Below, piece after piece: positions 1 through 64,000 of a DNA stretch of 64,000 nucleotides; the stretch's first letter is position 1; every line of letters begins with the position of its first letter. Position numbers and translations under genes: made by a program. The DNA comes from Homarus americanus. Lineage: Eukaryota > Arthropoda > Malacostraca > Decapoda > Nephropidae. The DNA is taken from contig NW_024748870.1 in the NCBI RefSeq assembly GCF_018991925.1, positions 638,187-702,186 of the forward strand, given 5' to 3'. Below the pieces are notes generated by a model. The model was not told the origin of the DNA, did not search any database, and was given only the letters and a program-made list of their open reading frames with translations.

Positions 1-169
1 ATGTATATAATATATATGTATATATAATAATAATAATAATAAGAGAAACAGATTATAGAAAAAGATAGTGACTTAGTTAGGGGCGGGACGGGGCGGGGGA
101 ACATAAAGTGAATGTATACAAATTAATGTTTACAAATGGCTGGCAGGGGCTGGTCCCTTGCCCTTCTGT

Positions 170-212
170 ATGAGGTCACGTAGGTCATGTGGTACAGTAT
201 CTCGTTCACTGT
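170..212. repeat. minisatellite, left part (split by LINE)
   Basis: This piece has the pattern 'catgtggtacagtat ctcgttcactgtcat'. The same roughly 34-bp unit resumes at 931, on the far side of the LINE copy at 215-930. The array therefore predates the LINE. Confidence 0.7.
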
Positions 213-214
213 CA

Positions 215-930
215 TAAGAACATAAGAACATAAGAATAGAGGAAACTGCAGCGGGCCTATTAGCCCATACTGGGTAGTCCCATTTACACCCAACCCCTAT
301 TGCTCATATAAGCATCCAACCTATGTTTGAAGCTATCCAGCTTATTCAAGTAATTTGTCTAATTTACAACCATTTTTACGAGTTCGCTCCTGGTTGGATA
401 GTTTGAGTACCTTTGTAATGTCCCCTTTGTTTAGCCCTGACTTCCATTTATGCACCTCTATCATGTCTCCCCTCGCTCTACGTCTCTCGAGGGAGTGCAA
501 ATTAAGATGCTTTAACCTGTCTCTGTACTCAAGGTTCCTAATGCCCGGGATTAGTTTTGTCATTCTCCTCTGGATTCTTTCCAAGGATTCTATATCCAAT
601 GTGTAATGCGGTAATACGGTGACCAGAACTGAACTGTGTAATCCAGGTGAGGTCTCACAAGAGCAAGATATAATCTTAAGATGACCTCGCTAGTCTTGTA
701 ACTAACACTCCTTTGTATGAACCCAAGTACTTTATTAGCCTTGTTACGAGCAAAAACACATTGTTTACTTGCCTTAAGATTCCTACTTAGCATTACTCCT
801 AAATCTCTCTCGCAGTCGGATTTCACAATGGCATCGTTGTTCATCTGGTAACTGGTTTCCCTGTTTACCTCTCCAATACTGAGTACTTTACATTTGTCCA
901 CATTGAATTTCATCTGCCATTTTTTAGACC
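215..930 (-). mobile_element. 5'-truncated CR1-like LINE (RT C-terminal part)
   Basis: The minus strand encodes the end of a non-LTR reverse transcriptase in two pieces, 913-590 and 599-342, separated by a frameshift. The first piece has the thumb-region signature RLYLALVRPHLDY. The second has IQRRMTKLIPGIRN followed by a basic region, the usual C-terminus of CR1/L2/Rex-like LINEs. The 3' end, at low coordinates, finishes in three copies of the octamer TTCTTATG (CATAAGAA on the plus strand, about 212-236). Octamer tails are typical of CR1. The insertion lies inside a minisatellite and is flanked by CTCGTTCACTgTCA (201-214) and CTCGTTCACTaTCA (931-944), which look like a 14-bp target duplication, although the host array is itself repetitive. 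Endonuclease and most of RT are absent, as expected for 5' truncation. It is related to the longer copy at 23.9-27.6 kb. Confidence 0.85.
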
Positions 931-1080
931 CTCGTTCACTATCAAGTGGTGCTACAGTACCTAGTTCACTGTCATGTGGCGGTACAGTACATCATTCACT
1001 GTCATGTGGCGATACAGTACCTCGGTCACTGTGATGTGGACGTACAGTACCTCATTCACCGCCCTGTTGTGTTCTGGTAC
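931..1080. repeat. minisatellite, right part, ~34-bp unit
   Basis: Four to five degenerate units of the form 'ttcactgtcatgtggcg(g/a)tacagtacctcg' run from 931 to about 1080 and then fade into unique sequence. They match the piece at 170-212. The ORF crossing them (974-1279) is a by-product of the array. Confidence 0.75.
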
Positions 1081-1763
1081 AGTGCCACACAGGTCTGACC
1101 CTCGACCGTTCCCAAACTTGCCAGCGTGGACTACTTCAAGCCTCTGGTGGTCTGCAAGAGTTGTTGGGTCCCAGGGCGGTTATCACTGTTTACTGTTGAG
1201 TTACTGGCTTAAACACTGTTCAACGCTGACTACACTCCTTTCAGAAACGGAATTGTCACCTTTGGCAGGAATTTACTGATATCCTGGTGGGGAGGAGGAC
1301 AAGTGTGTGTGTGTGTGTGTTTGTAGTGCCAGCCATTCCTCGTTTTTCATGGGTCACCTAATCGGCATCGTATCATCACCAGTGTTTCCTTGTTGTCGTG
1401 ATGCCAGCAACAACAGGGCACCAGTCAACACAGAGATAGGGAAAAATGTCGTACAGTAAAGGAGCCCAAAATAAATAGGAGCCCAGAGTAAATAGATGAG
1501 GAAAGTAGTTAAGTTACTAAGATTATGTGAATAGATAAATAGATCAAATTATTTGTCATTTGGCATATTGTAAATAGATAGTTTAAGTAGATAAGACTAG
1601 ACTAGTTAGGTGATCGGCCATTAAGATTATGTGTGGTTGTTTTCGGATAATAATTACAGTATATAAAGACAATTGGTGTAACAAATGTATTTTCTTGTTA
1701 TTGTAAATTATATAGATAATTAATTAATATGGGAAAAAAATCTGGTTATTTGCTAGCGCTGAA
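1080..1763. other. no gene recognised
   Basis: No coding similarity was recognised. The stretch contains a short (GT)n at about 1303-1322 and becomes AT-rich after 1450. Confidence 0.5.
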
Positions 1764-1930
1764 GTTAGGTTAGGTTAGGTTAACTTGGGTTAGGTTAGGT
1801 TATAGTGGATTAGTTTGTGTTAGGTTATATTAAGTTAGATTAGGTTTCGTTAGGTCACGTTAGTTAAAAAGGTTAGGTTTGGTTAGGTAAGGTCACGTTT
1901 GGTTAGGTTAGGTTAGGTTAAAAAAAAAAA
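1764..1930 (+). repeat. degenerate interstitial (TTAGG)n telomere-type repeat
   Basis: Runs of GGTTA GGTTA recur from about 1764 to 1918, interrupted by variants such as GGTTATAGT, GGTTTCGT and GGTCACGT, and end in an A-run. TTAGG is the arthropod telomere motif. Here it is degenerate and internal, so it is not a chromosome end. Confidence 0.85.
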
Positions 1931-1975
1931 ACTTCAAATGCTCTATTAAATCCCTTTTAATTGACTCCGGAAAAT

Positions 1976-2270
1976 ACCTGCTAACACCTGTGAAAGACCT
2001 GTTAACACCAGGTCATAGTACACACCTGTATCTCTCTCTGCCTGACACCTGTGAAAGATCTGTTAACACCAGGCCATATTACACACCTGTATCTCTCTAT
2101 CTAACACCTGTGAAAGACCTGTTAACACCAGGTCATAGTACACACCTGTATCTCTCTCTGCCTGACACCTGTGAAAGATCTGTTAACACCAGGCCATATT
2201 ACACACCTGTATCTCTCTAACACCTGTGAAAGACCTGTTAACACCAGGTCATATTACACACCTGTATCTC
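1976..2270 (+). repeat. 60-bp tandem repeat, five copies, alternating variants
   Basis: Five units of about 60 bp contain 'aacacctgtgaaaga(c/t)ctgttaacaccagg'. Two variants, 'aggtcatagta' and 'aggccatatta', alternate, giving a 120-bp higher-order period. The last unit is shortened by about 5 bp at its junction. The ORF running through it is an artefact. Confidence 0.9.
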
Positions 2271-2357
2271 TCAATGGTTGGTCGAGCATTACGCGGGAGT
2301 TCGTTGACCAGCCAGTTGATCCTACCTTTGAGACGGATTGATTAAGGTGAGTAGTAT

Positions 2358-2402
<45 letters not shown>

Positions 2403-2421
2403 ACAGTATCTATCTATCTAC

Positions 2422-2463
<42 letters not shown>

Positions 2464-2464
2464 G

Positions 2465-2526
<62 letters not shown>

Positions 2527-2529
2527 CAT

Positions 2530-2595
<66 letters not shown>

Positions 2596-2612
2596 CTCTC
2601 TCTCTTTCTATA
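2358..2612. repeat. compound microsatellite (CT)n-(CTAT)n-(CT)n
   Basis: (CT)n at 2358-2402 is followed by (TATC)n with a single TGTC interruption to about 2530. A second (TC)n follows to about 2612. It is non-coding. Confidence 0.97.
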
Positions 2613-2649
2613 ACTTCCTACAATACACTAGGCAACAAATTAAAAATAA

Positions 2650-4441
2650 AACACAGTTTCGTTACATGGTTCAAATCAGCTTCCTTTTCGTAGTTTTGAG
2701 GCGCTCATTTCAAATCTGGCAATAAAAATTCTCTAGCACGTACAGTTTATTTGTTATACAAATAATTAAATCTTACAAATACAATAACTGAAAAATACTA
2801 TTTTTCCTGTTATTCCTGTTACCTTTTCCACGTTATCACTAAAATTCAATAAAGAATGAAAACACTCATGAGAAGAAACAAAAAGTATTAAATTTCACAC
2901 TGTAGGTCATTCGTTATTTTATTTCATCCTTATATGTGTTGTATTATCCTCCGATTGTAATAGTCCCCCATCATGACAGGATCCCATCTACCCTGGTACC
3001 TTTCCTCCATACGTCTAATGTCCTGATGAAATCGCTCTCCATGTTCATCACTAATCGCCCCAGATTCTCAGGAAAAAGTTCAAGTGTGAGGGTAGGAGGG
3101 ACATCCTGCATCCTTAGTTTTTGTAGTTTTTTAAGGGTTCCTCTTCAAGTTGGCAATGGTTTTCTTCCTTCTTGTTTCCAAGAAACCCTTTGACTACAGA
3201 TGTAAAGCATTTCCATGCAGCTAGCTCATTTTCCTTCAGTTTGTTTTCAAAGTCGTCATCACGAAGTAACTTTCTTATCTGTGGGCCAACAAAGATACCC
3301 TCTTTGACTTTAGCATCACTGAACTATGGGAATTTTCCCCTCAAGTACACGAACCAATCACCTTGTTTGTCCACGGCCTTCACAAAATTCTTCATTAGTC
3401 CCAGCTTGATGTGTAAAGGAGGTAGAAGTACATTGTTTGGGTCTACCAAGGGAATATATTTAACGTTGCTTTTTCCTGGAACAAACTCTTCTCTCTTTGG
3501 CCAGTCCTTTGTGTTGTAGTGTTTTTCTGTTGCTCTGCTGTCCCATAAACACAGATAAAAGCAATATTTCGTGAACCCTCTTTGAAGGCCGAGTAGAAGG
3601 GCTATAACCTACAAATCGCCACAGATCTGTCATCTGTATTCCTTGTATTTAATAGCGGTCACTATTTTCTCCATACTATCATATGTTTAGTTCAAACCTA
3701 CAGAATGCGCCACTGGAACTGATGGCTTCTGGTTCCCATTATGCAATAATACCGCTTTCAAACTAAACTTGGAGGAATCTATGAAAAGCCGCCATTCCTT
3801 TGGGTCATGTTTTTCTCCCAGCTCTTACATCAGTCCATCTACATCAGTACACACACAGAGGGAATCCTGCATACTGTACAATGAAGATAATGTAATATTT
3901 ATTTTCCTAAAAACATAAATTCTTGTCTGTTTCGCTAGCAAGTTCCATTCCTGCAGTCTTGATGCTAAAAGTTCCGCCTGCTGTTTTGACAGACAGAGAT
4001 CACGTAAAGATCATTAAGTTCACTTTGTTCTGTAAGATGTGGTTCATTGGAAGTTTGGTCAATGAAAGGAAGATCATAGGATGATTCTGGGATTTCTTTC
4101 TCAATTTCCTCATCCGAAGTTAAGAGCTCTTCCAAATTAGCCGGTGGTGTAGAGGGAGGTCTTCTCCATGAGGAACGTGCCTTATTGCCGAAAATACATT
4201 TTGATGTTCCATTTGGTGAATTGACACAGCCTCGGCGTTGTATTCTCTCCATTCTCCAGTTCAGTATTGCTAACCTTGCATTTAATATATCCATACCAAC
4301 ACAAGTACGTATCTTATATTCCTACACTACATATATACATCATAAAAATGTTACGTGACTGACATTATTTATCGCCATATTTGAAATCAGCCCAAAATCA
4401 ATAAAGTGCAGCATATTTGATCCATGTTACCGAACCCATGT
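2650..4441 (-). mobile_element. TIR-flanked DNA element, orphan arthropod family A
   Basis: The segment at about 2653-2744 and the reverse complement of about 4350-4440 align along roughly 90 bp as imperfect terminal inverted repeats. Shared blocks include GTTACATGG/GTAACATGG, TCAAAT, ATTTCAAAT-TGGC-ATAAA and CACGTAA. Between them lies one decayed minus-strand reading frame (separate entry). The 1.8-kb size, TIRs and single ORF point to a cut-and-paste DNA transposon relic. I could not fix the outermost bases or a target duplication, and I do not assign a superfamily. Confidence 0.65.
2936..4294 (-). pseudogene. orphan multi-copy arthropod protein, transposon-associated
   Basis: The minus strand encodes fragments of a family I know from many arthropod genomes as 'uncharacterized protein'. 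In order: an acidic N-terminal piece (4294-3965, LTSDEEIEKE...LTEQSELNDL); HDPKEWRLFIDSSK (about 3810-3770); KYKEYRWQICGDL (about 3650-3620); LLPPLHIKLGLMKNFVKA (about 3430-3380); DAKVKEGIFVGPQIRKLL (about 3320-3270); FLGNKKE (about 3180); and DEHGERFHQDI...RYQGRWDP (about 3055-2980). At least one in-frame stop (after GKFP) and several frame changes disable it. The usual N-terminal Cys-rich domain is absent. The biochemical role is unknown. The flanking TIRs suggest a transposase. Confidence 0.8.
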
Positions 4442-4446
4442 CAACT

Positions 4447-4491
4447 AGTGTTATCTTTCTCCTCACCTACTCTTTTCCCCATTCACATTTC

Positions 4492-4538
<47 letters not shown>

Positions 4539-4895
4539 CAGCCAGAGGGTGAATGAGCCGTGGAGCTCAGGGATGGCTCTTCCTCCTCCTCCTGATTCAT
4601 CCCTCAGAGAGCCTCTCACCTTTGTGATGATGGCAAGGAATGGGAGGGAATATGAAAGGGGGGTAGAGGGAGGGAGGGAAAGAGAGAACGGATGGGGGGG
4701 GGGTGAGACTGAGAGGAGAGGAAAGGAAAGGAAAGGATATCGAGGGAAGGAGGGGAGGAGAGTGAGGCAGGAAGATGGATGGGAATGGGAGGGAAATAAA
4801 GAGATAGAGAGAAGACAATTTCCACTTAAACATTACCTTACAACACTACGTTTCTCCTCCTCGTACTACTACAACTACTACTTTCTTTTTTAATC
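4447..4895. repeat. low-complexity: C-run/(CT)n, purine-rich tract, (CTA)n
   Basis: A C-run and (CT)n lie at about 4489-4536, a G/A-rich tract at about 4625-4810, and CTACTAC-type repeats then a T-run at 4860-4892 beside the gap. ORFs on both strands here are compositional artefacts. Confidence 0.85.
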
Positions 4896-4994
4896 NNNNN
4901 NNNNNNNNNNNNNNNNNNNNNNNNNNNNNNNNNNNNNNNNNNNNNNNNNNNNNNNNNNNNNNNNNNNNNNNNNNNNNNNNNNNNNNNNNNNNNN
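4896..4994. other. assembly gap (99 N)
   Basis: A run of Ns. It is preceded by (CTA)n plus a T-run, the same context as the second gap at 35960. Confidence 1.
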
Positions 4995-5149
4995 AAGAGT
5001 CTTGCTAATTCATTTTTTCTTCCGTCAGTCACGCCCCCTTCATGGGAGCGTATCCGTATCCGGTGTGCCCTCATTCTAGAGGGTGTGTGGTGGACATGCC
5101 ACCCTTGCGTGATTTCAGACTTGAGACCTACCTATTCCAGGACAGAGTT

Positions 5150-6082
5150 TGTTACGAGAATTACAACACTCCCCACCGCCACTTGTTGGTCGAGTGGTCG
5201 TAGAGTGGTTCCCGCAACACTGTCCCGAAAGCCCCGTCAGGGGATCCTACTTCCCTAGTGTTACTGAATGCTCACTTATAGGCGTGAGCTAGTGTACCTA
5301 ATTGGGGGGGAGGGGTAAGGATTCAGGATTGCGACCCCCTTCCCAGGTGGAACACGCACGATCACGGTTTCCCAGGAAGGCTCGGCGGAGGGGGGAGTTC
5401 TGCTCCTACCCCCTTTCGTGTTCACAATCTCCTACAGTGGAGGTGAACAGTTACAGGGGGGACCCAAGGACGAATACACCTCTAGGGTGCAGGTCCCCAG
5501 GCCAGAGCGAAAAAGAAGGAAGATCAAGGAGAAATAGCCAATGGTGCAAGTGCACCAGTGGGATCGCGGCCCAAGTCCGCTGCAGAAAAACCGTTACAGA
5601 TCTCCCAGTCTGGGCCGCCTCTGATCAGGAGTCACCCCTGATCAGTAGGGAGGTACAGAAAGGGCGTTGTCTGAAACGAGCTTCCCTGTTGTATGAAGTA
5701 ATGGCAATGAGGTTGATGATTGAGTGCAGTTTGTCAGTGGTAAGAGATAGGCTGGCTGGCTTTGCAGTGAGGGGGTCTAGAGAGACGTCCGTTCACAACG
5801 AAGGCTGGCTGGCGAGTGGTTGAATGAATCTCAATGGAGAGACAGAGCTTATATACCCAGCAGCCGCTATGAGTCATGGTGGGAAAACCCGAGAAGTCGC
5901 CGGTGAATAGTTTCGTTGCTAAGCAACGGCACGTTGGAATGTGATAGCAGGTGGTGGGCTGCTACGCAGTTTGTAGGGGAGACGTCCACTACAATACCCC
6001 ATAGTAATGAGGTGATGATTTTGGTGGGATCTATTCCTTGGACCTATAATACAAAGAGAAATTGAATTTGTGATTTGTTACA
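5150..6082 (+). repeat. possible solo LTR
   Basis: The block begins TGTTACGAGAATTAC and ends GATTTGTTACA. These are TG...CA ends like the TGTTACG...GTAACA termini of the two gypsy LTR pairs in this window. It contains a TATA-like CTTATATACC at about 5850. There is no paired LTR, internal domain or clear target duplication. The ORF at 5302-5823 has no recognisable domain and is probably fortuitous. Confidence 0.3.
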
Positions 6083-6400
6083 ACCTTAGAGGCCAAGGGT
6101 CGTATTACTAGCATTAATTTCTATTTTTTTTAATTTCATTTAAGAATATTACATACAATCACTAGGAGATTACACCAACTCAAGTTTTCTGCTCGTGTAA
6201 TTTCACTCTCGGAGGTCAGGGAAAGTCTGAGTGTCAAAGTAACACTGGACAGGTTTTAAGAGCTCCAGCAGCCAAAAGAAATTATTATATTTCCATATAT
6301 TTCAGTAAGCTTTTAACGAGGGTTGATTTATATAATAATAGTGTTGTTGTTTTTCTTTATATAAGTATCCATTCCCAACTATTTTTAAGTATTCATACTT
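6083..6400. other. AT-rich, no gene recognised
   Basis: Transition between the LTR-like block and the viral block. I see no coding signal. Confidence 0.5.
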
Positions 6401-7434
6401 AAATGGCTTCGATTATAACTAGTTCAAAAAGACCATTCAAATGATGCTCTTTAATTACATCAGTACATCCAAATACTTGGTTTATCACAGATTCATCCAT
6501 TGAAGATCGATTCCTCCGAAAAAAAAATTAGATACTCAAGATATTATTACGATTTTCCATGATCGATTTTAGAATAATTTCTCCTTTAGATGGTGTCCAA
6601 CAGGAGACCAACCCAACATTATAATCACTACCAAAAAATATGAAATGTAAAATTAGATATCGGAGAAATTGATTACTATGAACCCAATATGTTTCATCAT
6701 TGAATTATACTTTCCCAATCTAATTGATTTTCTATTGGTACCAAAGGAAGGGTGGATGAGTAAAAGTCTATATTCATTGGGTAATATAGTCATGGCAGTA
6801 ACATCAGAATCGCCACTTGTAATTACAGAAAAAACTTGTAAATTTCATTTTCAGTAAATGTTTTCTCAATAAAACGATAGAGCGATTTCTCCTTCAAGTC
6901 TTTCATAATACGGTACTCCAGCTGTTGAATACAATTTCAAGTTTTGAGATGTCGTACATATTTTCTTTAAATATTTTATTTATTTTTTATAAATCAGTTG
7001 TATAATTTTCCAATTCCGATTTTTGGGATATAGTCATTTCGAAAAAAATATCTCTATTTCTCTCACTACACCATCTTCTGTTTTTTTTTTGTTTTTTTTT
7101 ACATTGGAATGACCATCCATAACAAAATATAAAATAATTGTATTATCACTATTATCATTATCACTATTTAAAATATGTATAATGACTTATACATAATTAA
7201 GTATAATATTACAGACCTTGTGACTCGTTTTTTTCTATATCAACTGTTTGTGGCAATAATTCGTTGGGCGTAGCATAGGCATGAACAAATATTGACCCAT
7301 CAATACCGATAACTTGTAAACTATTGACGGACGAAAAGATATTTCCTAAATTTGTTGTTAAATTTTCCTTATCGTCTACAGATAATCCAATTTTTGTTTG
7401 GTCAATAAACTTGGGAAAAATGATGTACGCCCAT
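6400..7434 (-). pseudogene. FEN1/XPG-like flap endonuclease relic (viral block)
   Basis: Flap endonucleases of this fold cut branched DNA during replication and repair. A minus-strand ATG at 7434 opens with MGVHHF, the MG[IV]xxL-type start of FEN1/XPG proteins. A frameshift in an A/T run follows at about 7415. The next piece contains VIGIDGSIFVHAYA, the N-domain [I/V]D[A/G]S motif. Near 6820 a piece begins DSDVTA, like the internal-domain E-x-D-x-D metal site although the first acidic residue is not evident. After it, about 6625, comes FFGSDYNVGL, equivalent to the helix-hairpin-helix-proximal GSDY...G element of FEN1. A further stop and frameshift lie near 6530. The N to I domain order and spacing fit the family, so I consider the identification good and the gene dead. 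It lies downstream of the DNA polymerase on the same strand, suggesting one viral replication block. Confidence 0.65.
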
Positions 7435-7984
7435 TATGAAGAATGCAACAGAAATTAATAACTAGTGTGTATATTGCATATTATTTAAATTTTATTAATA
7501 ATACACATATTCTAATTAATACCAGAACACCTTAAAGTATCAAATGGAAGTATTTTTAACCACTTTGCGGGATTGGAAAAAGGAAGAGCGGAGTTCCAAG
7601 GATATAATGTTATAAGTTTTAGAGAATCACCTAAGTTCTAAACAAACGATAAAAATGATACAACCTCGTTCATCGATATTGGATTAATAAAAAGGCATGG
7701 AGAAGGAGAGGTTATACAAACATATTTTCGAATTCTAGTTGACAGGATTGACTCTATTTGTCCGAGGCTGGGATATCCTCGTTTCTTGGGATCACTTGTT
7801 AACTTTATCTTAGTCCTCTTTTTTATCATCTGTTTCTTCAGTATGAAAAATAACTTGTAATAAAATACATTGTCTCCCTGTAGACCACCACCAGCACTGA
7901 TTTTTAGGAAGATTTAATGAAGAAACATTTTCTAAAAAGCTAGGCCAAATATCAGATATATCATTTTAGGTGTGAGGGGAGTTT
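7435..7984 (-). pseudogene. unrecognised AT-rich coding remnant (viral block)
   Basis: Between the FEN1-like gene and the next ORF, the minus strand carries an open piece of 63 codons (7829-7638) rich in Lys/Arg at its start. More open sequence lies upstream of it to about 7900. No domain was recognised. Composition and strand match the flanking viral-type genes. It could be the C-terminal part of the polymerase gene or a separate gene. Confidence 0.35.
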
Positions 7985-8419
7985 TCATGCGCTAAACTTA
8001 TATACATAATAACACATCGACGTATATTTTTCATATAGATTAATCCGCTCATCTTCTAAATATTTTTCTATTAGTTCTTCTATGTAAAGACCATCACCTT
8101 TCCTCCTTAGCTGTTTATTTTGTCTATGAACATTGTACGCAATTAGTATCGTTTGTATTAAACAATTGATAATCTGACCTATATCAGAAACAATACCCTC
8201 TGATCTGTCTATTGAATGAGGCTGAAGATTGAAAATGGTTATTGGACACATGTGAACACTCTTTCGGGGAAGTTTTTCAAATGTAATATGAGGTATCAAA
8301 TTATAGTAGGACACGTGGGTGCCTGCTTCGGCTGTCAATATACCCGGCTGAATTGTTTCTATTAAAATACCGAAACAGTAATGCATACATGTTGTTGATT
8401 TATAAGTGTGGAGGGACAC
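7985..8419 (-). pseudogene. 144-codon ORF of the viral block, function unknown
   Basis: An open minus-strand frame encoding a neutral-to-basic protein. A central stretch (IVSDIGQIINCLIQTILIAYN) looks helical and the C-terminal half is charged (EELIEKYLEDERINLYEKY). It directly follows the polymerase thumb-type segment, so it may be the far C-terminal part of the same large polymerase rather than its own gene. No signal peptide or known motif is visible. Confidence 0.4.
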
Positions 8420-8506
8420 AGTTTTATACTGCTCACAAATTCATCCGTATTATCCTTTAATTCCGTGTGAGTTTTATTTTTCTTTATTATATTAGTAAAC
8501 CATTTT

Positions 8507-10440
8507 TCAGTAACGTTTAATATTTTTTTCCTCTACATAAATATTTATATTAACTTGGTCGTGTAAAAGAATTAGTAAATTTTGTATTAATTGCATTTTA
8601 TCTGTATGGTTCCTTACATTCATCTTTTTCTTAAATCCCCTAATTTTACATTTATCTTTTTTGCCTTTTTCTTGAATAGCCATATAGCGTTTCTTACTTA
8701 TCACGACGAAAACTCCATATGAATCATCATGCGCCATCTGTAAGAAACGAATATTATCGTTATCCTTTCGCAAATTATCATTATAGAGTGTAGCTATAAA
8801 TGTACCATCGCCAACGGTGCGGGGCAATGATAGAAACAGTCAGTATCACTATATAAAATTTTGGCTCCCTCTCCCTCAAAGAAGGAACGCGCCTTATTTA
8901 AATGAAGGCGCCCATACTCTGTTACCATCGATGGAACTATTGCATCTTCAAATATTCCTTGGGATGCCATGGCTCCATAAAGATAATTAACCATGACTTT
9001 ACACGCATTAGCCTGAGTAGTTAAAGATTTGGATTTCAATATTTCACGTGTTTCAATAAGACGTTCGCATATACGGCGAAATGGAGACGCAGTATGTGGT
9101 TGATCAGTGCGTACGCTTAAGTAAATAAAATGGGGATCTTCAGCCATCTCAAGTACATTAAAAAGATCTCGCTCATGCGAAGATAAACACATATATGTTT
9201 CGCGGGAAACAGGAGTCAAAAACCCCGAGATAAATTATAATCTATAATAATAATAGGATATAACGAGGCAAATACTTGAATACTTGAAGTGGGAGTATAT
9301 ATGAACAGCCACAACTGGATCCAAAACAACCGCACCTTTGTAGGTGTTTTTTACCGGTATCAATGTCACGTTGTTGTGTAAGTGTATGTCTTGCATATTT
9401 GTGGGTCATGTCAAGAAACATTTCTCCCTTTAATCCATTGCTATGATCGTTTATTATTTGTCGTCTCTTCTTAAAAGCGGTTATATTATTAAAGTCAATG
9501 GGGGCAGTCAATATAGAATTGTAACTATTCATAACATACCGACGCACGATATATGTTGTGTTTGTATGTAGACATTGCTGGGGATCCGTATCCGCTTTTT
9601 GAGATAGATTACAAGTAATTCTCACGAGATCCAAGGTTCCATTTAGCTGAGTTACTAGGTCTATATCGTTAGAACTGTAATACATGAGAGCATCAAAATC
9701 CTCACTTTTAATGTTATTTATATTTTTTTTTTCAAATGCCTTATACATTCTATTAATTATTAAAATATCAAAATTAACTTTGCCACATCCTAAAATAGCC
9801 TCAGCGCACGCTTTCTACATAGCAAAGTGTCAATACTTAATACCCACGGAGGGGTCAGGTGGGGTGCCAGAGAGGAGTTGCAATAAGATTGAATCATAAA
9901 ACAATCGGTCTTAATGTAATCGGGAAATAGTCCATAAGAAATAGTACTATTAAATAATAAGTGATAATCGAAACCATCAATATTATTGCATGTACAGAAA
10001 ATACATCGAGGTTTGGACAATTCCTGTAAAGTCATCATTATTACTTCCCTTTCTTTTGAATAAAATTCCATCTTTACAGTTGATTTTGAAAAAAAAAGTA
10101 ATTCAGTTAATTGGTTTTGTATTTCTATTTCTTTTTGTTTTAACTGGTCAGGTGGAAATGGAAAATATACTATGATTCGAGTGTGAACTTCCCGCAATTG
10201 AGATGGGAAATTGGGGAATGTTACCTTCGCCTCTTGGAACGACGACACAATTAAGCGATCATTTAAACTGTCCCCCTTTGGGATTGATCCTGACAAATCA
10301 TGTCGCGTGGCTTCTAAATCAAAAGATAGTATTCTGTGGGAAATAACAATCCATATCACCGCTAATGAATGATAAATAGATTTCGTTATTATCAGGACCA
10401 TACCTACAGATTTGAAACAAACCCCTAGACTGAAACTTTG
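8507..10440 (-). pseudogene. family-B DNA polymerase of a large dsDNA virus, broken
   Basis: Ordered family-B polymerase motifs occur on the minus strand. Exo I is FDLEA near the start of the 10401-9790 piece. An Exo II-like IDGFDYHLLFN lies near 9960. Exo III (YYSSND) lies in the 9748-9242 piece. A motif-A-like SLYP lies near 9265. Motif B (K-x6-YG, residues 74-82) and motif C YSDTD (residues 123-127) are in the 9219-8794 piece. KKRY (residues 45-48), followed by a K-x-RG thumb element, is in the 8827-8507 piece. Frameshifts or stops separate these pieces near 9770, 9240, 8820 and 8450. KKRY and the full motif order fit cellular/herpes/baculo/nima-type polymerases rather than protein-primed Polinton polymerases. 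A nudivirus- or nimavirus-like origin is my inference. The 5' part of the gene is separated by a transposon (see 16182-16540). Confidence 0.8.
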
Positions 10441-10640
10441 AATTTTTTGTGGCGCTCATAATTAAAATAACACTGATAACTGTTGAATATTTCCCCATTG
10501 CCTCTATGAAAAAGGATAATAATTAAATTTAAAAAATTCAACCAATTTTAAACACTGATTATCGTCCTTGCAAAAAAGTCGAGCACCATATCCTTTATTT
10601 TTTTCTTTAATCAAATCATCTATCGATGCCTCACCCATTA

Positions 10641-10643
10641 TTA
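10641..10643. repeat. TTA target duplication, left (Harbinger)
   Basis: TTA precedes the left TIR and matches TTA at 16179-16181, the standard 3-bp target of PIF/Harbinger elements. Confidence 0.85.
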
Positions 10644-10695
10644 AGCCCCGTCCACACGATCGAGCAGTGCCCGGCGGGATTTGCCCGTTTACCGG

Positions 10696-11498
10696 TGATA
10701 CGCCGTCTCTTAATTTACTTTAATATCCAGGTTCTAGGCGTAACCAAACAAAAAAGTGGAGTAAATTAAAAGGGAATAAAAATAAATAAAGTAAACCTTT
10801 AAGAATTTAATTAAATTAAATATTAACACAATAAAGAGCCTCGTAGGCTGTCACAACAAATTGATTCACTATCGAAACCTTTAAGATACAAATGATACTA
10901 AGCATTTAAACATCAAAAGAACTGCTTAAATATATAGAATAAAAATAAAGCACTGGATTACATAAACACTACATAAACATATAAAATAACGAACACTGAA
11001 ATTAACTAACGTGAAACAACACTGAATTACTTAAATGTAACTAAGCAAGCACTGATGGACACATAAGAGACATAAATAGGTACTCACATAGATATACCAC
11101 ATTGTTGGTGACAGGAACAACACAGAAATAAAATGAAGTATAAGTAACAGGTGACAAGTGTCACTCAAAAGAACGTGAACTGAATGACAAGGACGACTGG
11201 ACTCAACTCAGTCTACTGGTGGGTCCTATATATAAGGTCGGCTCCCGCCACTCCTGTGAAACATGGGTCGTTTAACGATGCAGATGGTCGTTAGAGAAAC
11301 AAAGAATGCTTGTTCAATACTAAATAAAGAAATAAGATGGGCTTGAACAAATAATGACAGTTAAAACCTTAACAGCACAGGGTAAGGTGATTAGAATATA
11401 TAATAGTAAATTTAACACATCATTACAGGAATAATATGGAACAACATTGAAGCATGTTATAAAAAAAAATAATAGAAAAATACGACACGGTCGTAACA
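10696..11498 (-). repeat. downstream (3') LTR of the gypsy element
   Basis: 803 bp. In element sense it starts TGTTACGACCGTGTCG and ends at 10696 with a mutated terminal CGTATCA. It is highly similar to 14410-15200. Confidence 0.92.
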
Positions 11499-11559
11499 CT
11501 TCCCCCCATAAAATAAAATTTTGCTTGCACAAATTTTGATATGACATAAGTGTTCTGAC

Positions 11560-12304
11560 ACTTTAAAGTCCAACAAAAAATATTACCCTTCTTCAACAAA
11601 TCAGTAAGGGGTAGCGCCAACTCGGCAAAATTACAAATATATCTCCGGTAATAACCCACACAACCCAAAAATCTGAGGACTTGTCGTTTGTTACATGGAA
11701 CAGGTATCTAATAAATAGTGTCACACCTTGCTGTGGGAGGAACAAGTTTCCAACCCAATTACATGTCCCAGATACAAAAGTTGAGCACAAACAAATTCTG
11801 ACTTAGCAAAGTTTATAACAAGTCATACAATTCTAACTCAGTGAAGAGAGCGTCTAGCTGACATAAATGGTCTGACCAAGTGTCAGAAAAAATTACAACA
11901 TCATCTAAATATACTACACAACCAGGCCAATTGGCTGTGACTTGTGACATCAGCCTTTGAAAGGTGGCAGGGGCATTGCAAAGCCCGAAAGGCATAACAT
12001 TAAATTTATAGGTCTTACCTAATGTCACAAAACTGGAGATGTCCTTAGCACGACGGGTCAATGGTACTTGCCAAAACCCTCGAAGGCAATCAATCTTAGA
12101 GAGGAACTTGGCGTTCCCGATTGCTTCGATGCAGTCGTCGACTCTTGGTAGAGGGAAGCTGTCCTTGCTGGTGACGGCGTTGACCTTGCGGAAGTCGATG
12201 CAGAATCGAAGAGTGCCGTCCTTCTGTACTAGAGTGACTGGTGAGCACCACTCGCTGATAGGGAGCCTGCTTGATAGGCTTAGCAGGACCAACGTCAATA
12301 TCAT
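11560..12304 (-). pseudogene. gypsy reverse transcriptase (with start of connection)
   Basis: The frame 12304-11813 encodes CSPVTLVQKDGTLRFCIDFRK, SKIDCLRGFWQVPL, MPFGLCNAPATFQR and the catalytic YLDD, which are RT blocks 1-5 of Ty3/gypsy. Downstream, MGCVGYYRRYICNFAELALPL (11668 onward) is the conserved segment that follows the RT domain. Frameshifts separate the pieces. Only about 60 bp lie between this and the downstream LTR, so RNase H has been deleted. Confidence 0.9.
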
Positions 12305-12609
12305 GCACTACGGCAGTGGTACAGCCAGGACTGTCTTGGAAGACAGGAGGATGTTCTAGGATGGCGGCCAGCACGTCAGCTCTCTGGTGTCCCGGTAGAC
12401 GCTGTAGTTTCTCTTGCAACTCCACGGAGTTGGACTGCCAAACCCTGACTGATGACAGGGCGAGTGGACTTGCCCCTTCTTTTCCCTCTTCTTTCTCACC
12501 GTCTACCAAGAAACTGTCAACGGCACACATGGGAACTGGATCATCAGCAACATTTGGGGTTGCTGGACGTGTATGGTACAGCTTGATGGTGTTGACGTGA
12601 CATAAGCGC

Positions 12610-13480
12610 TGTAGTCGGCGCCTGTCAGGGGTAGAGATAATATAATTCGTAGGGCTTACCTTCTTCACCACTCTATATGGCCCACTGAACTTCGTATGGA
12701 GCGGCTGTCCATGTCTCGGCAAGAGAATGAGTACTTTATCTCCTATCTGGAACTCTGGGTCTGGCATGCTTGTCGTACCATGTCTTGGTCTTGGACTTCG
12801 ACTGCTGTAAGTGGTCTGTGGCAAGGCTCCAACAACTTGGAAGCTTCTCTCTAACATCTACTAAACTTAATACGCTAATGTTCTCTTCACTACTACCTAA
12901 CAATGAACTATTCCCAACTCTGTTAGGGCTTCCTTGAAAACTTTTCCTACAAAATATGAAGCACAGTCCGTTTGAACACGGTACGGCAACCCAAAGCGAC
13001 TAAACAGGTCAAGCAAACATTTAACAAGGGCCTTAGCAGTAACTTTCCTAAGAGGTACAGCATGCAAGTACCTAGTGGAGGTATCAATGACTGTAAATAA
13101 ATATTCAAACCCACTAGAAGTTTTAGGCAGAGGGCATACAATGTCACACTGTACTGTTGTAAAGGGCTCAGGTACGTGAGGTACTCTTACAAGTGAAAAA
13201 GGTGGAATAGCCTGATTGGCTTTGCCTACCTTTTGACATAAATGACAGTAATTACAATATTTAGTGACATCTCTCCTCATACCTGGCCAATAGAACTTTC
13301 TGGCCAGCCTGATGAACGTCTTTCGGACACCTTAATGTCCAGAAAAGCGACCGTCATGGGCCAGAGCTAGAACATGTTGTCTGTAAGTGTGTGGGAGAAC
13401 TATTTGAGTGACAGACGCCCAGTCCGCGTCTTCCTCTGACATAGTCGGTGGGAGCCAGCGGCGGCACAAAACACCGTCTT
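12610..13480 (-). pseudogene. gypsy integrase, upstream of RT
   Basis: The N-terminal HHCC zinc finger begins in the preceding frame (HTYRQHVLALAHD...GH, about 13410-13335), has an in-frame stop near 13333, and continues in 13280-12897 with YCNYCHLCQ. The catalytic core follows with CDIVCPLP (first Asp) and the TDCASYF region (second Asp; the usual Gly/Gln after it is changed). The GPY/F-type C-terminal domain (KVLILLP...TKFSGPYRVVKKVS...YIISTPDRRR) is at 12770-12600. The integrase is complete in domain content but disabled. Its place before RT is the notable feature. Confidence 0.88.
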
Positions 13481-13639
13481 GACTGAAATATCGCGTGGTA
13501 GGGCCTGATTCATTGGCAGGATCGGACACCACGTCAAACAAGAGCCATAATGAATCGTCTTGCTCTTGCGCAGCTATTAAAGCAACTCTCCCGGTCACAG
13601 CATTAACTGCGGAAGAAATGTCTTGGGAAGCAATTGGGT

Positions 13640-14384
13640 TAGCAAAAAGTCCTTCTAAGGACAGTGAATCATCTACATCAGGAGTTACATTGTGATCATT
13701 AGTCATTAACATAAAACGAGTTACAGCACACAAAGGGAAAACACCGGGCATATCATCTTCAAGCTGTTGCAGCAAATCGTTACCGAGTATGAGGTCCACT
13801 CTCTAGCAACAAGGAGACTTGACACATACTAAAACAGGCAGCTCGTGCACACAGGCTACGTTTAGCTATCCCTGAAAAACCAAAGGAGCTGCACCTTTAC
13901 CCCAAAGGGCGCCCAAAACGACGTTTTGTCAGTCTTCCTCGCCGCAACAACACTCTCTTTGATGAGAGTTTGGAGACAACCCGAGTCTCTCAAAATAGTG
14001 ACTGGTGTTTCGACACCATCAACTTCTACCGTGCCTTGTGACAAAAATGGACGAAAGGTACCAACGTCTGGGTCCTTCGCAAAACTCTCCTGGAAAAGAT
14101 CAAAGTCTCGTGAGGCGAGAACCGAAACAACACTCTCTCGTGCTTCACCTTATTTGGCTGCAGCCTTGTCCAACAAAAATCCGCCTTATGACCCGGCTTT
14201 CCACAGAAACTATAAGTATATTAGAAAAATAGGACGCCCCATTAGGTGGCGAACGAGTCCAGCTCCTCCTGTCATGCACAAAATTATTATTCACAAAATT
14301 ACCATTGTTAGTCCTACCATGCCTCAAAACAAATCCATCAGCATGCTTAGAAAAAAAATATCGCAAGTGTCAAAAGGTCGTTAG
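13640..14384 (-). pseudogene. gypsy gag zinc knuckle and aspartic protease
   Basis: At about 14215-14170 the minus strand reads FCGKPGHKADFC, a CCHC knuckle whose first Cys is not evident. The protease follows at 14044-13862 with ILRDSGC, containing the catalytic D-S-G, and after a frameshift LILGNDLL, the protease C-terminal ILG motif. Only about 170 bp separate the upstream LTR from the knuckle, so capsid is missing. Confidence 0.8.
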
Positions 14385-14409
14385 TGTATCCTGGCAAGGT
14401 CGCCAAAAC

Positions 14410-15200
14410 TGTTACGCCGTCTCTTAATTTACTTTAATATCCAGGTTCTAGGCGTAACCAAACAAAAAAGTGAAGTAAATTAAAAGGGAATAAAAATAAA
14501 TAAAGTAAACCTTTAAGAATTTAATTAAATTAAATATTAACACAATAAAGAGCCTCGTAGGCTGTCACAACAAATTGATTCACTATCGAAACCTTTAAGA
14601 CACAAATCGAAACATCAAAAGAACTGCTTAAATATATAGAATAAAAATAAAGCACTGGATTACGTTAACACTACATAAACACATAAAATAACTAACACTG
14701 AAATTAACTAACGTGAACCAACACTGAATTACTTAAATGTAACTAAGCAAGCACTGATGGACACATAAGAGACATAAATAGGTACTCACATAGATATACC
14801 ACATTGTTGGTGACAGGAACAACACAGAAATAAAATGAAGTATAAGTAACAGGTGACAAGTGTCACTCAAAAGAACGTGAACTGAATGACAAGGAGGACT
14901 GGACTCAATTCCGCCTGCTGGTGGGTCCTATATATAAGGTCGGCTCCCGCCACTCCTGTGAAACATGGGTCGTTTAACAATGCAGATGGTCGTTAGAGAA
15001 ACAAAGAATGCTTGTTACAATACTAAATAAAGAAATATGATGGGCTTGAACAAATAATGACAGTTAAAACCTTAACAGCACAGGGTAAGATGACTAGAAT
15101 ATATAATAGTAAATTTAACACATCATTACAGGAATAATATGAAACAACATTGAATCATGTTATAAAAAAATTAATAGAAAAATACGACACGGTCGTAACA
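14410..15200 (-). repeat. upstream (5') LTR of the gypsy element
   Basis: 791 bp. It starts TGTTACGACCGTGTCG and ends GACGGCGTAACA in element sense. It lacks a short segment present in the other LTR near 10890. Confidence 0.92.
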
Positions 15201-15309
15201 CCGGGCAAAGCCTGTGTGTTGTTGTGCACACGGGGGTGGTTGGCGGCAGTCAGAGTCTGGCGCCGGTAGCTAGTAGGTGGTTGGTAGTGGCGGGTGCGGT
15301 ACGCTCACC

Positions 15310-15780
15310 ATGGTGTGTCGCAGGAATAATCGCCGGACAGTTAAAGCGAAGAGCATAGCGTTGTGTACTATAATAATTGCTGCTATGTGCAAAAAGAAGA
15401 ACCAAATGCAGAAAACGGAATGGTACAAAGAGTGGTTAGGTCGAAGAAAAGTATTGTGAAGTCATGCCACGATTTTACGTGAACTGCAAGATGGACAAGA
15501 TGGACATGAGCAAGACTTCACCAATTACATGAGAATGGACCCAACACCTTTGACAAACTTCTAGGGAAAATAGAACCATATATAAAAAAACAGGATATCA
15601 ATATGAGGGAGAGTATATCTGCAGAGGCTCGTCTAGAGGCAATGCTCATATATCTTTCAACTGGGTGCACCTACACGTCACTTCAGTATAGAACAAGGAT
15701 ATCAAAACAAAGTTTGTCTCGCATAATACCTGCAACTTGTCAAGCCATGTATGAATTACTCAAGGAAGATTACTTGCAGG
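15310..15780 (+). pseudogene. HARBI1-like Harbinger transposase, N-terminal fragment
   Basis: HARBI1-type nucleases are DDE transposases of PIF/Harbinger elements. The first piece starts at the ATG at 15310 and includes WYKEWLGRR. A frameshift near 15460 leads to HATILRELQDG and then TNYMRMDP. The piece from 15603 reads SISAEARLEAMLIYLSTG...SLQYRTRISKQSLSRIIP, the conserved N-terminal helical block of the family. The coding sequence stops at DYLQ followed by a GTGAG donor-like site at 15780. No DDE region follows before the right TIR, so the second exon is deleted or unrecognisable. Confidence 0.82.
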
Positions 15781-16155
15781 TGAGATTTGTAATACATAAA
15801 AATTCATTGAATAATGTTAGAATTATGATATGCATAGACAGGAAGCTATGGGACTAGAGTGAGGAGAGCGGCAGGAACGAAGAACACACACGAATGTCCT
15901 CATTACATAATACATAAACAATCTCCCCTTTATTGTCACGCCAATAATGTACATTGCATAAACTTATTTGGTTATACACTGGACATCTGGACCGAGCTGG
16001 GAACATATATGTATCACATTTGCAGTACTTAAAGTCGTCGCTCCATATCTGGCAGCAAACCACCAGGCAGGCTGACCATGATTTCGCTCAACGACGGGCA
16101 CGGGCACTCCACTGGTTTGCCCGCCAATTTTGTCCGATAACTGGCATTTAGCGCG
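15781..16155. other. Harbinger internal non-coding sequence
   Basis: After the transposase fragment there is about 375 bp with no coding similarity. It probably consists of the remaining intron and subterminal sequence. Confidence 0.5.
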
Positions 16156-16181
16156 TGCTCGATCGTGTGGACGGGCCTTTA

Positions 16182-16540
16182 AATGAGCAGATGCTTCACT
16201 CTCGTTATCCCATAGAAAAGAGTAATAGTATAATAATACCTTTTCAATAAGAAAATCCATACCCACTATAAACCTAAAGATGTCTCCTGTCACTACAATA
16301 ACATGATTATACGATTGCAATCAAAGCCAACACTAATAGGTTGAACGGGAGACATGTGACCATCTTCATTGTGACATATCAATCTACCTGTCGTAACACC
16401 CTCGCTTATGTCCAAACGATCCATAGGAAAGGGCAATTCGTAATTTTTTTTTTATTCCAAGAATATATCCATACGTATTGGGTTATCAGCGATGACATTT
16501 TTTCATTAGGAGGTTGATTAAAAATATTTTCTTCAATTAA
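16182..16540 (-). pseudogene. 5' continuation of the viral polymerase block
   Basis: AT-rich minus-strand open pieces with a frame change near 16320 run up to the TTA at the right Harbinger end. When the transposon and one TTA copy are ignored, the reading frame stays open across the insertion point and ends at a stop near 10507. The transposon therefore split a once continuous coding region. This segment shows no firm motif and would be the N-terminal extension before Exo I. An acidic Glu-run ORF ends at 16542 just upstream. Confidence 0.5.
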
Positions 16541-16639
16541 CTTATATAAACTCTTCTTCTTCCTCCTCCTCCAAGACTTCTATATCTATATTGTCATCAT
16601 TGGTATTTATATCTTCATTTCCAACTTTATTCTTGATGT

Positions 16640-17150
16640 AGATATACCCGTTTCCCCGGTGGTCACCTCTTCCGCTTACACCGCCATTGGGGTCTTGTTG
16701 AAGCTCTGTAAGCATGTCTGCCTGATGCGGGGCTCCACTGCAGATTTTTCGTTCGGGGTTTATTCCCGTAACCTTATATCTGCCAAGGTTAATCAGCAAG
16801 GCAGCAAGGCGGTGGTTGGTAGGCGCCAGGACGTGTCCACATCCTAGTGGTCCTGTGTGCCATCCCTCTGGGGCCCACTGCTACTCCGAAATCCCCTGCT
16901 GATCTAGCCTGGGCCCACGAGGCACCCAGTTACTGTGTGTTGCCACGAGGAGGCACAGCAGGAATCTTGATGTTGAAGAGGCTGTGTACTGGCAAGGGAA
17001 AACTTATGCAAGTTGCTTCCCGGTTCACCACGAGGGCTAGTCAGCAGCGGCAGCTGAAAGCGAGAGGGAATAAGCAGTGCTTGCACCTTAACACTAACAT
17101 AATGCTGCTACTCTAGACGCATTTCACCACCCTGTGTGTGGCTACACTAT
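16640..17150. repeat. dispersed repeat (shared with 27.65 and 31.0 kb)
   Basis: Positions about 16855-16955 (ggggcccactg...tgtgttgccacgag) recur at about 27650-27735. Positions about 16955-17140 (gcacagcagga...ccaccctgtgtg) recur at about 30997-31190. The two halves are adjacent here and separate elsewhere. The short ORF they contain is similar in both copies but has no known domain. The element type is unknown. Confidence 0.7.
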
Positions 17151-17614
17151 ACAGTACATGTTAACAAAATACAGAGGTTAATGAAGCGGAAAAATATTGG
17201 TTAGCAGAAGAAAAAAAAACAGGAGTTGATCACTACTATGCAGGATTGGTATACAGATTATGAACCAAAGGATGTTGATAGCTTTTGTGATGATTTATTA
17301 CATATTATTGATTCTATTTTGACAAGTAAGTGCAGTTATAAAGGAAACATAAATAATGGGAAACGTAATATGCATGTTAATGACAAATTGGTTCAGGGCT
17401 GGATTAAACTCCTTAGAAAGGTGCAAAGAGAATGGAGTGCAATGTAAAGGCCTGGGACTTAGGGCTAGAAATCCCTTGCCAGCCTAATCAGGATCTTATA
17501 AGAGGAAAGTCAAGAACCATGGTTTTTTCGAGGGATGGTAAACAACCATTAGAGATTGACATCTCTTTACTATGAAAATAATACAAAAACTGACACCACA
17601 CACACAAATATCAA

Positions 17615-17791
17615 ATAACAATTAAGGGAGTCAAACAATTAAAGGAGTCAAACAATTAAGGGAATCAAACAATTAAGGGGGTCAAACAATTATGGGAGTC
17701 AACAATTAAAAAAGCTAAACAATTAAAGAAGCTAAACAATTAAGCGAATCAAACAATTACAGGAGTCAAACAATTACGAGAATCAAACAAT
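17615..17791 (+). repeat. 17-bp minisatellite
   Basis: About ten units of ACAATTAAGGGAGTCAA with variants, including a run of AAAGCTA-type units. Confidence 0.9.
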
Positions 17792-18577
17792 GTATAGGAT
17801 TTTTACTACGGCGACAGGCTGGTGGAAAGTCCTGGTAGAGCGGTGATCCGCGCCTGCTCCAAAGGGCGTCCGTCAGGCAGTTTTTCTGACGGCGCCGGCG
17901 TTGGTGGGCGAGGGTCTTGTCACACAGGAGAAACGCCAGGGCACGGACGGGAGATAGGGCGTGGAGGAAATGGCAATGACGTGGCAGCCGCTGTAGTAGC
18001 CGGGGTAGGTATCCGGAGATTGACAGCCATATAGTAAAGGTCTGGGGAATCAGTCCACGAGTCCAAGACCTCAGATGAGAACACAACCATAATTTGAACG
18101 AGCAGCGGGGAAGTGCAGCTGTGGTGCTGGATGGGTAGTGTCTGATATGTCACGAGGCGACGTTCTCACCTCCGTCTACCCCCCCCTCCCCCAAATGGGG
18201 GACGCGAACAAGCAAACGAGCTGCGGGTAACCATCCTGCTCGTTACAGCCCTGACATGCAAATCCAAATGATAATGAAATCAAGGAAGTACTGAAAGAAA
18301 CTGCAAAAATATGTAGTGAATCAAGCAGGAGGCAAGGAAGAAATACTGGACAGACGTTTTAGTGAAAATCGCTAAAGGCAAGAGCTTGTGTGACATATGG
18401 AAGGACGTGAATAAAGTGTGAGGTGTTCTTAAACTTAACTTACCCAGCGAGGAGGCTAGTTTATTGGGCATCCCCTTGCATCCATTGCAAAGTGAAGTGC
18501 AAGAGCGTTTACAGCACCCTACAGGGAAGCATGCATAGTTCATGCTTATCTTCATGCCTCATGCATTAAGGGCGTAA

Positions 18578-18958
18578 ATGCGAAACACTCTACATATATA
18601 TTATGATGGATCAGTATTAATTAACGGTCAAGCGGGATGTGTTGTTCTTATAAGGGAATATTTTATCAATGAGTGTTACGCAGATGAAGTAGTTTGTAAA
18701 ATAATTAGAAACAACACGTCGTTCACGCTGGCTGAACTACACGCAATTTGTGAAGGATTTCAACTTGATATAGAGAAATGTAAAGAAACATATATTTTTG
18801 TTGATACTAAAAGTGCATTGAAGGCTTTGCAGAGTAAAAATCTATTAAACTTTCATATTGTTAATATCTGCAAAAGACTGGTCAAAGTAATGCAAGATGT
18901 GGAAATGCACAGTGCAGTTTGTATGGATTCCATCACATATGGGGATACATTTAATTGA
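18578..18958 (+). pseudogene. LINE RNase H domain fragment
   Basis: The 126-codon open frame is an RNase H type I domain. DGS carries the first Asp, LAELHAI the catalytic Glu, and FVDTKSAL the second Asp. The frame ends before the C-terminal H-x-G-N-E/D-A-D block. ADKLA-like sequence appears in the next frame just after 18958, indicating a frameshift. Confidence 0.75.
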
Positions 18959-19640
18959 AATGGCTGACAAATTGGCCTGAAAAGCTACAGAAAAGTTGTA
19001 TATAGATAATGTTAACAATGTAATTATTAGAATGATAAAGAGGTGAAAATAAAAGAAAAAGGAAAGAATGGGAAAAAGCAGGAAGAGAAGTGATTGCCTT
19101 ATGTAGCGAGAGTTTTCAGTATTATTTGTATGTTTTACAAAGCGCCAATGTAACTTACGGGGCTAACTTACCATATTTTTATACTGGCAGAAAAGTGGAG
19201 GGATGGTTCAACCTTGTCAACTGTGTTATCATAGGGATGTATTTACACTACAACATTCTGTAATAGAATGTGAAAAATCCAACCATACAGGAGCAGTGAG
19301 ATCACTACTTTAAAGAAACAAGTTTGTTGTATGATTAATAATGGAAAGATTAAAATAATTCTTGCAATGAATAAAAATTTTGCTCCAAGGATAATATGAC
19401 ATTTAACTTTGTATAAGATTACATTATCTGTTCTTTTAATTTAGTACAGTGTTCATATCAAAATTAATTATTTCATCACTGTAAAAATAATTATTGTATT
19501 AACATTTATTACTTTTTGTAAGCCCCAGAAGGGGATGGCAAAGGTGAGGGTGGGAGTAGTATACTACGCTGTCCTTTTGATGTACAAGTATTATTGTCAA
19601 TCAAGTATTTCAATCTCAATTTCAATTTCCAAATGAAACG

Positions 19641-20882
19641 GATCCCGGGCAAATGAGTAACCCAACACTTCACTTTGAATAGCCTAAAGCAAATTACCTA
19701 TCAGACAACTCGTTACCACGTGAAAATACTCGCACCCACTTTGAAGATATTTTTATCCAAAGAATAATATTATAAATAAATAGTCAAATAAAAAACAAAT
19801 AACTATACCAAGAAATACTTATTGAACTGTATTAAACAAAAATAAAAACGGGAAATAATTTAGAGACTATATGGGTGGAGACAAGTGATAGTAGAGGAAC
19901 TCTTGTTCTTGATCATATTCAGATCACCGGAATAACAAGTGGTAAAGATTTATACCTATGCTTACATTTTGGAAGCTTTGGTATAGATTATAAACTTTAT
20001 CTTACATTTTATTCAAGTTAGGTAATCTCAACGTGAGCCTCAGGTCCGGTTATTAATGGCCAGTGGTTAATTACAAAGTTGATATCAAAAGAATTACTTA
20101 AATCCACTAGGAGGCAATAGCATTATAGTTGGTAATCTGAACATTAACTTGAACGAATTAGGAAATATCAGCATTCATAGCTCGAGGAAGATTGCTTACT
20201 TAATATAATAGCATGGGGGTGGGGCAGACCTCTGCCTTACCACCAGGGCTGGGACCCCCACCCCCGCAACCAACCTGCAACCAACCACTATCCACCCCTA
20301 AAGACTCATTTGAATTGCGATAGCTTAAGAACTTGCAATTCGATATATCCTTATCATTCCACCTCTAATGTTTGCCATGCTTAACTTTTCCTTGAACATG
20401 AAAACTGAGACTTACAGGATATTGTCACGGCCACTAATGAATGACCTTCCTCTTTCGGCAGTGCTCCAACTCCTACACCCATTACTCAGACTCATGTTCT
20501 GAAATAATGGCTTTGGTTAACAGACCAGGATCATGTAAACACTACTTGATACCTCTGGCTGGCAGTTGAAGGTCACATTTAATATACACTGTGGGAACAC
20601 ATCCAAGGATATTATTCACTATACTGTACAAATTGAGGCAGGACTGATAAATACTAATTGATAACAATTAACAACTAATATATTTACAATAAAACTAGAA
20701 TACAGACATTGACACTGCATGGCCCATTGGCCCAACTGATTTAATATTTTATCAATCTCAATCTCACAATATGGCTCTTCCTCCATTCACAGAAGTATCA
20801 CTTAGTATTCATCCTCACAGGTAGTAGGTAGTAGGCAGCCACCAAACATGCAGGTACTACCGCCTGGGAAGATGTTGGAAGC
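19641..20882. other. no gene recognised
   Basis: AT-rich, with a GC-rich island (20210-20285) and TAGTAGG/GCAGGTACTACC-type repetitive sequence at 20820-20870. No credible ORF. Confidence 0.6.
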
Positions 20883-20891
20883 ATAATGTAT
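20883..20891. repeat. 9-bp target duplication, left
   Basis: ATAATGTAT, identical to 23923-23931. Confidence 0.9.
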
Positions 20892-23800
20892 TAGGGTGTG
20901 TCATAGGAGGGAAGACTAGCTAAAACTAATGGCCCATCACTGTTTTGGTAGATTTTAGTGTATATAAACAGAAAATAATTTCAGTTTCAACATTTTGCAA
21001 CCTTTTGCTAGGTAAATTTTAGCGTGAAATTTACCGAAAATCTAACGTACAGCTGCATTAGTGCATTACAATTAAATAGTGAACATTGCTTTCTGACTTC
21101 ATTCTTTAACAACCCAACTAACAATATTTTTTCTGTTTCAGATTCTGATGCATTTATAAGTTGATAATATTTGTGATGGCTGCTTGTGTCAGGACGAGGA
21201 ACCCAAAATCCAGCCATCTCAGTCACTATCTTGGGTCTGGGAGAGAGCTCCTGAAGTCGGAGTTGCCTACATTGAGAGATGCTTTGAGATACGGTGTTTT
21301 AATCAGGCAAATCAGTGAAAAGAACCAAAGAACTTACACAAACAAAGACATTGCCAGTGATATGACCAAAGCTGTCTTGGCACAGTATTGACTTGGTTAA
21401 TGCTCAGTCTAAGCCTCCAGTCATAACAAGTCAGAAGAAGATTAGAAGTGAGAGACTGCTAGCCAGTTGGGGAAAGGCAAGATATCTCTTGGGAGAGGAA
21501 AACTTGCAGTTAAGGACAGCTTTGCTGCCAACTGGACCAGTTATTTGACATTATACCACTTGCAAGTGCCCAATTGTCTTCTGTCCTGAGTTTGATGCAA
21601 GATCGTGACTGTAAATCCGAGGCCATCTCTGTATTTGCAAGCGTGAACTGAAGATTCCTGTGATCGAACTGGCATTTGTCAAACATACAGAGAGAGAAGA
21701 CTGGCAGTATAGGGGCTCTCATGATTTCTAGCCAAGATATTCCGGAGTCCAAGAGACAGGAGGCTGCCGCAGAGAGACAGAAGAGGAGAAGAGTTGCCGA
21801 GGAAAAGAGACTTGAGAAGGCCCAGGGTGAGGTAAAAAAGGCCGATGATTGGAGTCAAGCTGATTCAGAGTTTAATGATTTCCCCATGGCTGATCCGAGT
21901 GCTGACCAGGAGAATGGTGACTTTGTCCCTAACCCAGAAAATAATGATTCCAAACCTTCCAGGCATAAGATTCGAAATAGGAAAGATATCCTGAGCATAG
22001 CTCTGGCCAGCATGCGACACCACACTGGTCTCAGAGAAACTGCAGAGATAGCAACAGCTGCCTGGATTGACGGTGGTTTGATAACACCTGATGATGTTCA
22101 CCTGGTGATAGATCATAACAAAGTAAGGAGAGCTCAGGAGAAACTTGTCAGTAACCTAGAAGAGGAGTTTGATAAGGGGATAAGAGAAAATGGAATCAAT
22201 TGTTTGTTCTTTGATGGGAGAAGGATGACACTAAAGTGTTCATGAAAGTTGGAGATTCTGACAAGTTGTTCCCTGCCATGGTGAAGGAGGAACACTACAC
22301 CTGCTGCAGTGAACCAGGAGGGAAGTATTTGTGGCATTTCACTCCAGAGAAAGATGACATCAGGAAACCAGCTGAGATAGTGGCAGATAACATTGTGAAC
22401 TGGCTCAGAGAGAGGAACGTAGACCAGACCCTGCAGGCCATTGGAGGGGACAGCACCAACACGAACACAGGGTGGCAAGGGGGGGGTCATACAGTGGATA
22501 GAGCGGAAGATTGGGAGGAAGCTGGTCTGGATTGTTTGTGACCTCCACACCAACGAGTTGCCACTCAGACATCTGATCCAGGAGCTGGATGGCAAGACTC
22601 TTTCAAACAACAGATGGTCTGGTCCTCTTGGCAAGATGCTGGACTCTGCCACTGAGTTAGAAATAAATCCGAGCTTTGAAAAAATCACAGTTGGCCCTCC
22701 ACTCGTTGAGCTTGCACATACTGTCATTGACGACCTGAGTACTGACCAGTACTATGGTTACATGATTTGCAGTGCCATCAAAACTGGGGTCATGCCTGAT
22801 AGACTTGCTTACCTGCAGATAGGTCCAGTCTCACATTCTAGGTGGCTCACAACGGCTCTCAGGTTCTGCAGAATTTGGGTCGCTCATCATAAACTGAAAG
22901 GGAACCAGCTTCACAACCTGAGACTTATTGTCCAATTCATCGTGAGTGTCTACTTGCCAAATTGGTTCAACACCAAGGTCAAGTCATCGTTCTCCGAAGG
23001 TCCGAGGCATGTTCTCTTCCAGCTTGAGCTCCTGAGGAGTCAGCCAAGGAAGGTTGTTCAGATTGTGGAGCAGACTGTGAGGAGATCTTCCTGGTATGCT
23101 CATCCCGAGGCAGTTCTGCAGACAATGCTCTGCAGTAAGGATGAGGAGAGAGAAGAGTGGCAGTCAAAAAGATCTTGGATATGAGACTTATGAGAGGATC
23201 TGGGCATGACGAATCAGTTGGTGACGATTCCTTCAGGGTCAGGAAGACTCCTGAAGTCAATCTAGGTGACAAGACCCTCACTGATCTCATAGATCTGGAT
23301 AACATCCAGGCTGGCAGTGAGCCCCCTCTTACCTGCAGCCTCACCAATGTTCAAGTCAGAGCTTTCCTGGACAACCCCATGCATGTCCCTGCCTGGCCCT
23401 CGCACACCCAGAGTATAGAGCGTTGTGTACAGCAAGTGAGCGAGGCCAGCAGTCACGTGTACAGCCAGGAGAGGAGGGAAGGCTACATCCGAGCTCAAGT
23501 GGTCAGCAGGGAGGTGATGAGTAGAAACAGAAGCAAGAAAGACATGTTCTCTATGGTGTGCAGCAACACCGGGTCGTAGTAGTAAAACCGGTTTTTGTAT
23601 TTGATGATTTTGTTTTCTAAAGGAATATTAAATTTAATAAATGTGTCAAGATCATTCGTTTCACTATTTTGGATCATTTTCATCCTAATAAATTAACCTG
23701 ATACATTTACTTTACTTTAAATAAGCTATTTAGTGGTGTTGGTAAAAGGGTGGGAATACTGAATTTTCATAAGATTTCAAGTTAAAATTTACCTAGCAAA

Positions 23801-23922
23801 AAATGAAAACTTTTCAAATCTGAAGATATCACATGATTCTGCACATAGAACTACATCATTAATACCATGGGCCGATTTTTCAAACTCAAATAAAAAAATT
23901 CGCCTCCGTATGACACACCCTA
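20892..23922 (+). mobile_element. complete TIR DNA transposon, orphan arthropod family B
   Basis: The ends are perfect 14-bp inverted repeats TAGGGTGTGTCATA (20892-20905 and 23909-23922), and the similarity continues as GGAGG after a 1-bp offset. A second perfect inverted pair, TTTTGCTAGGTAAATTTTA, lies inside at 21003-21021 and 23783-23801. The element is flanked by a 9-bp direct repeat, ATAATGTAT. It carries one plus-strand gene (next entry). TAG start and 8-9 bp duplication resemble hAT or Mutator-like elements, but the protein shows no motif I can assign to either. Element boundaries are very well supported. Confidence 0.93.
21161..23579 (+). pseudogene. orphan transposase-like gene of family B
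   Basis: The gene lies wholly between the TIRs and belongs to a multi-copy arthropod family usually left uncharacterised. Its start in 21161-21391 is weakly supported. A charged coiled-coil-like region (KRQEAAAERQKRRRVAEEKRLEKAQ) and an acidic linker lie in 21676-22245. A core follows with GDSTNTNTGW, CDLHTNELPLRHLI, GPLGKMLD, SHSRWLTTALR and YAHPEAVLQTML (22236-23184). A C-terminal block has HTQSIERCVQQVSEAS (23157-23579). Four frameshifts and one or more stops break it, yet most of the length is readable, so the copy is only moderately old. His/Asp/Glu/Arg-Trp conservation would fit an RNase H-like transposase core, but I cannot place the catalytic triad. Function by context is transposition. 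Confidence 0.8.
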
Positions 23923-23931
23923 ATAATGTAT
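23923..23931. repeat. 9-bp target duplication, right
   Basis: ATAATGTAT, identical to 20883-20891. Confidence 0.9.
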
Positions 23932-24346
23932 TGTCTAATGACCCTGCTGCCATATGGCATCACAAAAATTGTGACCAAGTCCCAAGTTTCTCATCTAACT
24001 TTCTGCTTCATTTATATCCATTACTACGAGTCCTATCCTGCTCGGATATTATAAGAAATTTATCTATATCTCCTTTATTGATACTTTTTACCCACTTAAA
24101 TACTTCTATCATATTTCCCCGCACTCTTCGTCTTACTCGGAATGAAGTTTAGTTTCTTTAATCTATCTTGATATGGGAGGTTTCTAAGTCCCGGAATCAT
24201 TTTCGTCATACTTCGTTGCACCGACTCCAGTGAATTGATATCCATTCTATAATAGGGCACCAGAACTGAACAGCATGATCGAGGTGCGGCCTGACTAGTG
24301 CAAGATATAGTTGCAATATGACCTCCGCACTCTTATTACTTACACT

Positions 24347-25430
24347 TCAAGATATAAAACCTAATACTCTGTTTGCCTTATTTCGAACGTTAACGCACCG
24401 TCTTCTAGGGCAAAGGTCCGGGCTTACAAGTACCCTTACGTCTCTTTCATAAGTCGACTTCTCTAGGTTGATGTTGTTGAGGCTGTATACATTGACAGTA
24501 TTTGTTCTTCCAATATTAAGTACGCTGCACTTGCTGGTGTTGAAGTTCACTTGCCATTTGTCTGACCACTCCTGCAGTTTATTTAAATCCTCCTGTAGAG
24601 AATTTGCATCCTGCCCTGAATTTATCTGCCACCCTATTTTGGTGTCATCAACAAACTTGCTTATGTCACTGCTGATCCCATTATCTAGATCGTTTATGTA
24701 GATTATGAACAAGAGTGGGCCCTGCTCTGACCCCTAGGGAACCCCACTAGTTACACAGCCCACTCAGATTTAAAACCATCTACGCTGACCCTCTGTGTTC
24801 TATCTGTGAGCCATGATTTTATCCAATTTAAAACTTTCCCCTCGATACCATGAGCCTTAACTTTTCTCAGAAGCCTCTGATTCAGTACTCTGTCAAATGC
24901 TTTGCTAAAGTCTAAGCAAATAACATCGTAATTTTCGTCATTATCTACTAACTCATAGACTTTCCTAAAAACGTCAGCAGAATTGCTAGACAAGATTTTC
25001 CCTTTGTAAATGCATGTTGAGAGTTGTAGATTAATTTGTTTATCTCTAAATGCGCTCGGATGCTATTTGCTATAAATGATTCAAGAAATTTCCCCACTAC
25101 TGACATCAAACTAATCGGCCGGAAATTTGTCGCTGATGCTCTGTCTCCCTTTTCGAATATGGTTACTACATTTGCCTGTTTCCACAAGTCTGGCACAACC
25201 CCCGTGTCGAATGATTTTGTAAATAAATTTACGAGGGGTCCGCTAATATGTTCCTTGCACTCTTTCAAAACTCAAGGGGAAATTTCATCCGGCCCTGGGA
25301 ATTTTGTCTTCTTTAATTTATTTATCTTCTTAAGAACATCCTCTTTTTTAATAGTGATATTCTTTAGCTTCTCTTCTTCATTTCCCCTAAATATCAGTTC
25401 CACCTCTGGCATTTCCTTGTGAATTTCTTC
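24347..25430 (-). pseudogene. CR1-like reverse transcriptase
   Basis: Conserved RT blocks appear in order. KFPGPDEISP is near 25310 and FRPISLMSVVGKFLE near 25110. YDVICLDFSKAFDRV (first catalytic Asp) is near 24920-24880. The GSVLGP-equivalent region is broken near 24735. LFIIYINDL then FVDDTK (the F/Y-x-DD box, with Val in the variable position) lies near 24700-24640. RDVRVLVSPDL...RNKANRVLGF is the thumb. Frameshifts lie near 25000, 24740 and 24340. Confidence 0.88.
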
Positions 25431-26269
25431 TGTGAAAACTTATAAGAAATAGCTGTTTAATATTAGCTTTGCTTATTTCCTCACTATCATCGATCACTTC
25501 CCCTCTCTCTGACTTTAAAGGCCCTACTATGTCCTTGACCTTTTTACTATATACCTGGAATAATCCCTTGGGATTCGCCTTGGATTCTCTTGATATCCTG
25601 ATTTCGTAGTCCCTCTTTACCTTCCTTACATTTTCTTAACATTCCTAGATAGATCGTTATACCTATTTCTGAGATGTTCCTCCCCTCCCTTTAATTTCTT
25701 ATAAATTCCTTTCTTTAATCTTATGTCATGTTTAAGTTTTTTGGTCATCCACCTTGGCTCATTCTTATTTGACCTAATTTTTCTGTATGGTATATTTTGT
25801 TCCTGTGCTTTACGTAGTATACTAGTATACTATAGTCATGATTAATTGTGTCGTCGGTGACCTCAACCATTCCAATTGGAGGTTGACCTGACCGTTCCCA
25901 GGTGACCTCACTTAGGTACTTCTTAACCCTTCATAATCTGCCGATTCAAAGTCTGAGACTCTGACAATAATGTCATTATTTTTCGTTTCCCACTTAGCGT
26001 AAACTTGATTTCTCTGTGATCACTGTTCCCTAGTTCTTCCCCTATTGTGATATATCTGATAATATTTTCTTTATTTATTAATACTTGGTCTAATATATTG
26101 TCACCTCTAGTAGGTTCTGTAATTAGTTGTTCTAAAAAATTGTCCTGTACTGCGTCTGGAAGTCTTCGGATTCATAGTCACCTATAATGTTGTCCCAGTC
26201 AATATTTCTGAAGTTGAAATCCCCCATGATGCGCAGGTTGTTGTATCTTGCTGCCCTACTCATTTCCTG

Positions 26270-26593
26270 TCATATGGGCTGATCTGCTTCTTTCCCAAGA
26301 GTTGGGGGCCTGTAAATCACTCCCATAATAAGTTTTTCTCTTCCTTCCACAATTTCTACCCATACAGACTCGGTTCCTATTTCACCCTTTATTGAATTAT
26401 TGATACAACATTTTAATGTATCCCTGACGAAGAGTGCGACCCCTCCCCCCTTCCTATCTTCCCTGTCCTTGTGAAAAAGGTTGTACCCTTCTATGTGGTA
26501 CTCTGATAAAAAGTTATTGCTCGCCAGGTTCATCCAATTTTCGGTGATTGCTATGACGTCTATAGTCTCGATACATACAACCGCTCTCAACAA
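26270..26593 (-). pseudogene. CR1-like APE endonuclease fragment
   Basis: The frame reads IDVIAITENWM, where ITE carries the catalytic Glu of APE-type LINE endonucleases. It continues with YNLFHKDREDRKGGGVALFVRD and MGVIYRPP. The C-terminal SDH block is expected near 25990, where a degenerate GNSDHREI is readable in another frame. Confidence 0.85.
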
Positions 26594-26749
26594 GTCTATT
26601 TTATTTAGTATAGATTTAAACCTATCTTTCCTTGGTCCTGTTTTACCGCTTGTCCTGAATGACCAATTTTGCTTCCTAAGACCTGCTTGTTTTTTTACTC
26701 CAACTTACCACGACCTCTCTCTACTGGCGAACCCCCCTCCCCATTTGGA

Positions 26750-27590
26750 GTGACAATTTCACGCTCAAGGGATGCAGACAACGTCGTTACCCCCACGCGA
26801 GACAAGTGTGCCCCGTTACGACTGCACAGGAAGTCGTTGCCACAGAACTTTCGCCAATTTATCACCTTTGCTTGTACAATGTTTTTCCAGTCGGCAATCT
26901 ATGGCAATTGCCCTGGACAGCCACTCATCGCCAACCCCTCTTCTAGGCAAGACACCACATACTAACGGGATCCCTCCCCTATTCTAACCTTCCCTAGCGT
27001 CTCCCTATACCCTCCCCTGACAAAACCCTATACATCCTCTCAGCTACATGCACTATCCCAGCCCCAGGAAAACACACCCTAGTCCTACGTTTCCTATCTC
27101 TTTCGCCAAAAAATCCTCTCTGAGAACCTCACCTGGCTGCCTGGATGTCCCCAACTACCACGACCTTACCACTTGGCAGGGTTTGACCAACTGCCCTTTT
27201 CTCTCCTGCCACCACACCTCATGACTCTTCTCTTTCTCGCCAGCTTCCTCCAACACTTGGTAGGGGCTACTGCACTCCACACCCTGGTCAGCTTTCCTGA
27301 GCCTGACCTTAAACCCCTTGGAGACAACCACTCTCCACTCCTGCTCCTCCTGACCCTCCTTTGTAGGTGTCCTGCTAGGCAAGACATCCACCTGAAGGAG
27401 TTCAGTCCTGAGGGATTCGTTCTCCCCCTTTAAAACGTCCATCTCTCTCCGCAACTGCTCGAGCTGCAGCTCCAGCTGACTTAACAGAGTGGCCGGGGGG
27501 GGGGGGTCGTTTCTCCCCACACACTGCCCCTCTTCCCCCACAACACAACGGCCCACAGCGACCATTTTCTATGGTCACTAACATGAGCAC
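26750..27590 (-). pseudogene. CR1-like LINE ORF1 with coiled coil and SGNH-hydrolase remnant
   Basis: ORF1 proteins of CR1/L2-type LINEs often join a coiled coil to an SGNH (GDSL) esterase. The frame 27565-27155 has a leucine-heptad stretch (QLELQLEQLRREMDVLKGENESLRTELL, written here only as a description of residues 29-56). It ends in VVV followed by GDIQ, where the block-I Ser is replaced by Ile. Beyond several frameshifts, RRGVGDEWLSRAIA (about 26960-26900) and NGAHLSRVG (about 26825-26795, the block-V His) are recognisable. RNA-binding or membrane-related roles are proposed for the family. This copy cannot be active. Confidence 0.7.
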
Positions 27591-27609
27591 AGAGGGTCAC
27601 GTCCTTCTC

Positions 27610-27984
27610 AAAGCTAGGTCAGGTCGGTAGTGGGTCTATGCACCGTCCCCATGGGGCCCACTGGTACTTAGAGATCCCCTGCTGGTCTAGCCTGGGCCCA
27701 AAAAGCTTCCCATTTATCGTGTGTTGCCACGAGTGAATAATGCTAGTCTCTTAAGCCTGAGGGTCGCTGGGTTAAAGTAGGGCTACCCCTCGTCCACCCA
27801 ACTGTAAAAGAATACCTAACTTTATACAATACAAGGCAAAACAGTGTCGTGGACAGCTGCTGAATAGACTCCCAATTGCTCAAACACAAAAGTATATGAG
27901 GTTATTTTTAATGCGACATGCTGATCAAGTAGGAGAGCAGTTGTCCGGGGCTCAGCTGGCACCCGTATCGAGGCTGACCAGCAC

Positions 27985-28015
<31 letters not shown>

Positions 28016-28031
28016 AATAATAATAATAATA
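27610..28031 (+). repeat. dispersed repeat ending in poly(A)-(TAA)n
   Basis: Positions 27650-27735 match 16855-16955. The unit ends at an A-run (27987-28014) followed by (TAA)n, which looks like a retroposed 3' tail on the plus strand. This suggests a SINE-like or LINE-derived unit. Confidence 0.6.
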
Positions 28032-30742
28032 TCCAAAATAATCTTAAACAGCACTTTAAGGTCTACATCCACAGATGGTATGCTGGATATACACCTTGTT
28101 CAGTGGATGAATTTTGTTGTGATCTTGAAAATGTCATTATCACATATTATACCACCTGAGTGAAGTCAAGGAGGAAGGGGGGCAGCACTAAACCACCTCT
28201 GTGGACACATGACCCTCTCCTCTTCAAAGAAGGAGAGAAGGTAGAACAGTTTGCCAACACTTATAAGCAAAATAAGACTAGTGATAACCTCGTGAACTCA
28301 AAGGTCAGGTGAGAAACACCTATTGGGAACAATTCTTACAGGGGATTAATAGAACAACCACTCTAGCAGAAGTGCGGAACAAAATTAGAGCCATTACCAA
28401 ATCACCCACCCCAGTCCAATTTCATCACAGCCCCACAGAATATGCTGACATGTTATTAGACCAATGGTCTAGTGTGTCACAAATCACTTCCCTGCCTCCT
28501 GATATACAGCAATATCTTAAAGCCAAACACATTAATAGAGGCTTCAATATTGAAATAGGTTGTTCCTCATCAGACTTTACCGACGAACTAACAACAGCAC
28601 AACTAAAAGGTGAAACACCCTCTCCTGGTGAGGATAGCATAACCTATAACACCTTAAGATTGTTGAATGAGGTCCCTTACCATCCACTGCTTGACCTGTA
28701 TCAAATGAGCCTCACACAAGGTATTCTGCCAAAGAAATGTACTCAAGGATACATAGTACCAATCCCTAAAGCTAACTCTCCAAATTTCAGGCCAATTTCA
28801 CTCACATCCTGTATGTGTACAGTCCTTGAAAGAGTGTTCTCAACCGTCTTATGTTTCAAGTCAAAGACAAACTGGCCCCTACTCTTTATGGGTTCATGCC
28901 CGGGCGCAGCACACAGACATGTTTTGCAGAATATCTTGTTCACTCAAAAGATAAGACACAAACAGCCTCCATAGACCTTAAATCAGCCTTTGATGTCGCT
29001 AATAGAGACATTATACCTGAGTAACTAGCTATTTTTGGCATCCAAGGTAACCTCCTGACACGAATAAAGGGTTATCTATTAAACAGGTGAGTCAAAAGTA
29101 CCAGAATGAGAGCATTTGAACTTGGCACGCCTCAGGGAGGAGTGTTTAGGTGTATGATCTTTAATACACTGATGAACAAGCTTATTGCTGACATTCCAGT
29201 TCAGCCAAACGAGGCTGTATTATGTTATGCTAATGATATCTGTATTATGACACAGACCAAGCCCAGGCTCCAAGACTTACTGGATGTATTTGTTCGGAGG
29301 ACTGTTGAATGTGGTTTCATAATATCCGTTAACAAGACGAGAGTCTTCAATCCTGGAACTATGTAGCTCTTATAAATATCTTGGAATTAATGTGAATGAT
29401 GCGAATTTCGTCGGCAACCTTTGTGCCAAACTATTGCAACACATTAAACCTCTCAGAACCATGTTGGTAAGAGCTATGGAATTAACATCACCTATGCTCG
29501 TGCTTTCCATCTTCACTTCAGTCGATCTGTAGTTGATAATTATGCTCTCCATCTTGTAACTATTCCCATTAAACAACTAAACAGCCTGGAGGTAGTACAA
29601 AATAAAGCCATGCCCAAAATCTACCAGAATTGTTAACACGAGGAAAGAGCACGGGCTGCCCTCTCTATCTGAGAGGATAGCTCTACTTATTATCATGTTT
29701 TGTGTCAAACATTTGAAGAACAATGGTCCCCAAACTACAGCTCAAACTGAGTTGATGTTCTATCTAAGTAATCCAGACTATCTCGCTAACCTTCCACAAA
29801 AGACGAACCCTTTAATACTATTCCTCCTTGGCTGTATATATCAGTTCCTATTAATTACACTCCTATTAGTAGAAAGCAAATGTTAAACACCAATGAGGTG
29901 GGATGTATTACACTGGAAACTATTAACAGCCACATAGAGAGTATTAAATCAAGTGAATGTTATGCTTTTACTGATGGTTCTGTGTAGACAAACACAGGTA
30001 GAACAGGTTGTGCATTTGGAGGTGATAGTGTCAAACATGCAAAGGCTGAACAACTGGGCCACCGAAACACAAACTGAATTAATGGGAATCTACTTACCTA
30101 TAGACTACCTTAAAGAAAATGGAGGTGGGGTGATATTCTGTCACTCCCAAAGTTATCTGTGATATTGAAAGAAATATGATAACTGCTAAAGAGAACAACT
30201 TTCGTATTGAATTTGCGTGGATTCCGTACCATGTTGGAATTAGGTATCATGACTGTACTGATAGACTGGCCAATGAGGCATGCCAGAAAGAGAATATGGA
30301 CCGTGACCTTGGCCTGTCCAATGATATACTTAAAAACATTCAAGTCAGAGTCATGAACTCTGATCTAGAAGAAATGAGAAAAGCAGAGAGACCTGGTAGT
30401 TGTAGCATTAGTAAATATGAAAATTTTTGTGACAAGAGGTACCAGTATGGCCAGCACAAGGGCAGAACCAGACAATGTGATGTAGTCGTGGCCTGAATTA
30501 GGCTAGGATACAGACACATCTGGCAAGTTAATGACGCTGTACCCATACCGGAACATTCAGCATGTAAACTTTGTGATAAACCTTTAAAGCATACACTTGA
30601 ACACTATGTTATTGAATGTGACACTGTCAAAGACTTCAGGCCCCCTGGCTTATTGTATCATGAAATATGTAATTACTACATTGAATCAGGAGTGCTTGAG
30701 AACATTTTTGCTGGTTATCCCAAATTTGCTAGCCCACACTGA
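28032..30742 (+). mobile_element. decayed I-type LINE (RT and RNase H)
   Basis: Plus-strand pieces occur in order. A linker and RT start lie in 28309-28974 (PSPGEDSITYNTLRLL, VPIPKANSPNFRPISLTSCMC). IDLKSAFDVANRD follows near 28975 and ELGTPQGGVFRCMIFNTLMNKLI in 29106-29366. The catalytic box reads YANDIC instead of YADD. A thumb (29370-29650), RNase H pieces (AFTDGSV near 29970, IEFAWIPYHVGIRYHDCTDRLANEA in 30176-30496) and a Cys/His C-terminus CKLCDK...HTLEHYVIEC (near 30560) follow. Many stops. Its order and motifs are those of the LINE at 52.1-56.8 kb. Confidence 0.85.
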
Positions 30743-30964
30743 TTAGTCCTCAAAAAAACAAATGACTTGTACTGTATATGAACCACTGTCCTGCGTGGCA
30801 GGGAACAGTGATATCACCCACATGACTCTGACCTATATATACTGTTATTGAAATAATCTATTTCTTTATGTATGAACCTCTGTCCTGTGTGGCAGTGAGA
30901 AGTGATAGCAACCCCAGTTTCAAGACCTGACTGAATTACTCAGAATAGGCAAACTGTACTCCAA

Positions 30965-31190
30965 GCTTTGCCAATAAATTTGTTAACCGTTAAAGCACGA
31001 GGATGCACAGCAGGAGTCAAAATGGTGAAGAATCTGTGTACTGGCAGGCGAAGACTTGTGCAAGTTGCTTCTCTGTTCGCCACAAGGACTAGCCAGTGGC
31101 GGCAACTGAAAGCGAGAGGAAGCAAGCAGCGCTTGCACCTTAACACTAACTTGTTGCTGCCACACTAAACGCATTTCACCACCCTGTGTG
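30965..31190 (+). repeat. dispersed repeat, second copy
   Basis: Highly similar to 16955-17140 (gcaggagt...cttgtgcaagttgcttc...cgcatttcaccaccctgtgtg). It is followed by (CA)n. Confidence 0.8.
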
Positions 31191-31750
31191 TATACACACA
31201 CACACACACTTTCACACCTTATCAATGGCTTTCCTCCCTCTATCACTAAAGTTTGCAGAAGTTTGACATTATTGTTGTATCTTGGTCGTGTCCACTTCAC
31301 CTCCACAATTTGTAAACAACAGTTCCAATTACACTCCTCATACAGTGTGCGATACCAGTGTGTATGTCCGTTTATGTGATAAATAGTGTAAGATTTTTAT
31401 TATAATATAGTTTAGGAACGGTTAGGTTCTATTTGTGTTTTTTGTGTATTAACCCCACAATACCGCAATCTTTAAGCCGCAATGGCGTATCTATTAGGGG
31501 GGCAGGTGGCCAAGTTGTTTATATTTTTTTCATCATGACGTCAAGTTGTCAGACGTCAGTAGGGGTTCACTTCGTCCAGAGGCAACACTACACGGCTCAC
31601 TCTCCGTCAATTTTTTTTTCATTTCGGCTTTCACCCTTCATTTAGGTAAGATATTATGCAGTAGTTCTCAGGGAATTGTTGATTATTATTGTGCGCTTTC
31701 CATAATTAATCATTTCCACAGACAGCGCCAATGTTTGTGGGAAAGGAAAT
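31191..31750. other. no gene recognised
   Basis: (CA)n at about 31190-31210, then ordinary AT-rich sequence without a supported ORF. Confidence 0.5.
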
Positions 31751-31754
31751 TTCA

Positions 31755-32780
31755 AGTAAGGGAAGTACAGTGAAGGTAGGGAAGTACAATGAAGAGAGGA
31801 AAGTACAGTGAAGTTAGGGAAGCATAGTGAAGGCATAGAAGCACAGTGAAGGTAGGGAAGCACAATGATGGTAAAAAAGTACATTGAAGTTTGGGAATTA
31901 CAGTGAGGATAGGAAAGTACAGCGAAGGTAGGGAAGCATAGTGAAGACATAGAAGCACGGCGAGGGTAGGGAAGTACAATGATGGTAAATTAGTGAAGTA
32001 AAGGTAGGGAAGTACAGCGAAGGTAGGCAAGTACAGTGAAGATAGGGAAGTACAGCGAAGGTAGGCAAGTACAGTGAAGGTAGGGAAGCACAATGATGGT
32101 AAAAAAGTAAAGTGAAGATAGGGAAGTACAGCCAAGGTAGGGAAGTACAGCGAAGGTAAGGAAGTACAGTGAAGGTAGGGAAGCATAGTGAAGGTATACA
32201 AGTACAGTGGAAGCACAATGATGGTAGAGAAGTACAGTGAAGATAGGGAAGTACAGCGAAGGTAAGCAAGTACAGTGAAGGTAGGGAAGCACAATGATGG
32301 TAAAAAAGTAAATTGAAGGTATGGAAGTACAGCGAAGGTAGGGAAGTACAGCGAAGGTAAGCAAGTACAGTGAAAATAGGGTAGCATAGTGAAGGTATAC
32401 AAGTAGAGTGGAGGTAGGGAAGCACAATGATGGTAAAGAAGTAAAGTGAAGGTAGGGAAGCACAATAATGGTAAAGAAGTACAGTGAAGGTAGGGAAGCA
32501 CAATGATGGTAAAGAAGTACAGTGAAGGTAAGGAAGCACAATGATGGTAAAGAAGTACAGTGAAGGCTGGGAAGTACAGCGAAAGTAAGGAAGCATAGTG
32601 AAGGTATGGAAGTACAGTGAAGGCAGGGAAGCATAGTGAAGGTATGGAAGTACAGTGAAGTTAGGAAAGCTTAAAGCACAGTGGAGTTATGGAAGCGCAA
32701 TGATGGTAAAGAAGCATAGTGAAGGCTGGGAAGCACAATGAAGGTTGCAAAGCACAATGAAGCTAGAAGCTCAGTGAACA
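31755..32780 (+). repeat. ~1-kb minisatellite, 19-bp unit
   Basis: About 50 units close to AAGTACAGTGAAGGTAGGG, with variant types such as AAGCACAATGATGGTAAAG and AAGTACAGCGAAGGTAGGC. The period is not a multiple of three and stops are rare on the minus strand, so all three minus frames are open (32634-31654). Those ORFs are artefacts. Confidence 0.95.
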
Positions 32781-33029
32781 AACTACAGAATAAGTAAGGA
32801 AATAAGCAGATGACAGTTATCCAAGGTCAAGTTGCCTTACTGTTTACCTTGGTTGTTTACCTCCACTGTCTCGCCACACATTATACTCCCGTAGCCTACG
32901 AGCACCGTACATCTAAATTCTGTATATTCATGCTCAACTGTATGACTGCATAGTTTATTATACATGCTTATCCAATTGTTATAGGGAAGTGGCTAGGTGT
33001 TAAATATTTTTTAGGGAATCTTGCAAATG
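32781..33029. other. no gene recognised
   Basis: Unique-looking sequence between the minisatellite and the next element. Confidence 0.4.
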
Positions 33030-35715
33030 GTGATACAAGTATGAAAATTGACATGAAGATTCAAATCTCTATGATTGGACATTCAAAATTCCAAGATCGT
33101 GGCCATTTTTTCAAGATGACCGCAAATGTGGATGTCAGATCTTCGTTTTTGGCATAAGAATTATTATTATGTTCATCAATTCAGGAAATTTAGTGTTGAT
33201 TTCCATGTTTTTGAGTATGTAAAATGTGAATTTTGTGTGGAAAACTTTGAAAAGGATAGCATTCAAAGGAACATGCTTATAAAGAGTGACTGTCAATGTA
33301 ATACCAGGGCACAAGTGTCAACACTGCTGTGAAACTCAGCATGGGGTTAAGTGTCAGCTAACTACGAAACCCATAGTGAAGACTAATATATATGCAAGTA
33401 CATAGTGTCCCAAATGTTACCTAATCAGCTCCAAATAAGGTTAGGTAACCGCACCTGAATTGACAGGTTGTGCCAGCGCGGGAGAGCAAGCCATGGATAA
33501 TGAAGTTAAAGTTATCCGGATGGTGTACAGATCGCACGGGACTTAAATGATACTGGATAAACGATCGGGCTAGGTGTAGGGCAAACAATTGCTTTAACCT
33601 ATTTGTATCCCATACAAAAAGTACATAATGATACAGAGTTGTAAAAGGCTAAACCCTCGGCTCTGAACCACAATGGCGATGATTATTGGTCCTAAAAGTA
33701 ATCCTGAAAGGAAAACAAATTAGGCCAAGTGCTGTCTATGTCAAGATGATAGGAAGGAAGAACTTAAATCTCCAAGGACTAACCCTGCTAGAAGAGAGGT
33801 AGATGGCTACAGCAAATTAGCAAAGGATATTCATCCTCTTTTTCAACTCAATCAATAAGGCATTGAGGAAAATAATGCACAATATCATGAGAGCTGTAGA
33901 CTTAGGTTTAACAACACAATGTTGCAAAGACCCCCAAAAAGAGAAACTAACTCTGTAGTGATGAAGGTTGCAGAAGTAAAGTACCACGAAAGCCAAGGGA
34001 CACAAAAACCACAACCGAATGCTTTTTGTGAGACAAGCCAGCACCAGAAAGTGCTCTCAAATAAGCATTGACAATCAAATGCAATGGCAGAATAAAGGAA
34101 TGTGTAAGACACTCAGTGACGAAAGACTCCTTGCTAAACTTAGTGCAGGAGATGTAGTGGCACAAGAGATGAAATATCACCCTGTTTGCTAACATGTAGA
34201 TTGCACTGGACAATAGAGAAAGAGCTTGTCTTAGTGCAAAGGAATTTGAGAAAACACAAAGAACCTTGATGAAAAAAATGCATATCCACTGGCTTTCTCT
34301 GAATTGGTGACATTAATGAGACAAACACTGCATGTGAAGGTTCTAATCGAACAATTTTTAGACTAGCAGACTTTCTCATATTGTGCAAGCAAAGACTCGA
34401 ACGTTCAACTTGGTTTCGAATCACCTGAAGTTCATTCTAATAGACTTAAGGACAAATTGGTTTCACATATTCCTCAAATGGAAGCTCTCAATTAAGGAAG
34501 AGATGTTTTGCGAGCATTCCAAGAGGAGGTAGGTTCCATCCTGGCTGAGGTTGGAAAATACAGGATATGCTCAAACACAGGTCAAAATTCAAAACCATAC
34601 TTGATGATAAAAGTATTGAATAGGCAGTTCCTTCATCACTTCTCCAATTCATATGTATGAGTGAACATGGCGCAGACATTAAATAAAAAATTCAGCATGG
34701 AGCATCCAAGTCAGATCTTGCTATGGCACAGCTGTTGCACTACAACTTTTTTGCTAAGTACAAGGAAGGAGCAGTCTCACACACACTCTATGGATCGCGA
34801 GACCCCATTTGCTATTTATATTGCCATGTTTGTGTTTGTAAAGTTTGCTTATTGGCATGGTATTTGCATTTACTATGATGGGGTTCTGGAAATATCTGCC
34901 CAACTTGGTGATGCTGTTGTTTCCAAGTATGTAGAAGATGGAGCTGTGTGCCCACCTTTTTTGAAAAGAATCTTTTTACAAAACCTGCATTAAACAACAT
35001 TAATCATAAACATACTGCAACTGCAGCACACATCTTTCCATGATACACGTAACTCTGTTTTCCAGCACCCAAGCTTTGGCAATCTTGGTGAGGAGCGTGA
35101 GCCATTTCATGTAGGAACTGTTCCAGTGAAAAAAGTTTCTGAACTTCCGGACTCTTTCACCAATGTTCACCCAGCACACATAATAAAACATCCTTCACCA
35201 CCACCAAGCCAATCACAGCTATTACCAACTCCTTACTTGGCTTGATGAGCATTCTCTGAATGAAGAAATAGATAATGCTGTTTCCATAACATGGGAAGCC
35301 CATCATGCAACACATGAGAGAGGATCCCCCCTTGAAGTAAGCAGCAGTACATCACTTTTACACCTAATTAGTGACAAAGCTTATTGTGTTGCAACAATCA
35401 AATATGCTATGGACAAAATTAGAGACTGTGGACAGCGATGTTAAGGTATATGCCAAACCGCTACTTTATGGATAAAATATATATATGAGGGTTCCAAAGA
35501 AGCATAATCAGTTCCAGCACGCTTTAAAACATGGAAAGAGACACCTTATGTGCACAAATTGCCCAATAATAAGTCATTGTATGTAAACAATGTGTTTGGT
35601 TGCGTAGATTTGGCGGCCGTCTTGGAAAATGGCCGCCATCTTGGAATTTGGAATGTGCAATCGGATAGATTTGATAAGTCCCCATATTAAATGTACATAC
35701 CAAATTTCATGCTTG
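33030..35715 (+). mobile_element. long-TIR DNA element, orphan arthropod family C
   Basis: 33062-33128 aligns with the reverse complement of about 35606-35673 over roughly 66 bp at about 80% identity (CAAATCT..., ACATTC, AAATTCCAAGAT, GGCCATTTT, CCGC). Similarity continues outwards through ATGAAA-TTG--ATG (33041-33054 against about 35695-35713). Between the arms lies a decayed plus-strand gene (next entry). TIRs of about 90 bp plus a single gene point to a DNA transposon. The exact ends and target duplication are unclear. Confidence 0.7.
33660..35570 (+). pseudogene. orphan multi-copy arthropod protein (family C), decayed
   Basis: Fragments of a family common in arthropod and other invertebrate genomes are readable. 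CCLCQDD...GYSKLAKDIHPLF (about 33730-33855) and YHESCRLRFN (about 33870-33900) form the N-terminal Cys/His region (CxxC...H..C). LSAGDVVAQEMKYH (34139-34178) follows. AFSELVTLM (about 34295), SNRLKDKLVSHIPQMEAL (34440-34490) and GRDVLRAFQEEVGSIL (34500-34550) come next. VCPPFLKR (about 34950), then NNINHKHTATAAHIF (34990-35035), match the family's late D/N-x-D/N-HNPSSTTA block. It has many frameshifts and stops. The molecular function is unknown. The TIR context suggests a transposase. Confidence 0.75.
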
Positions 35716-35835
35716 CACAATCAATCACATGATTGTACCTGTGACCCGCTCTGCTATTAACGTGTATTTCAATTTTACTGAATGAAAATCTGTAGCTATC
35801 TGTGAGTTTATCCATCTACCCGTTCCTACATGTAT

Positions 35836-35837
35836 AA

Positions 35838-35875
<38 letters not shown>

Positions 35876-35935
35876 GCAACAACAACAACAACAACAACTT
35901 CTAATACTACTACTACTACTTTTCTTTTCTTTTTT
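35836..35935. repeat. (CAA)n and (CTA)n followed by T-run
   Basis: (AAC)n at 35836-35897, (TAC)n at 35904-35920, then a T-rich tract ending ACGTGGCCTCCAG at the gap edge. Confidence 0.95.
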
Positions 35936-35959
35936 TCTTTTTTTTAACGTGGCCTCCAG

Positions 35960-36059
35960 NNNNNNNNNNNNNNNNNNNNNNNNNNNNNNNNNNNNNNNNN
36001 NNNNNNNNNNNNNNNNNNNNNNNNNNNNNNNNNNNNNNNNNNNNNNNNNNNNNNNNNNN
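35960..36059. other. assembly gap (100 N)
   Basis: Run of 100 Ns directly after the motif ACGTGGCCTCCAG, which also occurs uninterrupted at about 63754-63766. Confidence 1.
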
Positions 36060-36331
36060 TTTAGGGTAGAATTCTCCTGATCTACAGGTAAATGGCACTC
36101 ACAATATTGGGAGATATTTTTTCCACCAATAGGCAGCCAGGCTCCAACTCTGCTTGCCTTTAATAGTTAACACTTGCTTTAATAGTTAACACTCGGTTAG
36201 CTAACTGATTATTGTGTGCCTACAGTAGTATGTAGAGGCAAGACTAATGTGCATGTGCACTCACTAAAAATATATTCTGCACATCGGTCATTTTTGCTCT
36301 AACGTCTCTAAATATCACATTAAAATTTATG

Positions 36332-36560
<229 letters not shown>

Positions 36561-39520
36561 ATATGGGATAATGCAATATGTTGAAAATAACGTCTGAAAG
36601 AAAGTTTTAGATCTTTTACAGTTCCTTGGTTCACTGAACTGAAAAAAAAATCAAATAAATATCTAATGTGCAAACAGCAGTCAAGTTTCGTTTCTATTTG
36701 CGAAGTAAATTCGATTCGGGGATAATAATTCCTGCGCAGTATTTCAACGACTGTACTCATTGATACGCAAGCATACTGAATATTCATGTTTCCCATTCAT
36801 AAAGCACCCTTTTCTGCTCCAATATATCCCCTGTCCTAAAAGTTTCTTGCATTTCAATGTATTTTATATTTATTTTTTATTTTTTTGTCTAGCGTTTTGC
36901 GGTCTCAGATTCTTCATTTCCTCGCCTGTTGTTCGGCCTGTGTCAGGTCATTGACATCCAGCGTCTTCATTTTATTCAGCTCTCCTTTCACCTCTTTGTA
37001 TCCCTGAAGTATCGTTTCTTTACGTGTTTAATCATCCTAATTAACATATATTTTCCTATTAGAATCATCGATCTGTTTTCCTTTATCCAGTTATTTATAT
37101 ATTCATTGTTAGGAAAGGTACACTGAAGCACCGTAAGGAAAGGAGCTTCTATTAACGTTGTGACTGCGTATGTGAATGTGCAGTGTGCAGGGAGACTGGT
37201 TGGGCCTGTCGGTCAGCTGCCCTCTGAGCTACTGTACCTCCGTACCCTAAATCATTCCGTGATAGCAACAGCAATCGGTGGTGTGTACAGAGAGCGGAGG
37301 CGCAATCAACGTCGGCTGATGACTTTAGCTTACTGGCAATTCCCGTTTATAGGCAGGAATTGATCAGGGTTATCCACTCTAAGGGACCGAACCTGTCGAA
37401 ACCTTTAGGAGCGAAGACGTGAGTTTGGCCACAATAATATGAAAGCATCATAAATCCATCATTCTTCAACTTTGTGTGGCCTCAACAACCATATTAATGT
37501 AAACAGCAATAAGGAAATGAAACCTATCATTGAGACACTGGACATTATGTTTACCCTAAGGATGAGCGGTTCTGTTTTATGGCATTAAGTACCAATTACC
37601 TTTTTTCTGAAAAAAGTGGAAGAGTAGAGAGAACTATCCTCACTTCTAACCCCTTGTCGATACAAGGAAGACAGACAAAATTCAGAGATACCGACTTATC
37701 GATAATTAATATATTTGCCAAGTAGGGATGACTTAATATTTTTATCACAACTGAATAAATATTATTTCGTACTCGGTAGTTTTCTGATTACAATTAAGAC
37801 TACATTTACTACTAAAACATAAACCATAACAATCGTTCTCAGTCGGGCATGCGGACTTCCTGTGCCCCTGATGTAATCGTCTATGCGCATCTTGCTTTGA
37901 ACTCCGGAGTCGCATGCGCAGTATACTCATGAATCCACAGAGCTAGGTTGTCATTGTCGATAACGAAGTTCTGCCAGCAGACAGCAGCACACGCGAGTGC
38001 ACAAATTTTATGTACAGTATCTGCTTTGATATGTCGGTGCGCTTGCATATGCACGTACGTATGTGGATTGATATTTGCCCTTGTTGTACCAATGCATTAA
38101 ACATGTATTCTGTTAGTCGCCGTAAAACATATTAGTAAAACCACTAGCAGTCACTAACCAACTTAATACTTCGGTGTTATTCTGTCAGTATCAAACAGTG
38201 GTGTTGGTGGTGAGGAGAGTAAAGAAACGTGTTGGTGGTATTGCTGATGGAGGAGACAGTGGAGGAACGAGAATCTAGGATAGATGATGGCGAATGGTGG
38301 AGGAAACAGTGGAGAAACGAGAGTTTAGGTGATGGAGGGTGGTGGAGAGAAAACAATAAAATTCATGGTAGAGGAGGAGAGAGCGGAGTGATATGACATA
38401 TATGTCTCCCGTGAGAAATCTTCCATTCGGGAAAGAGATGTAAGTTTGACCACCACATCGTAATGTTTGAGCTACCTACCAGCCTAAGTCCTATGCCCTT
38501 TGTCTTTCTGGCGCTGGGATGTCTAATAAACAACCGACAAATAACTTGTCTCGTGTTATGGATTATTAATATTCGACAGAGTACAGTCAGCCAAAGATCT
38601 ATGGACCCCACCCTGGCTCTCGTGCTCCCAATTTTATCTGGTAATGTTTGGTGAAGGAAGGCTGTAATGGGGATGTGTGATTGGTGGATCTATTTTCGTT
38701 TGTATCACTGTCAGGATATATATTAAACAAACCAAAGATAATTTTTTTTATATTAACAAACTATTCACCATTATTTTAGATTATGACAAGTTTCCAAATG
38801 TTCTTATATCTGCTTAAATGATGACAAATTTATATTAATGAAATGGCAACGCAACTACAACAAGGGCTGCCCACAAGATTCACACATCGAATTTCAAGAA
38901 TATATGTTCCACATTTAATCTTTAGTGTTTCATGAAGGAATTAATTGTCTTTACAATGTGAACATTAGATAATATAATTTGATATATGTAAGTTAGGGGG
39001 CAGACACTGTGTAATAGACTTACTTGTTAGTCACGACATTTTATCTTCGTATATTCTAGTCATCAGTCAGTGTGTGTGTGTGTGGTATGATTACTTGGGA
39101 AGTATCCCATCTACTCAGCAAGAGTAGAGTGTGAACGAGGTACCTGGTATGTGTACCTAAGAATACCAAGGAGTTACATACTTGTAGGTGTGGAGTGTAT
39201 ACGAGATGTGGTGCTATAACATGTGGTGCTATACTCTAACATGTGTTGCAGTCTGATGTGTTGGGTATTGTGGTATGAAGGAATGACCGAGGTAAGGAGT
39301 TCATTGGTTGTTATGAGGAATGAAGATGGTAATAGTAGTTATTTAATGAAAGACGTATATTGATGTGAAGTGTAATGAACATAATAGTTGTTCTTCTGAT
39401 GAAGGCCAGCTCTTTTTGTATTGTGACGGGATGAAATATGTTTTTATAAGGCATAAATTAGTTAAGTCATGATTGATGTTTCACCCTTCTTCCCACTCTC
39501 GATTTGGTCAATGAAAAACC
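36561..39520. other. about 3 kb without a recognised gene
   Basis: Only short unsupported ORFs. It contains a purine-rich GGTGGAGGAAACAGTGGAG-like duplication (38200-38390), a short (GT)n at 39068-39085, and AT-rich intergenic sequence. Confidence 0.6.
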
Positions 39521-39524
39521 CAAC

Positions 39525-40102
39525 CCACGCCATCTATTGTCCTGATCTACCTACCCAGCACCACGAGCAACGCCATCTAGGGACGAAACCCGATTATGAC
39601 TACTCTTAGTTACCACTCCGGGGTTTCCCTTCTGCATATCCTGGTTGTTGCGTCACCTCCTCAAAGTCTTCCTCATCAGTTCCAGTTCGATGAGAGGGCA
39701 GTTCACTCTGGGAAGTGACCACAGGATCACCTATCCTGGAAACCTACGGCACAGTGACTACCTACAGTCTTCTACAATACTCAGCCTTACTCGTCAGCCA
39801 TCTCAGCTCCGCACTTAAGTATTTGTAATCTTATATTGCCTCCCCCCTCCACCTTGCTTCAAATTATTGAATGTTGTATAAATATGTATATACTGTTAAT
39901 GTTTAGGTTAAGTATGGTTAAGGGTAAATTATAGAAAGCTGAATATTTTGTTAAGGAATTTATGGCACTTTATAATACACAACAAAAACTCGCATCCTTT
40001 GTCTACCCTTTTATAGTCCGATTGTCTTTGTTTTTTTATTGTTGTTGCCTGTTGGGATCTGGGTAGACTTTTAACTATATTCTAAATCCCCAACTCGTAA
40101 CA
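39525..40102 (+). repeat. upstream LTR (partial)
   Basis: Homologous to 43766-44330 from CACGCCATCTATTG onward. The first 60 or so bases of the LTR are not matched upstream of 39525. It ends CTCGTAACA before the primer binding site. Confidence 0.85.
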
Positions 40103-40529
40103 AATGGCGACCGTGATAGGACACGACCTTAAGTGCCATATTTCTTAACCCCCTTGTTACTCATTGTTAATTTTTCCTCCCAGTCACTTCTGTTCACAAT
40201 TGTTTTACGGTGGTTTAAAGTTTCCTTCATATGTGTGTGCATATATTGGTATTATCGTACAGTAAGAGTGACAGACGTAGGATATTAGGTTCCAAGTGTC
40301 ATAAGGCTTACCTGTTATTACACGTGGCAGTCGTGTAGTAAGTCTTATCGAGTGTAGGGAAGAATCCGGATCTGTTTAATGCCGTACCCTTTCTCCAGAG
40401 TAGGCTGTTCCATAGTCACTAGTTTAGGGTGAAGTGATATCTTGGGACGCCCCACTCTACCAGGACCCCATAATTATAAAGCCTCAATTATTGTTCTTCT
40501 CATTATCTCATTCGGGGTCAATAATCAAG

Positions 40530-40735
40530 TAACTCAAGGGTTGTTAATCCGGATCTTTATATATTTCCCAGTTTATGGATTTGGCACAGCGAACGATCTT
40601 TTATATTGATGCCGTAATATGCCTTCCTGTTTACTCAGGGTTGTTAATCGATCTTTTGCGCTGATGCCGTAATACGCCTTCCCGTTTACTCCAGCTGTTA
40701 ATCCGATCTATTAATGCCGTAATATGCCTTCTTTT
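40530..40735 (+). repeat. ~65-bp tandem repeat in the gypsy leader
   Basis: Three diverged copies of GTTGTTAATC-GATCTT...GATGCCGTAATATGCCTTC...GTTTACTC between primer binding site and gag. Confidence 0.7.
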
Positions 40736-41159
40736 TCAAGTCTCTTATCCCTATCTAAGGATCTTCTCAGAAGAACAATATTCATAAGTGTAATTTCCTC
40801 GTAGGCAACCGTAGTTTCTGGACTTTCTGGTTATCCACGTCGCGGATATTTTCTAGGGTAATCCACTTATCTTATCTTTGACCATAAATTAATTATTCAG
40901 GTTTTCTTAATGGCCACCTCAGATTTGTTAAACTTGGTAGTCCTGGAGGAGTGGAAGAGCAAGAGATACCATTTCCTCACATCTTGATGCATGGAGGAGC
41001 GGAGAGGCTAATTTAGGGCGTGCAGCTGAGCTGGCTGATGTGACGCTTTGGGTTGGTGGAGCTCACTCTGCGGTAGGAACGTGGTACTTTCCGGCATGTT
41101 AGGTCCCTCCTGAGATTTCACCTCAAGGGAGGTAGCCCAAGGTCCCACACCTACCTCCC

Positions 41160-42170
41160 TGACGTTTTATTGTTCTACTGTAAAACCAGGCCATACGATC
41201 CAGTCTTGTAAACACTCCAGTGTCGAACTACTAAAAGTAGTTCCCTGATCCCAAAGCCAAACCAATAGCAACCACCAATGGGAAAGGCCCCATCAGGATC
41301 TCTTCTTTCATTCCTACCTATGAAGGAAAAAAATTTCAATCAAGTGGAGGGTCTCTGGTTCTTTCCCTATCTGTGATACCACGTGAGGCGCAGGACAATC
41401 TATCCTCCTGTTTAATTCAGTCATTCCTGATATATTCACGCATTTACTAATGAGTGTTCTAATTCTCAGATCTCTCTATCCCATTCTTCCTATCCCTTAG
41501 CTTAAGTGCACCTCCAATGTCCCTTGGATTACTGGGGAAGTGCAAGTAGCCATTAGGAAAGATCCAATGCCTGTGAGCGGCATTCATTTATTATTGGGTA
41601 ATGACTTGGTAGGAGATCTAGTGGTTCCGTAACATAAAAGACAGTCGAATCTCCCTTTACCTGTCGTCAACTCCAATTAATTGACCTTTAGAAGAAACTA
41701 TTCCTCACCTTTTTCCATCTTGTGCTGGCACCTCGGTCACAGAGTGTTAAAATGGGCCCTCTTCATCTAAAAAACCACCTCCAATATCTTCCTACCCACA
41801 GAAGATCTGTACAATAAGACCATTAGTAAGGATGAGCCCCATAAAGCCTCAACAATCTGATCCATCTTTGAATATGAAAGACCCCAGTGGACTATTGTAC
41901 ATCTTCGGTTTACCACTCCACAATCCCAAGGTTGTTTGGAACGGTCTCCATCAAACTTTCAAATCAATGCTAATAAACTATCTCCCCCAACTATATAGTC
42001 CATACCCTGATCGCAAGAAAGATTCACAACTTGTTAATATTAATCTCATGAAACTTTACCATTCCAGGCAGTCAGAGGAAGATATCCCAGAGGCTTATAA
42101 GCCTACCTGCATTGTATTAATGGCTTGGTTGAAGCCGGAGACAGATGACATGGATCTATTGAGAATTTAG
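41160..42170 (+). pseudogene. gypsy gag knuckle, protease end and integrase C-terminus
   Basis: KPGHTIQSCKHS with a preceding Cys (41170-41215) is a CCHC knuckle. MPVSGIHLLLGNDLVGD (about 41570-41620) is the protease C-terminal ILG motif. In 41832-42170, DRKKDSQLVNINLMKLYHSR is the end of the GPY/F-type integrase C-terminal domain. About 200 bp between protease and this motif are too short for a complete integrase, so the catalytic core is deleted. Confidence 0.7.
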
Positions 42171-42469
42171 ACTTCCTCTACCTAAAGAGAACCCTGTTAA
42201 CAGTCAAGACACTCAACAACTTGATGAGTATTATTCTGCTCTGAATCCATCTCACAAAGATCTCGCTAAGTTATTATCAACATTTCCTAAAAATCACGTC
42301 AGACTCCAGGGTTTTAATATACTTAAACATGATATTGGGTTAACTTCAGATGATGTATAAACCAATAGGGCAATCAGCATATCGACTAAATCCACAAAAA
42401 GAGAGATTATGAAAAAAGGAGGTAGATTTCGTTAAAATATAACTAGCTTGTTTCAGTACCCCCCGCTTC

Positions 42470-43625
42470 ACCTTGCCTCTCATTCCAAAAACCCGATAGC
42501 ACTTTTCGTTTCTGTACCGATTATCGTAAGGTGAACCAGGTCACTGTCTCAGACTCCTACCCTTTTACCTTTTGATTGAAGATACAGACAGCAGGTATAG
42601 GCTGTGCAAAATTTATCAGTACGGTGGACTTATTGAAAGGATATTACCGCGGGACTCTCACGAATAGGGCAAAAATAATCTCAGCATTTATAACTCCATT
42701 TGGTCTTTTCAATATTTGGTTATGGCGTCATTTTTCGCAGAATGCTCCGGCCACGTTCCAGAGGGCCATCAATTACCTGATTCGACCCAGGTGGACGTTC
42801 GCCTACCTGGATGACTTGGTGGTGGTGTCGGACGGCTGGGACGCGAACACTTGGTGCGTTTGGAGATACTGTTTGCACGATCAAAGAGTTCTGATTCAAT
42901 TATAAACCTGGCTAAGTCTGCTTGGCCGGGCCTCAGTGACTTACCTGGGACATATCGTTGGGCATGGTATGGTGGAGACCCAAGGACGCAAACGTTAAGT
43001 TTCATATCTTGTCCTTCCCCCACTCCAAGGACGAGGAAGGAACTCATGCGCTTCCTGGGATGTGCGGCTACTACCGTCGGTCTCTGCAGTATCTTTCTCC
43101 AGCGTGGCCGGACCCCCTCACAGACCTTAGCCTAGTTCTATGTCCCTCACATCTGGAAAACCAGAGAGGTGACCAGTCTTTCCACCGCCTCAAAGCCTTC
43201 TCTTGTTTCCAAGCTTGTAGTCCACCCCCTGACCACACCTTGCCCTTCCATCTGCAAATCGACGCTATGGTCTCGGAGTGGGGGCTGTGCTCCTACAACC
43301 CGATCTAACCACTGATGTCCAATTCTGTGGCATACTACTCCGGGCCAAGTTGAAAAACATCAGGACCAACTACTCGACCATAGAGAAGGAGGCCCCGGCT
43401 CTGCGTGTTGGCAATAAAGAAGTTTGAATGCTACCTCCAGTCTTGCCCACAAACAACCCTAGTCTTCGAATCGACCATAACCCACTCACGTTCATCCAAA
43501 CCAACAAGACCTCCAACCAGTTAATCCTCCGCTGGGCTCTCCTCACCCAGCCCTATAATCTACAAGTCCGGCACATAACGTGGTGGACAACCTGATTGCG
43601 GACTCCTTTATCCTGAGCTCCAGGA
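42470..43625 (+). pseudogene. gypsy reverse transcriptase and RNase H
   Basis: RT blocks STFRFCTDYRKVNQVT, STVDLLKGYY, ISAFITPFGLF, NAPATFQRAINYLI and catalytic YLDD (42810-42821) are present. SKDEEGTHALPGMCGYYRRSL follows in a shifted frame (43025-43080). RNase H shows FHLQID (first Asp, near 43250), a TIEKEAPAL (Glu, near 43380) and IDHNPLTFIQTNKTSNQ...LRWALLTQPYNLQVRHI (43470-43580). At least five frameshifts separate the pieces. Confidence 0.85.
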
Positions 43626-43704
43626 AATGCAGCAGCTACTCTCCAGGACGCACCAGGGTGATCACTCTTCGCTACCGCCGGCTTATGGAGGTTCTTGGAA
43701 GGGG

Positions 43705-45999
<2,295 letters not shown>

Positions 46000-46295
46000 G
46001 GCCGAGGCACCTGCTGATTTTTAATACTTCAGTATTCGCGCTAGAGCCCCCCCAGTGGTGCACACTTCACAGAGTGGGATTGTGTGTATCCAGTGGGGGT
46101 CGGGGAAAACCTGGGCCAATCCAGCAGTGACGTCCGTGATAGTGCAGACACACCACTGTGCGGGGGTCGCCCTTAGGAAAGAGTTTTTCTTTGTGCTAAG
46201 GGCCTCCAATAACCTTAGTACACCATATAATATACAGTGCATGTAAAAAACAAATCAAATCTGTACCTAAGGGGTGGTTCCCAGCCACCCCAACC

Positions 46296-47751
46296 ATGCC
46301 CTCTGGGAGGGGCCACAACAAGCCGCCCTATACTCGTCCAGGCAAGAACAAGCAGAGGTGGGAGATCAAACAAAATGACCTAAGACTGCCAAGACCACTG
46401 ACAGACAAAGACCATGAATCGAACACCGACAAAAACATTCCACAAAGACGTACTATTGAAATTACACCAGAGAATGCCAGAGAAATCCACTTTCGGACTG
46501 TTGACACGTCCACCTCGTTTGACAAAATTAATGAGTTCATTATCCAGAAGGCCATTAAAGATCAAATAGGGGACGTGGAGAAAGTCCGAAAGACAAGAAA
46601 TGGCCAACTCCAAGTTACTGTTAAAGATGAAAAGCAAATGAGGGACGCCATGAATCTGAAAACCTTCCACACAACCAAAGTGGAACCGTATATCCCAGCA
46701 TTTCTCAATGCCTGTAAGGCTGTAGTTAACAGCTACGAATTCCAGGAAATGAGTAATGATGATATCGTGTACCACATGCAAGATCAAGGAGTCGTCGATG
46801 CCTTCGTCTTTAATAGGAGGACCATAGAGGGAGAAAGGAAACGATCAACCACAGCTGTACTGACTTTTGCTGGACTTGTTAGGCCTACCCATGTCTTGGT
46901 AGGATACCAGAGAATACAAACTAAAACATATATACCATTTCCCATGAGATGTTTTAACTGCCAAATGTTTGGACACACTGGTAAGGCCTGTCGTAACATC
47001 CAGGTATGTTGTAAATGTGCTCAGAGCGGACACAGGGAAGATGAATGCACAGAAACTGAGGAAAAATGCTACCACTGTTCGGGTCATCATGCTGCCTCAG
47101 ACAGGAAGTGCCCTTCCTACCTGAGGGAGTATGAGATCAGCAAGGTGAGAGCAGAGACTAATTTGGACTACAGGGAGGCTAGGAAGCAGGAGATGTCCTG
47201 GAATGTCCTTTGCATCCGCTGTATCCAAAAACACCTCACCCCCCAAAATGTGCACCACTGGAACACAGACTGAGACCAGGTCTATTGCAACACAAACTGA
47301 CTCCACACTCACCGGCTATCCAACCACAGACGCCAACGACGAAAACTCAAAGACAACTATGACTATTAACGAGACTAAAACTAAAAACAAGTTAAACGAG
47401 ACCACAAAACTTAAGCAGACTGTCGACCTTGTCTACCCCCAGGTAAGGAGAAGGTCGCAATCTGTCGATAACTTGACAAGAGACTCCTCATCACAACCAT
47501 TGTTTCACATTGTTGAATCACACCGGGGGCTGGGAGCCTTTGCCGAGCAGAGAACTGGCTTTATGGAGCCAGGGGACTGCTCACGAAATACTAGAGAACA
47601 TACTCCGGCACACAATTCCCCCACCGAGACAAGAACAAAGAAAAAGAAAACCCAAAACGCTGACCATATCAACTCTCAGACTCAAAATTCAATATCATCC
47701 AGTGGAATTGCAGAGGTGCTAGGAATAAAAATGCTCAATTTCATTTACTAA
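46296..47751 (+). pseudogene. LINE ORF1, gag-like with three CCHC knuckles
   Basis: ORF1 proteins bind the LINE RNA and form the particle. The first frame (325 codons) has a basic N-terminus, a central domain likely folding as an RNA-recognition-like unit (residues 60-210), and three knuckles: CFNC...H...C at 219-232, CCKC...H...C at 238-251, CYHC...H...C at 258-272. A frameshift near 47205 moves the reading frame to 47203-47751, a polar Thr/Lys-rich tail containing TGTQTETRSIATQTD. The start ATG at 46296 follows a leader and has no upstream in-frame alternative that I can support. Confidence 0.88.
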
Positions 47752-50700
47752 AGTCATTATTCCGGCCAGACGTTTTTTGCCTACAAGAGACGCTACTTGC
47801 GGGTCAGGACGACCCACCTGTATTTGACAACTACACGTCCTACAGGGGGACAACCTAAGGGGGGTAGCCCTATATATTAGGAGTGAATTCGCTCAACAAA
47901 GAGTCAACCTGAGCGTGAACCTGCAGGCTGTGGCGTGCAGAGTCAAGTTTCGGTCTGACTATGTGGCCGTCTGCTCACTATACTGTCCTCCGGGCGGGCT
48001 CATTGCCGCGGGTGAGCTTGAGGAGCTATTTAACCAACTACCAGGAAAAAAATGATCCTCGGAGACCTCAATGCTCACCATTTGCGGTGGGGCAGTGTCC
48101 GGAATGACGGGAGGGGAGAGCAGGTGGCTGCAACTATACTCAACTCCAACTTGTCTCTTCTGAATGACGGTAGTGCGACTCGAGTGGACGAACAAATTGG
48201 CTCAGCGACAGCTGTAGATCTCTCTATAGTTGATGCTTCCTTGCTATTAGACTGTAAATTTTCTACATACGACGACTCCCTGGGTAGCGACCATTTTCCG
48301 ATCTGCATTTCTTATGAGTGTGGCGCCCCAACGGCTACTCCCGAGGTGCGCTACAACCTTAGGAAAGCAGACTGGAGGGCCTACTCAGGAGCCGTTCGTA
48401 TAGACACCATTGGAGAAGACATCAACACCAAAATCTCACACATAGAACAAGCTATAATACACGCAGCAGATTTAACAATTCCTAAGACTTCTGCAACAAC
48501 CCACAGGCCTGGAGTTCCATGGTGGACACCAGACTGCCGACGAGTGGTTTGTGAGCGCAATAGGCGATGCCGTTTATTCAACAGAGCTCCATCTATTGAA
48601 AACCTCATAGAATATAAAAAAGCTAGAGCTAAGGCTAGGGAGGTTGTCAGGGAGTGCAAGAGAGAGTCTTGGCGGGTATTCGTCTCCACTATTAACAAGG
48701 ATACCCCTTCCTCTGATGTATGGTCGGCTATAAACCGGGTCAGATCAAACAGAGGAATGACCTTTATCCCACAGGTGAGTAATGGAGGGCGGTTTCTCGA
48801 CGAACCCCAGGCCATTGCCAACGCCCTAGGCCAGAAGTTCGCAGATGCCAGTAGCTCCACCAATCATGATCCACGCTTCGGCGTGTTCCGTGATCGTGCC
48901 GAGCTCGTGCATCTCGACTTCGAGAACGGGGACGAACAGGACTACAACCGAGCATTTTCCCCAGAGGAACTTTCTTTTGCTTTAAAAAAGGGCAAGGGCT
49001 CTACTCCTGGACCTGACGGTATACGATACGAGATGATTAAGCACTTTGACCAGGGAAACCTGGACAAATTGCTAGAAGTGTTCAATGAGATCTGGACGTC
49101 CAGAACGTTTCCAAACTTTTGGCACTTTGCCCATGTCGTACCGATCCCGAAGAGGGACAAATGCCCTACTAACACCAACTCATTCCGTCCGATTTCGCTC
49201 ACAAACTGTCTGTGTAAGGTCATGGAACGTATGATAAAACGTAGGCTAATGTATTTTTTAGAAAGTAACAACTTATTGAGTGATCGACAGTGTGGTTTCC
49301 GCCAAGGTAGAAGCACACTAGATCATTTAATAAGTCTTGAAACTGACATCTCAAAGGCGCTTTGCAGTAAAGAAACACTAATTGCAGTATTCCTAGACAT
49401 AGAAAAAGCTTTCGACATGACATGGCGGACTGGCCTCATGATGAAGCTCCAGGCCTTGGGTCTGAGAGGTAATTTGCCAATTTTCATTAGAAATTTTTTG
49501 CAAGACAGAACTTTTTCCGTTAAATTAAAAGATAACGTAAAGTCAGACACATTTGTCCTAGAAAACGGAGTTCCACAAGGCAGCCTTTTGGGCACAATAT
49601 TATTTCTCATAATGATTAATTATTTCCTATCACCAGCACCCAGCTTAAGTGACCTCAAATTCTCCTTGTTTGCTGACGACTGCGCAATCTGGCGCTCCTA
49701 TCGGGTCGAGAGACGATCTGCACAAAGGGTGCAAGCCGGCCTAAAAGCCGCTGAAGAGTGGGCAATACAATGGGGATTTAGGTTTTCAGTTGAGAAGACA
49801 GTAGGAGTAGTCTTCACTAAGAAACGTAACATAAATAATCCAGTATTATAATTAAATGATACTCCTATTAAATTTCAGACTTCAGTAAAATTTCTCGGTG
49901 TTTATTTTGACCGGAAATTAACGTGGAAGAACCACATTAACGAGCTTGAAAGTAGATGTCTTAAAGTCACAAACATCCTGAAAGTTTTATCAGGTACTAC
50001 ATGGGGAGCCGATAGGAAATCTTTATTAATGGTGTATAAGACCCTGAGCAGATCGAAACTTGACTATGGATGCCAGTTGTATGCTTCTGCATGCGACACC
50101 ACACTCGCAAAGCTAACCAAAATACAGAACCGATGCCTTCGTCTATGTCTGGGTGCCTACAGGTGTACACGTATAGAGAGGCTAGAGGTGGAGGCCCATG
50201 TCCCTCCACTCCACATCAGGAGGGACATGTTGACGCTAAGGTACGGATTGAGTGCGGCTAGGAGGCGCAGCAGAGGCCACCCAGGTTGGTGTGCTGTTGC
50301 TAAATCCCGTTTTCTGCAGTTGCGTAGGTCCCCGTCCTCGGTTATCCGTCTCCAGACCTTGTGCCAGGGTGCTGGTATCCACTTCGAAGACGTTGATAGA
50401 TATGTTCCACTGTTGTGTCCGCCATGGGAGAACCCCAACTTCCATGTGGAAACATCGTGGCTTCCAGGAGCGAAGAATGACCTACATCCCGAGCTCCTTA
50501 AACAACTTTTCTATCAATTTCTAGAAGGATATAGCGCCTATACTCAAGTGTACACAGACGGGTCCAGAACTGACGACAGCGTTGGAGCCGGTCTCTAGAG
50601 CAGAGACGGGGAGTGGAGCTCCCGCCTGCCGCGGCATACAACCATATTCACTGCAGAGATGTTTGCAATAAGTAGAGCCATTGACATTGCAAAAACAAGC

Positions 50701-51349
50701 GATGTCAATGATGTTGCTATCATTTCAGATTCTATGTCAGCCCTTAAAGCAATTCAAGGTGGTGACACTACCAGCAATGAGATACAGGGCAACATTATTA
50801 ATAAACTACATGAGTGTGCCAAGAATATTGTGCTGATATGGGTGCCTGGGCATTGTAACATTCGGGGCAATGAACAGGCAGACAAACTAGCAAAAGCGAC
50901 TGTGGGTCTCAGGGAGACGACCAATGTACCCTGGGAGCGTCAGTCGTGTCTCTCCTTGGGGAAGACATATACAACATGAATTGAATAGGTTAGATCTTCG
51001 CAACAACTGGAAGACCAACATAGGAAACTGGTTTTCAGCATACAGAAAGAATAGGAGGGAAGAGGTGGCTCTCGCCAGACTAAGGTTAAATTGTACCTAT
51101 CTGATCCGCCTAAAAGCTTACACTGATAACTCCTTTCCGCCTATCTGTGCCACGTGCAACAAAATTATTTCCATTCGACACATTCTGACAGAGTGCAGCC
51201 AGTACGAACCAGAACGCCGGCAGCTAGTGATGCTAGCTGCCAAGCGAGGCTTCGTGCTGATTGTACCCAATTTATTGCAAGATGATGTCACCATAAGTGA
51301 CGCTGTAATAATCTTCCTCAAGGAGACCCGTCTTATCGGCATGTTGTGA
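47690..51349 (+). pseudogene. LINE ORF2: endonuclease-RT-RNase H
   Basis: The endonuclease opens with IQWNCRGARNK and LQET (catalytic Glu) near 47700-47790. Frameshifts lie near 47850 and at the A-run near 48048. It continues with ILGDLNAHH and SDHFPI in 48052-48310. RT lies in the same 599-codon frame: GSTPGPDGIRYEM, FRPISLTNCLCKVME, AVFLDIEKAFDM (Asp), GVPQGSLLGTILF and FADD at about residues 539-542. A TAA at 49849-49851 and a TAG at 50596-50598 interrupt the same frame. RNase H reads YTDGSRTDD, FTAEMFAI, ISDSMSALKAI, WVPGHCNIRGNEQADKLA. A frameshift near 50970 leads to the C-terminus with CATCNKIISIRHILTEC. Catalytic residues are all present, so the copy died recently. Confidence 0.92.
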
Positions 51350-51432
51350 AAGACACACGCATGAACTCTTTTTATAATATGTATGTAACCATGCCCTAAA
51401 GAAAATAAAAATGAATAAAACAAAAACAAAAA

Positions 51433-52099
51433 CATACAACATTAGAGATATATCACAAACCTTTCCATTACATACAACACGCACATATACCAAGTAAAAC
51501 TGACACCTACCAACACATATTCAAACAAAAAGACACGGGCTACAAAAGAGACAATAGAAAAAAAAATCACAGAGAAACTTGTCACCTGACCGGCCATTTC
51601 ATCTTGACTGTCAGTAACTCACTATCATATTACTTACTCATACCATAATTCATCCCAAATAAAACAAGAAGAAAGAAGAAATCAAAATACCAAGAACAAG
51701 AAGAACACAAGAATAACAAGAAAGAAGAAACAAGACCATCAGATTAGTTGTACCACCAGAGTAATGGATTAATATGGCAAGAAAGAAGACCAAGAATAGA
51801 AGAACAGGAACGCGCATGCGTGCGTAGTGTCAACAAAGGCTGTATAAGACTGCTCCTTAAAATTCGTATTTCTGACGAATTCAGCGCGTCTACAAATCCC
51901 AGCCTGTGCAAACAACTATAGTAAGACCCAGTTATCAGCACAGTGGCATATATTTTTTTGTTACTTTTGGACTTTGTCATTTTTTGGGGGATAAAACATC
52001 TGGTCCTACCACCCGATCCCTCTGAGCAAAGTTTTTCAAGTTTGCACATGCGCAATGTGATAGTGTGACGTAGCAGTGACGTCATTACCACTCCACCTG
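51433..52099. other. A-rich spacer and leader of the next LINE
   Basis: 51640-51740 is rich in AAGAAGAA. 51850-52100 probably belongs to the 5' leader of the following LINE. No ORF. Confidence 0.5.
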
Positions 52100-52120
52100 A
52101 CTGCAGTGTTGCCAACGTGC

Positions 52121-53022
52121 CCTATGCCCGCCGTTAAACGCTCCCGTTCGTTGGAAACGGCGGCAGTAGGTGACAGTGATGCTGACGACTTTCTTCTTGA
52201 AGACACGTCAAAGAAGAAGCAGAAACCTCAGAAGTCAGGGTCTCCAGCAGGGGCCACGGCTCCCCCTTGCACCCCTTCTGGGGCTGTAGAGGGTGGATTC
52301 CTGTCATCGGGGTCCCCAAGTGAGCCTACATGTGGCTCAATGACCGACCCTCTTCTCCTCTACCACCCCCCCTATCACCCCTACCACCCATCCTTTCTCC
52401 CCTCCCTCCCTCTCCCTACCGTTCTTGGAACAAGGTCGTTGCCGGCCCTGCCACACAGTCACCACCATCTCCTGCCCACCCGGACCCCCGCTGTCTCTCA
52501 CCAGCACCACCACCTCTTACTCACCTGAACCCTCACCGTCCCTCTCCGTCGCTACCACCACCACATGCCCAGTCGGGCCCTCGGCAATCCTCGCTGCCAC
52601 CTCCAGCTCCTGCACAGGTACACCAAGTTGGTTCTATGGAAACAACCACTCTCCGTCTGGATCGCCACTCCAAGCAAATCAACCTTCTCTCAGCCCAACT
52701 CGACTTGTTTGTGAAAACAATTGCGACATTGCAGAAGCAACAACAACTCATTCTGGACACCCTGACCCAACAGGGGCGCACTTTGCAAGCCCTGATGACC
52801 CGCCTCCTTCCATCTCCCGAGATGGAGGATCCATCCCTCGCTCTCCCACTCCTCCCTTTCCATTTCTCTCAACAGAATTTGGTACCTCCTCTGGAGCCCT
52901 GTCTAGCCCCTCCGACTCATCTCACACCGGAGGCCTTTCCCTCCTCTTCTTACAATGGAACATCCAGGGACTTAGACCTCGCCGGACAGACCTCGCCCAG
53001 TTTGTGCTCTCCCATCAAGTAG
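52121..53022 (+). pseudogene. LINE ORF1, proline-rich with coiled coil
   Basis: The N-terminal piece starts MPAVKRSRSLE (52121) with an acidic/basic stretch. A frameshift in a C-run near 52370 leads to frame 52330-53022. This is a long Pro/Ser/His-rich region and then a coiled coil (LDRHSKQINLLSAQLDLF...TLQKQQQLILDTLTQQ, about residues 110-155). No zinc knuckle is visible, unlike the LINE at 46 kb. The C-terminal part overlaps the ORF2 frame. Confidence 0.7.
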
Positions 53023-56000
53023 ATGTTGCTCTACTTCAGGAAACCATCACAGACGATGTTACTCCACTCCGCCTCTCTGGCTATACTGTTTATACCCTGC
53101 CTCGGTACCGTGGGCAGGCTCGTGGCCTCCTTACCCTTGTGCGTAACACCATTCCATCTGTTCGTCTCCCTTCACCTGACTCACATGGACCCCCGTCTGA
53201 ATTACTTTCTGTCTCCCTTACTCTTGGTGACCGGACCCTTCGTGAAGTCAATGTTCATTTCAAGAGTGATTCTCTGGACCCCCAGGTTCTTCACGACCTC
53301 CATGATGGGGTTCCCACTATTGTTCTTGGCGACTTTAATGCCCGCCATCCCACTCTTACTCCGGATCATCCCACTCCATGTACCCTTAACGGATCACATC
53401 TCTCACAGTTTCTTAATGGGGATGATGATGTTCGCTTTCTTTGTCCTGACGATCCTACTCGCCTCCCCCATAGTTTCCTTGATGTTGGCTTACTATTGAA
53501 CGGTCATACTTCCTTTCATCCTACCGTCTGCACCGAGCCTGCTCTGTATAGTGACCATCTTGCCGTTACTACCCATCTCAGGCTCTCCTTCTCTGCCCCG
53601 ACATCAACTCCTTATCGATCCCCTCGCCTTCGTCTCACACAAGATGCTGTTCCTTCCTTTACCCAATACCTTTCTACCTGGGCGGATTCCTATGTTGTCC
53701 CCCAGTCCCTTGACTCTTACAGCGCTGATTTTGTTGATGCCGTGTATGACTCTGTCAATCGCGCTACCCCTCCACGCCCTCCCCGTCACCCCAGAAGTGC
53801 CACCAACTACTGGTATCGTATCCCTGCCATGAGACATCTCCGGCAGGTAACCCGTGATCTCCACTCTGCCATACGGAGGTCTCGGTCTCCAGAGGACTGG
53901 GAAGACTTCAAAAATTGGTGCTCCTTTGCAACTCAGGAGCGCCGTCGGATACGTGAGGCGGACTGGCTATCCTTCACGGGGTCTCTATCGTTCCAGTCGT
54001 CACCCTCTTATGTATGGAATCGGATTAATGCTATACGGGGTACTCGACGGAGGCCTCCTCCCCACCCTGACCCCGCCTCCCTTGCCTGCTCTTTAATGGA
54101 GGACTGGGCACGAGCTTCCTCCCCTGAGGCACTTCCAGATCCAATGCAGGAGGCAGTGCAGGCCCGCATCGATGCGTCTGAGCCTGTTGTTCGTGCTGCT
54201 CTTACCTCCCCTGCCCCCACTGATCATCCCATCACACAGTTCGAGCTTGACAGTGCTCGTCGCTCTAGAAAAGACACCTCTCCTGGGGATGATCAGATAA
54301 CCTACTCCGTCCTCAACGCCTGTACTAATATTCCTAACGGCCCCTTGCTTGCTCTCTACAATATGTCTTATGAACATGGGGTTCTCCCGTCCAACTGGAA
54401 AAATGCCACTATTATCCCCATCCCTAAGCCGGGAGATCCTGGGAAATATCGACCCATTAGTCTTACCTCCTGTGTTTGCAAGATGATGGAGAGGATACTC
54501 CATCGTCGCCTTCTTCACACCATAGGCGGCTTCCACAACTCCCTCAATGGTTTCATTCAACATCGCAGCACAGCACACTCCATTGCTTCCTTTTATTGCA
54601 ATCAGACTGCCCGCGTCTCCGTCTTCCTTGATATCAAGGGAGCCTTTGATACGGCTCAGCCTGCCCTCATTTTAGCTGAACTTGCACGGTTAGGGGTTAA
54701 AGGGAGACTTCTACAATGGATCGCCTCTTACCTCACTGGACGTCAGGCCCGGGTTCGCGTTGAAGGCTCTATGTCTCCTGTTCAAGAAATGAACCTCGGC
54801 ACCCCTCAAGGTGGAGTCCTGAGTCCCACCTTGTTTAACACTCTCATGCACTCCATTGCATCACTCCCGTGGCCGACAGAAGTTGTCCACTCAGGATATG
54901 CCGACGATGTCCTCCTCCAAGCCCCTGACTACCTCAGCATGCAGGAAGCCCTTGATCTGGTCTCCAGAGAGTGTGATTCACTTGGTTTCCTTCTTTCAAC
55001 TGCGAAAACAAAAGCCATGTGGCACGGTCGTGTTGTACCTCCACCCCTTTTCTTATCAGGAACGCCCTTGGGCTGGGTTAATGAGACAAAATACCTGGGT
55101 GTGTATGTAACTCGCACACGTTGTCAGATCCCTGAAGTCCGCTATCTTCGAGACATATGCTTTCGGCGTATCGCTCCCCTCTCTACCATGTGCAGGGGTT
55201 CCCTTGGTGCCACCATCCCTGTACTTCTCACCATGTACAAGTCCTTTGTCCGTTCCTGTGTCGACTACGCCGCCCCTGCCCTCGTCAACATTAGTCGGAC
55301 TGCTGTCAACCGTCTCGAAGTTATCCAGAGGAAAGCTGCTCGTATCATCCTTGGGGCTCCTCAGTGGACACGCTCTACTTCTCTATATAACGAACTTGGT
55401 CTTTCCCCCTTACAGGATCGTGTCCAGGAGTTTTACTAAAAAACTGCTGTTTCCATTCTACGGGATCCTAGGGGCAACTATGTCCAAACCAACTTGACTA
55501 CTGCTGTCCGAGACCGACCTCCATCTAGAAGACAGTGGCGAGAGTCACTCATCCGAGCCCTTCAGGAACACGACCTCCTGCCTGATATTGTTGTCACCCC
55601 TGCTGTTGGTTCGTCTCCTTCTCCCTGGCTGGATTTTTAACCTGAAGTGATTGCCCTCGGTGGACCGCTCCCGAAATCCCAGGTGAACCCTGTTATTCTC
55701 TGCAAATACCACCTCTCCAGGATCGCTCACTGGTCCCCAGGTAGGGTCGTCCTCTACACTGATGGTTCTGATGACCCTGCTACAGGTAGGGACGGGGCTG
55801 GTGTCTATATCTCCCGTCCTCATGCCCCTGAGCCTATCAAACTGTCTCTCAGAGTTTCTGACGGGGCATCCTCCACTCAGGCTGAACTAATAGCCCTCCT
55901 TGCTGCCCTTCTCGCTGAGGAAGAAGCAGATTGTTTCTGCCCCTTGCTTGTCTGCTGCGATTCCAGGTCTGCTCTCGACGAGATCGCATTTGGATCAGGG

Positions 56001-56615
56001 GAAAATAAGGACCTCATCCTCCGAATACGAGGGTTAACATCCACACTTCAGGATGCAGGCCGTCCTGTGACATTCCTATGGATACCTAGTCATGTCGGTA
56101 TCTTGTGGAATGAGGCAGCAGATGACCTTGCCAAGACTGGCTGCAACAAGTCCACACCTGACTACGTTGTTCCTCGAACACTCTTACAGATTAGGACCCA
56201 AATCAGCCGCAAACAGAGAGAAGCTCGGGAAGCAGCCATCCCCCTGGACTCCCCGCCCACCTGGTACGATGTCCTCCGTAAACTTCCTGACCTCTCGTAC
56301 GTCTACGGGAAAGGGTCGCGGAAGGGGGACGTGATTGCTGCCCGTATCATCATTGGGTATGACTTTGCTTGGGAGATTGGTATCCCCGCATCCCCTGAGC
56401 AACGCTCTTGTGCGTTATGCAGAAGACCCGACAGCCGCACCCTCATTCACTACCTCCTAAGATGTCCCCACACACAACGCTTCCATGACGCCTGCTGGAC
56501 CACCACTCCACGACCCCCTGACGGAGACACGATGATCCTCCCAATACTGGCCAGATATTTTGTAAATAATATTGATTATGTGTTAAAGGAATATCCTTCC
56601 TTCCTTAGGCTTTAG
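52425..56615 (+). pseudogene. LINE ORF2: endonuclease-RT-RNase H, two stops
   Basis: The frame is open for 1,004 codons to TAA 55437-55439, then again to TAA 55638-55640, then to 56615, always in the same frame. The true start is probably near residue 165, because residues 1-165 are ORF1 read out of frame. Endonuclease: FLQWNIQGLRPRR (about 176), LLQET, VLGDFNARH, SDHLAVTT. RT: TSPGDDQITYSVL, YRPISLTSCVCKMME, VFLDIKGAFD, LGTPQGGVLSPTLFNTLM (about 790) and catalytic YADD (about 824). RNase H: LYTDGSDD, STQAELIAL, VCCDSRSALDEI, FLWIPSHVGILWNEAADDLAK. The C-terminal motif is CALCRRPDSRTLIHYLLRC. All catalytic residues are intact. Confidence 0.93.
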
Positions 56616-56760
56616 TAAGCCCCTTTATAATATTTATACTGTATATACTTTTCACACTTGCCAGATGATTCTGGTGTCATTGTACAGGGGTACCTAGTGA
56701 CAGCACTAGGATCCCGCTTCCTCTATCAAGGAATAAACAATTGAAATTGAAATTGAATTG

Positions 56761-57150
56761 AATAGAAGAAGAAACCTCAAGAAGAAGAAAGAAGACATAA
56801 GCTCCGGCCGAAATAGCCTAAAGGCGAAGCGGCCAGCAATCTCCAAGCCTAACTAAGTTATCCCCTTAGAATTAGTGACCCCTGAATCGGGCAGTATAAA
56901 TTGGTGTGTGTGTAAATAATAATAATAATAATATTAATTAACGGTTTATTGAAAGAGCTTGGCAGCCAGAAGGCTGAAAATATACAGTTACATAATTGGG
57001 GAATGGGTTTCGAATTACAAATAATATACAAATAACATAAGTGATATAAATAAGATATATATTAACTACATGGGGAAAAGCTCAAACTACAGGGCATTTC
57101 AACATAGTGACAGTGCAAGAAGTAGTATTTACTGGGAGTGAATACACTGG
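56761..57150. other. inter-element spacer
   Basis: GAAGAA-rich stretch, (ATA)n at 56918-56936, and the 3' untranslated end of the following minus-strand LINE. Confidence 0.5.
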
Positions 57151-57154
57151 TTTA

Positions 57155-58640
57155 TTACAAGTTATTGATAATTTTTATAATGGTTGGGACTGGGCTGCTC
57201 TTATAGCAATCAGTTCGTGCACGTATGGGCTGCATGCTGTTGTGGTGTCGAACAGCAATTCTCGGGCTAGGGATCTCAGGTGGTAGTACGAGCCGGTGTC
57301 GAGGATGGTGCAGAAGCTTCTTACTAAATTTGCAGATGAGGTCGTGGTGATGGTTAGTGAGAGTCGAAAGTGTCAGTGTGTTGAGCGCTTCTTGATATGT
57401 GGAGTAGGAAGGGGAGAGAATAATCTTGCATGCCCTCTTTTGCACTTTTTCTAGGTGTTTACGTTGTGTGTCATTTAGGGAGGAAGACCAGGTAGGGGAG
57501 GCATAGGTGAGCTTGGGAAGTATGAATGTTGAGAAAACACTGAGGAGCTCGGGTGCAGGAACTCCGAGGGACTTGAGTCGGCGGAGGAGGTGGAGACGGA
57601 AACTGGAGGATTTGACAACTTCACTGACGTGTGGTTTCCAATTTAGTTTGTTTTCTATGGTGACGCCGAGGAACTTCGTGGAATCTACAACCTGGAGTGT
57701 GTTCGGACCTAAATTAATGGAAGGGGGTGGGACAATGGCGGAGGAGAGGTTGATGTGCATAACCATGGTCTTGGTATGGTTGATGGTGACGTGGTTGTTG
57801 GTGGCCCAGTTTTGGAGACTGTTCAATAAATCCTGACGGGCGGTATAGTCGGGAGCAGAATTGTTGACGCTGATCCCAATGGTGGAGTCGTCGACATATT
57901 TCCAGCGAGCGGGGATTTCTCTTAGGGCATCATTGATAAGCATAAGGAAGCAGAGTGGTCCCATCTTGGTTCCTTGGGGGACACCACAGGTGAGTGACTG
58001 AAAGGTGGAGACAGCCCCTCGGAAGCGTACAGCTTGGAGTCGGTCATTGAGGAAGTCTGTAAGCCATGGTATAAGACTTCTCCGAAGCCCGAGGTCAATA
58101 GCTTTGTTGATGATTATATTGTGGTCGACTAGGTCGAATGCTTTAGTGAAATCAATGAAGGCGACAGCTACAGACGTTTTTCGTTTCTCGAGATGGCGGT
58201 ATATGTAATCGAGAAAGCTGACAAGACAGTGAGTTGTGGAGGAAGTTTTCATATTGCCAAATTGCTAAGGGTCTACGACTCCTGCAATATCAGCATAAGC
58301 CCAGTCGAACCCAAAACTTTCACAGATTAGGCTGGGTATTGGGGTGATTGCAATAGGTCGTAGCTGATTTAAGGATTGTGGGCTGGTTGACTTGGACACT
58401 GGTGATACATAAGAGGTCTTCCAGTCAGCTGGGCATCTGGCTTGACTGAGCGAAGCATTGATGATGGAGCATAGGGGCTTAGCAAGCTCCGGGGAGAACT
58501 CCTTGAAGAGTTTCATTGGAAAGTCAATGTGGGTGGTTGAGCGTTTTAACTTTAGTTTGTCCAGACGTTTTGCTACTTCAAATTCTTCTACTAAGTCAGT
58601 GGGAAGGGGGGCTGGTAAGTAAGCAGGGAGAGTGGTTGTG
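57155..58640 (-). pseudogene. LINE reverse transcriptase, 5'-truncated, one stop
   Basis: The minus frame begins near 58630 (VAKRLDKLKLKRSTTHI). It includes LRPIAITPIPSLICESF, has a single in-frame TAG at 58265-58267, and runs on to 57155. RT blocks: VAFIDFTKAFDLVDH (Asp), CGVPQGTKMGPLCFLMLIND, catalytic KYVDDST. The thumb reads STKFLGVTIENKLNWKPHV and EKVQKRACKIIL. It has no RNase H and ends in a basic tail. Jockey/CR1-related by these motifs. No endonuclease remains. It was close to functional before truncation. Confidence 0.88.
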
Positions 58641-60185
58641 TCAAGCCGGGGGAGTGTGTGTGTGTGTGTAAGAACAAGGGGGACCGGTCAGACTGTGGTA
58701 ACTACCGCGGGATCTCCCTGCTGTCCGTAGCTGGCAAGATTATCGCATGAGTCCTCTTAAACAGACTTCATCCCAGAATCTCAATGTGGCTTTAGACCAT
58801 CACGTGGCAACACTGACATGATCTTTGCTGCTCGCCAGATACAGGAGAAGTGCAGAGAACAGCGTCGTGACCTGTACATGCCCTTCATCGACCTAACCAA
58901 AGCCTTCAACTCGGTCAACAGGGAAGCCGTTTTGGCTGCCCACCAAAATTCATCGCCATTGTGAGGCAACTCCACGATGGTATGAACGGCAGTGTCCTGC
59001 ACAATGCCATCCAGTTTGAGTTCTTCCCCATCCAAACGGGGATAAAACAAGGATATATACTGGCACCAACTCTCATTTCCATTTTCTTTGCTGCCTTCCT
59101 TACTCGTGGCAGTGTCAATTTAGCCAGCAGGGTGGACATCAAGTTCCGGATGAAGGGTCTTTTCAACATAAGACGACTCCAGGCAGGAACAAAGGTGTCG
59201 GCAGCTTCCATTACTGAGCTTCAGTATGCACACGACCTCACCCTTGTCGCTTACACTGAACGCGACCTTCAGGAGATCCTGAACACCTACCCAGATGTTT
59301 ATGCACACTTCGGCCAAGAGGTGAATGTACGTAAGACTCAGAGTCTCTTTCAGTCTGCACCTGGTTCGGTCACACCTCCACCATCAATCCAGCTTAACTG
59401 TACTACCCTCTCTAAGGATACCCACTTTCGGTATCTAAGCTCCCACCTGTCCACCACTGCGGACATTGGTGAAGAGATTCATCATTTGATCAGATGTTCA
59501 TCTCTAGCCTTTGGCAGACTCGTTACCCGTGTCTTCAGCTGTAGGGAGCTGAAATTATCTACAAAGTTGCTTGCTATATCGAGCAGTGGTCCAACCCCAC
59601 CCTGCTATATGGCAGCAAAACATAAGTCACATACAGGAGGCACCTCAAGGCACTTGAAAACTTTCACCAACGTAGTCTACATTCCATCTTCCGAGTTTGC
59701 TGGGATGACAAGAAAACAAATGCTAATATTCTCGCTGACACCAAATGTAGGAGCATAGAGGCTACCATTATCCATGAACAACTACGCTGGATTGGCCATG
59801 TTACCCACATAGACGACACTAGACTGCCAAAGCAGCTACTTACAGTCACCTAACGAATAGTAAACATAACGCTGGCGGGCAACTGAAAAGGTATAAGGAT
59901 GGTCTTAAGATAAACCTGAAAAAGTGCCAAATCGACCCTCTCACCTGGGAGACAATTATTCCACACCGTAACGCTTGGAGGAGCACCACACAAGAAGGTG
60001 GCAATACTTTTGAGTTAGCCCTACTGCATACCTAGGCAGACAAGCGCCAACGCCGGAAAGACGCTGCCGTCGCCCATCCCACATTAGAAATAGCCCTCCA
60101 CACGTGCAACATCTGTGGACGACACTGCCGGTCCTGTATCGGCCTCTTTAGTCACCTTAGAACTCACCAACGAAGGTGACATCTT
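58641..60185 (+). pseudogene. LINE reverse transcriptase with C-terminal zinc finger (RTE-like)
   Basis: After a (GT)n at 58651-58670 the plus strand reads DCGNYRGISLLSVAGK in pieces. SQCGFRPSRGNTDMIFAARQIQEKCREQRRDLYMPFIDLTKAFNSVNRE follows, with the first catalytic Asp. IKQGYILAPTLISIFF then comes from 58961-59758. The catalytic box reads YAHD instead of YADD, which would inactivate the enzyme. The thumb continues to about 59750. Frameshifted remains run to a C-terminal C2H2-like finger CNICGRHC...GLFSHLRTHQR at about 60108-60175. The finger is typical of this LINE lineage, which I place near RTE with moderate confidence. Confidence 0.82.
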
Positions 60186-60492
60186 TAATAACTCGTGTCA
60201 TTGTATCATAACTGGATGATCGTCACACTCGATTCCGAGTGACAGCAAAGTAGTAGTATTAGTGTGTGTGTGTGTGTGCGTGTAAATAAATTATAATCCC
60301 AATTATGGTAATTATAACACGAATTATATGTGAAATGTGTGCTATTGGAAAATCAAGTATCCAAGTGGCAAGTGATGAATAGAGTTTAATATCTGGTTCC
60401 CCTTTGTCCAAATAAAACTCAACCATTGTTCGGCAAAAGCCTGTGCACTCATCATCAGGTAAAAACATTTTCAATAGTTCCCTGTTTTACTT
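60186..60492. other. no gene; (GT)n
   Basis: A short (GT)n at 60262-60279 and AT-rich sequence. Confidence 0.5.
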
Positions 60493-60798
60493 ATGACGTC
60501 AGCATCAGGCTTTATACCCACTAATCACATATCACTTGGCATGGTCTACGTAGGTATTACTTCTGTCACCACGAACATGACGCAACAGCACATAATTACT
60601 CGCGGTCAAATAATCGCCCTCCAAGAAGAAGGCCTTACGGAGCATGCCATCGCGGATCGACTTGCTGTTTCAACTTCATGTGTGAAGAGGTGGATCAAGA
60701 GATATGCTGAAACTAGTGTTTTAACTGATTTGGGTATATATGAAAATTTCAGACTGAATAAGGATATAAGCATATCTAAGATATTTATTTTTATATAA
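60493..60798 (+). pseudogene. Tc1/mariner-type transposase HTH fragment
   Basis: Residues about 35-76 (ITRGQIIALQEEGLTEHAIADRLAVSTSCVKRWIKRY) form the paired-like helix-turn-helix that Tc1/mariner transposases use to bind their TIRs. The similarity stops near LTD, where the family normally continues into GR-rich linker and the second HTH. The rest is unrelated AT-rich sequence. No DDE/D core and no TIR pair are visible. A splice to a distant exon is possible but unsupported. Confidence 0.6.
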
Positions 60799-60999
60799 AT
60801 GCTGTAATAATGTTATGATTTTGAAGGTTATAAAGATTATGGGTGTATGCTATTGCGTTAATGGTATACCAGGTTATGACACAGGAAATCCAAAAACATT
60901 ATTGCCCCCCACTCAGCTTTTATGACAAATGATTCAAATGAAATTGGCATAAAGACCCATAACTTTCGGTGATGCGTACCAAAGTATCAGAAATAAAGT

Positions 61000-62217
61000 A
61001 CCTCGAGCAGTTAGAAATTCCAGACGTAACTATTATACAAATAAGCTCCAGTCAGCATCAGGCGACAGTAAAAAAAACTGGAATGTCATAAATTCTATTC
61101 AGAACAGGAACACTCATCCTTCGGCCCCCCACTCAGCTTTTATGATAAATGTTTCAGTTGTAAAGGAACCCTCCCCCATTGCCAACCACTTCAATTAATA
61201 TTTTATTAATGTTGGCAAAAATCTTGCAGAGAGCATCCCTGATCACTATGAGGAATTTAGAGCCTACCTGCAAAACAGACAGCAAAATGAGCTGTTCTTA
61301 TCCCCTATCACAGCAGATGAATTACTGGCCATCATAAAAATGTCCAAAGATGCAGCAGCAGGCGAAGACAATGTAACAATGAGCATCATTAAGAAAGTAG
61401 CCCACTTGTTACTATCTGTTCACCTACAAATTTGTAACTCCTCCTTCACTAGTGGTGTCTTTCCGGATAAACTGAAAATTGCTAAAGTTCACCCAGCATA
61501 TAAAAAATCTGGGGACAAAGGTCTCTTCAAGAATTCCCGCCCCCTATCAGTCCTCCCAGCCTTGAGTAAGATACTGGAAAAGCTAGCATGTAATAGACTA
61601 AATTCCTTCTGCAGTGCCAATAACATCTTTTCAGACTCCCAGTTTGGATTTAGAGCTAGAAGGTCGACTGAGAGTGCTCTGCTATCCTTATTAATGACAT
61701 CTTAAATTCCTTTGATGGCAGTCAGTTCACAGTCGGTATATTCTTAGACCTCTCTAAGGCCTTCGATACTGTCGACCATACCATCCTCCTTTCAAAGCTT
61801 GAACATTACGGCGTCAGGGGCCTATCCCACAATTGGTTTACTTCATATCTGTCCAGGAGGATGCAGTATGTCTGCTATAATAATCACCAATCTGACTCCT
61901 CACCAATCTTGCATAGCGTCCACCAAGGTTCCAATCTCGGTCCAGTACTGTTTTTGTTGTACATAAACGACATAGTCCACGCCATCACACTCATAAAATA
62001 CAACTTATTTGCAGACGATAGTAATCTCTATGCCAGCAACTCAGACCTCCATTCCTTGATGAGAACTATGAACACTGAATTAACTAAAGTCAGGATCTGG
62101 TTAATACTTAATAAACTGACCTTAAACCTTGAGAAAACCCACGATACGATCTTTCACAGAAGGAAAAACTTACCCCCAGACTTGGATCCCCTGTACCTTG
62201 GTAATACAGTCCTCAAA
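61000..62217 (+). pseudogene. LINE reverse transcriptase, 3'-truncated (jockey/CR1-like)
   Basis: 61340-61705 has SKDAAAGEDNVTMSIIKK, KIAKVHPAYKKSGDKGLFKNSRPLSVLPALSKILEKL and SQFGFRARRST. After a frameshift, VGIFLDLSKAFDTVDH (Asp) lies near 61735. 61861-62214 has SVHQGSNLGPVLFLLYINDI, catalytic FADDS and LTLNLEKTH. Coding similarity ends abruptly at GNTVLK (62214), where a perfect hairpin and GACA-type repeat begin. A LINE missing its 3' end is unusual and implies a later rearrangement or insertion. Confidence 0.85.
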
Positions 62218-62252
62218 CTGTTCTGGGCAGCCGTTTCGGCTGCCCAGAACAG
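62218..62252. repeat. perfect 16-bp hairpin at LINE breakpoint
   Basis: CTGTTCTGGGCAGCCG, loop TTT, then its exact reverse complement CGGCTGCCCAGAACAG. No mismatches. Confidence 0.95.
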
Positions 62253-62300
62253 AGAGACAAACAGAAAGACAGACGGACAGACGACAGACAGACAGTCCTA
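62253..62300. repeat. imperfect (GACA)n
   Basis: AGACAAACAGAAAGACAGACGGACAGACG-type repeat following the hairpin. Confidence 0.8.
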
Positions 62301-62449
62301 TAGTATATTAGATACTCACTTGGTCGGCCGACACTACATGAAGTGACTGTTACTTGGGGGTGGGGTGATCACAAGTGTAGAGCACTTGGCCCCATAAGGG
62401 CGAGAGTCTCAATGCCACCCCTGCCAAAGTAGGCCTATCGACACTGGCA

Positions 62450-62565
62450 CTGGCACCTGGCACCTGCTGTAGCCGCCCATCCAAATACTCACAAAACCTC
62501 GCTTGGTGATCGCCGATGAACACACGGGATATTTGCGATTAATGCCGTAAGGGATGAGAAGAACC
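62450..62565 (-). pseudogene. possible 5S rRNA-like fragment
   Basis: GCCGCCCATCCAAATACTCAC followed by GCTTGGTGATCG resembles the reverse complement of the 5S internal region (GTACTTGGATGGG and CGATCACC). The match is short and diverged. It may be a 5S-derived SINE head or chance. Confidence 0.25.
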
Positions 62566-62954
62566 TTCGGTGACGATGCTTAGGGTGACATCCGATATTC
62601 ACCGACAAACTGTGAAATTCCCGCTCCTACACTCCGAATATGTCCCCACCAATAACCTAAGGTACCGGTTGATAGATAGACTCACAGATAGAAACAGAGT
62701 TTCCTTCAGTAAAATTGTCATATAAATTCTCATTGTTTCAGCATGTAATAGAGAGTGCAGGTATACATGCATTGTATGTAGATTGTTTTCTCTGTGAGAG
62801 TGTAGCTGTACAACTCTTGGGTTAGCATTATAAACCAGCATCTAGAACTTTCAATGACGGGGTCAGTTAATATTCGCTTGGCTCAGCTGTAAGGTTACAT
62901 ACTTATATATACTGTATGTTTTTGTTTTATTTACTACCTATTAAGTAGATACAA

Positions 62955-63140
62955 CGTTTGACTTCTGTTTCAGGGGTCGGTAGTTCGATTACCGAGTGCT
63001 GTAAATGGATACCTAAGTTTATAACTTGGGGAAGTGAATGCGGTCGAGTGCAGTACCGGCCAAGCTTATTCCTTTGTACCAAATGCAGTCATGCCTATGG
63101 GACTTGCTTTCACTTTTCACTGTCATTAACCAGCTTGATG
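62955..63140 (+). repeat. possible tRNA-derived SINE fragment
   Basis: GGTAGTTCGATTACC (62980-62994) resembles a tRNA B box with its T-arm stem. No A box or cloverleaf is evident upstream. Confidence 0.25.
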
Positions 63141-63213
63141 GAACATCCCAATAGGGGTTAAAAAATGATGATAATAATGTTTTCATCATTCTTAACAATT
63201 CCTCTTCCAACAG

Positions 63214-63291
63214 GTTGCCTCATGATGGTGTATATGAACAGACTAGTGTGGACACTCCTGGTGGTGACCCTAACCATCGCTCCTTACATAG
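63214..63291 (+). CDS. candidate host exon encoding a signal peptide
   Basis: A pyrimidine-rich tract and acceptor (TTCCTCTTCCAACAG, to 63213) precede the exon. A consensus donor GTAAGT starts at 63292. Translation from ATG 63222 gives 23 residues plus one base (phase 1). They begin MMVYMNR and continue with a hydrophobic LVWTLLVVTLTIA, a typical n-region and h-region of a secretory signal. Two further in-frame Met codons (63225 and 63234) could serve. A 5' untranslated exon upstream and mature-protein exons beyond the window are implied. No partner exon is seen in the remaining 700 bp. This is the only stretch whose structure suggests a host gene rather than an element. Confidence 0.4.
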
Positions 63292-63735
63292 GTAAGTACA
63301 TTAAGCATGCGAAAGTGGTTCCTGCAGGGATTTATGTGAAGGGTTTCGGATTCTGGGTGAGCAGAAATACTATAGAGTCACTCGAAAAAATAATAAAACC
63401 AAACACACTTTAGGACTGTTGTTAATTGGCAATACATGACTTATACAGATTGAAATCTTATTGAATCCCTTAAACAACATAAAGTAATGAAGCAAAGTTT
63501 GTTGTCATACGTTACCACCCATTGAGTATTCAATCTTTTCACCTAGTTTTTTGTCTCCCCTACCCAGTCCTTTATATCCCATTCTCTAGCCATCTGTGTC
63601 TCCATTTCTAGTCTTTGTGTTCCTCCTTCCGACAGCGACTGGAAGTTGGCAATTGAAGTAAAGTGCTCTATAGCCCTCCTGTAACGCTATAAAAATATTA
63701 TCTATTTGGCCATCAGTATAGCGCTTTAGTTATAT
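63292..63735. other. putative intron sequence, no further gene seen
   Basis: Ordinary AT-rich sequence. No coding similarity. Confidence 0.4.
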
Positions 63736-63990
63736 ACAATTTTTTTTTTTTTTACGTGGCCTCCAGCCTCCCCCCAATAGCCACACCTTCGCCGCCATTT
63801 TATTACCTTAATATTAAATATCCTAATACATGAGTTAGTTGAGCCGACCGAAGGGGAGAGAAGGACAGTCGACATCTCATCCAGGCTGTAACATAACTTC
63901 TGGACTGCTGCTATTGTTCGGAGATCACCTCCGCGAGTCTGGCGTAGAAACATCTTGCACTTGGTCCCATCCCACCAGAGGTTGTGAACA
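63736..63990 (-). repeat. SINE-like repeat with poly(A) (minus strand)
   Basis: On the minus strand the unit ends CTGGAGGCCACGT followed by an A-run (plus-strand T-run at 63740-63753). The same junction occurs at 35941-35959 beside the second gap. The body (63767-63990) has no coding similarity. Confidence 0.5.
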
Positions 63991-64000
63991 CTAGAGGAGT

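What the first reader, a model, noticed from the sequence alone, without database searches (positions are those of the whole stretch)
20883..23931. Orphan arthropod protein family shown to be a TIR transposon with 9-bp duplication
The gene containing SHSRWLTTALR and HTQSIERCVQ belongs to a family usually left uncharacterised. Here it lies precisely within TAGGGTGTGTCATA termini, a perfect 19-bp internal inverted repeat, and an identical 9-bp ATAATGTAT on both sides. That is direct structural evidence for a cut-and-paste element whose superfamily I cannot name.
Basis: partly seen in the sequence, partly recalled or inferred. Interest (0 to 1): 0.85.

Follow-up and report, generated by a model that had tools for sequence, protein, structure and literature searches.

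The report
Lobster hATm-like cut-and-paste transposon
The stretch is a broken copy of a 3 kb jumping gene that is repeated very often in what is almost certainly the American lobster genome, and its ends, insertion marks and predicted enzyme fold point to an already named branch (hATm) of the hAT transposons, so it is a good confirmation rather than a new kind of element.

The parts
20883..20891 (.). left copy of the 9 bp target site duplication, ATAATGTAT
   Evidence: paralogous empty sites in L002 and L011 carry the sequence once, with one substitution
20892..20905 (+). left terminal inverted repeat TAGGGTGTGTCATA
   Evidence: same or nearly the same in the 24 of 30 copies with both termini
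21003..21021 (+). left arm of the perfect 19 bp subterminal inverted repeat, a candidate transposase binding site (inferred)
21176..23579 (+). broken transposase gene (intact relatives about 800 aa), interrupted by frame changes in this copy
   Evidence: uninterrupted relative P0156, 801 aa, 89-92% identical to the two parts P0001 and P0002
22213..22215 (+). first catalytic Asp codon (FFDGR; D347 of P0156)
   Evidence: 95 of 96 aligned sequences have D; lies in strand 343-358 of the model; function inferred
22449..22451 (+). second catalytic Asp codon (GGDST; D426 of P0156)
   Evidence: 96 of 97; follows strand 422-425; function inferred
22479..22486 (+). run of eight G that puts the two halves of the gene out of frame; a 30-mer with seven G occurs 968 times in the genome
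22537..22548 (+). CxxH motif (C455, H458 of P0156)
   Evidence: C 95 of 97, H 97 of 97; role of CxxH in Hermes and Kat1 from passages of PMC4763223
22840..22845 (+). RW pair (R556, W557 of P0156), candidate counterpart of hAT TRW / Hermes W319
   Evidence: R 94 of 96, W 96 of 97; hAT alignment A7 has R315 W316; equivalence inferred
23418..23420 (+). catalytic Glu codon (HTQSIER; E749 of P0156)
   Evidence: 93 of 94; in helix 746-761; function inferred
23783..23801 (-). right arm of the 19 bp subterminal inverted repeat
23909..23922 (-). right terminal inverted repeat
23923..23931 (.). right copy of the target site duplication

Best explanation
A degenerate copy of a cut-and-paste DNA transposon that works like a hAT element and most likely belongs to the published hATm group, in what is almost certainly the American lobster genome. 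Membership is likely, not proven. Shown: termini, 8 or 9 bp duplications with palindromic target preference nTRnn(n)YAn, many copies, a sister family with open frames, conserved D/D/E/CxxH/RW residues, and a predicted fold nearest to Hermes. Inferred: an about 800 aa transposase binds the TIR and perhaps the 19 bp subterminal repeats, pairs the two ends, cuts them with the DDE site helped by the CxxH histidine (probably with hairpins on the flanking DNA, as hAT enzymes do), and joins them at points 8 or 9 bp apart in the target, which gap repair turns into the duplication. The window copy's gene is broken, so its lineage was presumably moved by enzyme supplied from intact relatives.
Against: No Pfam hAT model matches: PF05699, zf-BED and other hAT families are absent from the listed matches of 24 + 53 family members at E up to 1 (the second list shows 25 of 29 families) and of 8 queries at E up to 10, whereas the 2018 paper reports PF05699 in hATm-6. 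Profile-profile similarity to lobster and other hATs is weak (P 0.34, 0.017 and 0.038; P 0.033, score 27.4 against a best of 24.6 in 60 column shuffles). Foldseek TM-scores are modest (0.46 and 0.41 on the target length). 9 bp duplications are unusual for classical hAT. Five of 24 copies with both termini lack an exact duplication, one of them by a single mismatch, as do 2 of 4 seven-G copies and 2 of 5 second-family copies.
Confidence: 0.8

Rival explanations
1. A separate superfamily, sister to hAT, that shares TAGGG-type ends and the helical insertion but has its own N-terminal Cys-rich region and 8/9 bp target spacing.
For: No detectable Pfam relation; faint profile similarity to hAT; a C-x-C ... 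C-x-C cluster (C129, C131, C153, C155 in 73-74 of 74) with no recognised BED finger; 9 bp duplications in 10 of the 19 duplicated copies.
Against: Ends and 8-or-9 bp duplications match published hATm, which its authors put inside hAT by phylogeny; Hermes is the best fold match by a clear margin; the weak profile alignment puts D2 and CxxH in register with hAT.
Confidence: 0.13
2. A Mutator-like (MULE) or IS256-related element; MULEs also make 8 or 9 bp duplications.
For: ISCth4 (IS256 family) is the second fold match in Foldseek; Aedes MULEs have 8-9 bp TSDs (passages of PMC5225508).
Against: Lower Z and fewer aligned residues than Hermes; ISCth4's insertion is residues 261-325 and its D2-E distance 107 against 323 here; short 14 bp TIRs, whereas 12 of 14 Aedes MULE families have TIRs over 100 bp; no MULE Pfam model among the listed matches. 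A direct MULE profile comparison was not obtained.
Confidence: 0.05
3. A P element relative.
For: P element transposase is among the top fold matches (E 1.4e-3 and 4.5e-4); one short hit, P0078, carries a P-type HTH.
Confidence: 0.02

Closest known systems
hATm group of the hAT superfamily (Zhang et al. 2018, PMC6004678; Repbase hATm)
   Same: Termini 5'-TAGGGTG...CACCCTA-3'; duplications of 8 or 9 bp; said to occur in a wide range of organisms (section 6 and passages read).
   Different: The paper reports PF05699 in hATm-6; it was not among the listed matches of any member tested here. The paper's hATm-6 examples have TIRs of 417 and 575 bp, here 14 bp. Protein sequences could not be compared.
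Hermes (hAT; PDB 4d1q, 6dww, 8sjd, 8edg)
   Same: RNase H core plus large helical insertion, CxxH, a W in the insertion, T and A target preference.
   Different: About 10% identity over the structural alignment; 8 bp duplications; BED zinc finger; 612 aa (passage of PMC10368747) against about 800 aa.
Canonical hATs of the same lobster genome (L056-L061; ZBED4-like and related)
   Same: D, D, CxxH, RW and E in the same order.
   Different: Found by PF05699; the profile alignment with this family covers only a stretch around D2 and CxxH and is weak.
ISCth4 / IS256 and MULEs
   Same: RNase H core with a helical insertion and CxxH; 8-9 bp duplications in MULEs.
   Different: Much shorter insertion in ISCth4; lower structural score.

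Membership tests
hAT superfamily | RNase H-like DDE core interrupted by a large helical insertion, Hermes-like | tested here: met
   predicted models only:
hAT superfamily | conserved D, D, E with CxxH after the second D and RW in the insertion | tested here: met
   comparison alignment A7
hAT superfamily | 8 bp target site duplication with T at position 2 and A at position 7 | tested here: inconclusive
   9 of 24 copies have 8 bp (7 independent sites), 10 of 24 have 9 bp; T/A preference met at both lengths
hAT superfamily | match to the C-terminal dimerisation domain PF05699 | tested here: not met
   not among the listed Pfam matches of 77 members at E up to 1 (25 of 29 families shown) nor of 8 queries at E up to 10; a structural equivalent was not examined on its own
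hAT superfamily | N-terminal BED zinc finger | tested here: not met
   no zf-BED among the listed matches; a Cys cluster of another spacing is present
hATm group | termini 5'-TAGGGTG and CACCCTA-3' | tested here: met
   description
hATm group | 8 or 9 bp duplications | tested here: met
hATm group | transposase inside the hATm clade of the hAT tree | not testable with these tools
   no Repbase sequences at hand; two scans of viral contigs with family queries found no relative
P element superfamily | P-type transposase fold with GTP-binding insertion | tested here: inconclusive
   weaker structural match
Mutator/IS256 | MULE or IS256 transposase domain | tested here: inconclusive
   no such Pfam match listed; ISCth4 behind Hermes in fold; no MULE profile compared

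The most novel reading that the evidence does not exclude
The family is a deep lineage beside the classical hATs, a superfamily of its own or the base of hATm, spread over cnidarians, annelids, crustaceans and vertebrates. Its transpososome tolerates two target spacings, 8 and 9 bp, around the palindromic preference TR...YA, and its second lobster family may still be jumping.
Probability: 0.2. Interest if true: 0.5.

Novelty: new member of a known kind. Interest (0 to 1): 0.32.

Why it matters
It gives a likely function to proteins deposited as hypothetical or uncharacterized from crabs, a copepod, a leech, Hydra, hagfish, fish and a frog. It supplies fold and catalytic-residue evidence for a group about which, its authors write, knowledge 'remains relatively limited' (PMC6004678). 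It also points to a young lobster family with open frames that could be tested for activity.

Tried and rejected
Orphan, unnameable superfamily: dropped after the fold searches and the hATm paper. Intron or programmed frameshift at the G run: first considered because all 30 window-like copies carry eight G; set aside because 968 exact seven-G 30-mers exist in the genome, seven-G copy L034 reads open for 718 codons and P0156 is an uninterrupted 801 aa relative. How many eight-G copies exist is not known. Purifying selection within the burst: not seen; singletons fall evenly over codon positions 1, 2, 3 (237, 264, 261). A merely copied host gene: rejected because copies end at the TIRs and have empty sites. 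Relatives in viral contigs: none found. Sequence search of PDB: only chance-level matches; NCBIfam, six proteins: likewise. Classification by duplication length alone is not safe, because hAT (5-8), Merlin (8-9) and MULE (8-9) overlap (passages of PMC4482050 and PMC5225508). A MULE profile comparison could not be made. The N-terminal 300 residues were not folded or searched alone, so nothing is claimed about their fold; they are barely covered. Left out by hand: alignment A2 holds 97 of the 205 family proteins P0003-P0207; hAT alignment A7 holds 34 of the 120 proteins plus four loci; of the hAT loci fetched, L050-L055 and L062-L069 were not used, those translated being fragments; of ten seven-G loci, L032 and L036 were not extended. 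Literature: of ten searches, PMC6004678 was listed; the search for the terminal letters listed 11 papers, none on transposons by title.

Full report
What is there. Window 20892-23922 is a 3,031 bp element with 14 bp terminal inverted repeats TAGGGTGTGTCATA, a perfect 19 bp subterminal inverted repeat at 21003-21021 / 23783-23801, and a 9 bp direct duplication ATAATGTAT outside both ends. The gene between is broken into several frames.

Where it is. The window lies in a 2.2 Gb assembly of 34,269 contigs. Four public proteins named Homarus americanus sit on contigs of exactly the lengths of G000 contigs C6796, C22328, C4429 and C33581, so the host is almost certainly the American lobster; this is an inference from contig lengths.

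Other copies. A DNA search scored 40 of 2,015 first-look candidates and listed 41 matches; 30 loci were fetched. By blastn, 28 of the 30 cover at least positions 5-3014 of the 3,035-base query; apart from the window copy itself, identities are 94.6-97.7%. Of the 30, 24 hold both termini. Of these 24, 10 have an exact 9 bp and 9 an exact 8 bp duplication, and 5 have neither, one of which (L024) is 9 bp with one mismatch. L023, L025 and L027 share one flank and count as one site. Of 552 mismatched flank pairs none agreed over 9 bp and 6 over 8 bp; these are, by my reading, the pairings within that shared flank. An exact 30-mer of the gene with seven instead of eight G occurs 968 times in the genome. 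Ten such loci were fetched; eight were extended at one end; both termini were found in 4 of 8, with a duplication of 8 bp in one, 9 bp in one and none in two.

Empty sites. Joining the flanks of the 19 duplicated copies and searching the DNA in hand gave matches that span the junction for 7 of 19, that is five independent sites. The matches carry the duplicated bases once, in some with one or a few substitutions: L001, L011 and L017 support 9 bp, L018 and L023 support 8 bp, the last two inside tandem repeats. Both lengths therefore look real. Over 19 sites (11 of 9 bp, 8 of 8 bp) the second base is T in 19 of 19, the third a purine in 19 of 19, the third from last a pyrimidine in 18 of 19 and the last but one A in 18 of 19. 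Hermes prefers nTnnnnAn (passage of PMC10368747).

Second family. A search with a distant relative (P0182) listed 58 matches (58 of 12,008 first-look candidates were scored), 57 of 58 without a stop and 57 of 58 with an 804-codon open frame. Six were fetched. The other five are 99.56-99.78% identical to L070 over about 3.2 kb, and all six begin with TAGGGTGTGTCA. Five of six have both termini; the duplication is 8 bp in two (one of them nearly all G), 9 bp in one, absent in two. Its protein is 52.7% identical to P0156. Two families with proteins half alike thus share ends and duplication lengths, and the second looks young.

The protein family. Searches found 217 and 190 relatives at E up to 1e-3 (the second scored only the 7,994 candidates sharing most words, and 120 are listed in each). 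Named ones come from crabs (Scylla, Chionoecetes), a copepod (Caligus), a leech (Helobdella), Hydra, hagfish (Myxine), fish (Aldrovandia, Chaenocephalus) and a frog (Mantella), called hypothetical or uncharacterized apart from two with an added domain label (P0078, P0122). Relatives of about 800 aa with uninterrupted frames exist; the nearest, P0156, is 89-92% identical to the lobster family. No Pfam transposase model stands out: one of 24 members shows a weak Transposase IS4 match, E 0.0062, and the listed matches for 53 further members are scattered and weak. PDB sequences and NCBIfam give only chance-level matches.

Residues. D347 (95 of 96), D426 (96 of 97), E749 (93 of 94), C455 (95 of 97), H458 (97 of 97), R556 (94 of 96), W557 (96 of 97) are near-invariant in A2. 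Lobster and other hATs show the same order D, D, CxxH, RW, E. In Hermes and Kat1 the CxxH motif matters for catalysis, and W319 of Hermes for hairpin formation, though its counterpart in Kat1 was not essential (passages of PMC4763223). The distance from second D to E is 323 here, 346 in the hAT alignment, 107 in ISCth4 (residue numbers from passages of PMC7780238) and 228 in P element (passages of PMC8230255). Hermes numbers D180, D248, E572 are recalled and give 324.

Sequence link to hAT. Profile comparison is weak: P 0.34, 0.017, 0.038. In a trimmed version P was 0.033 and the score 27.4 against a best of 24.6 in 60 column shuffles and 18.6 for the reversed profile. The aligned stretch covers D2 and, CxxH in the expected register. 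This supports kinship but would not prove it alone. PF05699 and BED were not detected.

What is known. Zhang et al. 2018 (PMC6004678; [quoted passage not shown] Both DNA features match. Their hATm-6 is said to carry PF05699 and has long TIRs, which differ from what is seen here. Repbase proteins were not available, so membership is judged very likely, not proven.

Mechanism. Shown by sequence: precise insertion with staggered joining at 8 or 9 bp, a target preference, and spread of copies with the same ends. Predicted: a DDE transposase of hAT architecture. Inferred: end pairing, excision with flank hairpins, and supply of enzyme in trans to broken copies such as this one.

Verdict. The superfamily can very likely be named, the group is already in print, and the finding is a new member of a known kind.

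Noticed in passing
L070-L075 (G000 C4429, C30361, C28494, C6078, C24902, C1845): A second hATm-like family in the same genome, with open 804-codon frames in 57 of 58 listed matches and 99.6-99.8% identity to L070 in five other fetched copies; probably recently or still active.
   Followed up: partly
window 22479-22486: Run of eight G in all 30 window-like copies fetched while 968 seven-G 30-mers exist in the genome: a frameshifted subfamily presumably moved in trans.
   Followed up: partly
L012/L033 and L015/L031: Pairs of copies seem to share one flank (L015/L031 with the element in opposite orientation) but differ on the other side and lack a duplication, suggesting recombination between copies or assembly joins.
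   Followed up: no
L023, L025, L026, L027, L028: A copy sits inside a tandem satellite and seems to have been multiplied with it on small contigs; empty satellite units flank it.
   Followed up: partly
L018: A copy inserted into a short-period tandem repeat array, with many empty units on both sides.
   Followed up: no
window 11816-13331 (-), 24350-24733 (-), 48034-49848 (+), 57158-58264 (-), 61672-62343 (+): Open frames that look, from memory, like Gypsy-type and LINE-type reverse transcriptase or pol pieces; not searched.
   Followed up: no
window 31759-32778: Long 19 bp-period tandem array, about 48 copies over 31759-32669.
   Followed up: no
P0078 (Helobdella robusta): Gene model whose last 53 residues match the P-element type HTH (PF12017) after a piece of this family: likely a fusion of two mobile elements.
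   Followed up: partly
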